Below, one piece after another: positions 1 to 64,000 of a stretch of DNA of 64,000 nucleotides. Position 1 is the stretch's first letter, and each line of letters starts with the position of its first letter. The notes beneath the pieces were generated by a model. That model was not told where the DNA came from, did no database searches, and was given only the letters and a program-made list of their open reading frames with translations. Origin of the DNA: Pseudomonadota bacterium (GTDB taxonomy: Bacteria > Pseudomonadota > Gammaproteobacteria > Steroidobacterales > Steroidobacteraceae); contig JAJYDK010000017.1 of assembly GCA_021777555.1 (NCBI GenBank), positions 1 to 64,000 on the forward strand. Direction: 5' to 3'. The position numbers and the translations under genes were made by a program.

Positions 1-134
1 AGCGTCGCGCCCCTCTTCGTAGCCAGCGCCTGCAATAAGGCGGTCTTGCCGGATCGAGGCTCCCCGATGAGCAAGACGAGCTTGCTTTGCAAGGCCACGA
101 CTTCCTCGAGTAGTCGCTCCAGCTTCTCAAGCAT
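1..134 (-). CDS. brxF: BrxF-like P-loop protein of a type 3 BREX-like locus (5' part only)
   Basis: Only the first 44 codons are inside the window; the gene continues past base 1. The ATG at 134 is preceded by an AGGAG-type ribosome binding site. The protein starts with a short charged helix (residues 1-18) followed by a hydrophobic strand and a Walker A motif GEPRSGKT (residues 24-31), then a helix. A small protein opening with a helix and an immediate P-loop matches BrxF, the small ATPase that begins type 3 BREX phage-defence operons. A short HTH gene 72 bases upstream on the same strand fits that organisation. Only a fragment is visible, so another small AAA-type ATPase cannot be excluded. 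BrxC, PglX, helicase and PglZ genes would be expected further to the left, outside this window. Confidence 0.55.
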   Translation of the reverse strand, partial: MLEKLERLLEEVVALQSKLVLLIGEPRSGKTALLQALATKRGAT

Positions 135-206
135 CCCTCTTTCTCCTGCGACTCCCCATTCGCTGCGCACCGATCGTGGGCGGGGCGCTAGATCTACCCG
201 TGGTGC

Positions 207-434
207 TCACTTTTCGCCTCTCCGCGACGGCTCGTTGTCGGAGTGCCCCACGATCGACTGCTGCTTGATCCACACGTCGATGTCGGTCCGCGAGAATCGC
301 CAGGCTCCTCCTACCTTGAACGCGGGGATCTTCTTTGCCCCCGCGAGCCGGTAGATCGTTCGCTCGGTGACCTTCAGGTATGCGGCCACCTCCCGGATGG
401 TCAGAATTCCGCTCTCGCCGGTGCTGGTGGCCAT
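207..434 (-). CDS. Small excisionase/MerR-type HTH DNA-binding protein
   Basis: A 75-residue protein that is mostly one winged-helix domain of the excisionase family (residues about 10-60). It contains the typical LTIREVAAYLKVTERTIYRL helix-turn-helix, followed by the KIPAFKVGGAWRF wing and a DIDVWI helix. I chose the ATG at 434. Starts upstream would add residues unlike the family. It lies 72 bases upstream of the BrxF-like gene on the same strand and probably forms an operon with it, either as transcriptional regulator of the defence locus or as a recombination directionality factor. Upstream GTGCAA direct repeats could be its operator. The domain assignment is firm and the role is inferred from position. 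Confidence 0.8.
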   Translation of the reverse strand: MATSTGESGILTIREVAAYLKVTERTIYRLAGAKKIPAFKVGGAWRFSRTDIDVWIKQQSIVGHSDNEPSRRGEK

Positions 435-469
435 GGCTTGTACCGTCCGAGGTGATTCTCTGCAGGATG

Positions 470-495
470 GTGCAAAATTTTCAACATTTGTGCAA
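470..495. promoter_or_regulatory. Direct repeats upstream of the HTH gene (possible operator)
   Basis: Two copies of GTGCAA start exactly 20 bases apart (470-475 and 490-495) in an A/T-rich stretch 36-61 bases upstream of the HTH start codon. Two helical turns of spacing suits a dimeric binding site near the promoter of the HTH/BrxF-like transcript. Otherwise the 435-665 gap between the HTH gene and the DUF6471 gene shows no open frame I would call a gene. Confidence 0.3.
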
Positions 496-665
496 TCCGG
501 GACGAAGATGGACAAAATCTGCTAGGACGCTGGCCTTATCAGTTGATCCGGACTCGGTCGATCCCAGAGCTAAATTTCTGAAGGGCAGGGCGGCAGGAGC
601 TGCACCTCGTCGAGTAAGAGCGGCTCTGGCTCGGTCGCCCCTTTCGATCGAACGGGTCGGCGAAC

Positions 666-1031
666 TCAGGTCCTGATGCGTGATTGGACGGGCGGTGGAT
701 CGACCGCGGTCACGTCGAGCGAGCGGACCCCCATCGCCCGCAGAACCTGGAGCGCGAAGCTAAAGCTGAAGGTACCACGCGAAATGCGGCTGATCAGGTT
801 CCGCTCAGTGACGGCGAAATCGAGCGGCGGACCGGACTGTGTCTCGAGGAGCTGGACCAGCTGCTTATAGCTGATGTCGCGCCGTTCCATTTCGCTGCGG
901 ATGATCCTGCGGGCCTCGTCGTCCCAGATCGAGCGGTCGGTACGGACACGTGGGTGCGAGCGGCTGGGGTCCGTTGGTTCAAAGCGGCCTTTCCGGCCCG
1001 GTAGCGAGCTTCGGCGCTGCGGCATACGCAT
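666..1031 (-). CDS. DUF6471 domain protein
   Basis: A 121-residue basic protein. After an Arg-rich disordered N-terminus (residues 1-35), residues about 36-105 match the DUF6471 pattern: a W-D-D-E-A-R-R-I-I-R helix, a KQLVQLLE helix, an E-R-N-L-x-x-R-I-S-R-G-T-F-S-F segment and an LQVLRAMGV helix. The helical layout resembles a small HTH-like fold, but no function is established. The gene is divergent from the transposase, with about 120 bases between them, and is co-oriented with the HTH and BrxF-like genes. It may be element-borne cargo or a regulator of the transposition genes. An ATG at 1025 is an alternative start. No clear Shine-Dalgarno sequence is seen. Confidence 0.7.
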   Translation of the reverse strand: MRMPQRRSSLPGRKGRFEPTDPSRSHPRVRTDRSIWDDEARRIIRSEMERRDISYKQLVQLLETQSGPPLDFAVTERNLISRISRGTFSFSFALQVLRAMGVRSLDVTAVDPPPVQSRIRT

Positions 1032-1151
1032 AAGGTAGCGCAGAAATCACAAATTCAGCTTTAATGTCTCGTTTATACGGTGTAATATATTGAATGTGCG
1101 GTTACTGATTAAAAGATCCGCCAAGACTCACCGTGGACCATCCGGATTCGC
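1032..1151. promoter_or_regulatory. A/T-rich divergent promoter region between DUF6471 and transposase
   Basis: This 120-base gap is much richer in A/T (especially about 1050-1118) than its surroundings and separates two divergent genes, so it should hold both promoters. I see no well-spaced consensus hexamer pair and no clear transposon end repeat. Confidence 0.35.
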
Positions 1152-3902
1152 GTGCGCGCCATGCTTTCGCAACTCGAACTCAACGATCTGTTTGCCCGCC
1201 ACGGTATTCCCTCAGCCGGCCGAATTCTGATTCGCGAGGCCAGGGACGCGGGTCCGGCGCGTGAGATTCAGCGCCGCACCGACACGGTGCGCACCCGGTA
1301 CCAAAGCCGAAAGATGGACCGCCCTGTCCTCGCCGAAAGCCGAACAGTCGAACTGCCCGCGATCGTTCTCTATGAGAACGACGAGTCCGTCCTCGAGTAC
1401 TGGCCTCAGCCGTTCAAGATCGACCTGCTCATTGAGGGACTGAAAAACGGCCGCACCCGGACTCAGCATGTGCCGGACGCGCTGCTCATCACCGAGACCG
1501 GCTTCCGCGTCGAGGAGTGGCGCGAAGAGCAGCGGCTGCTCGAGGCTGCGCAAAAGAACCCGAAGCGGTTCTACAAGGACGATGCGGGGCGGTGGCACCA
1601 TGTGCCGGCGGAGGACTATTTGTCGGCCCTCAATATCGAGTACAGGCTCCGTTCCGCCGACGAGTTGCCCCGGATCTTCGTCGCCAACCTCGACTTCCTG
1701 GCAGATTTCGCTCGCGAGGATGCGCCACCTGTGCCGGATGACGTCGCGAGGGCCATCAGAACGGTCGTCCATGAGAAGCGGATCGTTCCGCATCTCGCCC
1801 TCGTGCACGAGCACGGTTTCAAGGCTGACCAGGTATTCCAGCTCGTGCTCGCGGGAGAAATCTACGCGAATCTCCACGCTCAGCGGCTGGACCGAGTGGA
1901 GGAGTTGCTGCTGTTTCGCAGCCAGACGATCTACCAGGCGCATGCCCTAACCGCCGCTGCCCCAGTCACGCCGGCGCCGCCGTGCGAGCTCGCGCTGCAC
2001 CCCGGTAGCCGGTTTACCTTCGACGGCCGCTCGCTGGAAATCGTTCTCGCGGGTGCAACGTCAGTCATCGCTCGCGCCGAGGACAAGAGCACCTGCACGC
2101 TGCCACTCGTGCTGGTCGAGCAGCTCTTCCGGGAGTCAGCGATCGAGGTTCCCGAGGATGCTCGCAGACGGACGGTGGAGTATGACGTGACCACGGTCGT
2201 CGCGAATGAGAAGGACCTCGACATCGCGATCAAGCGCCTCGAGGCCATCCGCCACCCGGAAGGCTCCGGAATCCCTGAGCGGACGCTTCGGCGCTACCGA
2301 CAGGTAATCAAGGGCGCGACGTCCGTGCAGGAGCAACTGAAGCTCCTTGCCCCGCGACGTAGCGGCAATACGAGGCGACGGCTGCCCCAGGCCGTGCTCG
2401 ACATCGCGCAGGAGATTGTCGATCAGCACCATAACCAGCCGAACCGGCAGCCGGTGTCCGCTACGTACGTGCAGTTCAAGGCGCGTTGCGAGGAGCGCGG
2501 ACTCGTGCCGATGTCCGAAAGCGGCTTCTACGTCTGGATCAAGGATCACGTGAACATCAAGGCTCGCGAGGGCCGACGAGCCGCTTATCAGCAGGCACCC
2601 ATCCCGCTGTGGTACGACCACGAACAGCCTGTGCACGGAGTGCGGCCCCACGCCGTCGTCTATATCGACCACACGACAGTGAACCAGCTGTGCCGTGGCA
2701 TGGAGATCGAGAACTTGGGCAAGCCGTTCCTCACGATCGCTTTCGATGGCGCGGTGGGCAAGGCGCGCGCAATGTACCTCAGCTACGACTCGCCGTCGGC
2801 GAACACCGTCCTGATGATTCTGCGCGACTACGTGCGCCGGAACGGGCGGTTGCCGGACACGATCGTCCTCGATAACGGCGCCGAGTTCCATTCCGCCGCC
2901 CTCAAGCGGTTTTGCGATCTGTTCCGCGTCAACATTCGGTGGCGCCGACGCTCGAAGCCCCGCGACTCGACGCTCGTTGAGCGGATGCTCGGCGTGACCG
3001 AAACCGAAGTGATCGCGGCGCAGGACGGCAATACGCGCTGCTTGAAGAATCCCAGAATGGTCAGCGCGGAGGTCCATCCCGAAAAATTCATCCGGTGGAC
3101 GCTCCCGGCACTGTACGGGAGCATCGAGCATTTCCTATTCGAAATTCACCCGGCCCGCGTGCATCCGCGCTTTGGCGTTTCGCCAAACGACCGTGAGAGC
3201 CGTCTCCTGGTTGAGCTTGGCTCCCGGGACCACGTGATCGTCCGGTACGACGAGACATTCCGACTGCTCACGGCGTCTCACTCGGGAAACAAGCCAACCC
3301 GCGCAGTGGATCGGCAGCGCGGTGTGTTCGTTGACGGCATGCATTACTGGCTCGAATGCCTCGCAAAGGCCAAGCCAAGCGAGAAAGTCGAAGTCCGCGT
3401 GGAAATGTGGTGCGCGCGTGTCGTCTACGTGTGCTTCCGCGGCGACTGGGTGATCGCACAGGCGCGCGATGGCGGGCGCCTCGACGGAAGATTCCGGCAT
3501 GAGTATGAGATCGCAAAGCGCACGGAGACTCGTGAGCGCCGCACGAGGGCGCAGCAGGCACGTCGTTCGTCCGCCGGTTCGCACCGAAAACAGGAGCTAT
3601 GGATCCCGGAGCGATGGGACCCGCGCCTGCGAGAACAGGCAGTTGAGGCGTACCACCTGTACTCTCGCCTCGGCATGACCGAGGCTTTTGCCGGTGCCCG
3701 CAGCACGCGGGCCGGCGATCTCGCATTGGCCGGCACCGCGGTCGCCGGCGCACCAAAGCAAGAGTCAACTGCCGGAAGAGCCTCGGCGAAGCCGCTTACC
3801 CAAGCGCCGGCAAATACACCGAAGTCAATGGACGTCACCGTCGCAGCACCTATGACTCCGGATTCCGACGTCCCGGAGGCTAAAAAGTATTCCTACTTCT
3901 GA
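1152..3902 (+). CDS. tniA: TnsA-TnsB-like fusion transposase (TniA family, DDE)
   Basis: A 916-residue transposase, far longer than a Tn5053-type TniA (about 560). Residues about 60-190 resemble the TnsA endonuclease domain: an E-rich LEYWPQP strand (E78/E82), HVPD with D109, and a NPKRFYKDD...W helix region. Where TnsA normally has the catalytic Lys (VEVK), this protein reads RVEEWREE (residues 119-126). An HTH region follows. The RNase-H-type DDE core has D506 (YIDHT), D574 (LDNGAEF) and E610 (LVERML), a D-35-E spacing typical of TnsB/TniA. A basic, low-complexity tail follows and may contact the ATPase. The start is GTG at 1152 or ATG at 1161; neither has a strong ribosome site. The protein should bind the element ends and join the 3' ends to target DNA. 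Confidence 0.88.
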   Translation: MRAMLSQLELNDLFARHGIPSAGRILIREARDAGPAREIQRRTDTVRTRYQSRKMDRPVLAESRTVELPAIVLYENDESVLEYWPQPFKIDLLIEGLKNGRTRTQHVPDALLITETGFRVEEWREEQRLLEAAQKNPKRFYKDDAGRWHHVPAEDYLSALNIEYRLRSADELPRIFVANLDFLADFAREDAPPVPDDVARAIRTVVHEKRIVPHLALVHEHGFKADQVFQLVLAGEIYANLHAQRLDRVEELLLFRSQTIYQAHALTAAAPVTPAPPCELALHPGSRFTFDGRSLEIVLAGATSVIARAEDKSTCTLPLVLVEQLFRESAIEVPEDARRRTVEYDVTTVVANEKDLDIAIKRLEAIRHPEGSGIPERTLRRYRQVIKGATSVQEQLKLLAPRRSGNTRRRLPQAVLDIAQEIVDQHHNQPNRQPVSATYVQFKARCEERGLVPMSESGFYVWIKDHVNIKAREGRRAAYQQAPIPLWYDHEQPVHGVRPHAVVYIDHTTVNQLCRGMEIENLGKPFLTIAFDGAVGKARAMYLSYDSPSANTVLMILRDYVRRNGRLPDTIVLDNGAEFHSAALKRFCDLFRVNIRWRRRSKPRDSTLVERMLGVTETEVIAAQDGNTRCLKNPRMVSAEVHPEKFIRWTLPALYGSIEHFLFEIHPARVHPRFGVSPNDRESRLLVELGSRDHVIVRYDETFRLLTASHSGNKPTRAVDRQRGVFVDGMHYWLECLAKAKPSEKVEVRVEMWCARVVYVCFRGDWVIAQARDGGRLDGRFRHEYEIAKRTETRERRTRAQQARRSSAGSHRKQELWIPERWDPRLREQAVEAYHLYSRLGMTEAFAGARSTRAGDLALAGTAVAGAPKQESTAGRASAKPLTQAPANTPKSMDVTVAAPMTPDSDVPEAKKYSYF

Positions 3903-3936
3903 GTGGGGCATTTGCCCATTCAGGAGTTCTGCGACT

Positions 3937-4983
3937 ATGAGTAATTTGCCTACGGCCCGCTGGGGAGCCCTAAACGACGCGCAGCGAGAGCTGCAGAAAG
4001 CGTTCCACGACGTGCGGGTACGCCACCCGAAGCTCGATGCCGTCCTGGAGCAGATCCATCCATTGCTGATGCCGCACAGCGAGTCAAACATCGTCTACAT
4101 CGTCGGCGCCACAGGGACCGGCAAGTCGACGCTCTCACGGTACGCGCTGAATCACTTCTACGACCAGTACGCGGATCTCGCGGCGAGCGACTTCTCGGCC
4201 ATCCCCGTAGTCAACGTCGAGGCCTACTGCGACGGCGACACTCGGCACGGATTCCGGGGCCTCTACGAGGATCTACGGACGGCACTGCAGGAGCCCGCGC
4301 CCGAGCGAAAGACGTTCATCGAGGAAGCCGACGGCCGCATGACCCTTCGTCCAACCAAGCGGATGACGATCCGGCAGCTGCGCAAACTCGTCGAGAAGGG
4401 ATTGAAGAACCGCCGCACCAAGGTGGTCGTGATCGACGAGGCGTACCACCTGCTGAAGTTCGCAAAGGGCTCGGCGGTAATGGACACGCTGAAATCGCTG
4501 GCGAATACCACGGGGACGAAGCTCGTGCTCGTCGGTTCGTTCGACCTGTTTTCACTGGTTGACTCCCATGCCCAGGTCGCGCGCCGCTCCGCGTTCGTCC
4601 ACTTCGAACGGTATCGGCCCGAGCGCAGCGAGGACTGCACCGCCTTCATGAACATCGTACTCAGCCTCCAGGAGAAGTGGCCGCTCCCCGACGTGCCCAA
4701 TTTCGTCGCCATCTGGGACGAGCTGATGACAATCTCGCTCGGCTGCGTCGGCCTCCTGAAGAGCTTCTTGCTCGACACGCTCGCGATGCAGCTGCTGAAC
4801 GACGGGAGGTGGGACTACGGATTCCTCCAGCGCGCTGCGATGGCGAACAAGCTGCGCGCGATCATCGAGCAGGAGATTGTCAGCGGCGAGGAGGAGATCG
4901 AGGAAGCGCTCTACGGCCAGAGCACGTGGGATTCCAAGCGGATTGCAGAACTGCGTCGCCGCATGGAGGTGAGCCGTGCGTGA
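3937..4983 (+). CDS. tniB: TniB/TnsC-type transposition AAA+ ATPase
   Basis: A 348-residue AAA+ ATPase with Walker A GATGTGKS (residues 57-64) and Walker B VVVIDEA (D167/E168), followed by sensor-like LANTTGTKLVLVGS and VARRSAFVHFERY segments typical of TnsC/TniB. In Tn7-like systems this protein links the target selector (TniQ/TnsD) to the transposase. It starts at ATG 3937 behind AGGAG, 34 bases after the transposase, and overlaps the tniQ start by 8 bases, so the three genes form one translationally coupled operon. Confidence 0.9.
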   Translation: MSNLPTARWGALNDAQRELQKAFHDVRVRHPKLDAVLEQIHPLLMPHSESNIVYIVGATGTGKSTLSRYALNHFYDQYADLAASDFSAIPVVNVEAYCDGDTRHGFRGLYEDLRTALQEPAPERKTFIEEADGRMTLRPTKRMTIRQLRKLVEKGLKNRRTKVVVIDEAYHLLKFAKGSAVMDTLKSLANTTGTKLVLVGSFDLFSLVDSHAQVARRSAFVHFERYRPERSEDCTAFMNIVLSLQEKWPLPDVPNFVAIWDELMTISLGCVGLLKSFLLDTLAMQLLNDGRWDYGFLQRAAMANKLRAIIEQEIVSGEEEIEEALYGQSTWDSKRIAELRRRMEVSRA

Positions 4984-6301
4984 TGCCAGCCGCTCCATCT
5001 TCTATGGGCTACCGCTCATGGGTGTGGGTACACCCGAAGTCGAGAGCCTGCGCAGCTACCTCCTTCGGCTCGCGGCCGAGCACTCGATGATTCCGCGTGA
5101 GCTGGTTGTGACGGTTGCATCGCGGCAGGCTCACTACCGTCCCGACGCCAATCTGAACGTCATCTGGCGAGGCTTTCCGGTCTCCGGAACCAGTGATCGC
5201 GCAGAGCGCCTCGCGACGATGCTCTCCGAGGCGACCGGCGTGGACCTCGTTCCGGCTACGCTCGCCCGCTTTCGGCAAGTGATTTCTGCGCGTCGCCTGT
5301 GCCACGCGCAGACCTCGCGCTACTGCCCAGAGTGTGTACGCCGGCGGGTCGAAGATACCCACGTGCACGCGCCCCTGCTCTGGGAGCTGCAGGTTGTGAA
5401 TGCGTGCCCGGTGCACGGCAGTCGTCTGCGGTCCGCGGCGGAATGCGGTGCCCCGCCGTCGGTACGGCTGCCCGTCAACCGCCGCGTCTCACTCCCGGGC
5501 GTCTGTGGCCAATGCGGGAGCATCGGGTTCCGGTGCACCGGCGCGAGCGATCTCGCGGGGGAGCGAGACCTCTGGGTTGCGGACCAGGCAGGCAAGCTTC
5601 TGGCTCTCTCCCCTGCGGAGAGCACGTCGCTCACTCGAGAGATGCTCACCGCCGGAATCCGTGAGGTGGTGAACATGCGGTTCGACGGCCAGCCTGTACG
5701 GGCCGCGACTCAGGCACGGTTAGCACGCGCCACCGTACTTCACTGGCTCGAGGGAATGGAGGCGGTGGAACTTGCAGCTCTGTTCGAGCTGGCCCACCTT
5801 GCCGCAGCGGACGTCTCCGAGCTGTTCCGCGGCCGGTACGTAGAGGTCGGCCCCGCCCCAGACCTGCCCGTGAGCAGCGGAATTACGCGGATCCTCCCGC
5901 CTCGTTACGAACGACACGACTGGACATCCGTCCAGGCCGCACTGTTCGATGCGGCCAATGACAACCGCATGCCAAGCCTGCTTTCCGTCCTCGCGCCTTT
6001 CGGCATTGACGGCTCAGATGCTCGTCGCCGGTATCCGACCGAGTGCCATACGGTGGCGAGGCGGCACGATGCCTCCCGGCGCAAGCGGTGGCAGCAGGTT
6101 TACGATTCGTCGTACGCCGCGTTTTCCGCTGCAGCCGACGACCTGCGGCGCCGCGGTGTCGAGCCGACCCGCGCGCGTATTCAGGAAGCCGCGAACCTCT
6201 GCTGCTTTGGCAGTGGACGCAGCATCTACCGATCGCGGGCGCTCGAGGATGTGCTCGCGGGTCGCAAATCGCGCACTGTGTCGCAAGCGTCGGGAACCTA
6301 A
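4976..6301 (+). CDS. tniQ: TniQ target-selection protein with zinc fingers
   Basis: A 441-residue TniQ-family protein starting at GTG 4976 inside the end of tniB. The N-terminal domain (residues about 10-170) has the family pattern: GLPLMGVGTPEVESLRSYLLRL reduced to an E-S-x-x-S/R-Y-L-x-R-L helix, then zinc ligands CPEC...C..H (RYCPEC, NACPVHGSRL). A second CGQC...RC pair lies at about residues 180-190. TniQ/TnsD proteins recognise the insertion site. The extended C-terminal half (residues 200-441) has further helical DNA-binding-like segments, which suits a TnsD-like site-specific selector. Its neighbour 420 bases downstream is a tRNA-Gln gene, an attractive candidate target. The family assignment is strong and the target is inferred. 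Confidence 0.88.
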   Translation: MRDASRSIFYGLPLMGVGTPEVESLRSYLLRLAAEHSMIPRELVVTVASRQAHYRPDANLNVIWRGFPVSGTSDRAERLATMLSEATGVDLVPATLARFRQVISARRLCHAQTSRYCPECVRRRVEDTHVHAPLLWELQVVNACPVHGSRLRSAAECGAPPSVRLPVNRRVSLPGVCGQCGSIGFRCTGASDLAGERDLWVADQAGKLLALSPAESTSLTREMLTAGIREVVNMRFDGQPVRAATQARLARATVLHWLEGMEAVELAALFELAHLAAADVSELFRGRYVEVGPAPDLPVSSGITRILPPRYERHDWTSVQAALFDAANDNRMPSLLSVLAPFGIDGSDARRRYPTECHTVARRHDASRRKRWQQVYDSSYAAFSAAADDLRRRGVEPTRARIQEAANLCCFGSGRSIYRSRALEDVLAGRKSRTVSQASGT

Positions 6302-6558
6302 CCCCCGACGAGGATGTTGCGGGCAATTTGCTGGCGGGGGACGGTGAGGAACAAGTAAACGAACCCATACCGGCGGCCCGGCCTCTTGCAAGGGGCGGGC
6401 TGCCAGCTCTGGCTCCCGGGGATCCGCGCTTTCGGATACCGCCGGTGCATCTACCCTCGTGGGGCCGGACCCCTCGTAAACCCTGTACTAATCGCGGCGC
6501 TTCGTCGCGCGTGGCTCTCGCTCCCCGTGAGAGCGCCAGATCCAGATCTCGACAAAGC

Positions 6559-6580
6559 GACGAGTCCCGATGGACTCGTC
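6559..6580. repeat. Perfect inverted repeat (9-bp arms, 4-base loop)
   Basis: GACGAGTCC at 6559-6567 and GGACTCGTC at 6572-6580 form a perfect hairpin with loop CGAT. There is no T-tract next to it, so it is not a standard terminator. Its role is unknown. It lies in the zone where the transposon end must be. Confidence 0.45.
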
Positions 6581-6648
6581 TCGTCGCACCTTCGGTCCAT
6601 GAACACTTGGCCGTGGTCGTTCCAGTATCGTCTGGCCGCCTTCCCATT

Positions 6649-6685
6649 CCAGCATCCAGTGGCCGTTCCGGCCACCGGATGCTGG
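6649..6685. repeat. Long inverted repeat (17-bp arms, 3-base loop)
   Basis: Arms 6649-6665 and 6669-6685 pair at 16 of 17 positions around a TTC loop (one A/C mismatch). It lies directly before the second hairpin (6693-6718) and 41 bases from the tRNA 3' end. It could be a REP-like palindrome, part of a tandem terminator, or a feature recognised by the element. Confidence 0.55.
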
Positions 6686-6692
6686 AAACGAC

Positions 6693-6726
6693 AGAGGCCC
6701 ACCTCACGGTGGGCCTCTTTCGTTTT
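6693..6726 (+). terminator. Rho-independent terminator hairpin beside tRNA-Gln
   Basis: AGAGGCCCACC (6693-6703), loop TCAC, GGTGGGCCTCT (6708-6718), then TTCGTTTT on the + strand. The T-rich tail favours rightward termination (readthrough from the transposon side). The stem could also end the leftward tRNA transcript, although its tail in that direction is weak. Confidence 0.75.
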
Positions 6727-6799
6727 GGCTGGGGGACTAGGATTCGAACCTAGGTAAACGGAGTCAGAGTCCGTTGTCCTACCACTAGACGATCCCCCA
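6726..6799 (-). tRNA. tRNA-Gln (anticodon CTG)
   Basis: Read on the minus strand this gives a 74-base cloverleaf. The acceptor stem TGGGGGA (6799-6793) pairs with TCCCCCA (6736-6730), followed by discriminator G and an encoded CCA (6728-6726). The anticodon arm ACGGA-CTCTGAC-TCCGT carries anticodon CTG, and the T-arm contains GGTTCGAATCC. The gene is intact, with its 3' end facing the Tn7-like element. It lies downstream of rpsI on the same strand and may be cotranscribed with rplM-rpsI or use its own promoter in the 84-base gap. Confidence 0.95.
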
Positions 6800-6883
6800 A
6801 AAACCTGGCGGGACCTGGGGCCGGGCACAGGTCCGAGCTCCGATAATTGAAGCCCGAGCCTGCGCCGGCTGCAAGATCCTCGG

Positions 6884-7279
6884 CTAGCGCTTCGAGTACT
6901 GCCCGCTGCGGCGGGCTTTGCGGCGCCCGACCTTTTTGCGCTCGACCTCGCGCGCGTCGCGAGTGACGAAGCCCGCGTCGCGCAATGCCTTGCGCAGCGT
7001 CCCGTCGTACTCGATCAGCGCACGGGTGATGCCGTGACGGATCGCGCCGGCCTGGCCCGTAATGCCGCCACCGTCGACCGTCACGCTGATGTCGAAGCGC
7101 GTGCTCATCTGCAGCGTCTCGAGCGGCTGGCGCACGATCATCCGACCGGTCTCACGGCCGAAGAACTCATCGAGCGGGCGGTCGTTGACCGTGATCTTCC
7201 CGTTGCCGGAGCGAAGATAGACGCGCGCCGTGGCGGTCTTGCGCCGTCCGGTGCCATAGTTCAGTTGCTGGACTGCCAT
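6884..7279 (-). CDS. rpsI: 30S ribosomal protein S9
   Basis: A 131-residue protein, the usual S9 length. It has the [14 protein letters not shown]-terminus, the central [19 protein letters not shown] segment and the hallmark basic C-terminus ending [13 protein letters not shown], whose terminal Lys-Arg reaches the P-site tRNA. It follows rplM with 10 bases between them, the classic rplM-rpsI operon. Transcription runs toward tRNA-Gln. Confidence 0.98.
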
Positions 7280-7289
7280 CTGCGATTCC

Positions 7290-7718
7290 TCAGATCTCGA
7301 GCGGCCGCGGCTGCTGGGCCTGGTGCGGGTGCTCCCCGCCGGCGAACACGTGCAGCTTCTTGAACATGCGCCGTCCCAGCGGGTTCTTCGGCAGCATGCC
7401 CTTGACGGCGAATTCGATCGCCCGCTCGGGGTGCTCGTTGAGCAGCTTCTCGAGCGCGATCGACTTGATCCCGCCGATGTGGCCGGTGTGGTGGTAATAG
7501 ATTTTATCGCTCAGCTTGCGGCCGGTGACATGCACCCTGCCGGCATTGAGCACCACGATGTGGTCACCCATGTCGACGTGGGGGCTGTAGTCGGCCTTGT
7601 GCTTGCCTTTTAGGCGATGCGCGATCTGCGTAGCGAGGCGCCCGAGCGTCTTGCCGGTGGCATCGACCACGAACCAGTCGCCCCGCACGCTGCCGGATTT
7701 GGCGAAAACCGTCTTCAT
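7290..7718 (-). CDS. rplM: 50S ribosomal protein L13
   Basis: A 142-residue protein starting at ATG 7718 behind a GAGG site, exactly the E. coli L13 length. It contains [16 protein letters not shown], the [13 protein letters not shown] core, [12 protein letters not shown] and the [18 protein letters not shown] signature. A longer open frame upstream lacks family similarity. L13 is an early-assembly 23S rRNA-binding protein and is first in the operon with rpsI. Confidence 0.98.
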
Positions 7719-7825
7719 ATGAGCCTCAAGCCAGGGACTTCGATCCAAAAGGGACCCTATCCGAAGGGCCGGCAAGTCTACTGAAGGAGCGCCCGTATTG
7801 CAAAACCGGCTTGCGCGATTGATGG

Positions 7826-7854
7826 TGTGCCCCAGGTCCCGCCGCACCTATAAT
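7826..7854 (+). promoter_or_regulatory. Promoter-like -10 element immediately upstream of coq7
   Basis: A perfect TATAAT lies at 7849-7854, with a weak -35 candidate TGTGCC at 7826-7831 (17-base spacer). Transcription from it would start around 7861-7862, essentially at the coq7 ATG, which implies a leaderless or near-leaderless mRNA. Confidence 0.55.
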
Positions 7855-7861
7855 ACGTTGC

Positions 7862-8509
7862 ATGGAGGCCTCCCGGGTTCTGGATCCTTGCATCGGCGTG
7901 CTCGATCGGGCGCTGCGGGCCCTTTTCGCCCCCGCCCGCGCCTCGCGCCCAGTGCCGGGACCCCCACCCGGAGCGCAAGCGCAGCAGCAGGAGCTCTCGG
8001 CCGGGGAGCGGCGCCGGGTCGCCGGTCTGATGCGGGTCAACCACGCCGGAGAGATCGCCGCCCAGGCCCTCTATCACGGCCAGGCGCTGGTGGCGCGCAC
8101 CGAGGCCACCCGCGGCATGCTGCTGAAGGCGGCGCAGGAGGAGACCGATCACCTGGCCTGGTGTGAGAAGCGCCTGGCCGAGCTCGATGCGCGGCCGAGT
8201 GTGTTCAATCCCCTGTGGTACGCCGGCTCATTCGCCATCGGCGCGCTGGCGGGCCTCGCGGGCGACCGGGTCAGCCTGGGCTTCGTGGTCGAGACTGAGC
8301 GTCAGGTCGAGGGTCATCTCGATTCCCATCTCGGTGCGCTGCCGGCCGGCGACCTTCGCAGCCGCGCCATCGTGTCGGCCATGCAGGCGGATGAGGTCGC
8401 GCACGGCGCGCACGCCAAGGCGGCGGGTGGCATGGATCTGCCCGCTCCGGTGCGCGAGCTGATGCGCCGCACCGCCCGCGTCATGACGACGACCGCTTAC
8501 TGGGTCTGA
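7862..8509 (+). CDS. coq7: 2-polyprenyl-3-methyl-6-methoxy-1,4-benzoquinone monooxygenase (Coq7)
   Basis: A 215-residue Coq7-family di-iron hydroxylase, the same length as Pseudomonas Coq7. It performs the C6 hydroxylation step of ubiquinone synthesis at the inner membrane. The two repeats of the di-iron four-helix bundle are visible. The first has [15 protein letters not shown] and EETDHLAWC; the second has [13 protein letters not shown] and [10 protein letters not shown], supplying the Glu and ExxH ligands. A hydrophobic [12 protein letters not shown] segment lies between. The start is ATG 7862. No ribosome binding site is present because a consensus -10 box sits just upstream, so translation may be leaderless. 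The gene is divergent from rplM. Confidence 0.95.
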
Positions 8510-8621
8510 ATGTCTTCGGCTCTGGCGTTTTGCGCATCCCGTGCGGTACGCTTGTCCCGGGCGGGTTCAAATTAAGTCATATCCTCCTCGTCGAGGCCAC
8601 AGACAGCTCGGGGTGCCGTTA

Positions 8622-9365
8622 ATGGAAGAGAACGTCGTCAAGCCGCTCAGTGACATTCCGGCGATCAACCGATTCCTCAGCTACTGCCGCATTCGCACCG
8701 TGCCCTCCAAGACGGTGGTCATCCATGCAGGCGACCTTCCCGATGTCCTCTACTACATCATCAGCGGCTCGGTCGAGGTGATGATCGAGGACGAGGAAGG
8801 GAACGAGATGGTGCTCGCCTACCTCAACCGCGGGCAGTTCTTCGGGGAGATGGGCCTGTTTTTCCAGGATCAGGCGACGCGCAGCGCGTGGGTACGCACT
8901 CGCAATGCGTGCGAGCTGGCCGAGATGACCTACCCGCGCTTCCGGCAGATCGCCGCGGAAAGCCCCGGACTGGTATTCGAGCTCGCGACCCAGCTCGCAA
9001 CCCGTCTGGATCGCACCAACCGCAAGCTCGGCGATCTGGCGTTCGTCGACGTCACCGGCCGCGTCGCCCACGCCATCAATAACCTCTGCGAAGAGCCGGA
9101 TGCCATGACCCACCCGGAGGGCATGCAGATCAAGGTGAGTCGGCAGGAGCTGTCCCGGCTGGTCGGCTGCTCGCGCGAGATGGCCGGAAGGGTGCTGAAG
9201 GTACTGGAGGATCAGGGACTGCTGCGCGCCACCGGCAAGACCATCGTGGTGTTCAATGCGCGGCCCAAGATGAGAACCCGTCCCGTGGTGGTGCCGGTCA
9301 AACAGACCGCCCGACCGACTCCGGTCAGCTCGGCGCACGACGACGAGGAGGAGGACGAGGACTGA
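8622..9365 (+). CDS. crp: CRP/Vfr/Clp-family transcriptional regulator with acidic tail
   Basis: A 247-residue CRP-family regulator. The cyclic-nucleotide domain (residues about 10-130) has IISGSVEVMIEDEEG and the phosphate-binding cassette FGEMGLF...TRSAWVR, keeping the Arg-Ser contact seen in CRP and Vfr. The C-helix reads DVTGRVAHAINNL, where E. coli CRP has Thr127 in QTLL; here it appears to be Ala. The HTH (SRQELSRLVGCSREMAGRVLKVLE) is nearly identical to Vfr/Clp. About 35 residues follow the usual end and finish in SSAHDDEEEDED, an unusual acidic tail. The start is ATG 8622. A terminator follows. It probably controls global gene expression; whether cAMP, c-di-GMP or neither is the ligand is unknown. 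Confidence 0.93.
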   Translation: MEENVVKPLSDIPAINRFLSYCRIRTVPSKTVVIHAGDLPDVLYYIISGSVEVMIEDEEGNEMVLAYLNRGQFFGEMGLFFQDQATRSAWVRTRNACELAEMTYPRFRQIAAESPGLVFELATQLATRLDRTNRKLGDLAFVDVTGRVAHAINNLCEEPDAMTHPEGMQIKVSRQELSRLVGCSREMAGRVLKVLEDQGLLRATGKTIVVFNARPKMRTRPVVVPVKQTARPTPVSSAHDDEEEDED

Positions 9366-9396
9366 TTCCGCTCCCTCGGTCCGAGGGTGCCGCACA

Positions 9397-9427
9397 GAGG
9401 CCCGCCAGATGGCGGGCCTCGTTGTTT
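9397..9427 (+). terminator. Rho-independent terminator after crp-like gene
   Basis: GAGGCCCGCC (9397-9406), loop AGAT, GGCGGGCCTC (9411-9420), then GTTGTTT. It is a ten-pair perfect stem 31 bases after the crp stop. Confidence 0.9.
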
Positions 9428-9437
9428 CGGGGCCTCG

Positions 9438-9782
9438 TCAGCGCGAGCGCTGCTGGGCTTCCCATTGCATCGCGAGTGGCACCTTCCTGCGGGCAAGCTT
9501 GTCGATCTCGCGCGCGTCGCGAGCCTTGCGTCGGGGATCGCGCGATGTCGCGTAGTCCGCGATCAGCTTGCGCGCATCGGCGGTCCGCTTCTTCTTCACA
9601 GCGAGATGGTGGCCGACAACGCACCCGCCCACTGCGCCCAATATGGCGTGATGGTGCGCGTAGTGGCCGGCCACCGCGCCCACGGCGGCGCCCGTCAAGC
9701 AGCCTGCCTGCGAGGCGGGCGCGATGGTGAGCAGCGTGATGAGCGCCGGCACCGCCCACAGGGCGTTCGAGCGCTTAGGCAT
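9438..9782 (-). CDS. Small exported glycine-zipper protein
   Basis: A 114-residue protein with a signal peptide (basic start, hydrophobic residues 9-22, probable cleavage after ASQA). Residues about 27-62 hold a glycine-zipper-like hydrophobic stretch rich in GxxxG spacing and His (GAVAGHYAHHHAILGAVGG), followed by a strongly charged, mostly helical tail. Glycine-zipper proteins of this size are usually cell-envelope proteins of unknown role. The gene lies downstream of pmbA on the same strand, 31 bases after it. Confidence 0.7.
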   Translation of the reverse strand: MPKRSNALWAVPALITLLTIAPASQAGCLTGAAVGAVAGHYAHHHAILGAVGGCVVGHHLAVKKKRTADARKLIADYATSRDPRRKARDAREIDKLARRKVPLAMQWEAQQRSR

Positions 9783-9813
9783 GATTCATTCCTCTCGTTG
9801 GTTGGCAATACGA

Positions 9814-11181
9814 TCATTCGCCGGCGATAGTCATCTCTCCCACCAGCACCGAGCCGCAGCGGATCGAGCCCCGCGCATCCACGTCATCGCCGAGCGCCAC
9901 GACGTCGCGATAGATCGCGCGCAGGTTGCCCGCGACGGTCACCTCGTGAACCGGATAGGCGATGGCGCCGTCCTCGACCCAGAAGCCGCTGGCGCCGCGT
10001 GAGTAGTCCCCGGTCACTCCGTTCACCCCCTGTCCCATGAGCTCGGTGACCAGCAGCCCCGAGCCCATGTCCTTCAGGAGCCGCTCTTTCGAGCGCGACG
10101 CATCGGCATGACGACCCGACACACCGACCAGGAGGTTATGGATGCCCCCGGCATTACCGGTCGTCTTCAGCCCGAGGCGCCGGGCCGAGTAGCTGCCGAG
10201 CACGTACCCCTGGAGAACGCCCTCTCGCACCAGCTCCCGATCGTGGGTGGCCGCGCCCTCGGCATCGAACGGCGCGCTGGCCAGTCCCTTGGGGATATGG
10301 GGACGCTCGCTCATCTCCAGGAAGTCCGGAAATATCTGCTCCCCGGCCGCATCGAGCAGGAATGAGGCCTTGCGGTACTGGCTCGCACCGCGGATGGCTC
10401 CGATGAAGTGCTGAAACAGCCCACGCGCCATCTCGGGGGAGAAGACCGCCGGCGCGCGGCGGGTCGAAAGCTTGCGCGCCCCCAGTCGCGCCACGGCGCG
10501 CCGCGCGGCCGCGACGCCGACGGATTCCGGGGTCTCGAGCTCGCTCGGATCGCGCGCCGCGGTGAACCAGTAGTCGCGCTGCATCTGCCCGCCCTGCTGG
10601 GCGATGAGCGAACAGCTGACGGAATGACTGGTCCCGGAAAAGCCGGCCAGGAAGCCCAGCGAATTGCCGAACACCCCGGTGTGACGCTGGCTGCTCACCG
10701 AAGCGCCCTCGGAGTTGGTGATGCGCGCCTCGCCACTCATCCCGGCCCGCTCGCAGCGGCGCGCGAGGGTGATCGCCTCCTCCGCGGTAATCTCCCAGGG
10801 ATGATCGAGGTCCAGGTCCGGAATGTCCCGCGCGAGCGCTTCAGGATCGACCAGGCCGGCATAGGGATCCTCAGCCGTGTAGCGCGCGATGGCACACGCC
10901 TTCTCCACGGTGGCGCGGACCGCCTGCCGGGTGAGATCCGCCGTACTGGCCGCTCCCTTGCGCTGGCCGAAGTACACTGTCACCGAAAGGCCCCGGTCCC
11001 GCTGGTATTCGATGGTCTCGACTTCTCCGAGCCGGACCGTGACGCCCAGCCCCTTGGCCATGCTGGCATCGGCCTCGGCCTGTGATGCGCCCTGACGGCG
11101 GGCCTCCTGCAGAGCGAAGCCGACGACATCGTGAAGCTGCGGGGGGCTGTTCGGTTCTACCGACTGCTGCATGGGTTCCAT
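9814..11181 (-). CDS. pmbA: Metalloprotease-partner protein PmbA (TldE)
   Basis: A 455-residue member of the TldD/PmbA family. PmbA forms a heterodimeric protease with TldD, matures peptide antibiotics and degrades unfolded peptides such as CcdA. Family features are the N-terminal QAEADASMAKGLGVTVRLGEVETIEYQRDRG-type repeat region, the SFLLDAAGEQIFP segment and the C-terminal GLKTTGNAGGIHNLLV...ELMGQGVNGVTGDYSRGASGFWVEDG block, all typical of PmbA (broken here for length). The HExxxH zinc motif belongs to TldD and is absent, as expected. The gene is divergent from darP, the same arrangement as in E. coli. ATG 11181 or 11172 could start it. Confidence 0.95.
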   Translation of the reverse strand: MEPMQQSVEPNSPPQLHDVVGFALQEARRQGASQAEADASMAKGLGVTVRLGEVETIEYQRDRGLSVTVYFGQRKGAASTADLTRQAVRATVEKACAIARYTAEDPYAGLVDPEALARDIPDLDLDHPWEITAEEAITLARRCERAGMSGEARITNSEGASVSSQRHTGVFGNSLGFLAGFSGTSHSVSCSLIAQQGGQMQRDYWFTAARDPSELETPESVGVAAARRAVARLGARKLSTRRAPAVFSPEMARGLFQHFIGAIRGASQYRKASFLLDAAGEQIFPDFLEMSERPHIPKGLASAPFDAEGAATHDRELVREGVLQGYVLGSYSARRLGLKTTGNAGGIHNLLVGVSGRHADASRSKERLLKDMGSGLLVTELMGQGVNGVTGDYSRGASGFWVEDGAIAYPVHEVTVAGNLRAIYRDVVALGDDVDARGSIRCGSVLVGEMTIAGE

Positions 11182-11245
11182 TCGGCTCCGGCAAAATTGA
11201 AGACTACAATTTTTATTTTAACGCCTCCCGAGCGATCCACCCGTG

Positions 11246-11773
11246 ATGACTCCATCTTCCAGGGAACCCCCCTCCGACGACTCCGACCTCGAACCGCCCA
11301 GCAAGAGCGCGCGCAAGCGAACTGCGCACGCCGCCCAAGACCTGGGCGAGGCGCTGATCGGCCTGCGCCAGGCTGAGCTCGATGCGCTCGACCTGCCGGA
11401 GCCACTGCTCGATGCCATCCGCGAGGCGCGCCGCATTCGCAGCCGCGCTGCGGGCGCGCGCCAGCGGCAGTACATCGGCAAGCTGATGCGGGGAATCGAT
11501 CCCGAGCCCATCCGTCGCGCGCTGGCGACGCGTAGTGAGCAGGATGTCCAGGAAACCCAGCGTTTCAAGCGTGCCGAAGCCTGGCGACAGCGCCTGCTCG
11601 AGGAGGGTGAGGTCGCGCTCGAGGAGCTTTCGCGATTGAGGCCCGATCTCGACCGGCCCCATCTGGCCCGCCTGGTGAGCGCTGCCCGGCGGGCCACGCC
11701 CGGCGATTCAGGCCGGAGCCAGGGTCCCGCAGGTCGTGAGCTCTTTCGCGCTTTGCGCGCCCTGCTTGGGTAA
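11246..11773 (+). CDS. darP: Ribosome biogenesis factor DarP (YjgA)
   Basis: A 175-residue protein of the DarP/YjgA family, which associates with late 50S assembly intermediates. The basic, disordered N-terminus is followed by a helical bundle with LGEALIGLRQAELDALDLP, RRQYIGKLMR-like (ARQRQYIGKLMRGID) and HLARLVSAARR near the C-terminus. A GTG at 11243 directly precedes the ATG at 11246. It is divergent from pmbA and 9 bases ahead of purE. Confidence 0.93.
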   Translation: MTPSSREPPSDDSDLEPPSKSARKRTAHAAQDLGEALIGLRQAELDALDLPEPLLDAIREARRIRSRAAGARQRQYIGKLMRGIDPEPIRRALATRSEQDVQETQRFKRAEAWRQRLLEEGEVALEELSRLRPDLDRPHLARLVSAARRATPGDSGRSQGPAGRELFRALRALLG

Positions 11774-11782
11774 AATGCCCAG

Positions 11783-12358
11783 ATGAAAGAATCGTCTGGA
11801 ACGATCTTTAACGCGGCGCAGCCGCTCCCCCCCAGGGGTGAGGCTCAAGATGAGCCACGTAAACCGCTGGTCGGCATCATCATGGGCTCCTCCTCGGACT
11901 GGGAGACCCTGCGGGCAGCCGCCGACATGCTCGACAAGCTTGCCGTCCCGTATGAGGTCCAAGTCGTCTCGGCGCACCGCACGCCGGATCTGCTCTTCGA
12001 GTATGCCTCGCAGGCCTGCGAGCGTGGGCTTGAGGTCATCATCGCCGGAGCGGGCGGAGCGGCCCATCTGCCCGGCATGACCGCCGCGAAGACCAGCCTG
12101 CCGGTTCTCGGGGTACCGGTCCAGTCAAAGACCCTCGGGGGCCTCGATTCCCTGCTGTCCATCGTACAGATGCCCGCAGGCGTGCCTGTCGCCACCTTTG
12201 CCATCGGTGCCGCGGGAGCGACCAACGCGGCGCTGTGCGCCACCGCCATCCTCGCCAACAAATATCCCGCCTTCTCGGCGGCGCTCGCATCCTTCCGCCG
12301 CAACCAGACCGCCGGGGTCCTCGCCCACCCCGATCCCCGTACGGTGGAGCGCGCATGA
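11783..12358 (+). CDS. purE: N5-carboxyaminoimidazole ribonucleotide mutase (PurE)
   Basis: A 191-residue class I PurE, which converts N5-CAIR to CAIR in purine synthesis. The family motifs are [11 protein letters not shown] (residues about 30-40), [20 protein letters not shown] and the [22 protein letters not shown] active-site loop (quoted in part). The N-terminus carries about 25 residues more than most PurE proteins, with the start at ATG 11783. The stop overlaps the purK start (ATGA at 12355-12358), so the two are translationally coupled. Confidence 0.97.
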
Positions 12359-13461
12359 CCGTCGGCGTCGTGGGCGGAGGCCAGCTCGGCCGCATGTTGG
12401 CTTTGGCCGGCTACCCGCTGGGAGTGGATTTCCTGTTTCTCGACCCCGCGCGCGAGGCGCCGGCGGGCCGGGTGGCGCCCGTGGTGCACGGGGCATTCAC
12501 CGATCCGCAGCTGCTCGAGTGGCTGGCGGGCGAGTGCGAGGTCATCACCTTCGATTGGGAGAACATCTCGGTCGAGGCGCTGCGCGAGCACGCCTCGGGC
12601 CACCAGGCCCGGATCTGCCCCCCGATCACCGCCCTGGCGGCTGCGCAGGACCGCGTCTCGGAGAAGCGACTGTTCGAGCGGCTCGGGATTCCGACCACGC
12701 GCTGGCGCGCGGTAGGATCCGTGTCTCAGCTCGAGCGGGCGCTCACCGAGGTGGGTCTGCCGGGTGTGCTCAAGACACGCCGCATGGGATACGACGGCAA
12801 GGGTCAGCTGCGGATCCGGACGCGCGAGGACGCGCACCGTGCCTTCGAGTCCCTGGGCGATGTGCCCCTCATCTACGAGGAGTGGGTGCCGTTTGACTGC
12901 GAGGTGTCCATCATCGGCGCACGCAGCGTACGCGCAGAGACCGTGGTCTATCCCCTGTGCGGCAACGTCCACGCTGACGGCATCCTGCGCTTGACCCGCG
13001 CTCCCTTCGGGCCGGCCTCGTGGCAGCGTGCTGCCGCTCGCCATCTGGCCCGCTGTCTGCAGCATTTCCGCTATGTCGGCGTGCTCGCCGTGGAGTTCTT
13101 CGTGCGCAACGGGCGCCTGATCGCCAATGAGATGGCCCCCCGCGTACACAACTCCGGTCATTGGACCATCGAGGGCAGCGCCACCAGTCAGTTCGAGAAC
13201 CACCTGCGCGCCATCCTCGGCCTGCCGCTCGGCTCGACGCGCTCGCTCGGGCACAGCGCCATGATCAATCTGATCGGCGAGGTGCCACCTCGCGAGCAGC
13301 TGCTCGCCGTCGAGGGGCTGCACCTGCACGATTACGCCAAGCAGCCCCGGACCGGGCGCAAGGTCGGCCACTGTACTCTGGTGGAGGACACGGCCGCGAA
13401 GCGCGACCGCCTGGCGCGTCGTCTGCTCAAGACGCTCGCCCCCAGGGTGCGTTTTTCATGA
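12355..13461 (+). CDS. purK: N5-carboxyaminoimidazole ribonucleotide synthase (PurK)
   Basis: A 368-residue ATP-grasp enzyme that makes N5-CAIR from AIR, bicarbonate and ATP, supplying PurE. It starts with [21 protein letters not shown] (dinucleotide-fold-like preATP-grasp domain). The ATP-grasp core has [13 protein letters not shown], the [13 protein letters not shown] segment and the [17 protein letters not shown] active-site block. The start is the ATG overlapping the purE stop. Confidence 0.97.
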
Positions 13462-13485
13462 ACGCGGTAGCATAATCGGGCAGCC

Positions 13486-14805
13486 ATGTACATCGAGCCG
13501 TTCCAACTCAAGGATCTGCCGTTTCGCCTCAGCCCCGACCCGCAGTTCCTGTATCTGTCGAAACAGCACGCCCGCGCCAAGGCGTACATGGAGTCGACGA
13601 TCTGGTTCGCCGACGGCTTCGTGGTGATCACCGGAGAGATCGGCGCCGGCAAGACCACGCTGATCGAGTCATTCCTCAAGGAAATCCCTCCGGACGTGGT
13701 CGTCGCGCAGATCAACCAGACGCAGGTCTCCGCGATCGACTTCCTGCAGTCGGTGCTCTCGCAATTCGGGTTCTCGCCTTTCAAGATGAAGAAGGGCGAG
13801 CTGCTCGCGACCCTCAATAACTTCCTCATCGAGCAGTACGCCGCCGGCAGGCGCGTGCTGTTGATCGTCGATGAAGCGCAGAACCTCTCGATGCGGGTGC
13901 TGGAGGAGATCCGCCTGCTCTCGGGAGTCGAGACCACCCGGGAAAAGGTATTGCGCATCATTCTCGCCGGCCAGCCGGAGCTCAATGCCAAGCTCGATGC
14001 GCCGGAACTCGTGCAGCTCAACCAGCGCGTGCGGCTGCGCTTCCATCTCACGACGCTCTCACAGACGGAAACCGCCGAATACATCCGCCACCGGCTCGAG
14101 GTGGCGGGCGCCGGCGATCGGCAGCTGTTCGACGAGGATACCTTCGCCGAGATCTTCCGCTACTCCGGCGGCGTACCCCGCCTGATCAACACCCTGTGCG
14201 ACACGGCGATGATGGCCGCCTACACGGCCGATCGCGACCGGGTCACGGCCACGGACATCGCCAGCGCCGTGAGCGAGCTGCAGTGGACCGAGTTTTCGGC
14301 CCGTCCCTATCGCCAGAATACCTCCGGCGCCACGACTTCGGGCACCCCGCGCGGCGCGGCGCGGGCGGATGCCGCGCTCGCGCCCCTGGCGCGGCTGGTC
14401 GTCGTCGAGGGGGGACGGACGGTAGCGGAGATTCCGCTCGTGCCGGGCCGGGTCATCATCGGCCGCACCCCCGACAATGATCTGCAGCTCGACAGCCGCT
14501 TCATCAGCCGCCACCACTGCCAGCTCACCACCACGAGCCATTCCACCGTCATCGAGGACCTCAACAGCACCAACGGCCTGTACGTCAGGGCCACGCGGGT
14601 GCATCGCCGATATCTGCGCGACGGCGATGTGGTGTTGCTGGGCAAGCACGAGTTGATCTACGCCGATGAGCGGATGAACCGTTCACGCAATCCGAGCGAT
14701 ACGCTGCCCGCGATCCCGGCGCTCGGAGGGCATGACGAGGAAACCCTCGCCGGCGACGAATTGCCGTCCGATTTCGTCCTGGGTCCGACCCGCAATCCCT
14801 CCTGA
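13486..14805 (+). CDS. ExeA-type AAA ATPase fused to an FHA domain
   Basis: A 439-residue protein. Residues 1-270 form an ExeA/GspA-like ATPase: the PFRLSPDPQFLYLS start, Walker A GEIGAGKT (50-57), Walker B LLIVDEAQNL (D129/E130), LAGQPEL and GVPRLINTLCD. After a linker (about 280-310), a C-terminal FHA domain (about 315-410) shows the phosphothreonine-binding pattern IGRTPDNDLQLD, FISRHHC and LNSTNGLYV. ExeA-like ATPases help place secretion or surface-assembly complexes in peptidoglycan. The FHA domain would add recognition of a Thr-phosphorylated partner. No partner kinase or secretion gene lies nearby. The gene follows purK by 24 bases and may be cotranscribed with it. Confidence 0.9.
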   Translation: MYIEPFQLKDLPFRLSPDPQFLYLSKQHARAKAYMESTIWFADGFVVITGEIGAGKTTLIESFLKEIPPDVVVAQINQTQVSAIDFLQSVLSQFGFSPFKMKKGELLATLNNFLIEQYAAGRRVLLIVDEAQNLSMRVLEEIRLLSGVETTREKVLRIILAGQPELNAKLDAPELVQLNQRVRLRFHLTTLSQTETAEYIRHRLEVAGAGDRQLFDEDTFAEIFRYSGGVPRLINTLCDTAMMAAYTADRDRVTATDIASAVSELQWTEFSARPYRQNTSGATTSGTPRGAARADAALAPLARLVVVEGGRTVAEIPLVPGRVIIGRTPDNDLQLDSRFISRHHCQLTTTSHSTVIEDLNSTNGLYVRATRVHRRYLRDGDVVLLGKHELIYADERMNRSRNPSDTLPAIPALGGHDEETLAGDELPSDFVLGPTRNPS

Positions 14806-14883
14806 CCGGACGGCGCGCCCAGGCGCGCCGCGCCTCATCCGCCCCCCCCCTGGAGCGCGATCGCAGCGGGATGGCCCGGGGCG

Positions 14884-17310
14884 CTAGGCGTGCGTCACCT
14901 GCAGGATGCTGTGGCGGATCTGCTCACTCAGCACGAACTGGGCATCCGCGGCCACCCGCATCAGCACCTCGTCGAACTCCAGGGCCCCGCCGCCGTTGCT
15001 GCGGATGACGTCGCGGCGACGCAGCAGGTCGATGAAGTTCTCGAACATCGATCGATCGAAGAATTCCGGTGAGTTCAGGCCATAGAGCATGGCGATGCGT
15101 TGCGCCGCCAGCTGGCAGCGCTCTTCGAGCACGCTCTGGGTGATGGCGCCGGAGCCCGCCTCGAGCAGCAGTGCGATCGCCAGGTAATAACGCTCGACGG
15201 TCTGGATGGTCGCCTGCGCCAGGATCGACAGCTGCATGGCCTGCATGGTCGCGGGCGGCGGGCGGCGCCACACGGCCCGCCCGGGCTCGGACTCGATCAG
15301 TCCGTGGCGCGCAAGCTCCGCGAGCATGCTGTCCACGGCCTGCGGCAGCTCTTCTTCGTGGAAGTTGAGGAACAGCTCCGCCGCGATGTACGGATAGATC
15401 CTGCCGGCGAGGCGCCGGATGTCCTCGTGGCGCACCGCGGAATTGCTCACGAACACGCACGCGATCAGCGATGGCATGGCGAACAGGTGCAGCACATTGT
15501 TGCGAAAATAGGCGGCCAGCACGGCGCTCTCGTCGCTCATGCGCAGGATGTCGCCGAGCGGATGCGTCTGCCGCTGCAGCACCTTCATCGACTCCCCGTA
15601 GGCGATGATCTCGCGCCCGGACAGCCCGGTGACCGTCACCCGCTCACCGTAGCGAATGCCGCCGAGGAGTGCCCGGTACAGGTCGATCTGGCGCTCGAGG
15701 TCTGCTTCGGGCAGCGCCTGGCGGGGCATGGCCAGCAGGATCATCGCCAGCAGATTCACAGGCGTGACCGCGGCGGCCGCGTTGATATTGCGCATGATGC
15801 GCGCGGCCAGATCTTCGACGGCCGCGGCAATCCACGACGCGCGCGTGTCGTCCTCGAAAAGCCTCTCCCGCCAGGGCCCGTGCCGGTCGAGGATCTCATC
15901 GAGCGCAATGGGCTCGCCGAGATTGACGTGCACGCGCCCGAACTTTTCACGGAGCCTGCCGAGGGAGCGCAGCAGACCGAGCACGGTTTCCTTTTCCTTA
16001 GGCTTACCGGAGAGCTCCCCGACATAGGTCGCCCCCTCGATGATGCGCTCGTAGCCGAAGTACACCGGCACGAAGACCACCGGCCGCACCGGGTCGCGCA
16101 GGAAGCTGCGCACGGTCATCGACAGCATGCCGGTCTTGGGCTTCAGGAGCCTGCCGGTGCGGCTGCGGCCGCCTTCGATGAAATATTCGATGGAATGACC
16201 CCGGGCCATGATGGCCGCGAGGTATTTCATGAACACGACCGTATACAGGCCGTTGCCCCGGAACCTGCGGCGGATGAAGAAGGCGCCGCCCATGCGCAGA
16301 AAGCGCCCGATGACGGGCAGATCGAGATTGATGCCCGCGGCGATGTGGGGCACCGCATAGCCGTTGACGTAGATCACGTACGACAGCAGCAGGTAATCCA
16401 TGTGGCTGCGATGGCATGGGACGTAAATGATCTCGTTCCCCTGAGCCACGCGCTCGAGCGTCTCGAGGTGCCCGACATCCACGCCGTCGTAGAGTTTACT
16501 CCATAGCCAGGTCAATACCGGCTCGAAGAAACGGACGAAGACGTGTGAATAGTTGGCCGCGATTTCCTTGGCGTAGCGCACCGCCTCGCGCATCGCAGCG
16601 CGGCGCGAGATGTTCTTCTCCTTCATCAGCTGAGTAACGGCGACGCGCACCGCACGTGTGCGCAACACCCGGGTGACCACGGTGCGCCGATGAGACAGAT
16701 CCGGCCCCATCCGGGCCGTGCGCCTCTGGACGTACAAGGCCCGAAGTGCGCGCGCCACACGGCGACCGCGAACGGCGAGGCCCGATTCCTCCCCGACGAG
16801 GCTGCGCAGCGATATCGGTTCCTCGAACTCCACCAGCGTGTCGCGACCGTTGAACAACACCTGGGGGAGCTTGCGCAATCGGGAGGTGAGCGCCCAGTTC
16901 TCGCCCAACAGCAGCCGGAACCAGGACTTTTCCCGCTGCGGCGCCCGCCCCCAGTAGACGGCCACCGGCACCAGATCCACATCCAGCTCCGGGTCGGCAT
17001 CGAGCAGGTGCAGCAGCTGCGCGATCTGCTGCGGGGGGCGGCGGTCCAGGCGCTCGTTCCAGAAGCCGCGCAGGCGGCTGAGGTAGAAGTACGAATGCAG
17101 ATTGCCGCCGTGCCCGGGAAGACGCCTGCGGGGACGGGGAAACTTCAATCGCGCGCAGACGTTTTGCAGCACGGCGAGATCGGTGGCGCTGCGCCGCTCG
17201 AGCACGTAGCACACCGGGTTGCTGCGGCCCTGCAGCTTCGCGGCCGCATCCTCGGGCACGACCTTGAAACGCACCCACAGCGCGAGCAGCCGATGCAGCA
17301 GCCAGTTCAT
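14884..17310 (-). CDS. plsB: Glycerol-3-phosphate 1-O-acyltransferase
   Basis: An 808-residue PlsB, full length for the family, attached to the inner membrane. It acylates glycerol-3-phosphate, the first step of phospholipid synthesis. The acyltransferase blocks are all present: HRSHMD (H300...D305), GAFFIRRRFRGN, FIEGGRSRTG and VPVYFGYERIIEG. The long N- and C-terminal helical regions are typical. It begins 7 bases after a hydrolase gene on the same strand and is probably cotranscribed with it. Confidence 0.97.
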   Translation of the reverse strand: MNWLLHRLLALWVRFKVVPEDAAAKLQGRSNPVCYVLERRSATDLAVLQNVCARLKFPRPRRRLPGHGGNLHSYFYLSRLRGFWNERLDRRPPQQIAQLLHLLDADPELDVDLVPVAVYWGRAPQREKSWFRLLLGENWALTSRLRKLPQVLFNGRDTLVEFEEPISLRSLVGEESGLAVRGRRVARALRALYVQRRTARMGPDLSHRRTVVTRVLRTRAVRVAVTQLMKEKNISRRAAMREAVRYAKEIAANYSHVFVRFFEPVLTWLWSKLYDGVDVGHLETLERVAQGNEIIYVPCHRSHMDYLLLSYVIYVNGYAVPHIAAGINLDLPVIGRFLRMGGAFFIRRRFRGNGLYTVVFMKYLAAIMARGHSIEYFIEGGRSRTGRLLKPKTGMLSMTVRSFLRDPVRPVVFVPVYFGYERIIEGATYVGELSGKPKEKETVLGLLRSLGRLREKFGRVHVNLGEPIALDEILDRHGPWRERLFEDDTRASWIAAAVEDLAARIMRNINAAAAVTPVNLLAMILLAMPRQALPEADLERQIDLYRALLGGIRYGERVTVTGLSGREIIAYGESMKVLQRQTHPLGDILRMSDESAVLAAYFRNNVLHLFAMPSLIACVFVSNSAVRHEDIRRLAGRIYPYIAAELFLNFHEEELPQAVDSMLAELARHGLIESEPGRAVWRRPPPATMQAMQLSILAQATIQTVERYYLAIALLLEAGSGAITQSVLEERCQLAAQRIAMLYGLNSPEFFDRSMFENFIDLLRRRDVIRSNGGGALEFDEVLMRVAADAQFVLSEQIRHSILQVTHA

Positions 17311-17317
17311 GGCGCGA

Positions 17318-17896
17318 TTATTCGAAGGCCGGAGCGGGCAGATCGAGCGCGATCAGAAAATACTCGAACAGGTGCTGGATGACATGAATCTGATTATGCA
17401 GGTTGTGGTCGCTGTCGAGTATGTGCAGGGCCGCGTGGCAGGCCTGCGCGAAGCGAACGCTGTGCTCGAAGGGCACGACATCATCGCGCCACCCGTGGAC
17501 CACCGCGGCCGAGCAATCGACGATGCCCTCGCGCAGCGGGGGCAGCTGTGGGAAATAGAGCGCGGGAGCCATCAGGAAGATGCCTCGCGCGTGCAGCATC
17601 GAGGCCGATGCGACCGCGACGTAGCCGCCGAGGCTGGAGCCGACCAGCACGAGGTCGCCGGTCAGCTCCTTGCAGAATTCCGCCAGCCTTGCGATCCGGG
17701 CGCGCGGATCGTCGATGCCACGGTAATCGACCGAGTGGGCCTCATACCCTTCGCCGCGCGCGATCTCGGCCAGCGCGGAGATCTTGCGACCCCACGGCCC
17801 GCTCGCCTGACCGTGCGAGAATACCACGTGCCGCCGCGTCGCCGCGGAATCGGCCGCACCGGAGAGCTCGGTGGAGGAAGGCATCGCTTGAGTCAT
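17318..17896 (-). CDS. Alpha/beta hydrolase, YqiA/YcfP-like
   Basis: A 192-residue small alpha/beta hydrolase. The fold is shown by HVVFSHGQASGPWGRK (oxyanion strand), the nucleophile elbow GSSLGG, the acid region VHGWRDDVVP and HNLHNQIH supplying the His. The order S, D, H and the short length fit the YqiA/UPF0227 or similar esterase group. The substrate cannot be read from sequence. ATG 17896 is chosen; a TTG upstream at 17917 is possible. Its position just upstream of plsB suggests a lipid-related role, by inference only. Confidence 0.8.
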   Translation of the reverse strand: MTQAMPSSTELSGAADSAATRRHVVFSHGQASGPWGRKISALAEIARGEGYEAHSVDYRGIDDPRARIARLAEFCKELTGDLVLVGSSLGGYVAVASASMLHARGIFLMAPALYFPQLPPLREGIVDCSAAVVHGWRDDVVPFEHSVRFAQACHAALHILDSDHNLHNQIHVIQHLFEYFLIALDLPAPAFE

Positions 17897-17930
17897 CGGA
17901 CCGGATGATGCCGACAAACGGGGGCGCGCG

Positions 17931-19499
17931 CTATAGCCTGATGGTCTCGGGCTGCCCGCCAGCGGTCGCCAGGCGATTGACCGACACCGAGCGGGCCCGG
18001 CTCACCGACGGGTCATGGCTCACGAGCCACGTATCGAATTCCCCGGGCCGGCGGGCGGCGATTCCAAAGAGCAGATTGATGCGGCCCGCGGCGACGGATA
18101 AGGCGTCGTTGATGCGCTCGTCGCACACCACGAAATAGCGCTCCGAGCGGGTGGCTCCGGCAAAGGCGCCGCGAGCGGCCAGCGTCTCGAGATAAGAGCC
18201 CACCAGCGAACGCGCACGCGACCAGGTTGTCGGATTGTTTTGCTCGAGCAGCACCCAGCGCGTGCCACGCTCGATACTGGAGGCGATCGATAGCGCCAGG
18301 CGCCGCGCCGACAGGTAGATCCAGTCGGGAGATCCGCAGCCCCCTGTGGCGAGCGTGCGGGCGATCACGGCAGGCGCATCGGCGGCCCTGCGGGCCAGCA
18401 ACGCATTGATGCCCGATTGAGCCAGGCGCACGCGCTGCGCTTCGGACAGATCGACGGCCGGACGCACCCCGAGGCGCAGCACCCAGTCCTCCTCCGCGGC
18501 GCGCAACGCATGTGCCTCCTCCGCGCGCGAGAGCAGACCCGCCGCGGCTCCGCAGGATGCAAAGGTCTCCTCGCGGCCTCGCAGCGGATCGAATGCACGC
18601 ACTCTGGGGTAGCACATGAAGGCGCTCTCGCTGCGAAACGGCCATGTGCGCATGCCCTCGATCGCCTTCTGTGCGCTCGACCAGCCGGTCGGGGGATCCA
18701 CGATCAGCAAGGCGTGCCGCTCGCGGCACAGCCGCGCCGCCACGAGGAGCGTTCCCAGGCCGACGTCCTGATCGCGCGTCAGCGGCGGTATGCACAGGAA
18801 GTCGAAATCCTCGTTGCGCAGCGCGAAAAGCCCTGTGCGATCGGAAGCGGACCCGATGACGTCATAATCGGTCAGCGGCTTCCCGTCGTCACCGTCGGAG
18901 TTGGAGCACGTGTAGCCAACCGGGCAGCCCCCGGAGCCCGAGCGGTCCGGGCGCTGCGATGGCAAAGGCTCGGTGACCCTCACCAGTTCCGATCGCAGTA
19001 ACAGCTCGCCGACGAACCGGTCCGAATCCAGGGCAAGCGAGACGCGGCGGAAGATCTCCTGATCCTCGACCCGCTCGGACCCCGTCGAGCGGACTCGCTG
19101 CAGCACCAGGTTGAATCGCTCCTCTCCGGCGATCCCGTCATAGTCCACCGAGGCCCGCAGGTACTCGCGCGAGCCGGGGTATACGCCGGCAAGGCGCAGC
19201 ACCCCCGCGCCGGCCGGTAATCCGAGCGTCGGAGCACGGGCGCCGTTGGCGACCCGCACGATGAGTGCGCGCCGGCCGCCGATGGCGAAGAACTGCTCTA
19301 CGGCATAGGAAAGGGTGGAGGGCTGCCACAAACCGCCGAAAAGTCGCTGGAAATCGGCGAACCCGTCCACCGGGACGGGCCGGTGCAGAGGTCCCTTGAG
19401 CGCGCGCCCGACGAAAGCGGTGACCGGCCGCCGATGCTCGATCACCGGCTCGGCCCAATCTCGCGTGCGCGTAAGACCCGGCGTGCCGCTTTCGGCCAC
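17931..19499 (-). CDS. Solitary contractile tail sheath-like protein
   Basis: A 522-residue protein resembling phage tail sheath proteins. The N-terminal part has TAFVGRALKGPLHRPVPVD with the FADFQRLFGGLW and LSYAVEQFFAIGG segments and ALIVRVAN. The central domain keeps the KPLTDYDVIG...TGLFAL...FDFLCIPP pattern. The C-terminal domain shows RWVLLEQNNPTTWSRARSLV, AFAGATRSERYFVVCDE and the INLLFGIAARRPGEFDTW end, which in sheaths forms the handshake with neighbours. An insertion around residues 190-205 holds CPVGYTC. The start is GTG 19499 behind GAGGG. No tube, baseplate, spike or ClpV-like gene is nearby, so its assembly role is unclear. It could be a distant part of a CIS locus or an orphan. 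Confidence 0.85.
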   Translation of the reverse strand: MAESGTPGLTRTRDWAEPVIEHRRPVTAFVGRALKGPLHRPVPVDGFADFQRLFGGLWQPSTLSYAVEQFFAIGGRRALIVRVANGARAPTLGLPAGAGVLRLAGVYPGSREYLRASVDYDGIAGEERFNLVLQRVRSTGSERVEDQEIFRRVSLALDSDRFVGELLLRSELVRVTEPLPSQRPDRSGSGGCPVGYTCSNSDGDDGKPLTDYDVIGSASDRTGLFALRNEDFDFLCIPPLTRDQDVGLGTLLVAARLCRERHALLIVDPPTGWSSAQKAIEGMRTWPFRSESAFMCYPRVRAFDPLRGREETFASCGAAAGLLSRAEEAHALRAAEEDWVLRLGVRPAVDLSEAQRVRLAQSGINALLARRAADAPAVIARTLATGGCGSPDWIYLSARRLALSIASSIERGTRWVLLEQNNPTTWSRARSLVGSYLETLAARGAFAGATRSERYFVVCDERINDALSVAAGRINLLFGIAARRPGEFDTWLVSHDPSVSRARSVSVNRLATAGGQPETIRL

Positions 19500-19697
19500 T
19501 CGATGCCCTCAGTATCCCCGGTACGTTGTTCTCGTGGGGGTGGACAACTTTACCACCGGAGTGTGATTCCTGCCTGCGGGCAAGACTGAAGAAGCCCCCT
19601 TCGAGGGCGCAACGCAACCCTGCCCCCTCCCTGGCCGCCGGCCTGTCCACGCCCGCGACTTCCCCGGCCTGAGCGGCGTCGGCCGCGCCGGATGGGT

Positions 19698-20915
19698 CTA
19701 TCGCGTGTGCGTGTCGGACGGTTTCGCCGCCGCGGCCGATGTGCCCGAGCCGTGGGGCTTGGCGGAGGCCGGCGCGGCCTCACCCGCGAACCGCGGGTCG
19801 AACTCGGCATCAGTCATGGGCAGATCCGTCTTGCCGTCCCAGGTCGAGGCGGCAGGCAGCCGATTCTGCACCAGCACCGCGACCGGCGCCGGCCCCTGCC
19901 CCGAGACGGGTAGCGGAACGACCCTCGGTGCCCTCACGAGCGCCTGCACCCGCCGCCAGTCGACCTTCTCGTGGTGACGGGCGAGCAGTCGGCGCTGCGT
20001 GCGCCTCAGCATGCTCCCAAGCAGGCGGGTCCCGGCTTTCCAGGGTCGCCTGTCATCCGCCAACGGGGCATAGGACTGCAGGTACAGGCGGCCGTCATTC
20101 CAGCCGAACAGGTAGGGTTGATTGACGACGCGCACGAGCGTGCGATTGCGCGCCATGCGGAAGATCTGCGCGATGTCCTCCGGATAGAGGTGGATGCAAC
20201 CGTGACTGACACGCCGACCGACGCTCACCGGCTCGTTGGTGCCGTGGATCAGGTAGCCGGGCCAACCCAGATGCAGCGCATAGTCTCCGAGTGGATTGTT
20301 GGGACCGGGACCGACCACCGGCGGCAGGGGCGCGCCCTCCCTGGCATGCTCGGCCATGATCGAGCGCGGCACGTGCCAGACGGGATTCTTCTCTCGCCAC
20401 ACGACCCGGGTCGCTCCCACGGGAGTGTGCCAGCCCATCCGACCGATGCCCACCGGATGGGTGAGGACGATTTGGGGCTCACCGGGCCTGTGCGGCGGGT
20501 AATAAAACAGGCGGAACGCCGCGATATTGACGACGATGCCGCTGCGGGGCGCCTCGGGCAGGACGAACTGCGTCGGTACGATGACGGGGGTTCCCACCTT
20601 CGGGACCCACGGGTCGACTTTGGGATTGGCACGGACGATTTCGTCGTAGCCCACGTTGAACAAACGCGCGATGTCCGAAAGCGTCTGGCCCTGGGCGACT
20701 TTGACGACCTGCACCCGGCCGATCACATCCTGACCTGGCTTCAGCACGAACCGCTGCGCCGGCGATGGCAGCGGCAGCGGAGGCGAAGCAGAGACGGTCC
20801 GCACGACCTTCGGTCGAGATGACGGAACGGGCACGGGCTTCAGCAGCGAGCAAGCGGCGGCGGCGAGGGGAAGGCCGGCGAGCAGAACCAGACGCAGGGG
20901 GACGTGCTTGCGCAT
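19698..20915 (-). CDS. LysM-containing L,D-transpeptidase lipoprotein (YkuD)
   Basis: A 405-residue exported protein. A signal peptide ends near LAAAAC (Cys22 lipidated). Residues about 71-116 form a LysM peptidoglycan-binding domain (VVKVAQGQTLSDIARLFNVG). A YkuD domain covers about 125-265, with H225 (LIHGTNEP) and the catalytic SHGCIHL (H239, C241). A basic, proline-rich C-terminal extension of about 140 residues follows. Such enzymes make 3-3 crosslinks or attach proteins to peptidoglycan in the periplasm. It lies 198 bases upstream of the tail-sheath-like gene on the same strand. Confidence 0.93.
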   Translation of the reverse strand: MRKHVPLRLVLLAGLPLAAAACSLLKPVPVPSSRPKVVRTVSASPPLPLPSPAQRFVLKPGQDVIGRVQVVKVAQGQTLSDIARLFNVGYDEIVRANPKVDPWVPKVGTPVIVPTQFVLPEAPRSGIVVNIAAFRLFYYPPHRPGEPQIVLTHPVGIGRMGWHTPVGATRVVWREKNPVWHVPRSIMAEHAREGAPLPPVVGPGPNNPLGDYALHLGWPGYLIHGTNEPVSVGRRVSHGCIHLYPEDIAQIFRMARNRTLVRVVNQPYLFGWNDGRLYLQSYAPLADDRRPWKAGTRLLGSMLRRTQRRLLARHHEKVDWRRVQALVRAPRVVPLPVSGQGPAPVAVLVQNRLPAASTWDGKTDLPMTDAEFDPRFAGEAAPASAKPHGSGTSAAAAKPSDTHTR

Positions 20916-21121
20916 TCAGGGATTATGGCATCCGGCAGTGCGCATGAAACCCGTCGCGGACGCGCGACGCAAAGAGACGGAGGGAGAAAGAACCCCGATC
21001 CCCTGGGCAGCTCATCCGCGTGCACGCGCGGCGGTGCTTTGCCAAGACCGGCGAGCATGCGTCCGCCGGGGATCGGGGCGAAGGCGGACTCCGATCGAGG
21101 GGTCGTCCGCCAGGGGGGACT

Positions 21122-21328
21122 CTAGTGAAGTCGTGCCCAATGCAGGATCCGGATATCTTCCGAATCCAGATCGAAATTCAAGGCGAGCAGCGAGCGCAGC
21201 TCCCGCATCTCGCGGCTCCTTCTGAGCGGCTGCCGCAATTCCACCACGCCGCTCCACTCGTGAGCCGCGGCCGTGCCCGGCGCTCTGGCGCCGCCCGTGA
21301 GGAAATGCGTGTAGTACTTGGCAGCCAC
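21122..21328 (-). CDS. Small uncharacterised protein
   Basis: A 68-residue reading frame with GTG start at 21328. It has a compositionally normal protein: an N-terminal KYYTHFL segment, a central basic MRELRSLLALNFDLDSEDI helix and the C-terminus RILHWARLH. The balanced, structured C-terminal half suggests a real small conserved protein rather than a shadow, but I do not recognise the family. No clear ribosome binding site is seen. The gene is divergent from greB. Confidence 0.45.
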   Translation of the reverse strand: MAAKYYTHFLTGGARAPGTAAAHEWSGVVELRQPLRRSREMRELRSLLALNFDLDSEDIRILHWARLH

Positions 21329-21426
21329 GAAATCAAGCGTAGAGCTGGCAAGCTGAACCTGCCGTGAAGCCGTGCTCAGAACCGTCGCAATTTCGCGTCA
21401 CCGGCGCGCGCCGTAGAATTCCCCCA

Positions 21427-21951
21427 ATGACCCGATACAGATCTCCGTCGCCGCCATCCTCGAAGTACATCACGCCGCAAGGCGCGAACCGACTCCGCGA
21501 GGAGCTCGAGCGGCTTTGGCGCTTCGAGCGCCCGCAGGTCACGCAGGCCGTCGCCGAGGCCGCCGCACAGGGCGACCGCTCGGAGAACGCTGAGTACACC
21601 TACGGCAAACGGCGCTTGCGCGAGATCGACCGGCGCGTGCGGCACCTGCGTAAGCGACTCGAGGGCATGACCGTGGTCGACCAGCCCCCGGCGGATCCGC
21701 GTCGCGTGTATTTCGGCGCCTGGGTCAGCCTCGAGGCGCAGGACGGCCAGGAAGCACGCTACCGCATCGTCGGCCCCGATGAGATCGATCGCGAGCCGGG
21801 CTACATCAGCATGGACTCGCCCCTGGCGCGGGCATTGCTCGGGCGGCGCCTCGACGACGAAGTGACGGCCGAGGTGCCGGGCGGCCGTCAGAGCTTCGTG
21901 ATCGTCGAGATCGAATACGAGGTGATCACCACGTCACCCGCACGTTCTTGA
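21427..21951 (+). CDS. greB: Transcription elongation factor GreB
   Basis: A 174-residue Gre factor. The N-terminal coiled coil (residues about 10-85) has YITPQGANRLREELERLW and GDRSENAEYTYGKRRLREID, with the acidic tip residues that enter the RNA polymerase secondary channel to stimulate cleavage of backtracked RNA. The C-terminal FKBP-like domain has VYFGAWVSLE and SMDSPLARALLGRRLDDEV. The RRLREIDRRVRHLRKRLE spacing fits GreB rather than GreA. The start is ATG 21427. Its 3' end overlaps the convergent homospermidine synthase gene by 26 bases. Confidence 0.93.
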   Translation: MTRYRSPSPPSSKYITPQGANRLREELERLWRFERPQVTQAVAEAAAQGDRSENAEYTYGKRRLREIDRRVRHLRKRLEGMTVVDQPPADPRRVYFGAWVSLEAQDGQEARYRIVGPDEIDREPGYISMDSPLARALLGRRLDDEVTAEVPGGRQSFVIVEIEYEVITTSPARS

Positions 21952-23347
21952 ACTGCCACGGATCGCTCGTATCGACGTCTTCGGGAAACAATCGCCCGCG
22001 CTCGTGCAGAGGCGTCCAGTCGGTGTAGTGCCCGACGACCGGCCCGAGGTAGGGCATGCAGATCTCGAGGTTGCGCCGGTAGTCCATCTCTTCGGGCTCG
22101 ACGATGCCGCGGTTGGGGTTCTCCATCGCCCAGATCACGCCCGAAAGCACCGCAGCGGTCACCTGCAGGCTCGTGGCGTTGTTGAACGGGGCCAGCCTGC
22201 GCGCCTCCTCGATCGAGAGCTGCGAGCCGTACCAGTAGGCGTTTTTCTTGTGGCCCGCGAGCAGCACGCCGAGCTCATCGATGCCGCCCACGATCTCCTC
22301 CATGAGGATGCGCTGGCGCTCCTGCTGCACGTAGTTGCGCCCGGCGAGCTCGTGCACGGACATCACCGCGCAATCGCAAGGATGGTAGGCGTAATGCACG
22401 GTGGGCCGGTACACCGCCTGCGATCCTTCACGCACGGTCAGGTAGTCGGCAATGGAGACTGCCTCGCCGTGCGTGATGCAGAATCCGTGGAAATGCCCCG
22501 CAAGCGGCGTCCAGGTGCGCACGCGGGTCCCGGCGCCGGGCTGCATCAGGTAGATCGCGGACAAACAGCCCGTCTCATGACGCTTGCCGTCGCGGGGAAA
22601 GTTGCGCTCATGCGTACCCCAGCCCATCTCGCTCGGCTGCGAGCCTTCGCTCACGAAGCCGTCGATCGACCAGGTGTTGACGAACTCGCCGGGCTGCTTC
22701 GGCACGGTCGAGGCCTGCGAGTCGCGCTCGGCGACGTGGATCACCTTCACGCCCAGGCGGCGCGCGAGGTCACCCCAGTCGGCCCGGGAGGCGGGATTGC
22801 CGGCATCGACCCCGGTGTCGGCGGCGATGTTGAGCAGCGCCTGCTTGACGAAGTGTGACACCAACCCGGGATTGGCGCCGTGGGTCAGCACCGCGGTGGG
22901 AGCCCGGTCATTGCCCTGGCGCAGCGCCAGCGCCTCTTCGCGCAGCGCATAGTTGGTACGCCGGCCCGCCGCCACCGTCGGATCGGTGTATCCGCCGGGC
23001 CAGGGCTCGATGCAGGTATCGAGGTACATCGCGCCCTTCTCCCAGCACAGCTTGATGAGAGCGAGGGTCGAGACTTCCACCGAGACATTGATCAGAAAAT
23101 CGCCGCGGCCGAGCAACGGCGCGAGCACCCTCCGGTAATTCTCGCGGCTGAGCCGCTCCTCGACGAAACGGACGCCGTAGCGCTCGGCTTCGGACTTGCC
23201 CTTGTCCTGCGCGGTGACGATGGTGATGCGCTCCGCAGGAACGCCGATGTGCCGCAGAATCAGCGGCAGCACACCCTGCCCGATGCTGCCGAAGCCGACG
23301 AGAAGGATGCGGCCGGGGAATTCGACGTGAATCTTGTGCTCGCTCAT
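21926..23347 (-). CDS. hss: Homospermidine synthase
   Basis: A 473-residue NAD-dependent homospermidine synthase (family length about 475), which condenses putrescine or spermidine-derived aminobutyl groups into sym-homospermidine. It has the Rossmann motif ILLVGFGSIGQGVLPLI, MYLDTCIEPWPGGY, AVLTHGANPGLVSHFVKQAL, NTWSIDGFVSEGSQPSEMGW (cited in parts) and a C-terminal NATSLQVTAAVLSGV block. It lies 1.8 kb from arginine decarboxylase on the other strand. Together they suggest homospermidine-type polyamine synthesis from arginine-derived putrescine. No agmatinase or equivalent is in the window. Confidence 0.93.
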   Translation of the reverse strand: MSEHKIHVEFPGRILLVGFGSIGQGVLPLILRHIGVPAERITIVTAQDKGKSEAERYGVRFVEERLSRENYRRVLAPLLGRGDFLINVSVEVSTLALIKLCWEKGAMYLDTCIEPWPGGYTDPTVAAGRRTNYALREEALALRQGNDRAPTAVLTHGANPGLVSHFVKQALLNIAADTGVDAGNPASRADWGDLARRLGVKVIHVAERDSQASTVPKQPGEFVNTWSIDGFVSEGSQPSEMGWGTHERNFPRDGKRHETGCLSAIYLMQPGAGTRVRTWTPLAGHFHGFCITHGEAVSIADYLTVREGSQAVYRPTVHYAYHPCDCAVMSVHELAGRNYVQQERQRILMEEIVGGIDELGVLLAGHKKNAYWYGSQLSIEEARRLAPFNNATSLQVTAAVLSGVIWAMENPNRGIVEPEEMDYRRNLEICMPYLGPVVGHYTDWTPLHERGRLFPEDVDTSDPWQFKNVRVTW

Positions 23348-23450
23348 GATACCTGGAGATCTTCAAACCAACCCGGAGCGGCGGCGCGCCGCTCCCCCCA
23401 AGGCCGCAGGGTATCACAGGCTCAGCGATTGGCTGCAGAGCGGGCCGGTC

Positions 23451-24113
23451 TCAGCGCCGCCAGTGCGGCGGATACGTGCGCTCGTAGCCCGGCAGCGCCT
23501 CGATGCGCGCGAGCCATCGTCCGAGGGCCGGATAGTTCACTTCCACCGGCATGAAACGCGAGGCGAGCTCGGCGGCCGAGGACCGCTCGAGCGCGCGCTT
23601 CAGCAGCTGGATGCCCGGAAAGATCACCATATCGACCGCCGAGAAGCGCTCCCCGACCACCCAGTCGGACTTCGAGAGACGTCCCTCGATGGTGCGCGCC
23701 TCGCTCGCCACCGCGTGCATGGCCTGCGTGATCTCATCGCTGCGCAGGTCGGCGCGCCCTCCGAACACCCCCCGGGTGATCGTCGTGACGTGCGGCTCGA
23801 TGTACGCCTGGTACTCGCAGATCACGCGCATGATGGTACCGGCCTCCTCGGCGCCGGCGCCGAAGATCGGCCGATCGGGATACTTCTGGTCGAGGTAGTA
23901 CAGGATGGCGAGCGACTCGAAACAGACATAATCGCCGTCCCGCAGCACGGGCAAGCGCCCGCGGGGATTCATCTGCAGCATCTGGGGGGATTTGTGCTCC
24001 TGCCGGGAGAACTCCAGCAGATGGGCGGTGTACGGCAGGCGCTTGAATTCGAGCGCGAGCAGCACTCGCCACGCATACGGGCTCCCGCTGCCCCAGTAGA
24101 CCTCGATCGCCAT
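23451..24113 (-). CDS. Glutathione S-transferase family protein
   Basis: A 220-residue GST. The N-terminal thioredoxin-like domain begins EVYWGSGSPYAWRVLLALE, where Ser/Pro-Tyr replace the CxxC-type site of other GSTs, and includes GRLPVLRDGDYVCFESLAILYYL (the cis-Pro and glutathione-binding E-S pair). The all-helical C-terminal domain has FSAVDMVIFPGIQLLKRALE. The substrate is unknown. It is co-oriented with hss, about 100 bases upstream of it, and divergent from the rhodanese gene. Confidence 0.88.
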   Translation of the reverse strand: MAIEVYWGSGSPYAWRVLLALEFKRLPYTAHLLEFSRQEHKSPQMLQMNPRGRLPVLRDGDYVCFESLAILYYLDQKYPDRPIFGAGAEEAGTIMRVICEYQAYIEPHVTTITRGVFGGRADLRSDEITQAMHAVASEARTIEGRLSKSDWVVGERFSAVDMVIFPGIQLLKRALERSSAAELASRFMPVEVNYPALGRWLARIEALPGYERTYPPHWRR

Positions 24114-24169
24114 CGATCCCCCGTCGAAGATATGCTGCGATTGTACCTGCTGCGCCGGGGAGGACCGAG

Positions 24170-25039
24170 ATGTTCGATACGCTGATCACACCACGCCAGC
24201 TCGCGGCAAGGCTCGGCGAGCCCGCCCTGATCGTCATCGACTGCCGTTTCGATCTGGGACGCCCCGACTGGGGTGAGGGGGAACACCTGCGCGCCCGCAT
24301 TCCCCAAGCGCGCTACGCGCATCTGGATCGCGACCTGTCGGGGGCGGTCAGCGCCTCCACAGGACGTCATCCGCTCCCCTCCCCGGAGGCGCTCACCGGG
24401 CGGCTCTCGCGTTGGGGCATCGATGACCGCTCTCAGGTGATTGCCTACGACCAGGGACCGGGCGCCCACGCGGCGCGGCTCTGGTGGCTGCTGCGCTGGA
24501 TGGGACACCGGCAGGTGGCCGTGCTCGATGGCGGGCTCGCCGCGTGGCAGGCGCAGGGCCTGCCCATGGAGGAGGGTCCTTCGAGCATCCCGGCGCCCCA
24601 CCTCGCGCGATTCGAAGGCCGTCCCGATGAGCGAAAAGTGGCGCACACCGCCGAGATCGAGCGCGCGGTCGAGGAAGGCGCCCTCGCCCGCCGGGAGTGG
24701 GTGTTGGTGGATGCACGCGCCGCGGACCGCTTCGCGGGATGCAACGAGACGCTCGATCCCGTGGCGGGCCACGTGCCCGGGGCCTGCAACCACCCGTTCA
24801 CCGACAACCTGGACGCGGGACGATTTCTTCCCTCCGCCGCGCTGCGCGAGCGTTTCGAGCGGCTGCTCGCGGGACGACCCGCCGAAGCGGTGATCTGCAT
24901 GTGCGGCTCGGGCGTGACGGCCTGCCACAACCTGCTCGCCCTGGAGGTGACAGGCTTGAGCGGTGCGAGACTGTACGCGGGGTCCTGGAGCGAGTGGATC
25001 CGCGACCCGCGGCGCCCGGTCGCTAAAAATTCGTCGTGA
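24170..25039 (+). CDS. Rhodanese-type sulfurtransferase (SseA-like)
   Basis: A 289-residue two-domain rhodanese. The inactive N-terminal domain carries VIDCRFDLGRPDWGEGEH and HARIPQARYAHLDRDLSG-type sequence (shown in part). The catalytic C-terminal domain has VDARAADRFAG...GHVPGACNHPFTDNL and the active loop CGSGVTA with Cys245. A CGSGVTA loop is characteristic of 3-mercaptopyruvate sulfurtransferases rather than thiosulfate rhodaneses. The start is ATG 24170 behind GGAGG. Confidence 0.9.
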   Translation: MFDTLITPRQLAARLGEPALIVIDCRFDLGRPDWGEGEHLRARIPQARYAHLDRDLSGAVSASTGRHPLPSPEALTGRLSRWGIDDRSQVIAYDQGPGAHAARLWWLLRWMGHRQVAVLDGGLAAWQAQGLPMEEGPSSIPAPHLARFEGRPDERKVAHTAEIERAVEEGALARREWVLVDARAADRFAGCNETLDPVAGHVPGACNHPFTDNLDAGRFLPSAALRERFERLLAGRPAEAVICMCGSGVTACHNLLALEVTGLSGARLYAGSWSEWIRDPRRPVAKNSS

Positions 25040-25118
25040 GGACTTTCCCTGCCACGTGGTTTTGATATCTTCCGCGCCAGAATCATCCCTCCCCATCGTC
25101 GCAGCGGAACTTGCTTAC

Positions 25119-27089
25119 GTGGCCGTAGATCCCAAGAGTCTTTCCCATCGTCCCAGCCCCGGACCGCAATGGCGGATCGAGGACTCCCTGGAGCTGTACC
25201 ACGTCAACGCGTGGGGCAAGGGATATTTCGGGATCAACGAAGCCGGTCACGTGGTGGTCCGCCCGGACACCCAGCCGGGCAGCGACATCGACCTCTACGA
25301 GGTGATCGAGGGTCTCGAGGCGCGCGACCTGACCACTCCGGTGGTCGTGCGCTTCTCCGACATCCTGGCGCACCGGCTGAAGCATCTGCACGACGCCTTC
25401 GCGCAGGCCATTGCCGAGAACGACTACCGCAACCGCTACGCCTCGGTGTTTCCCATCAAGGTGAACCAGCAGCGCCTGGTGGTCGAGGAGGTGTACCGCT
25501 ACGGCGCGCAGTTCGGGTTCGGCCTCGAAGTCGGCTCCAAGCCCGAGCTGCTCGCGGTCATGGCGATGACCGAGAACGCCCCGGACCGGCTGATCATCTG
25601 CAACGGCTTCAAGGATGACAGCTACATCGAGGCGGTGACGCTGGCGACCAAGCTCGGCCGCACCATCATCCCGGTGGTGGAGAACTTCGATGAGCTCTCG
25701 CTCATTCTCAAGCACTCGGACAAGTACCAGGTGCGGCCACGCATCGGCGTGCGGGTGAAGCTGGTGACCGAAGGCTCGGGCAAATGGCGCGACTCGACGG
25801 GCGAGAAATCGAAGTTCGGCCTGTTCATCACCGAGATTCTCGAGCTCTTCCAGGTCCTCAAGGCCCGCGACATGCTCGATTGCCTGCAGCTCGTGCACTG
25901 CCACCCAGGCAGCCAACTGCAGGACATCCGGCGCGTGAAGGACGCGATCAACGAGCTGACCCATGTCTACGCCGAATTGAAGCTCATGGGCGCGGGCCTG
26001 AAGTACATCGACATCGGCGGCGGGCTGGGTGTCGATTACGACGGCAGCGGCACGAACTTTTCTTCGTCGATGAACTACACGCTGAACGAATACGCGAGCG
26101 ATGTCGTGTATCGGATCGCCAGCGTGTGCAACGCGCGCGACATCCCGCACCCGATGATCATCAGCGAGTCCGGCCGCGCGGTCGCCGCTTACCACAGCGT
26201 GCTGGTCTTCGATGCGCTCGGCTCCTCGGCGCTCGACAAGTTCCAGGTGACCGGCCAGGAGGACAAGGACTACGACGGCCAGGAGGAGCTGCCGCAGCCG
26301 GTGCGCGACCTGTTCGTGGCGTTCCGCGCGGTCAGCCGCCGCCGGCTGGTCGAGTGCTACCACGATGCGCTGACCGCGCGCGACCAGACCATGCAGATGT
26401 TCAACCTGGGACTGCTCTCGCTGGAGGTCCGGGGGCTCGCCGAGCGCCTGTACTGGGCGACCTGCGCCAAGATCCGTGACGTGTGCCGCCGGGTCGATCG
26501 CCAGCCGGAGGAGCTCGAGGGTCTCGAGTCCATCCTCTCCGACACGTATTTCTGCAATTTCTCGGTGTTCCAGTCGCTGCCCGACAGCTGGGCCATCGAT
26601 CAGCTCTTCCCGATCATGCCCATCCACAGGCTGAGCGAGCGCCCTGCCCGGACCGGGGTGCTGGCGGACATCACCTGCGACTCTGATGGCAAGATCGATC
26701 ACTTCGTCTCGCTGCGCGAGGAAAAACGCACGCTCGAGCTGCACGAGCTCAGAGCCGGCGAGAAGTACTACCTGGCGGTCTTCCTCGTCGGGGCATACCA
26801 GGAGACCCTCGGTGACCTGCACAACCTCTTCGGAGACACCCACGTCGTGCACGTGAGGCGCCACGACGAGGGCGGCTGGTGGATCGAGGAAGTCGTCAAA
26901 GGGGACACCGCCAACAGGGTGCTGGAATACATGGAGTACGACGTCGCCGAGCTTTCCCCGGCCCTGACACGGGACTGCGAGCGGGCCATTCGTGACGGGC
27001 GTATGAGCATTGCCGAGAGCCAGGTTCTCAAGCGCTTCTACGACAACGAGCTCAATGGCTATGCCTACCTGGAGCCTGCCTCCAGCTAG
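25119..27089 (+). CDS. speA: Biosynthetic arginine decarboxylase
   Basis: A 656-residue PLP-dependent arginine decarboxylase (E. coli SpeA is 658), making agmatine for putrescine synthesis. The PLP lysine is K114 in FPIKVNQ. Other signatures are GLEVGSKPELL, IICNGFKD, QLVHCHPGSQ, YIDIGGGLGVDYDGS and SESGRAVAAYHSVL. I chose GTG 25119, which gives the family length. The frame is open further upstream but without similarity and would overlap the sulfurtransferase gene. Paired with hss nearby it points to a polyamine pathway. Confidence 0.95.
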   Translation: MAVDPKSLSHRPSPGPQWRIEDSLELYHVNAWGKGYFGINEAGHVVVRPDTQPGSDIDLYEVIEGLEARDLTTPVVVRFSDILAHRLKHLHDAFAQAIAENDYRNRYASVFPIKVNQQRLVVEEVYRYGAQFGFGLEVGSKPELLAVMAMTENAPDRLIICNGFKDDSYIEAVTLATKLGRTIIPVVENFDELSLILKHSDKYQVRPRIGVRVKLVTEGSGKWRDSTGEKSKFGLFITEILELFQVLKARDMLDCLQLVHCHPGSQLQDIRRVKDAINELTHVYAELKLMGAGLKYIDIGGGLGVDYDGSGTNFSSSMNYTLNEYASDVVYRIASVCNARDIPHPMIISESGRAVAAYHSVLVFDALGSSALDKFQVTGQEDKDYDGQEELPQPVRDLFVAFRAVSRRRLVECYHDALTARDQTMQMFNLGLLSLEVRGLAERLYWATCAKIRDVCRRVDRQPEELEGLESILSDTYFCNFSVFQSLPDSWAIDQLFPIMPIHRLSERPARTGVLADITCDSDGKIDHFVSLREEKRTLELHELRAGEKYYLAVFLVGAYQETLGDLHNLFGDTHVVHVRRHDEGGWWIEEVVKGDTANRVLEYMEYDVAELSPALTRDCERAIRDGRMSIAESQVLKRFYDNELNGYAYLEPASS

Positions 27090-27357
27090 CTCGACTGCGC
27101 GGGCATCCCGTTGCGGTCATGCAACAATCGGGGCCGGGTGCGCCTGGGAGCGGACCTGCGGCCGTGGCGCGCCCGCGAGACTGTTTGCTTCCCGCAAAAG
27201 CCGGGAGTAGCATGAAGCCGTATCTTCGCAGTGGATTGATCACGCTTGTATTTCCGGCTCCTTCGATCCTCTCCCCGCACACGTTCCCGCAAGACCCCGC
27301 GGTATCCGCGGGCGGCTTGGGCCGTCCGCTGACCGCTCTGCCAAGAGAGACCTCCGG

Positions 27358-27639
27358 ATGACGACGATTTACGTAGGCAATCTGCCTTTCAATGCCACCG
27401 AGCAGGACGTCAAGTCGCTTTTCGAGCGTCACGGCAAGGTGGAATCGGTCAAGCTCATCAACGACCGGGAAACCGGCAAGCCACGAGGCTTCGGCTTCGT
27501 AGAGATGTCACCGGGCGAGGCTCAGGGGGCGATCCAGGCGCTGAATGGCTTTCAGATGAACGGTCGGGCGTTGCGGGTCAATGAGGCCCAGGAGCGCGCT
27601 CCACGCCCCCGTTCGGGCGGCGGCCCGTTCCGCCGGTAG
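27358..27639 (+). CDS. RNA-binding protein with a single RRM
   Basis: A 93-residue protein with one RNA-recognition motif: RNP2 IYVGNLP (residues 4-10) and RNP1 KPRGFGFVEM (about 41-50), followed by a short Arg/Gly-rich tail ending GGGPFRR. This matches the glycine-rich RRM proteins found in many proteobacteria and cyanobacteria, often cold-responsive RNA chaperones. A 268-base leader after speA suggests its own promoter. A strong terminator lies about 100 bases after the stop. Confidence 0.93.
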   Translation: MTTIYVGNLPFNATEQDVKSLFERHGKVESVKLINDRETGKPRGFGFVEMSPGEAQGAIQALNGFQMNGRALRVNEAQERAPRPRSGGGPFRR

Positions 27640-27736
27640 AACTCTTGCGCCGTGCCGGGGGTGCAGGCCACCGGCGCGGCGCAAGCGCCTCCGGAAGAAG
27701 TGCCGGCTGCACCGGCCGATGGTCATGATCGAAGAG

Positions 27737-27759
27737 CCCCGCTCGGTCGGGGTTTTTTT
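27737..27759 (+). terminator. Rho-independent terminator after the RRM gene
   Basis: CCCCG (27737-27741), loop CTCGGT, CGGGG (27748-27752), then seven T residues. It ends the RRM transcript 30 bases before the next start codon. Confidence 0.85.
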
Positions 27760-27789
27760 CCATTGCCCCGCCGCCCACAATGGCGCCCC

Positions 27790-28626
27790 ATGCGCACGCG
27801 CCTGACAGCAGTTTCGGCCGCAGTGGCCGCCTGGGCGGCCCTGACCCTGCTCTCGGGTTGCGTCACCGCCCCGAGCCGGCAGACCACCACCAATGCGCTC
27901 GATGCGATTCTCGCCGGCCCCCGGCCCGCGACCGAGCGCAGCCGCGACCAGGATCGGCATCCGGCGCAGACGCTGCTCTTCTTCGGCATCCGACCCGGGT
28001 CCCGGGTGCTCGAGGTCTGGCCCACCACGGGTTATTTCACGCGGATCATCGCCCCCCTGGTGCGTCGCAGCGGGCAATTCTACGTTGGGGTAATCCCCCC
28101 CGGACACAGCCCTTTCCTCGCTGCGCGCCTCGCCCAGTACCGCCGGATGCTCGCTTCCCGGCCGCAACTTTACGACCGCGTGCACGTCGTGCCATTTCCG
28201 GCGGATGGGAGTGATGCGCTGCCACCCGGTTCGGTGGACATGGCGCTGGCGTTCGGTGACCTGCACCGCTGGATGGCGCTAGGTGTCACCCCGCAGGCCC
28301 TCGCCTCGATCTACCGGGCGCTGGCGCCAGGCGGTGTGCTCGGTGTGGTGGATAACCGTGCAGACCCGTCCGTTGCGCAGGATCCGCGCGCGAGAAACGG
28401 GTACGTCAGACAGGATTACGCGATCCGCCTGATCGAGTCGGCGGGCTTCAGGCTGGTGGCCACCTCCGAGGTCAATGCCAATCCCCTCGACACTCGCAAC
28501 TATCCGGCCGGCGTGTGGACGCTCCCGCCGGCATACCGGCTGGGGCAGATCGACCGGGCCCGCTACGCGGCCATCGGTGAGAGCGACCGCTTCACCCTCA
28601 AGTTCATCAAGCGCGGCGGGCACTGA
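27790..28626 (+). CDS. Exported lipoprotein with a methyltransferase-like fold
   Basis: A 278-residue protein. The N-terminus is a lipoprotein signal with LLSGC (Cys24). The rest looks like a class I methyltransferase: motif I region RVLEVWPTTGYFTRI (V73-G81), a VVPFPADGSD acidic segment, DMALAFGDLHRW and the LAPGGVLGVVDNR strand, then a DYAIRLIESAGFRL region. The glycine-rich SAM loop is altered (VWPTTG instead of the usual VGxGxG). Periplasmic location would give no access to SAM, so it may have lost methyltransferase activity or use another ligand. ATG 27790 is chosen because it opens the signal peptide. Confidence 0.8.
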   Translation: MRTRLTAVSAAVAAWAALTLLSGCVTAPSRQTTTNALDAILAGPRPATERSRDQDRHPAQTLLFFGIRPGSRVLEVWPTTGYFTRIIAPLVRRSGQFYVGVIPPGHSPFLAARLAQYRRMLASRPQLYDRVHVVPFPADGSDALPPGSVDMALAFGDLHRWMALGVTPQALASIYRALAPGGVLGVVDNRADPSVAQDPRARNGYVRQDYAIRLIESAGFRLVATSEVNANPLDTRNYPAGVWTLPPAYRLGQIDRARYAAIGESDRFTLKFIKRGGH

Positions 28627-28745
28627 TCGATTGGCGGAAATCGCCGAGGCGATTTCCGCGAGACCCTACACATTTGCCGCGGGCTCGGGAGCGGCCCTTC
28701 GCCCGCGATGACGTGCCAACGTCTCCTGGCGATATCCGCGAGGCC

Positions 28746-30827
28746 CTACCACATCTCCGTCAGGCGCGCGCCGAGGTCCAGCGCCGGCCCTGCACGCTCT
28801 TCCGCGGCCTCTTCCGTGAGGTCTGCCCCCGGAAGCGCAACGACCTCCAGGCGCTCGAGCACCGCGTCGGTGAGGAACCGGCTGCGACCACCATACACGT
28901 GCGCATCGCCATGGCGATGCTGCTTCGTCACGTGAAATTTCAACGGCTCGATCAGCATCAGATCATTGCGTGCCCGGGTCACGCCGACATAGAGCAGCCG
29001 ACGCTCTTCCTCGATCAGCTCCGGCTTGCCGGTTGCAAACTCCGACGGAAACGTTCCGTCCACGAAGTTGAGCAGGTACACCGTGTCCCACTCCATGCCC
29101 TTGGCCGAATGAATGGTCGAGAGCACCAGGTAGTCCTCATCGAGAGAGGGCTTGCCGGCGCGATCGCTGGTTGCGGCGGGCGGATCGAGGGTGAGGTCCG
29201 TGAGGAACCGCTCACGGGACGGGTACTGGCCGGACAGCAGCTCGAGCTGCTCGAGGTCACCGAGCCGGGTGTGGTAGGGCTCGTAAAGACGCTCGAGATG
29301 CGGGCGGTACCATTGGCGAGCCACGTACAGCTGCCCCGCCCATGGACGATCCGGGTCCCCGAGCGTGAGCATCGTCTCCGTGAGCCGCGGCCAGTCCGCG
29401 GCCGAGGCGGCTGGCGGACCGAACCTGCGCAGGGCCTCGAACGAGCGCCCGTGCGCCTCGAAATGCTCGATGGCGCGGCGGGCGTTGGCCGGTCCCATGC
29501 CGGGCAGCAGCTGCAGCGTGCGGAACGCGGCCACGGTGTTTCGGGGATTGTCGGCCCAGCGCAGGATGGCGAGGAGGTCCTTGACGTGGCCCGCATCGAG
29601 AAAGCGCAGGCCACCGTACTTGACGAACGGGATGCCGCGCCTGCCGAGCTCGATCTCGAGCAGGTCGCTGTGGCTCGAGGAGCGAAAGAGCACCGCCTGG
29701 CGCCGCAAGGGCACACTGGCCTCGCGGTGACGCAGGATTTCCCCGCACACGTACTCGGCCTGGCTCTGCAGGTCGGTGACGGCGACGAGTCGCGGCCGCG
29801 CGCCCTCCTCGCGCGAGCTGCGCAGCTCCTTGCGATACTGACGGGCCGATCCGGCCATCAGCGCATTGGCGAGATCCAACACCGGCTGAGTGGAGCGGTA
29901 GTTGCGCGTCAGGGTGATCACCTCGGCGCGCGGCGCGAAGCGGTCGGGAAAGCCCAGAATGTTCTCGACCGCCGCCGCGCGGAACGAGTAGATGGACTGC
30001 GCATCATCGCCCACCACCGCGACGCCGGCGCCATCCGGCTTCAGCGCGTGCAGTATCCCCGCCTGCAGGCTGTTGGTATCCTGGTACTCATCGACCAGCA
30101 CGTGATCGAACCGCGCGCCCACACGCGCCGCGAGCGCCGGCTCGCTCATCATGATGTGCCAGTAGAGCAGCAGGTCGTCATAGTCGAGGAGGCTGTCGCG
30201 CCGCTTGCGCTCGACATACGCCCGGTAGAGGCGGGTGAGGTCCTCGTGCCATGCGGCGCACCAGGGAAAGGCGCTCTCGAGACACTCCTTGAGGGGGCGC
30301 TGGGTGTTGACGCGATGCGAGTAGACCTGCAGGCACGTGTCCTTGCGCGGGAAGCGCTGCTCCTTGCGCGCGAGCCCGAGCTCCTGGCGCAGCACATCGA
30401 GCAGGTCGGCCGCATCGGACCGATCGAGCACGCTGAATTGCGGATCGAGGCCGAGCTCGCGCGCATGCAGGCGCAACAACCGGTTCCCCACCGAGTGGAA
30501 CGTTCCCGCCCAGGTCATGCGCTGCGGGATGTCGTGCCCGGCCCCACAGTCCTCCCCGAGGGTGACCCGGACCAGCTCGTGCGCTCGCCGGCGCATCTCG
30601 GAGGCCGCGCGCCGCGTGAACGTCAGCATCAGGATGCGGGCCGGATCGACGCCGTTGAGGACCAGGTGCGCCACCCGATGCGCGAGCGTATCGGTCTTGC
30701 CGGTGCCTGCGCCCGCCACGATGAGCAGCGGTCCGGATCGGAATCCCCTGCCGGGCAGCGCTTCCCCGTAAGCCGCCGCGCCGCGCTGGGCATCGTTGAG
30801 GCGGGCCAGATGGGAGAGGGTCGACAT
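28746..30827 (-). CDS. UvrD/Rep-family ATP-dependent DNA helicase
   Basis: A 693-residue superfamily 1A helicase. The motifs run in order: Q-motif region LNDAQRGAA, I AGAGTGKT, Ia LMLTFTRRAASEM, II VDEYQDTN, III VVGDDAQSIYSFRAA, IV LTRNYRST, V LSTIHSAKGMEWD and VI VGVTRARNDLML. The length and the 3'-5' helicase layout fit UvrD/Rep/PcrA. It probably unwinds DNA in repair or replication restart, but no partner is next to it. ATG 30827 follows a GTG codon. It is divergent from the NUDIX gene. Confidence 0.93.
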   Translation of the reverse strand: MSTLSHLARLNDAQRGAAAYGEALPGRGFRSGPLLIVAGAGTGKTDTLAHRVAHLVLNGVDPARILMLTFTRRAASEMRRRAHELVRVTLGEDCGAGHDIPQRMTWAGTFHSVGNRLLRLHARELGLDPQFSVLDRSDAADLLDVLRQELGLARKEQRFPRKDTCLQVYSHRVNTQRPLKECLESAFPWCAAWHEDLTRLYRAYVERKRRDSLLDYDDLLLYWHIMMSEPALAARVGARFDHVLVDEYQDTNSLQAGILHALKPDGAGVAVVGDDAQSIYSFRAAAVENILGFPDRFAPRAEVITLTRNYRSTQPVLDLANALMAGSARQYRKELRSSREEGARPRLVAVTDLQSQAEYVCGEILRHREASVPLRRQAVLFRSSSHSDLLEIELGRRGIPFVKYGGLRFLDAGHVKDLLAILRWADNPRNTVAAFRTLQLLPGMGPANARRAIEHFEAHGRSFEALRRFGPPAASAADWPRLTETMLTLGDPDRPWAGQLYVARQWYRPHLERLYEPYHTRLGDLEQLELLSGQYPSRERFLTDLTLDPPAATSDRAGKPSLDEDYLVLSTIHSAKGMEWDTVYLLNFVDGTFPSEFATGKPELIEEERRLLYVGVTRARNDLMLIEPLKFHVTKQHRHGDAHVYGGRSRFLTDAVLERLEVVALPGADLTEEAAEERAGPALDLGARLTEMW

Positions 30828-31010
30828 CACCGCCGACTATACGAAATGACTCTGCCCGCCGCCATGGCGCACGCATGCACATACAGTCGTGCAGACCGGG
30901 ATCTGCTGGATATCCGTTGCGCATCAACAGGACGGAACAGCGCAGCGGAATGCCTTGGCCCACCGTGCCGCTGGCTCGCGCATGTGCGAAACGGGTGCTA
31001 CCCTGAGTCG

Positions 31011-31547
31011 ATGAAGCCGCAGCGACAGACAGTGCATTACCGCGGCCGCGTCGTTACGCTGACCACCGATGAGGTCACCCTGCCGAATGGGCATGCCGCG
31101 GCGCTCGAGGTCGTCCATCATCCGGGGGGCGCGGTGGCGGTCGCCGTCGATGATCGGCAGCAGGTCTGTCTGCTGCGCCAGTACCGCTACGTGGCCGACG
31201 GGTGGCTGTGGGAGCTGCCCGCCGGCAAGCTCGAGCCCGGCGAGCCGCCGCTCGCCACCGCGCAGCGGGAACTGACCGAGGAAGCCGGCACCCGCGCGCG
31301 CAATTGGCAAAGCCTCGGCTCGTATTTGAGCTCGCCCGGAGTGTTCACCGAGGTGCTGCATCTCTTTCTGGCGACGGACCTCACGCTGGCGGAAACCGCG
31401 CATGAGCACGCCGAGGTGATCGAGGTGCATTGGGTACCGCTCGCACAGGCGTACGAATGGGCCGTCAGCGGAGAGATCCGCGACGGCAAGACGGCCATCG
31501 GACTGGTCCGCGCGCGGCACTCGCTCGGCGGCCCGGCAATCCCCTAG
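31011..31547 (+). CDS. NUDIX hydrolase, ADP-ribose pyrophosphatase-like
   Basis: A 178-residue NUDIX protein. The box GX5EX7REUXEEXGU runs from G72 to T94 (GKLEPGE...RELTEEAGT) and supplies the Mg-binding Glu residues. The surrounding sequence (QVCLLRQYRY, GWLWELPAGKLE, GVFTEVLHLFLA) fits the ADP-ribose/nucleoside-diphosphate-sugar subfamily (NudF type). The start is ATG 31011. The larger open frame reaching back to 28674 is antisense to the helicase and is not coding. The gene's end overlaps the next convergent gene by 4 bases. Confidence 0.9.
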   Translation: MKPQRQTVHYRGRVVTLTTDEVTLPNGHAAALEVVHHPGGAVAVAVDDRQQVCLLRQYRYVADGWLWELPAGKLEPGEPPLATAQRELTEEAGTRARNWQSLGSYLSSPGVFTEVLHLFLATDLTLAETAHEHAEVIEVHWVPLAQAYEWAVSGEIRDGKTAIGLVRARHSLGGPAIP

Positions 31548-32227
31548 TCGAGAGAGTCGATGTGCGCCAGCTTGCGCGCACCCGGCAAGCGATAGAAGCG
31601 GCGCAGCCGCGCGAGCACTTCCCGCTCGGAGCCGACGCGCTCACTGCGCAAATCCCGCTCGATCCCGCGACAGAACTTCTCGGCGTAGCGGCTGGCACGC
31701 CGGTACAGCGCCTCGCGCCCCTCGGCGAGAGCGGGATCGACGTGGGCACGATCGAACAGCAGCCTGCGCAGCTCCGCCGGAAAGCGCCGCGGGGACTGCT
31801 GCTGCATCAGCCAGTAGGTGACCACGTATTTGTCGACTTCGGCCTGCATCTCGAGCTCGAGGAGCGAGACCGGACGGTCGTGATCGGCGTGCCAGGCGAC
31901 GCACAGGAAGTGGCTGACCCCCTCGAGCGCCGCCCAGCAATCGGCCACGTTGCCCCCGTGCAGGCGCTCCGTGGGATCCTGCCGGGCAAGCCTGTCGATC
32001 AATGCCGGATCGAGATACAGCGACACCGCCATTTCCGGGCTCCCGGCCTCCCCCGCCGCCGGCGGGCCGCACAACGGCTCGGCGACGATCAGATCCTCCT
32101 CGCAGCGGCGATGACGAACCTCGGTCGGCAGACTCGTACGATCAGTGACCAGAAAGTCATACACGTCGTAGGCGACGCGGAGGTCGTAGATGGTGCCGAG
32201 CAGGGTCTGCAACCGCGAGAGAATCAT
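31544..32227 (-). CDS. Uncharacterised protein, second gene of a two-gene operon
   Basis: A 227-residue protein I do not recognise. It starts MILSRLQTLLGTIYDL and contains a long acidic and hydrophobic mid-region with MAVSLYLDPALIDRL, VSHFLCVAWHADHDR and LLELEMQAEVDKYVV, then a basic helical C-terminus (LRRFYRLPGARKLAH). No signal peptide or membrane segment is seen. The conserved-looking aromatic and acidic clusters suggest a soluble cytoplasmic protein. It follows the 32247 gene by 19 bases on the same strand, so the two probably act together. Confidence 0.75.
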   Translation of the reverse strand: MILSRLQTLLGTIYDLRVAYDVYDFLVTDRTSLPTEVRHRRCEEDLIVAEPLCGPPAAGEAGSPEMAVSLYLDPALIDRLARQDPTERLHGGNVADCWAALEGVSHFLCVAWHADHDRPVSLLELEMQAEVDKYVVTYWLMQQQSPRRFPAELRRLLFDRAHVDPALAEGREALYRRASRYAEKFCRGIERDLRSERVGSEREVLARLRRFYRLPGARKLAHIDSLD

Positions 32228-32246
32228 GAGGGGCGTGTCTCGGGCC

Positions 32247-32900
32247 TCAGTGAGGGCGGGCGCCGGCCACGAAACCCGCGCCGGCCGCGCCGCCTGCCAC
32301 CGGCTCGACGCCGAGGCGTTTCAGGATGCTGAAGCTCCGTCGGCTGCCGGTCTTCAGCCACAGCTCGTAGAGCCTGAGGATGTCCCTGTCCGTATGCACA
32401 TGGGCGCTCTCGCACAATTCGTTGAGCGCATCGACCATGACCTGGAATTTCTCCGCGAGCTCGGCGAACACGATCGCGATCGCTCTGCCGCCGCCGGGCG
32501 CGCGCGCTCCGCGCGATAGCGTCTCGGCCAGGGTTCCATAGGCGCGCCCGCCCATGGCGATGTGATAGTCGATATCGATGAGCTTGCGCGCGAACCCCTG
32601 CGCGAAGAACCCGGCGATGAACAGCGACACGTCCCCGAGTCGCTGCAGTCCCCGGTTGCGCTCATCGCGGGTGCGCGCCTCCATCGCCTCCGACAGCATG
32701 ACCACGAGCGGCTTCAGGCGCAGCCCGCCGGGAGAGGGGTCGAACAAGGCTTCCGAGCGGGCGAACAAGGTCAGCAGGTTCACCACGTAGTGTTCGGTCT
32801 CACCCTCGACCGACAGGTGCTGATTGACCAGCACCGCGTGCAAGGCGTCCTTGAAGTATTCCTTCAGGTTCGCGATCGGCTGGACTTTGGCTTCGGGCAT
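32247..32900 (-). CDS. Uncharacterised all-helical protein, first gene of a two-gene operon
   Basis: A 217-residue, apparently all-alpha protein. Visible blocks are LKEYFKDALHAVLVNQHLSV, HYVVNLLTLFARSEALF, GDVSLFIAGFFAQGFARKLID and IDYHIAMGGRAYGTLAETL. A Gly/Ala-rich tail ends the protein. No known catalytic motif is seen. The ATG at 32900 has GAGG upstream. It is cotranscribed with the 31544 gene. The function is unknown to me. Confidence 0.75.
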   Translation of the reverse strand: MPEAKVQPIANLKEYFKDALHAVLVNQHLSVEGETEHYVVNLLTLFARSEALFDPSPGGLRLKPLVVMLSEAMEARTRDERNRGLQRLGDVSLFIAGFFAQGFARKLIDIDYHIAMGGRAYGTLAETLSRGARAPGGGRAIAIVFAELAEKFQVMVDALNELCESAHVHTDRDILRLYELWLKTGSRRSFSILKRLGVEPVAGGAAGAGFVAGARPH

Positions 32901-33156
32901 ATCTCCAAGACCTCGCGGACGGTCCTCTCATTACAGGGAACGGCATATGTTTGACAAAGTTGATCCCCGGGAGTTGTGAAGTCCATCGTAAACGCGAGCG
33001 CCGTTTTCGGCCAGGGCCCGGTCGAGGCTGGCAGCCTCGGGCCGCGAGTGCTGATAGTGGGGCGTTGGGCGGCGGGCTTTCGCGGCCGGGGAACCTGGGG
33101 CGCTCACAGGCGACCAAGAGGTATTGCGATTGCTGCGCGCGCCAATGGCTGCGCGG

Positions 33157-33785
33157 AGGTCGCCCGTCTGGATGCGACACGAAACGACTTTGCGAATCAG
33201 CCGCTCCGCTACGTCTCGGCGGTCGAGGGCTTCGTCTTCCTATCGGCGTTCCTGGTCGGCTCGATCTATACGCCGCTCATGTTCCAGCGTGGCATGACTT
33301 ACGTGCGCGAGCGATTGTGGAAGCGGGCGCGCACGCTCTACCGCTATCACCTGATGCCGCTGCTCTTCGTCTTCACGGTCGTCACCGCCATTGCGCAGCT
33401 CACCGGCAGTACCGCGCTGTACAACTACCTGTTGGTGTTCTTCCGCAACCCCGGACGGGCTCTCGCGGCGAGCCCGCTCCTCGCCTATCAGCCGCCGCTG
33501 CTCGAGAAGTGACGGCTGGGGCCGCTGCGCATCGTCAATTGCATCGCCCTCGGCTGGGTATTCAACGAGGTCGCGCTGCCTGCCCTTCGGCGCCTGCGGG
33601 TCGGTGTCCTCGAGCTTCTCGGCCGCAACTCGTTGCAGGTGTTTGCCGCGCACATCCCGGTCTGCGTGCTGGGGGATGGGATCCTGCTCAGTGAGCACGC
33701 CGTGCTGCCGGAAACGCTCGAGCAGACGCCGCTCGTGGTGGCGATGCTCTCGGTGATGCTGTTTGTCGCGTGGCGCTCGGACGGC
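33157..33785 (+). pseudogene. opgC: Decayed OpgC-type membrane acyltransferase
   Basis: Pieces of an OpgC-family protein (succinyl transfer to osmoregulated periplasmic glucans) lie in one frame. A first block contains RYVSAVEGFVFLSAFLVGS, SIYTPLMFQRGM, RARTLYRYHLMPLLFVF and LLVFFRNPGRALA. An in-frame TGA at 33510-33512 interrupts it. A second block has NCIALGWVFNEVALP, LELLGRNSLQVFAAHIPVC and LVVAMLSVMLFVAWR. The N-terminal helix is missing, roughly a third of the protein between the two blocks is deleted, and the 3' end is cut by the neighbouring ATP-grasp gene. Hence it is a relic rather than a functional gene. The stretch 32901-33156 before it holds no gene I can support. Confidence 0.75.
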
Positions 33786-33787
33786 GG

Positions 33788-34810
33788 CTACCGCCATTCG
33801 GCGCGGTACGAGAGTCCGAGGGCCATCACCCGCTCGAGCAGCTCCGGGTAGGCGATGCCCGCGGCGCGCGCCGATTCGGCGAAATCCTCCGACGCCTCGA
33901 GATTGGGGTTGGCGTTGGCCTCTAGCGCATACACCCGGCCGTCGGCCGTGACGCGGAAGTCCATGCGCGCGTAGCCCGAAAGCCCGAGCACCTGATAGAT
34001 GCGCCGCGAGAGCTTGTCGAGCTGTCCGAGGACCGCTGGCGGCAGATCCTCGGCCGCGCGCGTGCTGATGCCATATTTGCTCTGATAGCCCTTGTCCCAC
34101 TTCACCTTGCGCGTGGCGATGGCGGCGAGCGAATCCGGCATCGTGCCGAAGACCATCTCCCACACCGGCAGGCGGGTCAGGCGTGCGTTGCCCATCACCC
34201 CGACGTACAGTTCGCGGCCCTCGATGAACTCCTCGACCAGCGCATCCGACCCGATCTGCTCGTGCATGAAGGCGACGCGCTCCTTCAGCCGCGCGGCATC
34301 CTCGACGACCGATGCCTGGGCGATGCCGAGGGAGGCGTCCTCGGTCGCCGATTTGACGAACAGAGGGAAGTGGAGCTTGTGCGGCACGTGCACGCGCGTG
34401 CCGCGGCGTATGACGGCGAAGCGCGGCGAGGGGATGCGGTGGAAGGAGAGCAGCTGCTTGCTGAGCGGCTTGTCACGCGAGAGCAGCAGCCCGCGGGGAT
34501 TGCAGCCGGTGTAGGGCTGGCGCAGGAGCTCGAGGTAGGCCACCACGTGCTGGTCATAGGTGACGATGCCGTTGAATTCCTCGAGCAGATTGAAGATGAT
34601 GTCCGGCTTCCACTCCGCGATGGCGAGCCGCATCTCCGTCAGGCTGTCGAGCACGCCGAGACAGCGCACATCGTGTCCGCTCTGGCGCAGCGTCGTGGTG
34701 ACATCGTATTCGGTGCGCCACTCCTCGATTTCCTTCTCCGAGCGGCCTTCGAGCGTCTCCGGCGGCACCAGGCTCGAGTGCACCACGACCAGCACGCGCA
34801 GTTTTTTCAT
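33788..34810 (-). CDS. ATP-grasp ligase, D-Ala-D-Ala ligase-like
   Basis: A 340-residue ATP-grasp protein. The N-terminal domain begins MKKLRVLVVVHSSLVPPE with PDIIFNLLEEFNGI. The ATP-grasp core has TGCNPRGLLLSRDKPLSKQL, FPLFVKSATEDASLGI (the nucleotide-binding Lys), LVEEFIEGRELYVGVMG and ARMDFRVTADGRVYALEANANPN (Mg-binding Asp, Glu, Asn). It is close to Ddl-type ligases but lacks the usual cell-wall neighbours. Its start overlaps the stop of the upstream zinc-peptidase gene by 4 bases (ATGA), so the two products are made together. The substrate is unknown; ligation of amino acids or peptides is likely. Confidence 0.88.
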   Translation of the reverse strand: MKKLRVLVVVHSSLVPPETLEGRSEKEIEEWRTEYDVTTTLRQSGHDVRCLGVLDSLTEMRLAIAEWKPDIIFNLLEEFNGIVTYDQHVVAYLELLRQPYTGCNPRGLLLSRDKPLSKQLLSFHRIPSPRFAVIRRGTRVHVPHKLHFPLFVKSATEDASLGIAQASVVEDAARLKERVAFMHEQIGSDALVEEFIEGRELYVGVMGNARLTRLPVWEMVFGTMPDSLAAIATRKVKWDKGYQSKYGISTRAAEDLPPAVLGQLDKLSRRIYQVLGLSGYARMDFRVTADGRVYALEANANPNLEASEDFAESARAAGIAYPELLERVMALGLSYRAEWR

Positions 34811-35847
34811 AATCGGAGGTGCGGCGTCTTACCCTGCGAGTACAGATCCGCCAGCCGCTCGAGCAGCCAGCGGGAGTTGCGGACGGCGTCACGGCGATTG
34901 CCGCGGACGTAGAGATTCAAGGTGTCACTTCGTTCTATCAGCATGCTCATGATCTGCTGCACACTATACCGCGCCAGGCCGAGCTCGCGCGAGACCGAAG
35001 TGATCAGGGTCTTCTGATGGGTGCGCAGCAACGTCGCGGCGCGCATCGCATCGCGGCGGGGGCGTTGCGGACTGAACAGCCATTGCAACAGCGCATCCGC
35101 CAACCCGCGGCGATACTGCCGGTAGCGCGTCAGCTTGCGACGGTAGTATTGACCCAGGGTGCGCGTGTTGGATTCCAGCGGCTCGATGCGCATGCGATTG
35201 CGCACCGGAGGCACCCGGCCGCGCACCTCGGACATCAGCTCCTCGACCGCCTGCAGCTTGCGGAAGGCGGGCCAGTCCGCGTAGCTCTTGCGCCACCCCG
35301 AGCGCGGCGCCAGCCAGACGGCGAACGTCTCGGCGAAATCCTCCGTCGGATGCGCCTGCGCGTACCACTCGCCCAGATGATGCACGTAACGGCGGCTGCC
35401 GGGGCGGGCCTTGTACCGGGCCGGATACTGCAGCGATGCCGGGCCAAACACCTCGCGCCAGCGCTTGCGCCGTCGCAACCGGTAGGCGTTGTCGAGCGCG
35501 TGCCCGGCCTCGTGACGCAGGATGCGCAGCAGGTCGCGGGAATTACCGCCCTCGGCGATGCGCATGATGCGCCGCTCGAGCCGCATCAGGCGCGGGTGGG
35601 CGAGATAGAACGGCACGGCGATGCCCGGCACGCCATCCGGAGTGAACCATTCCTCCGAGAGCCAGACGTGCGGGCGGAAATGGATGCCCCGCGAATCGAG
35701 CTCCTCGTACAACCGCTCGAGACCGCGCCGGATGTTGGATGCGCACGGGGTGAGGCCGAGGTCGCGGAAGCGCAGCTTCAGCAACTCCTCGTCGCAGAGG
35801 CGAGCCCACGAATACGCTCGCCGGGCGGAGCGGGTCGGTGCGGTCAT
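34807..35847 (-). CDS. Putative zinc metallopeptidase (gluzincin-like)
   Basis: A 346-residue protein with HEAGH (H112, E113, H116) in LLRILRHEAGHALDNAY and a downstream HPTEDFAETFAVWL helix (D170/E173) likely to give the third ligand. It resembles the putative zinc-binding metallopeptidase family PF15887. There is no signal peptide, so it is probably cytoplasmic. A basic C-terminal third (residues about 225-346) may bind nucleic acid or the partner. It is translationally coupled to the ATP-grasp ligase. The pair could process and modify a peptide or cell-wall precursor, but no substrate gene is visible. Confidence 0.85.
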   Translation of the reverse strand: MTAPTRSARRAYSWARLCDEELLKLRFRDLGLTPCASNIRRGLERLYEELDSRGIHFRPHVWLSEEWFTPDGVPGIAVPFYLAHPRLMRLERRIMRIAEGGNSRDLLRILRHEAGHALDNAYRLRRRKRWREVFGPASLQYPARYKARPGSRRYVHHLGEWYAQAHPTEDFAETFAVWLAPRSGWRKSYADWPAFRKLQAVEELMSEVRGRVPPVRNRMRIEPLESNTRTLGQYYRRKLTRYRQYRRGLADALLQWLFSPQRPRRDAMRAATLLRTHQKTLITSVSRELGLARYSVQQIMSMLIERSDTLNLYVRGNRRDAVRNSRWLLERLADLYSQGKTPHLRL

Positions 35848-35918
35848 TGATTTGGCCGGGCCCCCGGGGTCGTCCTGGGGTGCGGCACGGCAAGCTTATC
35901 AGCGGCGGGGAGGCGGTT

Positions 35919-37388
35919 TCAGCCCATCTGGGTCAGGGCATGGGCGAGCAGCCGGTCGGCATAGCCTTCGATCAATGGCCGGCGCATCAGGCTCTCGCGC
36001 CAGGCGGCGGGAATGGCGCCGGCGCCGTAGAACGCTCCAGCGATCTGCCCACATACAGCCGAGGCAACGTCCGAGTCACCACCCAGATTGGCCGAGTGCA
36101 GCACCGCCTGCCGGTAGTTGGCGGTGGCGGCAAAGGCCTCCATCGCGCCAGATAGCGCCTGGCCGGCACCCCTGGCCGCGCCGCGATGGGGCTGTTGCGC
36201 TGCGGCCTGAGCCAGGATCTCGGCCTTGGGGCGTCCTGAGAGCGCCAGGATGAGGATATGCGCCAGGGTACGGCACGCGGCCAGGACTGTGCTCGACTGG
36301 CAGGTGGTGCGGGCCGCCTCGCCTGCCATGCGTACCGCCTCGTCCGGGGACGCGAAGAAATACATCACGACCGGCGCCACCCTCGAGAGCGGCTCCGGAT
36401 CGAGCTGTTTGGGATCGTGGGACCCGGAGAACGGCTGGCGCCGCCATTGCGAGGCGGCGAGCGCCCGGGCGGCGCTGGCGGTGATCCCGAGGCATCGTCC
36501 GGTGGCCGACAAATAGCCCTCGCGCTGCCAGCGGCAATAACGTTCCGTCTGGTCGGCCGGATCGAAGCCCCGCTCGAGGAGGCTTTCGGCCAGGCACAGC
36601 GCCATGGCAGTATCGTCGCTCCAGCCCCCCGGGGGCAGGCTGAAGGGCCCCCCGCCGATCAAGTCGCCGACCTGAGCAAACGAGCCCGGACGACGGAACT
36701 GCGTCGGCGCCGCAACGGCATCCCCGACGGCAAGTCCCAACAGCGCCCCGAGGAACCGTTCGCGAAGCGCGCGCGCGGCCGCGAGAGCCGGCGCCTGCAG
36801 CAGCGGATCGGCAGGCCCGGGCTCGGCGCCCTCGCCTTCCGGACCGCTACCGCTGCGATCCGATGGCGATCGGAGCGTGAGCGCGCCGGGCTGCCACAGC
36901 CGGATGTACTCGGCCTGGGCGTCGGTTTCGGGAACGCGCTCCCACTCCCGGGAGCGCTCGGACTGGCGCCACAGACGGTTGAGCGCTTCGAGCGCCTCTG
37001 CAGCGCCCTCTTCCGCCAGCAGGCAGCCGACGACCATGCCGGTGCGGCCGATGCCCGCCCGGCAGTGGACATAGACCGGTTTGCGCTCGCGCAGCGCCTC
37101 ACGCAGACAGCCGAGGATCTCGAGCATGTGCTCGCGCCGCTCGGGCAGGCCGTGATCCGGGATGGGCTTGCGCTGATATTCGATGGAAAGCGGCAGCGCG
37201 CCGTCGTAAGCCTCGGTCTCGGTCGGCTCGGTGAGATCGACAAAGCACTCGATTCCGGCCCCGAGCAGCCTCCCCAGGCGCTCGCGGGTCGCCTCGGGGG
37301 TGGGGCCGGCGGGGTGCTCACCGGCCAGCAGCCGGCCGGGAAGGACCCAGTAGGAGTTGGGCAGTGGAGTCGGCGCGGTCGCGCTCAT
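35919..37388 (-). CDS. Dual-specificity phosphatase fused to ADP-ribosylglycohydrolase
   Basis: A 489-residue two-domain protein. Residues 10-165 form a protein-tyrosine/dual-specificity phosphatase with general acid D78 (PIPDHG) and P-loop HCRAGIGRTG (C109, R115). After a linker (about 170-200), residues 205-489 form an ADP-ribosylglycohydrolase: LGALLGLAVGDAVAAP, GGWSDDTAMALCLAE (metal-binding Asp pair) and the C-terminal GGDSDVASAVCGQIAGAFYG. One protein thus carries both phosphate-removing and ADP-ribose-removing folds. The ATG at 37388 is chosen because it opens the phosphatase domain; longer reading is non-homologous. It starts 7 bases after ttcA ends, so it is likely in one operon with ttcA and the M32 peptidase. 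Confidence 0.9.
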   Translation of the reverse strand: MSATAPTPLPNSYWVLPGRLLAGEHPAGPTPEATRERLGRLLGAGIECFVDLTEPTETEAYDGALPLSIEYQRKPIPDHGLPERREHMLEILGCLREALRERKPVYVHCRAGIGRTGMVVGCLLAEEGAAEALEALNRLWRQSERSREWERVPETDAQAEYIRLWQPGALTLRSPSDRSGSGPEGEGAEPGPADPLLQAPALAAARALRERFLGALLGLAVGDAVAAPTQFRRPGSFAQVGDLIGGGPFSLPPGGWSDDTAMALCLAESLLERGFDPADQTERYCRWQREGYLSATGRCLGITASAARALAASQWRRQPFSGSHDPKQLDPEPLSRVAPVVMYFFASPDEAVRMAGEAARTTCQSSTVLAACRTLAHILILALSGRPKAEILAQAAAQQPHRGAARGAGQALSGAMEAFAATANYRQAVLHSANLGGDSDVASAVCGQIAGAFYGAGAIPAAWRESLMRRPLIEGYADRLLAHALTQMG

Positions 37389-37395
37389 CTGTCTG

Positions 37396-38244
37396 TCAGC
37401 CGGCCATCGCCTGCAGGCGGTCTTCTTCGTCCATCGACATGTACGGCACACGCTGTGCCTCGAGCCCCGCGAAATCGAAGTGGCGGGGATCGGCCAGGGT
37501 GCCGGGCTCGAGGTGGCGCAGCGCCGAGAAGATGCTCTCGGTGCGCCCGGGCCACTCGCGCTCCCAGTCGCCCAGCATTTTCTTGATGGCGTTGCGCTGC
37601 AGGCTGTCCTGCGAGCCGCACAGCCTGCACGGAATGATCGGAAAATCGCGGCCGCGCGCGTAGCGCTCGATGTCCCGCTCGGCCACATAGGCGAGGGGGC
37701 GGATGACGACGTGCCGGCCGTCCTCGGACAACAGCTTCGGCGCCATCGCCTTCAGCCGGCCGCCGAAGAAGAGGTTCAGGAACAGAGTCTCGACGATGTC
37801 GTCGCGATGATGGCCGAGCGCGATCTTGGTGATGCGGTGTTCGGCGGCGAAGCGGTACAGCGCTCCGCGGCGCAGGCGCGAGCACAGGCCGCACATAGTG
37901 CGGCCTGCGGGCACGACGCGCTTGACCACACTGTAGGTGTCCTGCTCGATGATGTGGAAAGGCACGCCGAGACCGGCCAGGTACTCGGGCAGGACTTGCG
38001 CCGGGAAACCCGGCTGCTTCTGGTCGAGGTTGACCGCGATCAGCTCGAAGTCGACCGGTGCGCTGCGCTGCAGCGAGCGCAGGATGTCGAGCAGCGTGTA
38101 GGAATCCTTCCCCCCCGACACGCACACCATCACGCGGTCCCCCGGCGCGATCATGGCAAAGTCCCCGATCGCCTTGCCGACCTCGCCCCGCAGCCGGGCC
38201 TGCAGACGCGTGAGCGTCCGCGACGGTGTGTCTCCCTGTTCCAT
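37396..38244 (-). CDS. ttcA: tRNA 2-thiocytidine(32) synthetase
   Basis: A 282-residue TtcA. The PP-loop SGGKDS (residues 43-48) activates the base with ATP. C118 and C121 (MCGLC) together with C209 (CRLCG) bind the [4Fe-4S] cluster needed for thiolation of cytidine 32. HHRDD follows at about 145-149. The start codon abuts the stop of the carboxypeptidase gene upstream, which indicates cotranscription. Confidence 0.97.
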
Positions 38245-39771
38245 CTACGCCGCCTCGCTCGCCGCCGTTTCCAGGTACTTGGCCTCGACGTAACGGATGT
38301 AGGAGGAGGCCGACAGCGGCTTGCCGGTCGCATCGCGCAGCAGGTCCTGCACCGGCACCTTGGCGCCAAGACCATGCACCTGCTTGCGCAGCCAGCCGAG
38401 AAGTCCCGAGAACTCCCCGTGCGCCAGCTGCTCATCGAGCGCGGGTACATCGTTGCGCAGACTCTCGTAGAGCTGAGCCGCGATCACCGCGCCGAGCGCG
38501 TACGAGGGGAAATAGCCGAACGAGCCGACCGCCCAATGCACATCCTGCAGACATCCCTCGGCGTCGTTGGTCGGACGGATGCCCAACCTCTCCTCCATGC
38601 CCTCGTTCCAGGCTTCGGGCAGGTCGCGCACCGCGAGATCGCCGCTGAGCAAGCGCTTCTCCAGCTCGTAGCGCAACATGATGTGCAGCGGATAGGTGAG
38701 TTCGTCCGCATCCACGCGGATCAGGCCCCGCTGCACCCTCGTCAGGCGGGCATAGATGTTCTCAATGTCCCACTCCGGGCCGCTGACGCCGAAATGCTTC
38801 GCGAGCAGGGGCTGGACGAAGCGCACGAACGGGCGGCTGCGACAGACGATCATCTCGGTGAGCAGCGACTGACTCTCCTCGAGCGCCATGCCGCGGTCGC
38901 GCCCGACCGGCTGATCGCGCCAGTCCTGCGGCAGGCCAAGGTCGTACATGGCATGGCCGGTCTCGTGCAGTGCCCCGAGCAGGCCCGTGAACGGATCGTT
39001 GGGATCGAGCCGGGTGGTGACCCGGATGTCCCCGGGAACGCCCTCGGTGAAGGGATGCTGGCTCTCATCCAGCCGGCCCCGATCGAACGGAAATCCGATC
39101 TGCTTCATGACCTCGACGATGAGCGCGCGCTGCTTGGCGGGCGGGAACTTTCCGGTGAGCGGCTGCGGCGGCCGGCTCTCCTGCGCGGCGATGGCCTCGC
39201 GGATCAGCGAAGGCAGACGGCGGGAAAGCGCCTTGAACATGGCGTCGATGTCGGAGGTGGTGATCCCTGGACTGAACTCATCGACCAAGGCATCGTAGGG
39301 CGCGAGATTCAACGCCTGGCCGAGCAGCGCCGCTTTGTCGCGCACGAGGTGGACGACTTCCGTCAGGAGCGGCGCGAACAGCTCGAACCGCCCCTGGGCG
39401 CGTGCCTCGAGCCAGCAGACCTCGGCGCGCGAGACGGTCTTCGCCAGGCGCGAAATGAGCGACACCGGGGTGGCGATGGCGTGATCACGCTGGCGGCGCA
39501 TCTCGCGCAGGTTCGCGATCTGCCAGTCCTGCAGCCCCTGGACATTGGCCTGGGCGCGATCGAGCAGGCGGCTGACCCGTGGAGAAGTGAGGAGGGCGTG
39601 GTGCTCGGTCTCGAGCGCCGCCAGCTGCTCACCACGCACATCGGCGCTGCCGCGCGGCATCATCACCGCGGCGTCCCAGCGCAGCAGCGCCAGTGCGCCG
39701 CGGAATGCGTGAAGTCTCTTGAACTCCTGCTCGAGTTGTTTGTAAGGCGAGGCGGACATGTTTGAGTCCAT
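38245..39771 (-). CDS. M32 carboxypeptidase (Taq family)
   Basis: A 508-residue thermostable-carboxypeptidase-Taq-like metalloprotease. The zinc site is HETGH (H269, E270, H273) in LHETGHAMYDLGLPQ. Other family blocks are RVTTRLDPNDPFTGLLG, EESQSLLTEMI, ELTYPLHIMLRYELEK and IRPTNDAEGCLQDVHWAVG (cited in part). It removes C-terminal residues from peptides, probably in the cytoplasm. ATG 39771 and 39759 are both possible starts. It is the first gene of the run with ttcA and the phosphatase/ARH fusion. Confidence 0.95.
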   Translation of the reverse strand: MDSNMSASPYKQLEQEFKRLHAFRGALALLRWDAAVMMPRGSADVRGEQLAALETEHHALLTSPRVSRLLDRAQANVQGLQDWQIANLREMRRQRDHAIATPVSLISRLAKTVSRAEVCWLEARAQGRFELFAPLLTEVVHLVRDKAALLGQALNLAPYDALVDEFSPGITTSDIDAMFKALSRRLPSLIREAIAAQESRPPQPLTGKFPPAKQRALIVEVMKQIGFPFDRGRLDESQHPFTEGVPGDIRVTTRLDPNDPFTGLLGALHETGHAMYDLGLPQDWRDQPVGRDRGMALEESQSLLTEMIVCRSRPFVRFVQPLLAKHFGVSGPEWDIENIYARLTRVQRGLIRVDADELTYPLHIMLRYELEKRLLSGDLAVRDLPEAWNEGMEERLGIRPTNDAEGCLQDVHWAVGSFGYFPSYALGAVIAAQLYESLRNDVPALDEQLAHGEFSGLLGWLRKQVHGLGAKVPVQDLLRDATGKPLSASSYIRYVEAKYLETAASEAA

Positions 39772-40032
39772 CGACCCCGGGGCGGACCCGATTGCGGGTC
39801 CTTGAGAGAGCACCCGGAGAAATCTCCAAGGAATGATCATAGTCTACCAGCGGGCGGGGCCCTGCCCCCCCACGTCCGACAAAAAGTACAATATTTTCAA
39901 ATAATTACGATGAATTCCGGCCATTGACACGCGACCAGTGACGGGGATCCCGGACGGCGCCTCGCATCCGGTCGTCCCGGGGCCGGACAGGGGACCGGGC
40001 GGTCGGCTTTCGGTAGACTGCCGCGCCAGTCC

Positions 40033-40134
40033 TTACCAGGACGGCCAGCGGGCGACCGCGATCCCGATCCCGATCGAGACCACGAGCAGCAGTGTGACCA
40101 CCAGTCCAATCAGAATGCGGCGCATCGCCGCCAT
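40033..40134 (-). CDS. Possible single-pass small membrane protein
   Basis: A 33-residue frame beginning MAAMRRILIGLVV, almost entirely one transmembrane helix (ILIGLVVTLLLVVSIGIGIA) with a basic start and RWPSW end. It is divergent from glgA. The ribosome site (GGAG 13 bases upstream) is weak. The composition fits a real small membrane protein, but chance cannot be excluded. The flanking gap 39772-40032 shows nothing else. Confidence 0.3.
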   Translation of the reverse strand: MAAMRRILIGLVVTLLLVVSIGIGIAVARWPSW

Positions 40135-40155
40135 GATAAACCGGCAGCTCCCGGC

Positions 40156-41610
40156 ATGAAGCCGAGCGTTGCCCTGTTCGCCTCCGAAGCCGCTCCGCTC
40201 TCCAAGACCGGGGGACTGGCCGATGTGGCGGGCGCCCTCACCCAGTGCCTGCACGCGGCGGGTCACGATGCGCGGCTGTTCACGCCGCTCTACGGTGCGA
40301 TCGACCGCTGGCGCTTTGCGCCCCACCCTGTCGAGGGTCTGCAGCAGATCCCGCTGCAGGTGGGACCCCACCACTACAAGTTCTCGGTTGCCCAGACGCG
40401 GCTGCCGGACTCCGGAGCGCCCGTCTATCTCATCGACTGCCCGGTGCTCTACGATCGCCCCTCCCTGTACACGACCGATCCGGATGAGCACCTGCGGTTC
40501 CTCGCCTTCACGCTCGCGGCGCTCCTCGCCTGCCAGCGGCTGGGGTGGTCACCGGGCATCGTGCACTGCAATGACTGGCACACGGCGTTCGCGCCGCTTT
40601 TCCTGAAGACGCACTTCGAGAACGAGCCCCTCTTCACGCGCACCAAGACGGTGCTCACCATCCATAACATCGGCTACCAGGGGGTATTCGGCGCGCACGC
40701 GCTCGCCGACCTGGCGCTCGGCGGCAGGACCCACCTCCTGCACCAGGACGATCTGCGTGCGGGGCACATCAACCCGCTGCGCCACGGCATTCTGTATGCG
40801 GACGCGCTGACCACGGTGAGCCCCACGCATGCCGAGGAGATCTGCACCGCTCAGTACGGCATGGGTCTGGAGGACTCGCTCCTCATGCGCAGGGACGTCC
40901 TCACAGGCATTCTCAATGGTGTCGACTACGCCGTCTGGGACCCGCGCCGCGATCGCTACCTGACGCGGCAATTCGATCCGCAGCGCCTCGAGGTCAAGGC
41001 GGACCTGAAACGGGCGTTTCTCGAGCGCATGGGGTTCCAGACGCCCGACACCACCCCGCTCGCCGGCATCGTAAGCCGCCTGGCCCTGCAAAAAGGCATC
41101 GACCTCATGATCGAGACGCTGCCGAGGGTGCTCGACCGTCGGGCGCTCGCGCTGGTGGTGCTCGGGACCGGGGATCCGCCCTACGAGAGGTTCTTCGGGG
41201 AGCTGGCCGATCGCTTCCCGGGCCGCGTGGTGTATCAACAGGCCCATGACGATGAGCTCGCGCATTGGATCGAGGCGGCCTGCGACCTCTTCCTCATGCC
41301 CTCGAAATACGAGCCGTGCGGGCTCAACCAGATGTACAGCCTGCGCTACGGCACGGTACCCGTCGTGCGCCGCACCGGCGGGCTCGCCGACTCCGTGGAG
41401 CACTACGATCCGGCCACGGGCGCAGGCACCGGTATCGTGTTCAACGACTACGATGCCCCGGCGCTCGAGTGGGCGCTCAACACGGCACTCGACCTCTACG
41501 CCGAGCCCGGGCCTTGGCGGCGGCTCATGCTGAATGGCATGGCCAAGGATTTCTCCTGGACGCGGCAGGCGGAGAAATACATCGGGATCTACGGGCGGCT
41601 GACCGGTTGA
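40156..41610 (+). CDS. glgA: Glycogen synthase (ADP-glucose)
   Basis: A 484-residue GT5 glycogen synthase, which extends alpha-1,4-glucan using ADP-glucose. The family signatures are the ADP-glucose site SKTGGLADVAG (residues 16-26), HCNDWHTAFAPLFL, LTIHNIGYQGVFG, GIVSRLALQKGIDL and the C-terminal PSKYEPCGLNQMYSLRYGT with VRRTGGLADSV. The start is ATG 40156. It stands alone, 7.5 kb away from glgP and glgC on the same strand, with damaged toxin-antitoxin genes and envelope genes between them. Confidence 0.97.
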   Translation: MKPSVALFASEAAPLSKTGGLADVAGALTQCLHAAGHDARLFTPLYGAIDRWRFAPHPVEGLQQIPLQVGPHHYKFSVAQTRLPDSGAPVYLIDCPVLYDRPSLYTTDPDEHLRFLAFTLAALLACQRLGWSPGIVHCNDWHTAFAPLFLKTHFENEPLFTRTKTVLTIHNIGYQGVFGAHALADLALGGRTHLLHQDDLRAGHINPLRHGILYADALTTVSPTHAEEICTAQYGMGLEDSLLMRRDVLTGILNGVDYAVWDPRRDRYLTRQFDPQRLEVKADLKRAFLERMGFQTPDTTPLAGIVSRLALQKGIDLMIETLPRVLDRRALALVVLGTGDPPYERFFGELADRFPGRVVYQQAHDDELAHWIEAACDLFLMPSKYEPCGLNQMYSLRYGTVPVVRRTGGLADSVEHYDPATGAGTGIVFNDYDAPALEWALNTALDLYAEPGPWRRLMLNGMAKDFSWTRQAEKYIGIYGRLTG

Positions 41611-41633
41611 GCATGCCCCCGGGCTGATGCGCT

Positions 41634-41993
41634 TCAGTCCTTGGATTTGAGCAAAATATTGACTCTCTCGAGAAGCGGTGGGAGATCTTGTTTGACGGTA
41701 TACCAAACAACATCTCATGCCACATCGAAATAGTCGTGAACGACTTTGTTACGGATGCCGCGCATCTGGCTCCATGGCATTTCCGGATGGGCGACCACGA
41801 ATTCGGGCGCCTCTTTCTGGATCCTCACTGCCGCTTCACCGATCACCGCGAGAGTCCGCACGACGGCATCCTGCGCTTGTTCGTCGCGCTCGAGCGCAGT
41901 GAGGTCCGCTAGATTTCCGATATAACGCGTCGCGCGCTCAATGGCTGCGGCAATGTGCTCGAGATAGTCCTCCACCCGTTCCGGATGACTCAC
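41634..41993 (-). pseudogene. hepT: HepT-type HEPN toxin interrupted by an in-frame stop
   Basis: A HepT (DUF86) RNase toxin. Codons 1-92 run from GTG 41993 to an in-frame TGA at 41715-41717. The same frame then continues with a normal HepT C-terminus (DVVWYTVKQDLPPLLERVN) to a second stop at 41634, giving the expected length of about 119. The RX4HXY motif RNKVVHDY (R81, H86, Y88) precedes the stop, so the truncated product keeps the catalytic residues but loses its last helix. The start overlaps the mntA stop (GTGA). It is either a nonsense-inactivated toxin or a base error. Confidence 0.88.
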
Positions 41994-42280
41994 AACGGCT
42001 GAGCCTGGTGCAGAACTTTGTCTCGGAATTTCGGTGACAAGAACCCCGGCGTCAGTACGGATACGCGCACGCCCGTCAGTTTCCGAGCTTCGTCCTCCAG
42101 ACTCGCCAAGGTGAAGAGCGTCGTTCCGCGCATTGGCTCGACGAGCACATCAAGATCGCTTTCCTCAGTATCGGTCCGGGTCAGCACCGAGCCGAAAATA
42201 CAGGGGCGCCTGAAGCCATAACGGCGCAAAAGGTCCCGCAGAGCGGCTCGGTGCAGAGCAAGCGCTTCGGAAGGTCTCAT
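41990..42280 (-). CDS. mntA: MntA-type minimal nucleotidyltransferase antitoxin
   Basis: A 96-residue minimal nucleotidyltransferase. The signature GSX10DXD is exact: G30-S31 ... D42-L-D44 (IFGSVLTRTD to SDLDVLVE). In known HepT/MntA pairs it AMPylates the toxin at the Tyr of RX4HXY. The start is ATG 42280; the longer frame upstream is not similar. It overlaps hepT by 4 bases. The antitoxin is intact while its toxin is truncated. Confidence 0.9.
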   Translation of the reverse strand: MRPSEALALHRAALRDLLRRYGFRRPCIFGSVLTRTDTEESDLDVLVEPMRGTTLFTLASLEDEARKLTGVRVSVLTPGFLSPKFRDKVLHQAQPL

Positions 42281-42375
42281 GGGACACGCTTCGATGACGG
42301 CCGTTGTTGAGGCAAGTCGAAGAATCGTACCATTGGCACAGTGAATCCCGGTAGCGCCCCCTGCTGCGGCAGCGG

Positions 42376-42802
42376 CTAGGATTGCGAGCATGCCGGTCGG
42401 GGCGTCCAGCGGTCTATCACCGCAAAGCCCTCGCGACGGGCGGCAGCACTCGGCCGCTCATCGAGGCAGACCATCTCCAGCGTCGATGGATCATGAGCCG
42501 CCGCAATGAGCGCCGCCGGGAGCTGCAGGCTGTCGGCCGCCCGCAGAGGGTGCAGACGGAGCAGCCGCTCGGCTGCCTGCCGCACCCTGTTCGAGGGGAC
42601 GACCTCATGCCAAGCGCCGGCCAGCTCTTTGGTCACCACCTGGGCGGCCGACAAATCGGCGGGCCAGCGCCCAAGTGATCTCCGCTGGCGTGCCCCACCA
42701 CACCAGCACTTGCGGATCTTCCTCGAGGCGACCAACCATTGCCTCCCGCATCGGCTCATCGACCAGCAGCGCAATCACGCCCGAGGCATCCCAGAATCGC
42801 AT
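42376..42802 (-). pseudogene. vapC: Frameshifted PIN-domain (VapC-like) toxin
   Basis: The start MRFWDASGVIALLVDEP (D5 as first PIN acid) and VLVWWGTPAEITWALAR (E of the second site) lie in one frame. The remaining PIN sequence (LSAAQVVTKELAGAWHEVV, LLRLHPLRAADSLQLPAAL, LEMVCLDERPSAAARREGF) continues in a different frame that ends at 42376. The frame changes near 42660, and roughly ten bases of the usual spacer also seem lost. The toxin is therefore broken unless the break is a sequencing error. Confidence 0.8.
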
Positions 42803-42813
42803 GGACGAGCGCT

Positions 42814-42960
42814 TCAACGGTCCTGTTCACGTTCCTGGCGCAGCGCATCGGGAATCCCGCCTTCGACGAGCATGCCGAGTGGCCGTATACGCCTCAGCAG
42901 GTTCGCATTCGATCGCCGCAAAACTCGAGTGACGGTTCGGCCGCGGTCAACCGATGAATG
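42814..42960 (-). pseudogene. Remnant of a Phd/VapB-type antitoxin
   Basis: The frame just upstream of the PIN toxin ends LLRRIRPLGMLVEGGIPD followed by ALRQEREQDR. Before that, VDRGRTVTRV resembles the core of Phd/VapB antitoxins. The expected N-terminal DNA-binding part is missing, so it is read as a 5'-truncated antitoxin. Similarity is weak and short. Confidence 0.35.
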
Positions 42961-43085
42961 CCCCGGCCGTTGTCCCCACAAGGGCGGCGGGAACCCCGAA
43001 CCACGGATCGCCACCAGAACGATGCGCGCCCTTCGCCTGGCAGGACGCGTAGTTCAGCAAGCAGGACTGCATGAGGATCTTTCGC

Positions 43086-43745
43086 ATGGCAAATCGTCAA
43101 CCCTCTCTCCGCCTTCTCGCGCCGACGCTTTTCCTGTTCGCGCTGATGGGCGTTGTCCCCGGTGCGCGCGCAGCGACGAATCTGTTCAACCTCTACGTGG
43201 GGGCCGGTCTCGGCCATGCGCAGCTCAAGGCGCGAAATCCCAGCCTGATCATCTCCAATCCCGGCTCACTCGGCAGCTTCGACCGCAATGACACCGCCTA
43301 CCAGTTCATGGCCGGCGTGCGCGGCCTGTATCTGCTCGGGGCCGAGGCCGACTACTACCATCTGGGCAGCGGTAGCGTATCGCCGTCCTTTTCCGGGGTC
43401 GGCGCCATCGGCAATGCGCGCGTGTCGCAGAAGGGCGAAGCGGCCTTCGCCGTCCTCTATCTACCCATTCCCGTGCCGATGCTCGATGTCTTTCTCAAAG
43501 CGGGTGTCGCACGCATCACCAGCGATCTCAGCGCCTCACTCACGCCGTCGCCGAGTCTTCCCCTGCCCCCCGGGGGCGGCACCAACACCTATGCCGTCAG
43601 TGAGACCACCTCCGGCCTCGCCGCCGGCGCCGGGGTGCAGTGGAGTTTCGGGAATTGGGCCGTGCGGGGCGAATACCAGCGCTTCAATGCATTGGGCGAG
43701 CATCCCGACCTGCTGACCGTGGGGGTGACCTGGTCGCTGCTGTAG
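43086..43745 (+). CDS. Small outer-membrane beta-barrel protein
   Basis: A 219-residue protein with a signal peptide (residues 1-28, cleavage near GARA) followed by alternating amphipathic strands: LFNLYVGAGLGHAQLKAR, FMAGVRGLYLLGAEADYYHL, VLYLPIPVPMLDVFLKAGVA, GLAAGAGVQWSFGNWAVRGEY and the C-terminal strand LLTVGVTWSLL. This is the OmpA-like/OprF-like eight-stranded barrel pattern (PF13505). ATG 43086 has GAGG nearby; ATG 43071 is an alternative. The role is unknown. Confidence 0.8.
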   Translation: MANRQPSLRLLAPTLFLFALMGVVPGARAATNLFNLYVGAGLGHAQLKARNPSLIISNPGSLGSFDRNDTAYQFMAGVRGLYLLGAEADYYHLGSGSVSPSFSGVGAIGNARVSQKGEAAFAVLYLPIPVPMLDVFLKAGVARITSDLSASLTPSPSLPLPPGGGTNTYAVSETTSGLAAGAGVQWSFGNWAVRGEYQRFNALGEHPDLLTVGVTWSLL

Positions 43746-43760
43746 AGACCACGGGCACGG

Positions 43761-44720
43761 CTAACCGCCGGGCAAGGAAAGATCGGCGTCGACCATCGAG
43801 ACCGGTGGCGGTCGGGTGAGGATGTACACGCGCGCCCGCGGGTAATCGAGGACCAGGGAGTCGACCGCGCTCAACACGTCCATGCCGATGATCACGGTGG
43901 GCTGCGAATCGAGATGCCATTCCCTGAAGATCGGGACATCCGAATACACGATCGGGAGATGTTGGATCGCGGCGGGGCCGAGAATCATGGTCGGCGCCAG
44001 AGCCCGAGTGCCGGTGGACACCTGTCGCGTGACACCGTAGATCGGCGTGGTCGCATCCGACCTGCGCCGGGCCAGGAGTGCGTTGCGCAGCGCCGGGTTT
44101 CCCAAGGTCTCGGGCGATCCCGTGTCGATGACGGCCTCGACCTCGATCCCCCCGACACTCGCCGGGACCATGAGCAGTCCGCCCGGTGTGCGCTGGGCGT
44201 GGATGTCGAGAAAACCCCAGAGCATTCCCGGGCTCGAGCGGTCGATCGACACCTGATGGTGACGGAAATCCACCGCGATGCGCACCGGGCCAAAGCCCGC
44301 CATGCCGAGGATGCCGTCGATACGGGTCAGGATGGGACTCGGACAGATAGGCATACGCATGTCGGTTTTGACGATCTGGCCGACCTGCAGCCGCCGGATG
44401 AGCACCCACGGCAGGGGCTGCGTCCCGGTGACTCCTTCGACCCGTTCCACCAGACCCTGACCCGGAATCAGCCCAAGGGCCCTCACTAGCCGGGGTGAGA
44501 TCATCGAGCCGTTCGCCCCCGTGTCGACCAGGAACTGGTACGGCCCCTTGCCGTCGATCATCACCGGCACGATGATCTGCCCCATGTGGTTGACACGCGT
44601 TGGGGCTGACGAGAGTAATCCGGGTTCGTGATGCGGAGCCGGGGAAGCCGTTTGTGCCGCCGTTATCGCAACCCCCGGCAGCAGTGCCGCGATCACCAGA
44701 ATCTTCGCGCGGGCATTCAT
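43761..44720 (-). CDS. Exported retropepsin-like aspartic protease with two DTG motifs
   Basis: A 319-residue protein with a signal peptide (MNARAKILVIAALLPGVAI) and two aspartyl-protease half-sites: FLVDTGANGSMISPRL and AVIDTGSPETLGNP, each followed by the hydrophobic GILGMAGFGP- or IIGMDVLSAVD-type strands. The tandem arrangement lets one chain form a complete two-Asp active site, as in pepsins. Such proteins (PF13650) are periplasmic or secreted. The gene is convergent with the beta-barrel gene, with 15 bases between them. The substrate is unknown. Confidence 0.85.
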   Translation of the reverse strand: MNARAKILVIAALLPGVAITAAQTASPAPHHEPGLLSSAPTRVNHMGQIIVPVMIDGKGPYQFLVDTGANGSMISPRLVRALGLIPGQGLVERVEGVTGTQPLPWVLIRRLQVGQIVKTDMRMPICPSPILTRIDGILGMAGFGPVRIAVDFRHHQVSIDRSSPGMLWGFLDIHAQRTPGGLLMVPASVGGIEVEAVIDTGSPETLGNPALRNALLARRRSDATTPIYGVTRQVSTGTRALAPTMILGPAAIQHLPIVYSDVPIFREWHLDSQPTVIIGMDVLSAVDSLVLDYPRARVYILTRPPPVSMVDADLSLPGG

Positions 44721-44804
44721 TTGGAACCCCCCTGGCGATATCCGCCGGTTCCCGCATGCACTATACGCCCGCGGGACGCACCCGACATAGCCGCGCCCCA
44801 TATG

Positions 44805-44831
44805 TAAAAAAGCCCCGCACGAGGCGGGGCT
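44805..44831 (-). terminator. Terminator after the TonB-dependent receptor gene
   Basis: On the minus strand AGCCCCGC-CTCGT-GCGGGGCT is followed by six T residues (complement of 44805-44811). It lies about 120 bases past the receptor stop and before the protease gene. Confidence 0.85.
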
Positions 44832-44954
44832 TCGAATCGACCCTTGGCGTGGCCGCGGCGGAAGTCGTAGCCGAAAGGCGCTACGAAACATACTGCCGGG
44901 TCCGGGCGCCCGCCATGACGGCGGGTGCCCGGCGAACGCCAGATTGAACAACGA

Positions 44955-47810
44955 TCAGAGGAACTTGTACTTCAGGTTGAGATAGAAGCTCCTGAGCAGT
45001 GCGCTCGAGTAGACCGGGTTATAGCCCGACGGCCAGTTGACGGTCTGGTTGGAGAAGGGAGGATCCGTGTTGAGCACATTGCGAATCCCGAACAGCACGG
45101 TCAGAGCATGAATCGGCTTGTAGGACGCGTAGATGTTCCACGTCGAATCGGCGCCGACGATCCTCTGGTGCCGTGTAGTCCCGGCGGGCACGAAGCCGGG
45201 GTACGGCGCCATATGCTGATCGATGTAGGACGACAGGAAGCGGTTGGTCACTCCGCCGCCCCACATGCCCTCCGGGCTCGTCCAGCTGAGTGTCAGGTCG
45301 TGCGTCCATCGGACCGCCGGCAGATTGCCCCTGTTGAACCAGCCCACCAGGTTCAGAACAGGCCCGCCCGTGTACTCCTGCAGGCGATACTGCGTGATCA
45401 AGGTCCCTTCAAGATCCGCGTGGAAGGTGCCGATGCGAGTCTGCTTCGCATACTGGATGCTCAGATCGATGCCATCGGTCGTAATGCCGCCCGTATTCTG
45501 CGTATTTTGCAGAATGTAGCCGCAGGTCCCGGCTGTGTAAGGCGTGCACTGCGAGGGCGCCTGGAGCGACGTGGTGAGCGTTCCGCTGCTGTTCAATACA
45601 TACAGGTTCGAGAACTCGTTCGGATTGCCATAGATCGCTGTATCCGGAATGCCCCCAAGGGTGTTCTTGAGGAGGATTCTGTAGTAGTCCAGCGTGATGC
45701 CGAGGTTTCGCATCGGCGAGATGATGACGCCGATATCGAAGTTCTCCGACGTCTCCGGCTTCAGATGCGCATTGCCACCGCTCAGACTCAACCCTTGCGA
45801 GGTGCAGACCAGCGAGGTCCACTCCGTATTGTAGTTACCCGAGCTGCAGTACGGATTGCCTCCCTGCCCCATCACACCGCCCGTCGCGCCAAAAGTTGGC
45901 GGCGTATACAGATCAGGGAGCGTCGGCGCCCGGAAGCCGGTGGAGGCACTCCCCCTGAAGGTTACGTATCGGGATGGCTGATAGCGCATCGCCAGCTTGC
46001 CGTTGTTGGTCGTGCCGAAATCGCTGTACCAGTCCTGACGATCCGATATGTCGACTTCGAGGCTCTTGGCCATCGGCACGTCCAGCTCTATGAACGCCGC
46101 CTTTGCCGTCCGGCTACCTTCAGTCGCTCCGGGCGGGAAGAAGACGGTATCGAACATGGGCGCCGCAAACGGGGTCGAGGCATTATCGAAGTGGTCGCCA
46201 CGCATTTGGACGCCGAGCGCCAGAACCGCATCTTGACCGGCGTGGAATGCGTCGCCCAGCCGATGGCTGGCGTGTGCGTTAACGCTCCAACGCTTCATCT
46301 TGCCGTTGTCGTACACGCCGTTCCGATACGTGCTGTTGATGAACTGCTGTCCGGCCGCGCTCTGGGGACCAAAGGGGTTGACCAGATTGCTAAGAACGCA
46401 CTGGGTGCAGACGCCCGGAATGCTGTTGGGTGACCACAGCGACAAAAGGGCGTATCCCCCGGTAACGCCTTGCGAAGTCTGGTTCTGGCTGTAGTTGAGA
46501 GTCGCTGTGTAATTCCAACCGGCGTTATCACCGGAGAACGTGAGCAGGGCTCTTTGCTCGGTATTGATTTCCTGGTTGTAGCGATTGTCTCCGGGATCGG
46601 ACCAGACTGCAGAGATGGGATCGACGAGATCAGGCGGCGCGGAGCATGGCCCGCCGTTGAAGAACTGATCGCAGGTCAACTGCGAGGCCGTCGGGAAATA
46701 GGTCGGATCGGCCTGAGGTGTCATCGTGAGGTAATAGAAAGTGGGACCGCCCCAACTGGTCACTTTGGAGCGGCTATAGAAGTACTGAAGGGCCAGCGTA
46801 TTGTTGGCCGGCAGCTCCTTGGTGAAGGACGCCAACCCGGAGAATTCGCTGTGCTTCGGCATGTCATCCGCCGCGGCGGAGTACTCGTACTGACAGTCAC
46901 CGTATATCCGGGTCACATATGGGTTGCCCGAGCAGGCGGGATAACCGGCCTGCCAGTTGTTGCCATTGGCGTCGATCACATTGCCGGGCCACGTGCCGTC
47001 AAAGTTCGTATTCAAGAGACCTCGCGCCGGATCCACACCGGTGGAGGAAAATGACCGCTGCGGCGCCTTGAGCTCATCTTGCCAGGCATAACTTCCCGTG
47101 ATCATGAAGTTATAGCCGTCGTTCGTCAGGTCGCCGTGTCCGAAGGTGAAATCCGCGCTGCCGTTGGCCCCGCCGGCTTCCTGCGGACGATCGTAGTTGA
47201 GATCGACTTCGCCGCCCTGATAATTCTTCTTGGTGATGAAGTTGACCACACCCGCGATGGCGTCCGAGCCGTACAGCGATGAGGCGCCTTCCCGCAGCAC
47301 CTGCATGCTCTCGATGGCCGAAAACGGGATACCGCTGAGGTCGACCGCATTGCCCAAGGTGGCGTTGTCGGCCAGCCGATGGCCATCGAGGAGCACCAGG
47401 GTGCGGCCCGAGCCCAGATCGCGCAGGTTGGCGTAGGTACCGCCTCCCGTGAATTGCCCGACGGACTGCGCAATATTGAACGCCGCGGGCACGTTCGAGG
47501 CAACCTGGTTGATCGCCTGCTCGACATCCACCAGACCCTGATTCCTGAGGGTACTCGCCTTGATGACCGTGATGGCCTCCGTGGTCTCGGCCTCCGTCCT
47601 CGGAATCATGGTGCCGGTGACCACGATGGTCTGCAGCTGCAGCGCCGCCGCCGGCGCAGTCGCGGTCGGAGCGGGCGTGGTCTGCGGCTGGGGCTTGGGG
47701 GTCGGCGTCGGCTTCGCATTCGCGACAAGACTGCCGGCGCCAAGCAATGCGACGGCGCTCACCGTGAGCGCGCGCCTGACAGCGTGTCTGACGTTCTGAT
47801 TTACGGTCAT
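44955..47810 (-). CDS. TonB-dependent outer-membrane receptor
   Basis: A 951-residue receptor. The signal peptide (residues 1-31) is followed by a Pro/Thr-rich linker (about 32-56), then a TonB-box-like LQTIVVTGT, a plug domain (IRNQGLVDVEQAINQVASN-like; RTLVLLDGHRLADN; SSLYGSDAIAGVVNFITKK) and a long beta-barrel ending in the aromatic-type C-terminus YLNLKYKFL. The large, Asn/Gly/Tyr-rich barrel resembles Xanthomonadales receptors for carbohydrate or peptide uptake; the ligand cannot be read. ATG 47810 has GGAG 7 bases upstream and opens the signal peptide. A long upstream gap holds its promoter region. Confidence 0.93.
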   Translation of the reverse strand: MTVNQNVRHAVRRALTVSAVALLGAGSLVANAKPTPTPKPQPQTTPAPTATAPAAALQLQTIVVTGTMIPRTEAETTEAITVIKASTLRNQGLVDVEQAINQVASNVPAAFNIAQSVGQFTGGGTYANLRDLGSGRTLVLLDGHRLADNATLGNAVDLSGIPFSAIESMQVLREGASSLYGSDAIAGVVNFITKKNYQGGEVDLNYDRPQEAGGANGSADFTFGHGDLTNDGYNFMITGSYAWQDELKAPQRSFSSTGVDPARGLLNTNFDGTWPGNVIDANGNNWQAGYPACSGNPYVTRIYGDCQYEYSAAADDMPKHSEFSGLASFTKELPANNTLALQYFYSRSKVTSWGGPTFYYLTMTPQADPTYFPTASQLTCDQFFNGGPCSAPPDLVDPISAVWSDPGDNRYNQEINTEQRALLTFSGDNAGWNYTATLNYSQNQTSQGVTGGYALLSLWSPNSIPGVCTQCVLSNLVNPFGPQSAAGQQFINSTYRNGVYDNGKMKRWSVNAHASHRLGDAFHAGQDAVLALGVQMRGDHFDNASTPFAAPMFDTVFFPPGATEGSRTAKAAFIELDVPMAKSLEVDISDRQDWYSDFGTTNNGKLAMRYQPSRYVTFRGSASTGFRAPTLPDLYTPPTFGATGGVMGQGGNPYCSSGNYNTEWTSLVCTSQGLSLSGGNAHLKPETSENFDIGVIISPMRNLGITLDYYRILLKNTLGGIPDTAIYGNPNEFSNLYVLNSSGTLTTSLQAPSQCTPYTAGTCGYILQNTQNTGGITTDGIDLSIQYAKQTRIGTFHADLEGTLITQYRLQEYTGGPVLNLVGWFNRGNLPAVRWTHDLTLSWTSPEGMWGGGVTNRFLSSYIDQHMAPYPGFVPAGTTRHQRIVGADSTWNIYASYKPIHALTVLFGIRNVLNTDPPFSNQTVNWPSGYNPVYSSALLRSFYLNLKYKFL

Positions 47811-48459
47811 GAATTTACTCCACGGCGCCCCGTAGGTCGCCGAATTATCGTTTGGTTGTTGTCCCAAGAACGGGTCGAATGCGATTCCCTGCAACCATTG
47901 TTCTGCTTCGCCGCTACTGGGCTCCACCTACCAAGGCAAGGCCCAAGCCGGACGAATCATGTGGCGCAGATTACGAACACACGGGCCGGCTTGTAAAGCA
48001 TGTTCATACGACTAAGACGCTATGCGCATAGTCCATTGCTGGTTTATCTTGTTGATTATTATGTAATTTATCCGCTGAAACGAATGCGCAACGGTTTGTT
48101 GCTCATAAGCCACAAAACCGATGGGGATAGGTCTTTGCGACCGAATATGGGGCTTCGCCGGGAACGCGCCGGGCTGATGGTTCGCGGACGATCAGGTGGC
48201 CGCCGGCGCCCAGTGGGCTCAGAGTAAACCGTCGGCCCGGCTCACCGAGACCCCCGGGAGGATGGACCGGCAATCCGTAGATGTTGGGATATGCGAAGTA
48301 GCATCCGCGCCGAGCGCGGGCGTCGAGCGCATCCATACCGGGAATGATGGCGAGCCGACTCTCGAGATGCCGGACCTATAATGTTGGCATCGGGCCGGTG
48401 GGCGAACTAGCGCTTGGCGCGCAGCCTCGCTCATCGCACTGTGTTGGCCGGAGGTCCCG
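47811..48459. other. Long intergenic region with an A/T-rich island and a palindrome
   Basis: 649 bases without a gene I can support. About 47990-48115 is A/T-rich compared with its neighbours and contains the perfect palindrome CTATGCGCATAG (48020-48031). It probably carries the promoter and operator of the TonB-dependent receptor. The rest (48120-48459) shows no clear signal. Confidence 0.4.
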
Positions 48460-48969
48460 CTAGGGGCCTCTGGCGGGGGCTGTCCACTTCACGGCCTCGC
48501 CCACTTTCAACCCGAGCTTGTGCGCCTGGCCGCCGCGGATCTCGACCACGGCCTCGACGGGAACGCCGGAGCTCAGGGTCGCGAGCGAGAATGGCCGCGC
48601 GTTGGCGATGATCTTCGCGATCCGTCCGTTCGTGCCGATGAACAGCATGTCGAGCGGAATGTAGGTGTTCTTCATCCAGAAGTACGCCACCTGCGGCGGG
48701 CGCATGGGGAAGAGCATGCCTTGATTGGCGGGCAGATCACGCACGAACATGAGCCCCTGCGCCTCGCGCGTCGGGGTGTCGGCGATCCAGACCCTGAAGC
48801 GCTCGAGGGGCCCGCCTGTGGAAATCGTCAGCGTGGTGCGCGGGAAGTGCGCCAGGTTCTCGATGGGCATCGATTGCGCGAGCGCGGCGCCACAGAGGAG
48901 CGGGATCACGAGCAGCGTGACGGTCCGAACGGGCGCGAAAGAGCGTCTCTTGAGGGGAATCCCTGGCAC
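48460..48969 (-). CDS. DUF192 family exported protein
   Basis: A 169-residue protein. The signal peptide (hydrophobic VTLLVIPLLCGAALAQ) is followed by a DUF192 domain: RFRVWIADTPTREAQGLMFV, MLFPMRPPQVAYFWMKNTYI (cited in part), LDMLFIGTNGRIAKI and AVVEIRGGQAHKLGLKVGE. The family is a small periplasmic beta-barrel-like fold with no proven function. It starts at GTG 48969 behind GAGG. The gene is divergent from glgP. Confidence 0.9.
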   Translation of the reverse strand: MPGIPLKRRSFAPVRTVTLLVIPLLCGAALAQSMPIENLAHFPRTTLTISTGGPLERFRVWIADTPTREAQGLMFVRDLPANQGMLFPMRPPQVAYFWMKNTYIPLDMLFIGTNGRIAKIIANARPFSLATLSSGVPVEAVVEIRGGQAHKLGLKVGEAVKWTAPARGP

Positions 48970-49109
48970 GGCGGACCTCGCTTTCCGGAAGCATCAGGAT
49001 GTCCGCACAGTTTAACCGCCAATTCGCCGGATTGATCAGGACGGCGGCCCTGGGGAGCCGCTAGACTCCCAGATTGACCCCGATCGACCCGGTATCCCCG
49101 CCCCGCCTC

Positions 49110-51680
49110 ATGCGAACCGCCCTGCTCGAGATCGTCCCCGTCGCCCCGGAAGCGCTCGCGCGCCTGCGTGAACTCGCCAGCAATCTCTTTTTCAGCTGGC
49201 ACCGGCCCATCCGCGCCCTGTTCGAGGACCTTGACCCGGAGCTCTGGCACCAGTGCGGCGGCAATCCACGGCTCATGCTGCGCATCCTCCCGCAGGCAGC
49301 GCTCGATCGCGCCGCCCAGGATCCGCTCTTTCTCGCGCGCTACCATGAGGCGCTGGAGACGCTCGATGCCTACCTCGCCGCGCAACCGGAAGACGGCGAC
49401 GAACCCCTGACGGCCTATTTCTGCGCCGAGTACGGCTTTCACGAGAGCTTCCCGATCTACTCCGGGGGGCTCGGCGTTCTGGCGGGCGATTACTGCAAGG
49501 CCGCGAGCGATGCCGGCGCCCGCTTCGTCGCGGTGGGCCTGCTCTACGAGCAAGGCTACTTCACCCAAACCGTGGACGACGATGGGGTGCAGCAGGCCGA
49601 GTATCGGGCGCACGACCCGCGCGACCTGCCCGTCGATCCCGTGTACGGCGCCGCCGGCGAGTGGGTCAAGGTCAGCGTGCGCATCGCCGGCCGCGACGTG
49701 GTGGCCCGCATCTGGAAGGCCCAGGCCGGCAGAATCGCCGTCTACCTGCTCGACACCAACACGACCGAGAATGCGCCGTCGGACCGCGATATCACCCGGC
49801 GGCTGTACGGCGGCGACGAAGCGACCCGCATCCGCCAGGAGATGATCCTCGGTATCGGCGGGGTGCGCGCGCTGCGAGTCCTCGGCCTGTCCCCGGCCGT
49901 CTGGCACCTCAACGAGGGCCATGCAGCCTTTCTCATTCTGGAGCTGCTGCGCGAGCACGTGGCACGGGGCCTGCCGTTCAATGCCGCGCTGGAGGCCACC
50001 GCGGCCGCTTGCGTGTTCACCACGCACACCCCGGTCGCCGCCGGGCATGACACCTTCGGGCATGGCCTGATCCTCGATCACTTCCACGACTTCATCCACG
50101 AGCTCGGCGTGCCGGTCGAGCGGTTTCTCGATCTCGGTCACACCCCTTCGGCACCGGGTTACTTCAACATGACGCTCCTCGCGCTGAACGGCGCGCGACA
50201 CATCAACGGCGTGAGCCGCATCCACGGCGCTGTCTCGCAACGGCTGTGCGCCAACCGCTGGCCCGAGATCCGCCCCGAGGAGAACCCCATTGGCTTCGTG
50301 ACCAATGGCGTGCACCTGCCCACTTTCCTGCACAAGCTCTGGGCGGAGTTCTTCGACCGCGAGCTCGGGTCCGAGTGGCGCGAGCGTTTGAACGACACCC
50401 CGTTCTGGGAAAGGCTGCACGAGACCCCCGATGAGTACTTCTGGGCCACCGGCCAGGCGGTGAAGGCGCGGATGCTCGAAGCGGTGCGCAATCGCGTGCG
50501 CCGCGAATACTCGCGCAAGGGCGCGAGCGTGGCGCAGCTGCGGCACGTCACCCGTTTTCTCGACCCCGCCAAGCCCGACGTCCTCACCATCGGCTTTGCG
50601 CGCCGGTTTGCCACCTACAAGCGCGCGACGCTGCTGCTGCGCGATCGCGCGCGTCTCGCCCGGCTGCTCAAGAATGCCGATCGGCCCGTAGTGCTGCTGT
50701 TCGCCGGCAAGGCGCATCCGGCGGACGAGCCGGGCAAGCAGGTGCTGCGCGAGATTCGCCAGCTCATGACCTCCCCCGAGTTCATTGGCCGGATCGTGTT
50801 TCTCGAGGACTATGACCTGCAGCTCGCCCGCTCCCTGGTCTCGGGCGTGGACGTGTGGCTCAACAATCCCGTCTACCCCCTCGAGGCGAGCGGCACCTCC
50901 GGCATGAAGGCGGCGATCAACGGGCGGCTGAACCTGAGCATCCTCGATGGCTGGTGGGCCGAGGGGTCAATGCAAGACAACGGCTGGGGGATTCCCGCGG
51001 CGCACGTGGGCGACCCGGATCGACGCGACGCGCTGGAGTCGGCTCTGATTCTGGATACGCTCGAGGAAGAGGTGATTCCGCTCTACTACGAGCGCTCCAC
51101 CGACGGGTATTCACGCGAGTGGGTCATGCGGGCCAAGCGCGCCATGAGCACCGTCATTCCGCGCTTCAGCATGGGGCGGATGCTGCGCGATTACTCCCGG
51201 AATCTCTATCGGACGGCGGACCTGCAGTACCGCCGGCTCGCGGCCGAGGATTTCGCCGGCGCCCGCCAGCTTTCGGAGTGGGCGCAGCGCGTCCACCAGG
51301 CCTGGAGCCGCGTGAGCGTGCGGATGCTCACGGATACCGCGACCGAGCTCACCCGGGGCGAGTGGCTCAGGCTGCGCGTGGCGGTCAATCTGAACGGACT
51401 TGCGCCCCAGGATGTGCGCGTCGAGTTCGTGGCCCGGCGCCTCCTGCCCGCGGCCAACCTCGAGCCCCCACCGCTGTGCTCCTACGGCGAGCGCGAGCAC
51501 GAGGGACTCTGGAAGGCGCAGTTTCGGCCCACCGGGGAATGGGAGGGCGACGGCACGGCCGTCTTCGCGCTCGATGCCGAGCCGCCCGGGTGCGGCCAGT
51601 TCTCCACCGAGGTGCGCATCCACCCCTGGCACGAGATGCTCACCCACGAACACGGCCTCGGGCTCATGAAATGGCTTTGA
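49110..51680 (+). CDS. glgP: Alpha-glucan phosphorylase (bacterial short type)
   Basis: An 856-residue GT35 phosphorylase of the short, DUF3417-containing type, which releases glucose-1-phosphate from glycogen or maltodextrin. The N-terminal DUF3417 part has LRELASNLFFSWHRP. The catalytic parts have YFCAEYGFHESFPIYSGGLG, VWHLNEGHAAFL, FVTNGVHLPT, IGFARRFATYKRA and the PLP site EASGTSGMKAAINGRLN (PLP Lys near 600). ATG 49110 is used; a TTG 36 bases upstream is possible. It is followed by glgC and GH57 in one run. Confidence 0.95.
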   Translation: MRTALLEIVPVAPEALARLRELASNLFFSWHRPIRALFEDLDPELWHQCGGNPRLMLRILPQAALDRAAQDPLFLARYHEALETLDAYLAAQPEDGDEPLTAYFCAEYGFHESFPIYSGGLGVLAGDYCKAASDAGARFVAVGLLYEQGYFTQTVDDDGVQQAEYRAHDPRDLPVDPVYGAAGEWVKVSVRIAGRDVVARIWKAQAGRIAVYLLDTNTTENAPSDRDITRRLYGGDEATRIRQEMILGIGGVRALRVLGLSPAVWHLNEGHAAFLILELLREHVARGLPFNAALEATAAACVFTTHTPVAAGHDTFGHGLILDHFHDFIHELGVPVERFLDLGHTPSAPGYFNMTLLALNGARHINGVSRIHGAVSQRLCANRWPEIRPEENPIGFVTNGVHLPTFLHKLWAEFFDRELGSEWRERLNDTPFWERLHETPDEYFWATGQAVKARMLEAVRNRVRREYSRKGASVAQLRHVTRFLDPAKPDVLTIGFARRFATYKRATLLLRDRARLARLLKNADRPVVLLFAGKAHPADEPGKQVLREIRQLMTSPEFIGRIVFLEDYDLQLARSLVSGVDVWLNNPVYPLEASGTSGMKAAINGRLNLSILDGWWAEGSMQDNGWGIPAAHVGDPDRRDALESALILDTLEEEVIPLYYERSTDGYSREWVMRAKRAMSTVIPRFSMGRMLRDYSRNLYRTADLQYRRLAAEDFAGARQLSEWAQRVHQAWSRVSVRMLTDTATELTRGEWLRLRVAVNLNGLAPQDVRVEFVARRLLPAANLEPPPLCSYGEREHEGLWKAQFRPTGEWEGDGTAVFALDAEPPGCGQFSTEVRIHPWHEMLTHEHGLGLMKWL

Positions 51681-51731
51681 ATCCGTTTGGGGACTGATAC
51701 GATAAGGCGCGACCCGCAAGCCTCGAGGCCC

Positions 51732-53006
51732 ATGATGCGACAACCTGCGCGCGCCTCTTCCGGACGTTACGTCAGCCGCCTCACGGGGGGCACTCTCGCA
51801 GTGATCATGGCCGGGGGACGGGGCGAGCGCTTGAAGGATCTCACCGCCAACCGCTGCAAGCCGGCCACACCCTTCGGCGGCAAGTTCCGCATCATCGACT
51901 TCGTGCTCTCGAACTGCGTCAACTCGGGCATCCGCCAGATCTCCATCCTCACCCAGTACAAGGCGCAATCGCTGATCGCGCATGCTCAGCACGGCTGGAG
52001 CTACCTGCGGGGAGAGTTCGGAGAGTTCGTGGAGGTCGTCCCGGCCCAGCAGCAGTGCGGCCCGGACTGGTACCGGGGCACGGCGGATGCGGTCTACCAG
52101 AACATCGAGCTCATCCTCTCGCATCGGCCGAAGCATGTGCTGGTGCTGGCGGGCGATCATATCTACAAGATGGACTACGGTCCGATGATCGCCTACCACG
52201 TGGAGAAGGGCGCGGACATCACCATGGGCGTGGTCGAGGTCCCAGCGATCGATTCGCGGCACTTTGGCGTGCTCACCGCCACGGAATGGAACCGCGTCAC
52301 CAAGTTCACCGAAAAGCCCGCGGTTCCCGATACCCTGCCGGGCAAGCCCGAAAGCATCCTCGCCTCGATGGGCATCTATGTCTTCAATACCCGTCTGCTC
52401 GAGATGCTGCTGAAGGAAGATGCGGCCAGTTCCTCCTCGTCACACGATTTCGGCAAGGACATCCTGCCGAAGGCGATCTCCGGGACGTTGCAGGTTTTTG
52501 CCTATCCGTTCCAGGACGTCCAGACGCGGGCGCAGAGCTACTGGCGCGACGTCGGCACGCTGGATGCGTATTACGAGGCGAATCTGGAGCTGGTGCACGT
52601 CGCGCCCGAGCTCAACATCTACGACGAGGACTGGCCCATCTGGACCTACCAGGTCCACCAGCCGCCGGCGAAATTCATCCTCGACGAGGAGGGCCGGCGA
52701 GGTCTTGCGCTCAACTCCATGGTCTCCGGGGGCTGCATCATCTCCGGCGCCCACGTGAGCCAGTCGCTGCTCTTCTCCAACGTCCGGGTGGAGGAGCGCT
52801 CCACCATCGAGCGCGCGGTGATCCTGCCCAACGTGCACATCGGGGCGGGTTGCGTCGTACGCGGGGCCATCATCGATGACGGGAGCGAGATTCCGGACGG
52901 CATGCAAATCGGCGTGGACCGCGATGCCGACGCCGAGCGCTTTCTGGTCACGGAGAAAGGCATAGTGCTCGTGACCTCCGAAATGCTGCGCCGGCTTCCC
53001 CCTTGA
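51732..53006 (+). CDS. glgC: Glucose-1-phosphate adenylyltransferase
   Basis: A 424-residue GlgC, which makes ADP-glucose for glycogen synthase. It starts near MRQPARASSGRYVSRL with the nucleotide-binding AVIMAGGRGERLKDLT and NRCKPATPFGGKFRIIDF. Further motifs are VLVLAGDHIYKMDYGPM, FTEKPA and the C-terminal left-handed beta-helix (MVSGGCIISGAHV, VILPNVHIGAGCVVRGAII). ATG 51732 or 51735 follows GAGG; a TTG upstream is unlikely. It lies 51 bases after glgP and 7 bases before the GH57 gene. Its N-terminal extension of about 20 residues is short and basic. Confidence 0.96.
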   Translation: MMRQPARASSGRYVSRLTGGTLAVIMAGGRGERLKDLTANRCKPATPFGGKFRIIDFVLSNCVNSGIRQISILTQYKAQSLIAHAQHGWSYLRGEFGEFVEVVPAQQQCGPDWYRGTADAVYQNIELILSHRPKHVLVLAGDHIYKMDYGPMIAYHVEKGADITMGVVEVPAIDSRHFGVLTATEWNRVTKFTEKPAVPDTLPGKPESILASMGIYVFNTRLLEMLLKEDAASSSSSHDFGKDILPKAISGTLQVFAYPFQDVQTRAQSYWRDVGTLDAYYEANLELVHVAPELNIYDEDWPIWTYQVHQPPAKFILDEEGRRGLALNSMVSGGCIISGAHVSQSLLFSNVRVEERSTIERAVILPNVHIGAGCVVRGAIIDDGSEIPDGMQIGVDRDADAERFLVTEKGIVLVTSEMLRRLPP

Positions 53007-53013
53007 GACATTC

Positions 53014-54714
53014 ATGACTTCCACTGCGCGTCTGCCGGTCGTTCTCCTGTGGCACATGCACCAGCCGCAGTACCAGGACGCACTCACGGGCCAGTACGTG
53101 CTGCCTTGGACGTACCTGCACGCCATCAAGGATTACACGGACATGGCAGCGCACCTCGAGGCCAATCCCGAGGCCCGCGCGGTCTTCAACTTCACGCCGG
53201 TGCTGCTCGAGCAGATCGACTCCCTCTCCCGGGCCGTCGAGGAGCACCTGCGCTCCGGCCATCCCCTGCCCGACCCCGTGCTCTCGCTGCTCGGGCCGGG
53301 TCCGGTTCCCGCCGATCCCGTCGGCCGGCTCTCGAGCATCAAGGCCTGCCTGCGCGCCCAGCGCAAACAGATGATCGAGCGCTTCGGACCCTATCTCGAG
53401 CTCGCCTCGATCGCCGAGACGCTCGCCATGCCGGAGCGGGTGAGTTACGCCTCGGACCAGTTCATCCACGACCTCGCCGTCTGGTACCACCTCGCCTGGG
53501 TCGGGGAAACCGTGCGCCGCACCGATCCTCTGGTGAGCCGCCTGACCGAGCAGGGCCGTGGCTTCACGGCTGCGCAGCGTCGCGAGCTCCTGACCCTGAT
53601 CGGCGGGCTCCTTTCCTCCATCGTGCCGCGCTATCGGCGCTTGAGCGAGCGCGGCCAGTGCGAGCTGTCCGTCACGCCGTACGGCCACCCCATCGTCCCG
53701 CTGCTGTTCGACTTCCAGGTGGCGCGGGAGGCCATGCCCAACCTGCCGCTGCCGCGCTACGCCGCCTATCCCGGGGGCGCCGAGCGGGCTGAATGGCATG
53801 TGCGCGAGGGATTGCGGCTGTTCACGCAGACCTTCGGCGTGCAACCGGTCGGCTGCTGGCCCTCGGAAGGGGCGGTCAGCCGTGCGACGCTCGAACTGCT
53901 CGAGAGATCCGGGTTCAAATGGGTCGCCACCAGCGCCAACGTGCTGCACGGCTCACTGCAACGCTCGGGCGGCCAGGCCGGGCGGGACCCGCAGGCGTTC
54001 AACCGCCCCTACCGCCTGGCGGAAGCTTCGCTCTTGCAGTTCTTCCGCGAAGACACTCTGTCGGACCTGATCGGCTTCACCTATGCCACCTGGCATGGCG
54101 ATGACGCGGCGCACAACCTGGTCGAGGCGCTGGCGCAACTGGCGCGCCAGTATGCCGGCTCTCCCGGCCACGTCGTGCTGATCGCGCTCGACGGGGAGAA
54201 CGCGTGGGAACACTATCCGTTCAACGGCTACTACTTTCTGCGCGCGCTGTACTCGCTCCTCGCCTCGCATCCGCTGCTCGAGCTGACCACCCTGGGAGAG
54301 TGCGCGGCCCGCGGTCTCAAGCCCGTGACGCTGCCCCAGGTCATGGCGGGCAGCTGGGTCCACGGGACCCTGACCACCTGGATGGGGGATCCGGCCAAGA
54401 ACCGCGCCTGGGAGCTCCTTTGCGAAGCCAAGCTCGCCTTCGATGTGGCCATGAGGAGCGGCTCGCTCGATGCCGAACGGCGGCTCGCGGCCGAGCGGCA
54501 GCTCGCCTTGTGCGAGAGCTCGGACTGGTTCTGGTGGTTCGGAGACTACAACCCCGCAGAGGCCGTCAGTCAGTTTGATGCGCTGTATCGACGCCAGCTC
54601 TCGCGCCTGTACGAGCAGCTCGGTGTGCCCCCTCCCGAGAGTCTCGCGCGGCCGATCGCCACCGGCGGCGGCAGCCCCGAGCACGGCGGCGTCATGCGCC
54701 GCTCCTACGCCTGA
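53014..54714 (+). CDS. GH57 glycoside hydrolase (alpha-amylase/mannosidase-like, COG1449)
   Basis: A 566-residue GH57 protein. It starts LPVVLLWHMHQPQYQD (catalytic-barrel His motif), the nucleophile E285 lies in GCWPSEGAVS and the acid D393 in IALDGENAWEHYPFNG. Those sequences fit the COG1449 alpha-amylase/alpha-mannosidase group rather than the GH57 branching enzymes. Its place after glgP and glgC suggests work on glycogen or maltodextrin. No glgB-type branching enzyme is present in the window, so a branching or transglucosylation role should also be considered. Confidence 0.9.
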   Translation: MTSTARLPVVLLWHMHQPQYQDALTGQYVLPWTYLHAIKDYTDMAAHLEANPEARAVFNFTPVLLEQIDSLSRAVEEHLRSGHPLPDPVLSLLGPGPVPADPVGRLSSIKACLRAQRKQMIERFGPYLELASIAETLAMPERVSYASDQFIHDLAVWYHLAWVGETVRRTDPLVSRLTEQGRGFTAAQRRELLTLIGGLLSSIVPRYRRLSERGQCELSVTPYGHPIVPLLFDFQVAREAMPNLPLPRYAAYPGGAERAEWHVREGLRLFTQTFGVQPVGCWPSEGAVSRATLELLERSGFKWVATSANVLHGSLQRSGGQAGRDPQAFNRPYRLAEASLLQFFREDTLSDLIGFTYATWHGDDAAHNLVEALAQLARQYAGSPGHVVLIALDGENAWEHYPFNGYYFLRALYSLLASHPLLELTTLGECAARGLKPVTLPQVMAGSWVHGTLTTWMGDPAKNRAWELLCEAKLAFDVAMRSGSLDAERRLAAERQLALCESSDWFWWFGDYNPAEAVSQFDALYRRQLSRLYEQLGVPPPESLARPIATGGGSPEHGGVMRRSYA

Positions 54715-54727
54715 AAATCCCATTCCC

Positions 54728-55180
54728 ATGAAGCGACTTCGTTTCCTGCTTTTGCCGTGGGTCTTCGCCGCGCTCGGCGGCTGCGCCCTGCTCGTGCCGA
54801 AGCTCGCTCCGCCGGGTCTCGCGATCGTCAATGTGCGGGTCCGGCGCGCCGACTTCTGGGAGCAGCGGCTCGATGTGCGCATACGGGTCCGCAATCCCAA
54901 CAGCGTGAGCCTCCCCGTGCGCAATGTGCAGTACGCGCTCGACATCGAAGGGCGGCGATTCGCCACGGGCACCTGCGCCCAGGGGTTCACGGTGCCCGCC
55001 CACGGCACCGCGGAATTCGACACCGAGGTGACGGCCAACATGACCGGGGCGCTGCTCACCGTTCTCGCCCGCGGCCGCGGGCAGCCCGTACAGTATCGGT
55101 TGATCGGCAAGGTCGAGCTCTCTCACGGCTGGCTGCGCTCGCTGCCGTTCGATGAGCGCGGCGCGTTCAGGCTGCAGTAG
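54728..55180 (+). CDS. LEA14-like desiccation-related lipoprotein
   Basis: A 150-residue lipoprotein. The signal peptide ends at LGGC (Cys19). The rest is one LEA_2/WHy domain: VNVRVRRADFWEQRLDVRIRVRNPNSVSLPVRNVQYALDIEG (cited for its N-P-N core), an FTVPAHGTAEFDTEV segment and a final YRLIGKVELS strand. WHy/LEA14 proteins are linked to desiccation and osmotic stress. The gene is 13 bases after GH57 and convergent with the EF-G-like gene. Confidence 0.88.
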   Translation: MKRLRFLLLPWVFAALGGCALLVPKLAPPGLAIVNVRVRRADFWEQRLDVRIRVRNPNSVSLPVRNVQYALDIEGRRFATGTCAQGFTVPAHGTAEFDTEVTANMTGALLTVLARGRGQPVQYRLIGKVELSHGWLRSLPFDERGAFRLQ

Positions 55181-55181
55181 C

Positions 55182-57224
55182 TCAATCTTCCTCGGCCCTT
55201 GGCCGGTAGGCCTGCACCAGCTCCTGCTGGCGGCGCGGCGGCACCGGGTCGTAGTGGCTCAATGCCATGACGTAGCTCCCCTGGCCGCCTGTGAGCGCCT
55301 TCAGGCGTGATTGATAGTCGGTGATCTCCGAGAGCGGCACGAGGGCCAAGACCGTGGCGAGCTGCCCGGGCAGCGTGTCGTTGCCGTTGATGCGGGCCCG
55401 CTTGGTGGCGAGATCGCCCGTGATGTCGCCGATCGCGCTCGCCGGGGCGGTGATCTCCAGCCGCACGATGGGCTCGAGCACGATCGGATTCGCCCTGCGG
55501 ATCGCATCGAGAAAGGCCTTGCGGCCGGCGGAAACGAAGGCAACCTCCTTGGAATCCACCGGGTGATGCTTGCCGTCGTACACCGTCACGCGGATGTCCT
55601 GCAGCGGAAACCCCGCCAGCGCGCCCTCCCCCAACACCTGCCGCACGCCCTTCTCCACCGCCGGGATGAACTGCCCCGGGATGGCGCCGCCCACGACCTC
55701 ATCGACGAACTCGAACCCGGTGCCGCGCTCGAGCGCCTCGATGCGCAGAAACACCTCGCCGAACTGACCCGCTCCGCCGGTCTGCTTCTTGTGGCGGCTG
55801 TGACCGTCGGCCGCGCGGGTCACCGTCTCGCGGTAGGGAATGCTGGGCGGGTGTGTCTTGATCTGCACGCCGAAGCGCTGACTCATGCGCTCGAGCACCA
55901 CTCTCAGGTGCAGCTCGCCCGTCCCGTAGAGGACGGTCTCATTGACCGCGGCGTGCTGCTCGATCCGCACGCACGGATCCTCCGCTGTGAGCTTGTGCAG
56001 CGTATCGGCCAATCGCTGCTCATCCCCTCTGCGTTCGGGCTCGATGGCGACGCCCAGCATCGGCGGCGGCAACGCGACGGGCTTCAGGTGAAACTGGTCC
56101 TCGTCGTGGGAGTCATGCAGCACGGCGTCGCGGTGCAGATCCTCCACTTTGGCGATGGCGAAGATGTCGCCAGGCCCGGCCTCCGGGATTTCAGTGGTCT
56201 CCTTGCCGAGCAGGCGGTAGAGGTGCGCCACCTTGAAGGGTTTGCGCGCATCTCCCACGAACAGCTGCGAGCCCGGACGCACCGTGCCCTGATGCACGCG
56301 CACGACGCCGAGCTTGCCCACATAGGGATCGATCGAGATCTTGAAGACGTGGGCCACGACGTGCTTGTCGGGATCGGGTGACACATCGACCCGGCGCGCC
56401 GACGCGCCGACGCCCTTGAGAAAGGGCGGTGGATTGCCCTCCGCCGGGTTCGGCATCAGCCGCGTGAGGATCTCGAGCAGCTCGGGGACGCCCGCGCCGT
56501 TTTCCGCGGAGGCGAAACATACGGGCACCAGGTGGCCCTCCCGCAGCGCCTGTTCGAAGGGCTCGTGCAACTGCTCCGGCGAGAGTGCCTCGCCCTGCTC
56601 GAGGTAGAGCGCCATGAGCCGCTCATCGAGCTCGACGACCTGATCGACGATGTGCGTGTGGGCGTCCGCCACGGTGGAGAAATCCACCGGGCCGCCCCGC
56701 GGCTGAAAAAAACAGTCGGCCACCCCCGTGCCTCCCGAGGGCAGGTTGATCGGCAGGCATTCCGGTCCGAACTGCTCGCGCAGCCGCTCGAGCACCTCGG
56801 CGCACTTGGCCTCACGGCTGTCGATCTTGTTGATGAGGAGCAGGCGGCACAATCCCCGGTCCCGCGCGAAATCCATCAAGCGCTGGGTGAGGGTGTCGGG
56901 GCCACTCACGGCGCTCACGACGATGGCCACCGCTTCCACGGCCTCGAGCACCGGGAGCGTACGGCCGAGGAAATCGGGATATCCGGGAGTGTCGAGCAGA
57001 TGGATGCGGGTCCCGTCGTGCTCGAAAGTAAGGATGGCGGGGTCGAGCGAGTGCCGCAGCGCCCGCTCCTGGGGATCAAAATCCGAGACGGTGTTGCCGC
57101 GCTCCAGGCTCCCCTTGCTGCGGATCGCGCCCGCGCTGAGCAGCAGGCTCTCGGCGAGCAGGGTCTTCCCCGCGCCGGCCGCGCCGGCAAGGGCGATGTT
57201 GCGGATGCTCGTGTGGCCCATCAT
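55182..57224 (-). CDS. EF-G-like translational GTPase with altered catalytic loop
   Basis: A 680-residue EF-G-like protein (EF-G2/FusA-like), distinct from the main fusA. G1 GAAGAGKT (14-21), G3 DTPGYPDF (78-85) and G4 NKID (132-135) are present, followed by the EF-G domains II-V (HVFKISIDPYVGKLGVVRVH, TGELHLRVVLERM, HSRHKKQTGGAGQFGEV, GAIPGQFIPAVEKGVRQ). In G3 the catalytic His of canonical EF-G/EF-Tu (DTPGHVDF) is Tyr82 here, as in several EF-G-like paralogues. The ATG at 57224 is chosen; a longer frame adds unrelated residues. The role may be a specialised or stress function rather than routine translocation. The gap 57225-57429 shows nothing. Confidence 0.88.
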   Translation of the reverse strand: MMGHTSIRNIALAGAAGAGKTLLAESLLLSAGAIRSKGSLERGNTVSDFDPQERALRHSLDPAILTFEHDGTRIHLLDTPGYPDFLGRTLPVLEAVEAVAIVVSAVSGPDTLTQRLMDFARDRGLCRLLLINKIDSREAKCAEVLERLREQFGPECLPINLPSGGTGVADCFFQPRGGPVDFSTVADAHTHIVDQVVELDERLMALYLEQGEALSPEQLHEPFEQALREGHLVPVCFASAENGAGVPELLEILTRLMPNPAEGNPPPFLKGVGASARRVDVSPDPDKHVVAHVFKISIDPYVGKLGVVRVHQGTVRPGSQLFVGDARKPFKVAHLYRLLGKETTEIPEAGPGDIFAIAKVEDLHRDAVLHDSHDEDQFHLKPVALPPPMLGVAIEPERRGDEQRLADTLHKLTAEDPCVRIEQHAAVNETVLYGTGELHLRVVLERMSQRFGVQIKTHPPSIPYRETVTRAADGHSRHKKQTGGAGQFGEVFLRIEALERGTGFEFVDEVVGGAIPGQFIPAVEKGVRQVLGEGALAGFPLQDIRVTVYDGKHHPVDSKEVAFVSAGRKAFLDAIRRANPIVLEPIVRLEITAPASAIGDITGDLATKRARINGNDTLPGQLATVLALVPLSEITDYQSRLKALTGGQGSYVMALSHYDPVPPRRQQELVQAYRPRAEED

Positions 57225-57429
57225 ATCCCCCACCGCTCTTCCGACTATCGGGCAGGGTACTCCGGCACATGAGATCCCGCAAAATGACCGCGGAAGCTCG
57301 CTGACTCCGCTGCGGTGGCTCCCGGTGAACAGCAAGCCCGGCCAGCACCCGCATCATGCGTGGCGGGTTCCCCGATGAGGCCGAAGGGCTGGCTGCCAGG
57401 AGCGCCGACGGCGTCTCCCGTCCGGTCCA

Positions 57430-58791
57430 CTAAGGCGCCGAGAGCTCTAGAACCAGTCCAGCCTGATTGACCGTCGTGAGCAGCACCGGGCGGCGCCAGA
57501 GGCGCTGCAGATAATCGAGCACTTTGCGGCTGCGCTCGAGGTCGAGGCCGCGGCCATCGAGCGAGTGATCGTGCACCAGCTCGAGCGTGCCATCGGCGCG
57601 GACATGCTGCGCCATCACCGTGGGCGCGCCGAAATTGTACTTGGGCGCGAGAATGACTTCGTGCAGCGCCGCCAGGTCCGGCTCGAGCACTCTGATCTGG
57701 CCGTCGCGGGCACTGTAGCGAAACAACTCCAGCTCGTCGGCGAGCTCGCGTGTCAGATGATTGCGGACGAAGGCGAAGTCGTCGTCCTGCGCGCGAATGG
57801 CAAGAGCCGCCTCGAGCCCCTGCGCCTCCACTATCTTCTCCCACATGGAGAACCCGAGATGGTACGGATTGAGGCCGAGCGCCACCTGGCTGTCTGCGGC
57901 CACCGGACGGACGACGTCCGAGTGGCACTTGATGGCATCGACATACGCCTGTTGCGGAATGAAATCCGCCTCGCGCAGCAATCGTGCATGCCAGTACGAG
58001 GCCCATCCCTCATTCATGATCTGGGTGGCGAATACGGGATAGAAGTAAAACGACTCTTCGCGCACCGCGAGAAAGATGTCCCGCTCCCAACTCTCCATCT
58101 CGGGGGCGTATTGCGCCACGAACCACAGCAGATCGCGCTCCGGGTGCGGCGGCACCGGCGCGCGCTTCTTCGCCTCCGGACCCGCGGCGCCCGCCCGGGG
58201 CTCGAGCGCCGCGAAGCGCTTGCGGAACTTATCGTCGGCGAGCGCCTTGGCGGGTTCGGCGAACTCGGGATAGCGCGACCGCCGCAGTGACTGGTCGATG
58301 TCGATGTGCTGCTCGAGGGCCAGCGCGGCATCGAGCACGGCCTCCACCCTCTGCAGTCCGTGCGTCTCGATCGCCTGTTGGATCTGGCGCGCGTGATTGG
58401 CGGCGTGCTCGACGATGTGCTCGCTCACCTGCGCCTGGCACCGTTGGAAGAGCATGTTGTTACGCGAAAAGTCCGCGTGCCCGAGCACGTGGGCCGTCAC
58501 GAGTACGTTCTCGGCGAGACCATTGCCGGAGGCGAGATAGGCATGTCCCGGGTTGCCGGGAAAGACCACCTCGAAGAGCCGCGAGTGGCCCATGTGCCGC
58601 TGGATGAGCTGGTAGATGTAGCGCACGCCGAACGACCAGTGAGGCATGCGCACGGGCAGGCCGTAGACCGCGATCTCCATCATGAAGGAGTCGGGCACCG
58701 CCTCGAACTCGACCGGATGGAACGACAGTCCCGAGCGGGCGGCGAGCGCTTCGATGCGCTCGACATAGTCCTGCCAGACCGCCTCGCTCAT
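57430..58791 (-). CDS. spoVR: SpoVR family protein
   Basis: A 453-residue SpoVR (YcgB-like) protein. Conserved blocks are EFEAVPDSFMMEIAVYGLP, MPHWSFGVRYIYQLIQRHMG, EVVFPGNPGHAYLASGN, NNMLFQRCQAQVSEHIVEHA, IMNEGWASYWHARLL and NPYHLGFSMWEKIVE. It is a little shorter than E. coli YcgB (510). SpoVR is widely encoded with PrkA and YeaH, as here, and is linked to stress and stationary-phase physiology; its biochemistry is unclear. The start overlaps the yeaH stop (ATGA). Confidence 0.94.
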   Translation of the reverse strand: MSEAVWQDYVERIEALAARSGLSFHPVEFEAVPDSFMMEIAVYGLPVRMPHWSFGVRYIYQLIQRHMGHSRLFEVVFPGNPGHAYLASGNGLAENVLVTAHVLGHADFSRNNMLFQRCQAQVSEHIVEHAANHARQIQQAIETHGLQRVEAVLDAALALEQHIDIDQSLRRSRYPEFAEPAKALADDKFRKRFAALEPRAGAAGPEAKKRAPVPPHPERDLLWFVAQYAPEMESWERDIFLAVREESFYFYPVFATQIMNEGWASYWHARLLREADFIPQQAYVDAIKCHSDVVRPVAADSQVALGLNPYHLGFSMWEKIVEAQGLEAALAIRAQDDDFAFVRNHLTRELADELELFRYSARDGQIRVLEPDLAALHEVILAPKYNFGAPTVMAQHVRADGTLELVHDHSLDGRGLDLERSRKVLDYLQRLWRRPVLLTTVNQAGLVLELSAP

Positions 58792-59957
58792 GCTCCCTCC
58801 GCGGCGCGGCTCTCCGCTGAGAAGAAGTGGCGCACGGCGCTCCAGACGTCCTCGAAGTCATTGAGCGCGTAACTGCCGGTGGCCCCGCCCGCCGCCCCGA
58901 GCTCCGCGAACAGCCGCCCGGTCTCGGTGTCGAGCTGTCGGGATAGCCCCGAGGACACTTCCACATAGCCCGTGAAGCAGGCATCGGCGGCGATCGCGGC
59001 AAGCCCCTCGCGCGCCTCCGCAGAATCGCTCATGGAGTTGTCCCCGTCCGAGGCATAGAAGAGATAGACATTGCACGTCGCCGGGTTGTAGCGCTCGTGG
59101 ATGATCTCGTTCACCTTGGCGAAGCCGGTGGAGGCCACGGTACCGCCCGAGCCACTGACCTGGAAGAACTCCGGCTCGGAGAACTCCCATGCCTCGGTGG
59201 TATGCGCGACGAATAGGGTCTCGAGCGAGCGGTATTCGCGCCTGAGTCCCTGAACCGTCCAGAAGAAGAACGTCTTGGCGAGCTTGCGGTCTCGGTCCGA
59301 CATGCTGCCCGAGACATCGAGAAGAAAGAATACCGCGGCGCGAACGGCCGGCTGGCGCCGGCGTGCGAGCTGCCGAAAGCGCAGATCCTCGTCGGTGAAG
59401 GTCGGGATCGCGCCCGGAGCGCCGCGCCGCTTCACCAGCTCCTTGAATGAGCGGCGCCGATCGAGCCTCGAGCGGGCGCCGCGGCGATCCCAGCCCTCGC
59501 GCACCCATTCGGTCTCCTCCGATGGGCCGACCCTGGCCTTGAGGTTGGGCAGCTGCATCTCCTCCCACAGCCAGTCGACGATGTCGTCGATCTTGAGCTC
59601 GAGGAGCAGCTGCACCTCGCCCTCTTCCCGCCCTCCCGGACCTTTCTCTCCGGAGCCTCCGGTCTGCGAAGGATCGGCGAACACGTCCCCGGGCTTCACC
59701 TTGCCCTGGCCCGCGCCCTGGCTCTCCTCGGCCTTGCGCAGGCGGAAATGATAGTGCTCGAGCATCTTCATCGGCACGCGCACCGTGCGTGCGCCGCCGG
59801 TGATCAGATCGCCTCCGGCGACGATCTGCGGCAGATGCCGTCGTACCGAATCGCGCACCTTCTCGTCATGACGCAGCCAGTCGCGCGCGCCGCGGGAGAA
59901 CAGGTCGTACCACTTGGCCGGATCAAGCGGCTGATGCGAATCGGTGTGCGTGCTCAT
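58788..59957 (-). CDS. yeaH: YeaH/YhbH family protein (DUF444)
   Basis: A 389-residue DUF444 protein. A basic N-terminal region (residues about 20-85, with GARTVRVPMKMLEHYHFR) and a charged linker lead to a von Willebrand A-like domain with MIDAS motif FFLLDVSGSMSDRD and a later SDGDNSMSDSAE segment. In YeaH/YhbH proteins this accompanies PrkA kinase. The gene sits between prkA (9 bases upstream) and spoVR (4-base overlap), giving a three-gene operon. Confidence 0.94.
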   Translation of the reverse strand: MSTHTDSHQPLDPAKWYDLFSRGARDWLRHDEKVRDSVRRHLPQIVAGGDLITGGARTVRVPMKMLEHYHFRLRKAEESQGAGQGKVKPGDVFADPSQTGGSGEKGPGGREEGEVQLLLELKIDDIVDWLWEEMQLPNLKARVGPSEETEWVREGWDRRGARSRLDRRRSFKELVKRRGAPGAIPTFTDEDLRFRQLARRRQPAVRAAVFFLLDVSGSMSDRDRKLAKTFFFWTVQGLRREYRSLETLFVAHTTEAWEFSEPEFFQVSGSGGTVASTGFAKVNEIIHERYNPATCNVYLFYASDGDNSMSDSAEAREGLAAIAADACFTGYVEVSSGLSRQLDTETGRLFAELGAAGGATGSYALNDFEDVWSAVRHFFSAESRAAEGA

Positions 59958-59966
59958 GGTCGGCCG

Positions 59967-61940
59967 TCACTCCTGTGCGAGCAATGTCGTGACGTAACTC
60001 AGCGCTTCCTTCGCACTATACTCGTCATAGCCGTACTCGCTGATCATGCGCTGCTGCACGACAGAGATTTTTTGGCGCGCTTCCTCGTCCGGCCGGGCCG
60101 TGGAGGTGACCAGCCGCAGCACGTCGCGCCGCTCTTCGAACAGGTATTGCTCGATGGCCTCGCGCATGCGGGCGTGGCTGGCAAGCTTGAACTTCTCCCC
60201 TGCCTTGAACGCCACCATGGCCTTGCGCACCACCTCCTGGCGGAAAGAGAGCTTGCCGGAATCCGAGACCTTGATCTTCTCCTCGACCGAGCGCAGGAAG
60301 CGCTCATCGGCCGGCCGCGTCTCTCCGGTGATCGGGTCCGTGACCTGTCGGTGATCGAGCGAAGCCTCGACTTCGTCGAGATATTTCTCGAGCAACTGCT
60401 GCGCCTCTGCCTCGAACGAGGCGAACATGGCGCGGTGCACGTCCTCCTTGACCCAGCGGTTGTAGAACTCCTTGCGCGCCGAGACGAGGTGATCGATCCA
60501 CGCCTTCTTCTGCTTCATCTCCATGCGCGCATCGCTCTCGATCGCATCCTTCAGCGCGAGCAAGAGATCCATGCTGGTGAGACTTTGAGTCGTGCCGCGG
60601 GTGATGGCGGTCGAGATGGCGTTGATGATGAACCGGGGGCTGACCCCGTTCATGCCCTCATCGGGCACCTCGGCATGCAATCTCGAGGCCTCGGTCTCGG
60701 GCACCCCTTCGATGGCTTCGCCCGAGTACAGACGCAGCTTCTTGGCGAGATCGAGTCCCTCGCGCTCGGGCTTGGTGAGACGCGTCAGGATGGCGAACAC
60801 TGCCGCTAGATTGAGCACGTGCGGATCCAGATGCACGTTGCGGAATGCCGGCGCTCCCGAGACCAGTTTCTGGTAGATGCGGGACTCGTCCTTGTATGAG
60901 AGCGCATAGGGCACCTTGATGATCACCATGCGATCGAGCAGCGCCTCGTTCTCTTTCTCCTGCAGGAACTTGTGGAACTCCGCGAGGTTGGTATGCGCCA
61001 GCACCGTCTCATCGAGGTGGATGAGCGGAAATCGCGACACCTTCACATTCTTCTCCTGAGTCAGCGTCAGCAGCAGGTACAGGAATTCGCGCTTGACCTT
61101 CAGGATCTCGATCATCTCGAGCAGCCCGCGGCTCGCCGAGTACACCGCCCCGGACCAGGACCAGGCGCGCGGATCGCCCTCGTCGCCGATCTGGGCGACC
61201 TTGGCGAGATCCACCGAACCGACGAGATCGGCGATGTCGGCGGTCGTCGGATCATGAGGCGCATAGGTGCCGATGCCGAAGCGCGAGGCCTCCGAGAGAA
61301 AGATGCGCTCGACCGGCACGCTCACGAAGTCGCCCTCGAACTCCCTCTCGACGTAATCACGTGCCCAGGGTGAGAGCTCGCCTTGGACACCCACACCATA
61401 GCGCTCGCGGAACTCCGCGCGCAGGCTCGCCGGGATGAGATTCAGCGGATTCTCATGCAGCGGAGAGCCCTTGATGGCGTAGAGCGCGCCCTCATCGGTG
61501 CGGCTGTACTCCTCGAGTCCGCGCTTCAGCAGAATGGCGAGCGTCGACTTGCCGCCCGAGGGTGGGCCGAGCAGCAGCAGCAGCCGACGGCCGACGTCGG
61601 AGCCGCCCGCGGCCGCCTTGAAATACTCGACGACCCGCGCGAGCGGCTCATCGATGCCGAACAGCTCGCGCTTGAACAGCTCTCGGGCACGCTCGGCGTC
61701 GGACGCCTCGCTGTGAGTCCTCTGTCCATGCCAGCGCAGCATGTCCCAGATGTATTCGTGGCTCGAGCGGGCAAGGGCCGCGGTATTGGCCGGCAGAATC
61801 TCGGCGAGGAACTCCCCGAAAGTGCCCTCCCAGCGCTGCGCACGGTGCAGGCGGCTGAAAGAGCTCAGGGACTCGATGAATGCTGAATGGTCGATGAATG
61901 TGCCGCGGCGCGCCCCAGGATCAATGGCAAGTGAACGCAT
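59967..61940 (-). CDS. yeaG: PrkA family serine protein kinase (YeaG)
   Basis: A 657-residue PrkA. An N-terminal AAA+-like domain has Walker A GPPSGGKST (G125...K131) and the Walker-B-like and sensor segments VERIFLSEASRFGIGTYAPHDPTTADIADLVGS (cited in part). The C-terminal PrkA domain follows, with EFHKFLQEKENEALLDRM and the HARMREAIEQYLFEERRDVLRLV region. E. coli YeaG is a Ser kinase important in nutrient stress. ATG 61940 follows GGGAGG. This is the first gene of the prkA-yeaH-spoVR operon, and a 580-base gap lies upstream. Confidence 0.95.
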   Translation of the reverse strand: MRSLAIDPGARRGTFIDHSAFIESLSSFSRLHRAQRWEGTFGEFLAEILPANTAALARSSHEYIWDMLRWHGQRTHSEASDAERARELFKRELFGIDEPLARVVEYFKAAAGGSDVGRRLLLLLGPPSGGKSTLAILLKRGLEEYSRTDEGALYAIKGSPLHENPLNLIPASLRAEFRERYGVGVQGELSPWARDYVEREFEGDFVSVPVERIFLSEASRFGIGTYAPHDPTTADIADLVGSVDLAKVAQIGDEGDPRAWSWSGAVYSASRGLLEMIEILKVKREFLYLLLTLTQEKNVKVSRFPLIHLDETVLAHTNLAEFHKFLQEKENEALLDRMVIIKVPYALSYKDESRIYQKLVSGAPAFRNVHLDPHVLNLAAVFAILTRLTKPEREGLDLAKKLRLYSGEAIEGVPETEASRLHAEVPDEGMNGVSPRFIINAISTAITRGTTQSLTSMDLLLALKDAIESDARMEMKQKKAWIDHLVSARKEFYNRWVKEDVHRAMFASFEAEAQQLLEKYLDEVEASLDHRQVTDPITGETRPADERFLRSVEEKIKVSDSGKLSFRQEVVRKAMVAFKAGEKFKLASHARMREAIEQYLFEERRDVLRLVTSTARPDEEARQKISVVQQRMISEYGYDEYSAKEALSYVTTLLAQE

Positions 61941-62522
61941 GGCCCTTACCTCCCGTTTCAGAACGGCAGAGAAGATCGTGCCCGGTGCCTTCGCCTTGAG
62001 ACGGGATCCAACGCCTCGGCCGGCGCCACGGCTGCCCAACTCCGATCCCGCTGCCCTGCTTCAATTAAGACGATCGCCGCGGCAAATCGTTCCGGTACCG
62101 CCGCCCTGCACCACTTCGCCCATTCGCCGGTCGGACCGCACGTCCATGGTGCACCGCAGGCTTCCCGCTCGCCACCCTCGGCCCCGTGCCGGATTGGCCG
62201 CAAACCGTCTTCCCGCGCGCTCATCATCAGTCTCCACGCCCGGGAAGTCGAGCTTACCCCTCGAGGCGTCCTTGCGATAAGCTCTGCAGGATTCACGCCA
62301 GCCCCATGCGCTCAAAATGAGCGCCACCGCCGGTTCCGGCACACGGGGCGGCTCGGCCCGATCGAAATGTGAACGGCGACACTGCGCGCCGTGGCCGCAG
62401 CCTGTTACATAAAAATACGCGCCGCGCCAATGACATGCGCCCCGCGGGTGGGTCCCGGCGATGAGCCGGCGCGAGCCGTGCGCAAGCGCGCCAATGGCTT
62501 GAAAAGAACATGGAGACCGGTT
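61941..62522. other. Intergenic region between prkA and the last gene
   Basis: 582 bases without a gene I can support. The prkA promoter (minus) and the promoter of the last gene (plus) must be here. Around 62405-62425 there is an A/T-rich patch that could hold one promoter. No clear consensus pair, hairpin or RNA motif was seen. Confidence 0.4.
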
Positions 62523-64000
62523 GTGGCCAATCCAGCCTCGAAAGCCTCACAAGAACCTTCTGGGGTGCCCGGATCCGCGGCCGCACCCGCTTCCGCCCAA
62601 CATCCGGCGGATCTGGCGGCACTCACGGGGAGAGATGACTTCCTGCTCGAGCTCGGCGAGGTTCTCGGCGGGCGGGCGAGCGTTCATCCGGCCGACTCGA
62701 TCGAGGCAGCCATCGAGCAACTGAGTCATGCACGGCACAGGCGGCTGCTCGTGATCGACTCCCGGGACACCGGAGAAGTCCGAAACAACGTCGAACGCGC
62801 CGCCGAGAAGATCCCGGGCGTCGTCATCCTCGTATTCGCCGAGGCGCAGGTGGAAAAGGAAATCGCCGCCGCGCTCAAAGGCACTAAGGTGTTCGCCGTC
62901 CTGCCGGTCCCGGTGGAGTACACGAAAACGGCGGCTGTTCTCGAGGCGGCCCTCGACGATACCGAGCAAGCCAACGCAAAAGGCCCTCGGGCTCCACCAG
63001 CGGCCACCGAGCTTTCCGCGGACGCGCCCCACGGGATGCGCTCACAACTGCCGCTGCGTCCGCAAACCTCGGCGGAACCGGACGCGCGCCGTCTGCTGCT
63101 CTGGTCGGGAGTGGGCGCCGGCGTCCTCGTCGCCGCCGCCGGCGCAACCTGGTTCCTGATGCACGGCAAGCCTCACGCTTCGGCGCCAACGCCCACGGGA
63201 CGTGCCGTCGCCACTGCGATCACGGGGCATCTGACACCAGTCGCGCAACCCGTGGTCGATACCTCCATTGTGCAAGGGCGCGTCGACGACTTGTTGGACA
63301 AGGCGCGCCGAGCCATGTTCCAAAGGCACTTCACCACTCCGAAGGGCGCCAACGCCCTGGTGTATTACCGCTCCGTGCTGGCTGCGGATCGGACCAACGG
63401 CGAGGCACTGGACGGACTGCGGCGCGTCGGCAATGTGCTGGTCTCACGCTTCACCGATGCGATGGATCACTCGCAATTCCCCGTCGCAGCGCTGGCGCTC
63501 GCCACCCTCAAGGTGGCGCAGCCCTCGGATCCGCGCATCCCGACTTTCCAGCGCCGGCTGTACGGGGGTGAAATCTCGCAGGCGCTCGCAGGCAACCATG
63601 CCGGACAGGCCGCGGCGCTGCTCGCCCAGGCGGCCCAGGCCGGGGTTGCGCCCGCGGCGCTATCAGGCCTGCAGGCCCGGGTGACACAGTTGCAGCAGAG
63701 CCAGCAGACCCAGAACTTGGCGACCGCGGTCGCCAACAGCATCCGCGCGGACAACCTCACGGGCCCGGGCGGCGCCGAGGCGGAGCTTGCCCGGCTGCGC
63801 ACCGTCGCGCCCACTGCGACAACCACGCAGCGCGCCACACAAGCCCTGACGGAGGCCATGCTCGCGAAGGCGCGTCAGGATGGACTCGCGGGCAACAGCG
63901 TCGAGGAAAACCGCTGGTTGGCCACCGCTCAATCCAACGGTGCGTCCGCCAGCGACATTGCCGCGTTCCAGAGACAGCTGGCCACCGAGGAGGCGGGCGC
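62523..64000 (+). CDS. Membrane-anchored protein with pseudo-receiver-like N-terminus (incomplete)
   Basis: The frame is open from GTG 62523, with GGAG seven bases upstream, to the window edge, so the C-terminus is missing. After a Pro/Ala-rich start (1-40), residues about 45-150 look like a degenerate receiver-like domain (LLVIDSRDTGEVRNNVE, VVILVFAEAQVEKEIAAAL, VFAVLPVPVEYTKTAAVLEA). A linker follows, then one transmembrane helix at about 195-215 (LLLWSGVGAGVLVAAAGATW), then a periplasmic helical region that resembles TPR-type repeats (VDDLLDKARRAMFQRHF; GANALVYYRSVLAADRTNGEAL). Proteins of this plan sometimes end in a TonB domain, which could be just outside the window. The function is unknown. 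Confidence 0.7.
   Translation, partial: MANPASKASQEPSGVPGSAAAPASAQHPADLAALTGRDDFLLELGEVLGGRASVHPADSIEAAIEQLSHARHRRLLVIDSRDTGEVRNNVERAAEKIPGVVILVFAEAQVEKEIAAALKGTKVFAVLPVPVEYTKTAAVLEAALDDTEQANAKGPRAPPAATELSADAPHGMRSQLPLRPQTSAEPDARRLLLWSGVGAGVLVAAAGATWFLMHGKPHASAPTPTGRAVATAITGHLTPVAQPVVDTSIVQGRVDDLLDKARRAMFQRHFTTPKGANALVYYRSVLAADRTNGEALDGLRRVGNVLVSRFTDAMDHSQFPVAALALATLKVAQPSDPRIPTFQRRLYGGEISQALAGNHAGQAAALLAQAAQAGVAPAALSGLQARVTQLQQSQQTQNLATAVANSIRADNLTGPGGAEAELARLRTVAPTATTTQRATQALTEAMLAKARQDGLAGNSVEENRWLATAQSNGASASDIAAFQRQLATEEAG

Follow-up and report, generated by a model that had tools for sequence, protein, structure and literature searches.

A Tn7-like transposon end behind tRNA-Gln in a Steroidobacteraceae genome, with a probable brxF gene at the edge of its cargo

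We analysed a 64,000-nucleotide stretch of a Steroidobacteraceae genome (contig JAJYDK010000017.1 of assembly GCA_021777555.1; hereafter the window), and consider it likely that its positions 1-6693 form one end, the one nearer the tRNA, of a Tn7-like transposon with an insertion site behind a tRNA-Gln gene and with defence cargo starting with brxF. Position 1 is the end of the contig (C75), and the gene at the left edge runs off it. The parts named in the initial annotation are all present: a P-loop gene fragment, a helix-turn-helix (HTH) gene and a DUF6471 gene on the minus strand; a TnsA-TnsB fusion, TniB and TniQ on the plus strand; and tRNA-Gln. The features are as follows.

1..134 (134-1), minus strand: very probably brxF, 5' part, 44 codons (NCBIfam BREX_3_BrxF, PADLOC BrxF); the gene continues past the contig end
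207..434 (434-207), minus strand: HTH_17 regulator before brxF, ATG at 434, reading frame open to a TTG at 515 (Pfam HTH_17, 67.7 bits)
666..1031 (1031-666), minus strand: DUF6471 gene, divergent from tnsAB (Pfam, 71 bits)
1152..3902, plus strand: tnsAB, TnsA-TnsB fusion transposase, 916 aa, likely start ATG at 1161
3937..4983, plus strand: tniB/tnsC-type AAA ATPase (Pfam TniB, 59.6 bits)
4976..6301, plus strand: tniQ/tnsD-type target selector, 441 aa (Pfam TniQ, 61.1 bits)
6595..6687, both strands: four TnsB-type 19-mers, about CGGCCAnnnGATGCTGGAA (6595-, 6620-, 6647-, 6669+), putative TnsB-binding sites recognised by sequence
6690..6693, minus strand: element tip, 5'-TGTC reading away from the tRNA, a tip also found in the sister element
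6694..6699, no strand assigned: target repeat GAGGCC (GGCCTC on the tRNA strand), with a second copy at the far end (G000:C24:480-485)
6694..6717, minus strand: terminator-like hairpin behind tRNA-Gln, left foldable by the insertion
6726..6799 (6799-6726), minus strand: intact tRNA-Gln(CTG), the attachment gene (ARAGORN; Rfam, 65.5 bits)

The window encodes the three components by which Tn7-like elements are recognised, a TnsB-type DDE transposase, a TnsC/TniB ATPase and a TniQ/TnsD selector; the earlier assignment to a Tn7-like element at tRNA-Gln stands as to its genes, and the element end is moved from 6301 to 6693. TnsAB aligns over residues 14-806 with PDB chain 9bw1_M (labelled 'Integrase' there; E 1.1e-105) and retains the DDE triad of TnsB (D506, D574, E610); its Pfam matches are weak, with rve at E 0.0016 (under the cut-off) and the TnsA model without a match. 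Residues 6-411 of TniQ match PDB 8v32_J (labelled TnsD; E 2.1e-16).

The second end that the initial annotation had proposed to look for was found, with a candidate target duplication, in the same genome on contig C24, which begins inside an Xre-type gene, continues with four TnsB-type repeats, and reaches a tip (...CCACA at 479) followed by GGCCTC, the direct repeat of the window copy, with rpe and purC further on. Because the two ends lie on separate contigs (C75 and C24), their linkage rests on an empty site and on a sister element. In G014, a genome of the same genus, tRNA-Gln is followed by the whole hairpin and then by the flank seen on C24; the site reads GGTGGGCCTCGTCG. Together with G007, which holds the empty counterpart of the sister's site, it provides the suggested comparison with relatives lacking the insertion, in two same-genus genomes. 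The sister is a complete element of 19,968 bp at the same tRNA-Gln in another genome of the genus (G426, evidently one genome with G438). Both ends, the empty sites and the sister thus agree on tRNA-Gln as the docking site that had been claimed. The core proteins of window and sister are 79-91% identical (TnsAB 90%, TniB 91%, TniQ 79%, DUF6471 85%), as are their Xre genes (89% over 65 residues), yet the sister carries an Hma defence system as cargo. Defence cargo in relatives consists of Hma or type I restriction-modification, and the element or its apparent remains occur at this site in four genomes of the genus. Scans with two short peptide patterns, which would miss distant relatives, returned only the sister locus from genome contigs and no relative from viral contigs.

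TnsB-type sites and TGT...ACA tips are present at both ends, with four sites at the window end and two strong and two weak ones at the C24 end. The weak ones score 14.3 and 16.7 bits, and below 17 bits a site cannot be told from background. Repeats at the sister's far end (12-16 bits) are no better than background matches in the same scan, so that end rests on its tip and its flank match. A general genomic repeat was considered and rejected as the nature of the TnsB-type palindrome: in 570,331 bases of loci, many of them overlapping, matches of at least 20 bits occur only at element ends at this tRNA-Gln (also in G020), and none turned up when the window was shuffled five times by mononucleotide. 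Since the repeat model was derived from 12 sites, finding those again proves nothing, and only the absence of matches elsewhere is informative. The target repeat is 6 bp (GGCCTC) for the window pair and 4 bp in the sister (5 if a T is shared), neither a clean 5 bp. Insertion lies 32 bp past the tRNA end in the window, 30 bp in the sister, and 29 bp behind an inferred tRNA in the element of genome G567. A general rule of entry into a terminator hairpin was rejected, as the 29-bp flank in G567 folds no better than shuffles (z +1.30).

The TnsA part of the fusion keeps the Asp and Glu of the TnsA active site and has Arg in place of the Lys expected there. The element might accordingly be immobile, or move only replicatively, having lost the catalytic lysine, which we regard as unlikely. 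The aligned residue is Arg in the window, the sister and G567, Val in one Caballeronia copy and Thr in G324; Lys is present elsewhere (ECK in Gloeothece and 9bw1, EWK in the other Caballeronia copy, QVK in G528), and the TnsAB of G567 lies in broken frames. Against a loss of mobility, the same Arg occurs in TnsAB proteins that differ from that of the window by 10% (sister) and by 56-68% depending on the piece (G567). An Arg common to such diverged elements is not fresh decay of the window copy. The TnsB triad is moreover intact, and the Lys position is variable among nucleases of the TnsA fold.

DUF6471 had been grouped with the BREX-like cargo, an assignment that we revise: the gene goes with the transposase, adjoining TnsAB also in elements that carry Hma or type I restriction cargo. 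In G567, where it again lies beside TnsAB, the DUF6471 protein is 39% identical over 69 residues. As it stays beside TnsAB while the cargo changes, it belongs to the transposon core, and we reject it as a BREX part. In two of the four plasmid matches to DUF6471, those opened (from Roseomonas and Legionella geestiana), the 8-kb stretches show neither BREX nor TnsAB genes next to it.

On sequence evidence, the gene cut short by the contig end is very probably brxF. The fragment scores 33.6 bits with NCBIfam BREX_3_BrxF (curated cut-off 50, set for the whole protein) and 28.2 bits with PADLOC BrxF. It matches seven of ten BrxF loci at E 1.3e-5 or better, six of them at 51-71% identity over 41-43 residues (E <= 2.5e-9) and the seventh at 40% (E 1.3e-5); of the remainder, G257 gives E 0.068, and G120 and G249 are not among the matches listed up to E 10. 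Outside BrxF, the 96 loci searched give nothing better than E 0.017. In the six closest brxF genes the alignment of the fragment's first 41-43 residues starts at residue 1, and in the stretches seen DUF6079 follows in all six, with a methyltransferase and a helicase in five and PglZ in four. Among all plasmids the best matches are three annotated brxF genes (E 0.01, 0.2 and 0.6), and cyanobacterial exonuclease-type genes reach E 0.5. Across the class, BrxF was found in 7 of 369 at E 1e-8; the family-wide result, 0 of 217, was obtained at E 1e-10, too strict a cut to show even the window's own fragment.

BREX systems mark host DNA by methylation and block phage replication, and the cargo is most likely such a system of type 3, seen here by 44 codons of brxF. 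Of the BREX-3 cargo claimed at the outset, the brxF gene at the cargo edge is upheld; the rest of the system did not turn up in the genome bin. PglZ was found in 0 of 1 (own genome), in a search whose control matched in 10 of 14 genomes, above the cut-off in three; a DUF6079/BrxC-type gene likewise in 0 of 1, in a search run without a positive control; and a search of the same genome for the remainder of BrxF returned nothing. With PglZ and DUF6079 not found, a working BREX-3 is not demonstrated; the contig with the cargo may have escaped binning. These absences, and the poor match of three of the ten BrxF loci, would also suit an edge gene that is brxF-like in cargo of another kind, either a different methylation-type system (such as MADS or a BREX-related system) or an orphan remnant, a reading that we find rather improbable. 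The HTH gene scores 81.9 bits with NCBIfam MADS1, 1.9 bits over its cut-off of 80, as expected for MAD1. Related HTH genes also precede defence-type operons of other kinds (SNF2-methyltransferase and DUF499/SIR2/DUF1156) in the three loci opened out of 1290 matching plasmid records, and a distant relative (28%) immediately precedes brxF at one of the six genome loci and at none of the three on plasmids. We therefore treat the HTH gene as a regulator of a general type, too general to serve as a marker of MADS or BREX. The adjoining P-loop fragment fits the MAD8 ATPase less well than BrxF (15.3 bits with mad8 vs 28.2 with BrxF), and its alignment with the six brxF genes, all with DUF6079 behind them, begins at residue 1; both observations favour BREX-3.

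Contig ends of genome bins are error-prone, and C75 stops 134 bp into the edge gene; a misassembly joining unrelated defence genes to the transposase is nonetheless very improbable, given that the sister contig has the identical order DUF6471-TnsAB-TniB-TniQ-tRNA and defence genes in the corresponding position. RNA guidance, suggested by the closest solved TnsAB relative (9bw1, presumably from a type I-B2 CAST), is scarcely credible and was rejected on the visible sequence: no CRISPR-type repeat array was found in window positions 1-6800 or the sister element stretches, and a scan of eight proteins of the sister (TnsAB, DUF6471 and the products of six cargo genes, leaving aside eight small ORFs of 62-163 aa) gave no cas gene. 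The array and cas effector of a CAST are thus both missing from what is visible, the central part of the window's element lying outside the data. The match of TniQ to TnsD spans residues 6-411, that to the shorter TniQ no more than 5-197.

Tn7, with its TnsABCDE proteins and glmS target, has TGT...ACA tips, arrays of TnsB sites and insertion just past a conserved gene. The present element shares these last three traits and differs in its fused TnsA and TnsB, its tRNA target and the lack of any TnsE noticed. As far as the available text of the sources goes, fused TnsA-TnsB with a tRNA-targeting TnsD/TniQ has been described (PMC11406308, PMC10293859), a tRNA-homing fused-TnsAB element inserting 30-33 nt away (PMC10293859); the distances in window and sister (32 and 30 bp) agree with the roughly 30 bp of this group. 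In the same partial accounts, type I-B2/I-D CASTs and their non-CRISPR relatives in cyanobacteria likewise combine a TnsA-TnsB fusion, TnsC/TniB and TnsD/TniQ and insert roughly 30 bp past a tRNA gene. Unlike those elements as given there, ours shows no CRISPR-Cas and one TniQ gene in the part seen, resides in a proteobacterium, targets tRNA-Gln and has DUF6471 beside tnsAB, its TnsAB being only 28-30% identical to the cyanobacterial plasmid matches listed. BREX is reported, in the text available, on 40 Tn7-like transposons as counted by BrxC (PMC8649781); it would be cargo here too, with only brxF seen. BREX type 3 is given six core components, including BrxF and BrxHII (PMC12839542, in part); here brxF similarly heads a cargo operon behind a regulator, and compared with the full type 3 of that account the visible sequence is without BrxC/DUF6079, methyltransferase, BrxHII, PglZ and BrxA. 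The claim that the exact combination was undescribed is weakened, as fused TnsAB with tRNA targeting and BREX on Tn7-like elements have both been published.

We hypothesize that target choice falls to the TnsD-type TniQ, which would recognise the terminal part of the tRNA-Gln gene; TniB would hand this target to TnsAB, and joining of the element within the terminator-like hairpin, some 30 bp further downstream, would spare the tRNA. As cargo the element probably bears a defence operon with brxF as first gene; DUF6471 at one end and the Xre-type gene at the other are element-borne, and the content between them differs in relatives. A more far-reaching proposal, which we put forward as speculation and think quite unlikely as a whole, is that tRNA-Gln next to rpsI is a dock for defence cassettes in this genus, in which a fixed chassis (DUF6471-TnsAB-TniB-TniQ at one end, the Xre gene at the other) swaps entire defence operons, DUF6471 serves as a dedicated regulator of the fused transposase, and TnsA with Arg for Lys makes transposition partly replicative.

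The Tn7-like element described here is a well-delimited addition to a described class, and its tRNA-Gln site resembles a dock for the exchange of defence sets. A single attachment site within one genus is found in empty, occupied and apparently decayed states, and two occupied states combine near-identical transposition genes with different adjoining cargo, a clean natural case of defence-gene exchange by Tn7-like elements. The element also offers a proteobacterial comparison, with no visible CRISPR, for the CASTs with fused TnsAB, and suits the questions of how tRNA genes are recognised by TnsD-type proteins and whether DUF6471 participates.

The window begins with the first base of contig C75 (bases 1-64000 of 72,011; the genome is 4.0 Mb in 117 contigs), and base 1 is therefore a contig end. 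Gene, tRNA and profile annotation bore out the initial annotation's gene calls, with the exception of the element's end, which it had placed at 6301 and which lies at 6693. Outward from the tRNA-Gln gene, the tRNA end is followed by 32 bp that include a terminator-like hairpin, the tip TGTCGTTTCC, and four TnsB-type 19-mers. The far end is on C24, a contig of the same genome that starts within an Xre-type gene and continues with two strong and two weak TnsB-type 19-mers; there the element terminates with TCCACA at 479, followed by GGCCTCGTCG and a short piece of chromosome that leads on to rpe and purC. This is the other end that the initial annotation had proposed to look for; the direct repeat at the two ends is GGCCTC. 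Its further proposal, a relative lacking the insertion, is borne out by G014, of the same genus, which reads as an empty site: tRNA-Gln, an unbroken hairpin GGTGGGCCTCGTCG, then C24's chromosomal stretch and rpe. In G014 the tRNA-Gln 3' end and hairpin recur 165 bp past the first copy (L031 401-650), and they do so on C24 as well (L029 480-660), much as an earlier integration or a tandem duplication might have left them.

Scanning named genome contigs turned up a single confirmed relative of TnsAB, on JAKBWB010000041.1 (L044) of a bin titled Proteobacteria bacterium (G426), evidently the same genome as G438 of the window's genus, as contig number and places agree. This sister element is complete (contig C65, 15811-35778; 19,968 bp) and lies 30 bp past the same tRNA-Gln; its far side reads ...CCACA and then GGCCTCGACG. 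At 12-16 bits, the repeats of its far end are weak, on a level with background matches in the same scan; the evidence for this end is the tip together with the flank, which matches the uninterrupted flank of G007, a further genome of the genus. Identity to the window is 90% for TnsAB, 91% for TniB, 79% for TniQ, 85% for DUF6471 and 89% for Xre (over the 65 residues seen). The sister's cargo is unlike the window's: HmaA (520 bits), HmaB (387 bits) and HmaC (157 bits), plus an NYN gene. A trypsin-like ORF in the sister crosses the far-end repeats and the element end into the chromosome (L050 4665-6056).

The identity of the window's own cargo depends on the 44 residues of its truncated first gene, which were compared with 96 loci including ten distinct BrxF loci (seven from class genomes, found by HMM, and three from plasmids). 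Seven of the ten match at E <= 1.3e-5, and the best non-BrxF match has E 0.017. The closest six, three from genomes (63-71% identical) and three from plasmids (51-56%), all align from the first residue; the seventh, G319, is 40% identical. In the stretches examined downstream of the six, DUF6079 is present in all, a methyltransferase and helicase in five, and PglZ in four. Three BrxF loci do not match the fragment (G257 at E 0.068; G120 and G249 absent from the match list), and a search of all plasmids separates brxF poorly: three brxF genes come out on top at E 0.01-0.6 (for 7.3 billion bases), and exonuclease-type genes reach E 0.5. These two points slightly weaken our reading of a real and well-delimited Tn7-like element with brxF at its cargo edge, which we hold to be probable, and slightly strengthen the still unlikely alternative that a brxF-like gene here leads into cargo other than BREX-3. 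Searches of the window's own genome found neither PglZ (of 14 genomes, 3 gave a control match above the cut-off) nor DUF6079 (searched without a positive control), which we read as absence of the cargo contig from the bin.

The HTH gene exceeds the MADS1 model cut-off by 1.9 bits. Behind related HTH genes at the three plasmid loci examined stand SNF2-methyltransferase or DUF499-SIR2-DUF1156 operons. In G319 a distant HTH relative (28%) ends 27 bases ahead of the brxF match; the other five genome loci and the three plasmid loci with brxF have different or no clear regulators in front of that gene. DUF6471 is divergent to TnsAB in the window, the sister and G567, which holds a relative of the element whose cargo is type I restriction and whose TnsAB reading frame is broken.

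TnsAB residues 14-806 match PDB 9bw1_M, from what we take to be a type I-B2 CAST, and TniQ matches the TnsD 8v32_J (also present in 9bw1) over 6-411 of its 441 residues. The TnsB triad is intact. At the TnsA active-site lysine (TnsAB 1152-3902, residue ~124), the window, the sister and G567 have Arg, G324 has Thr, and two Caballeronia copies have Val and Lys, respectively. A Caballeronia plasmid carries two TnsAB-TniB-TniQ sets ~14 kb apart (L041 1193-5876, 15001-19631), and the interval includes a PDC-S06 candidate defence gene. The tRNA-Gln hairpin still folds after insertion, at -30.7 kcal/mol in the window versus -28.6 in the empty G014, and at -26.6 in the sister versus -26.9 in the empty G007. 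The G567 element also has TGT at its tip, which lies 29 bp beyond the inferred tRNA end (L099 5000-5440); folding shows no such hairpin in its flank, and ARAGORN finds no tRNA at the site, where a group I intron scores 81 bits against Rfam. We infer that the sequence before this element is the last part of a tRNA that the intron interrupts.

A fused-TnsAB element is reported to home to tRNAs, 30-33 nt past the gene (PMC10293859), the range into which the window (32) and the sister (30) fall. Fused-TnsAB elements with tRNA-targeting TnsD, including non-CRISPR targeting, have been described (PMC11406308), BREX was counted on 40 Tn7-like transposons, and positions downstream of tRNAs were named as safe sites (both PMC8649781). 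The element belongs to an already known kind of transposon. Our literature search found no paper joining 'Tn7-like' with 'tRNA-Gln', nor was this element described in the material it covered, including parts of PMC8649781, PMC10293859, PMC11406308, PMC12839542 and PMC7237729.

Counting the window's own genome, TniQ relatives (E <= 1e-5) occur in 5 of 217 family genomes, of which only G438 is close (79%, the rest 25-30%), and TnsAB (E <= 1e-20) in 2 of 369 class genomes. DNA of window 1-1140 is matched in 15 of the 217, own genome included. Matches of at least 200 bases to the DUF6471 part occur in three others (G438, G023 and G020), all beside this tRNA-Gln; the remaining eleven match in the HTH region (eight, three of them over 43-53 bases) or over 23-25 base stretches (three). 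The tRNA-Gln flank was read in 19 of 55 matching relatives (L011-L028 and L031; L010, where the contig stops in the tRNA, and L032, which repeats L011, were left out). Several genomes (L031, L029, L025, L011) share a similar stretch beyond the hairpin (GGATGAGAACCG...TCGACAAA); one piece of it, searched for in the window, was not found there. The gene before rpe is tRNA-Gln in G014 and in the window's genome, but crp in the sister genome (C75 6726-9365, L031, L044 15582-19195), which looks like an inversion of the tRNA-rpsI-rplM-coq7-crp block between species. Of the 19 flanks, one, that of G020, shows a TnsB-type end immediately after the tRNA. Two strong sites of this type and part of DUF6471 lie there (L017 1-734), and the genome gives no TniQ or TnsAB match. 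In G023, part of DUF6471 lies 1,464 bases away from tRNA-Gln (L086 149-360); in both genomes these are apparent remains of the element. With empty, occupied and apparently decayed states, this tRNA-Gln provides an unusually good set of sites.
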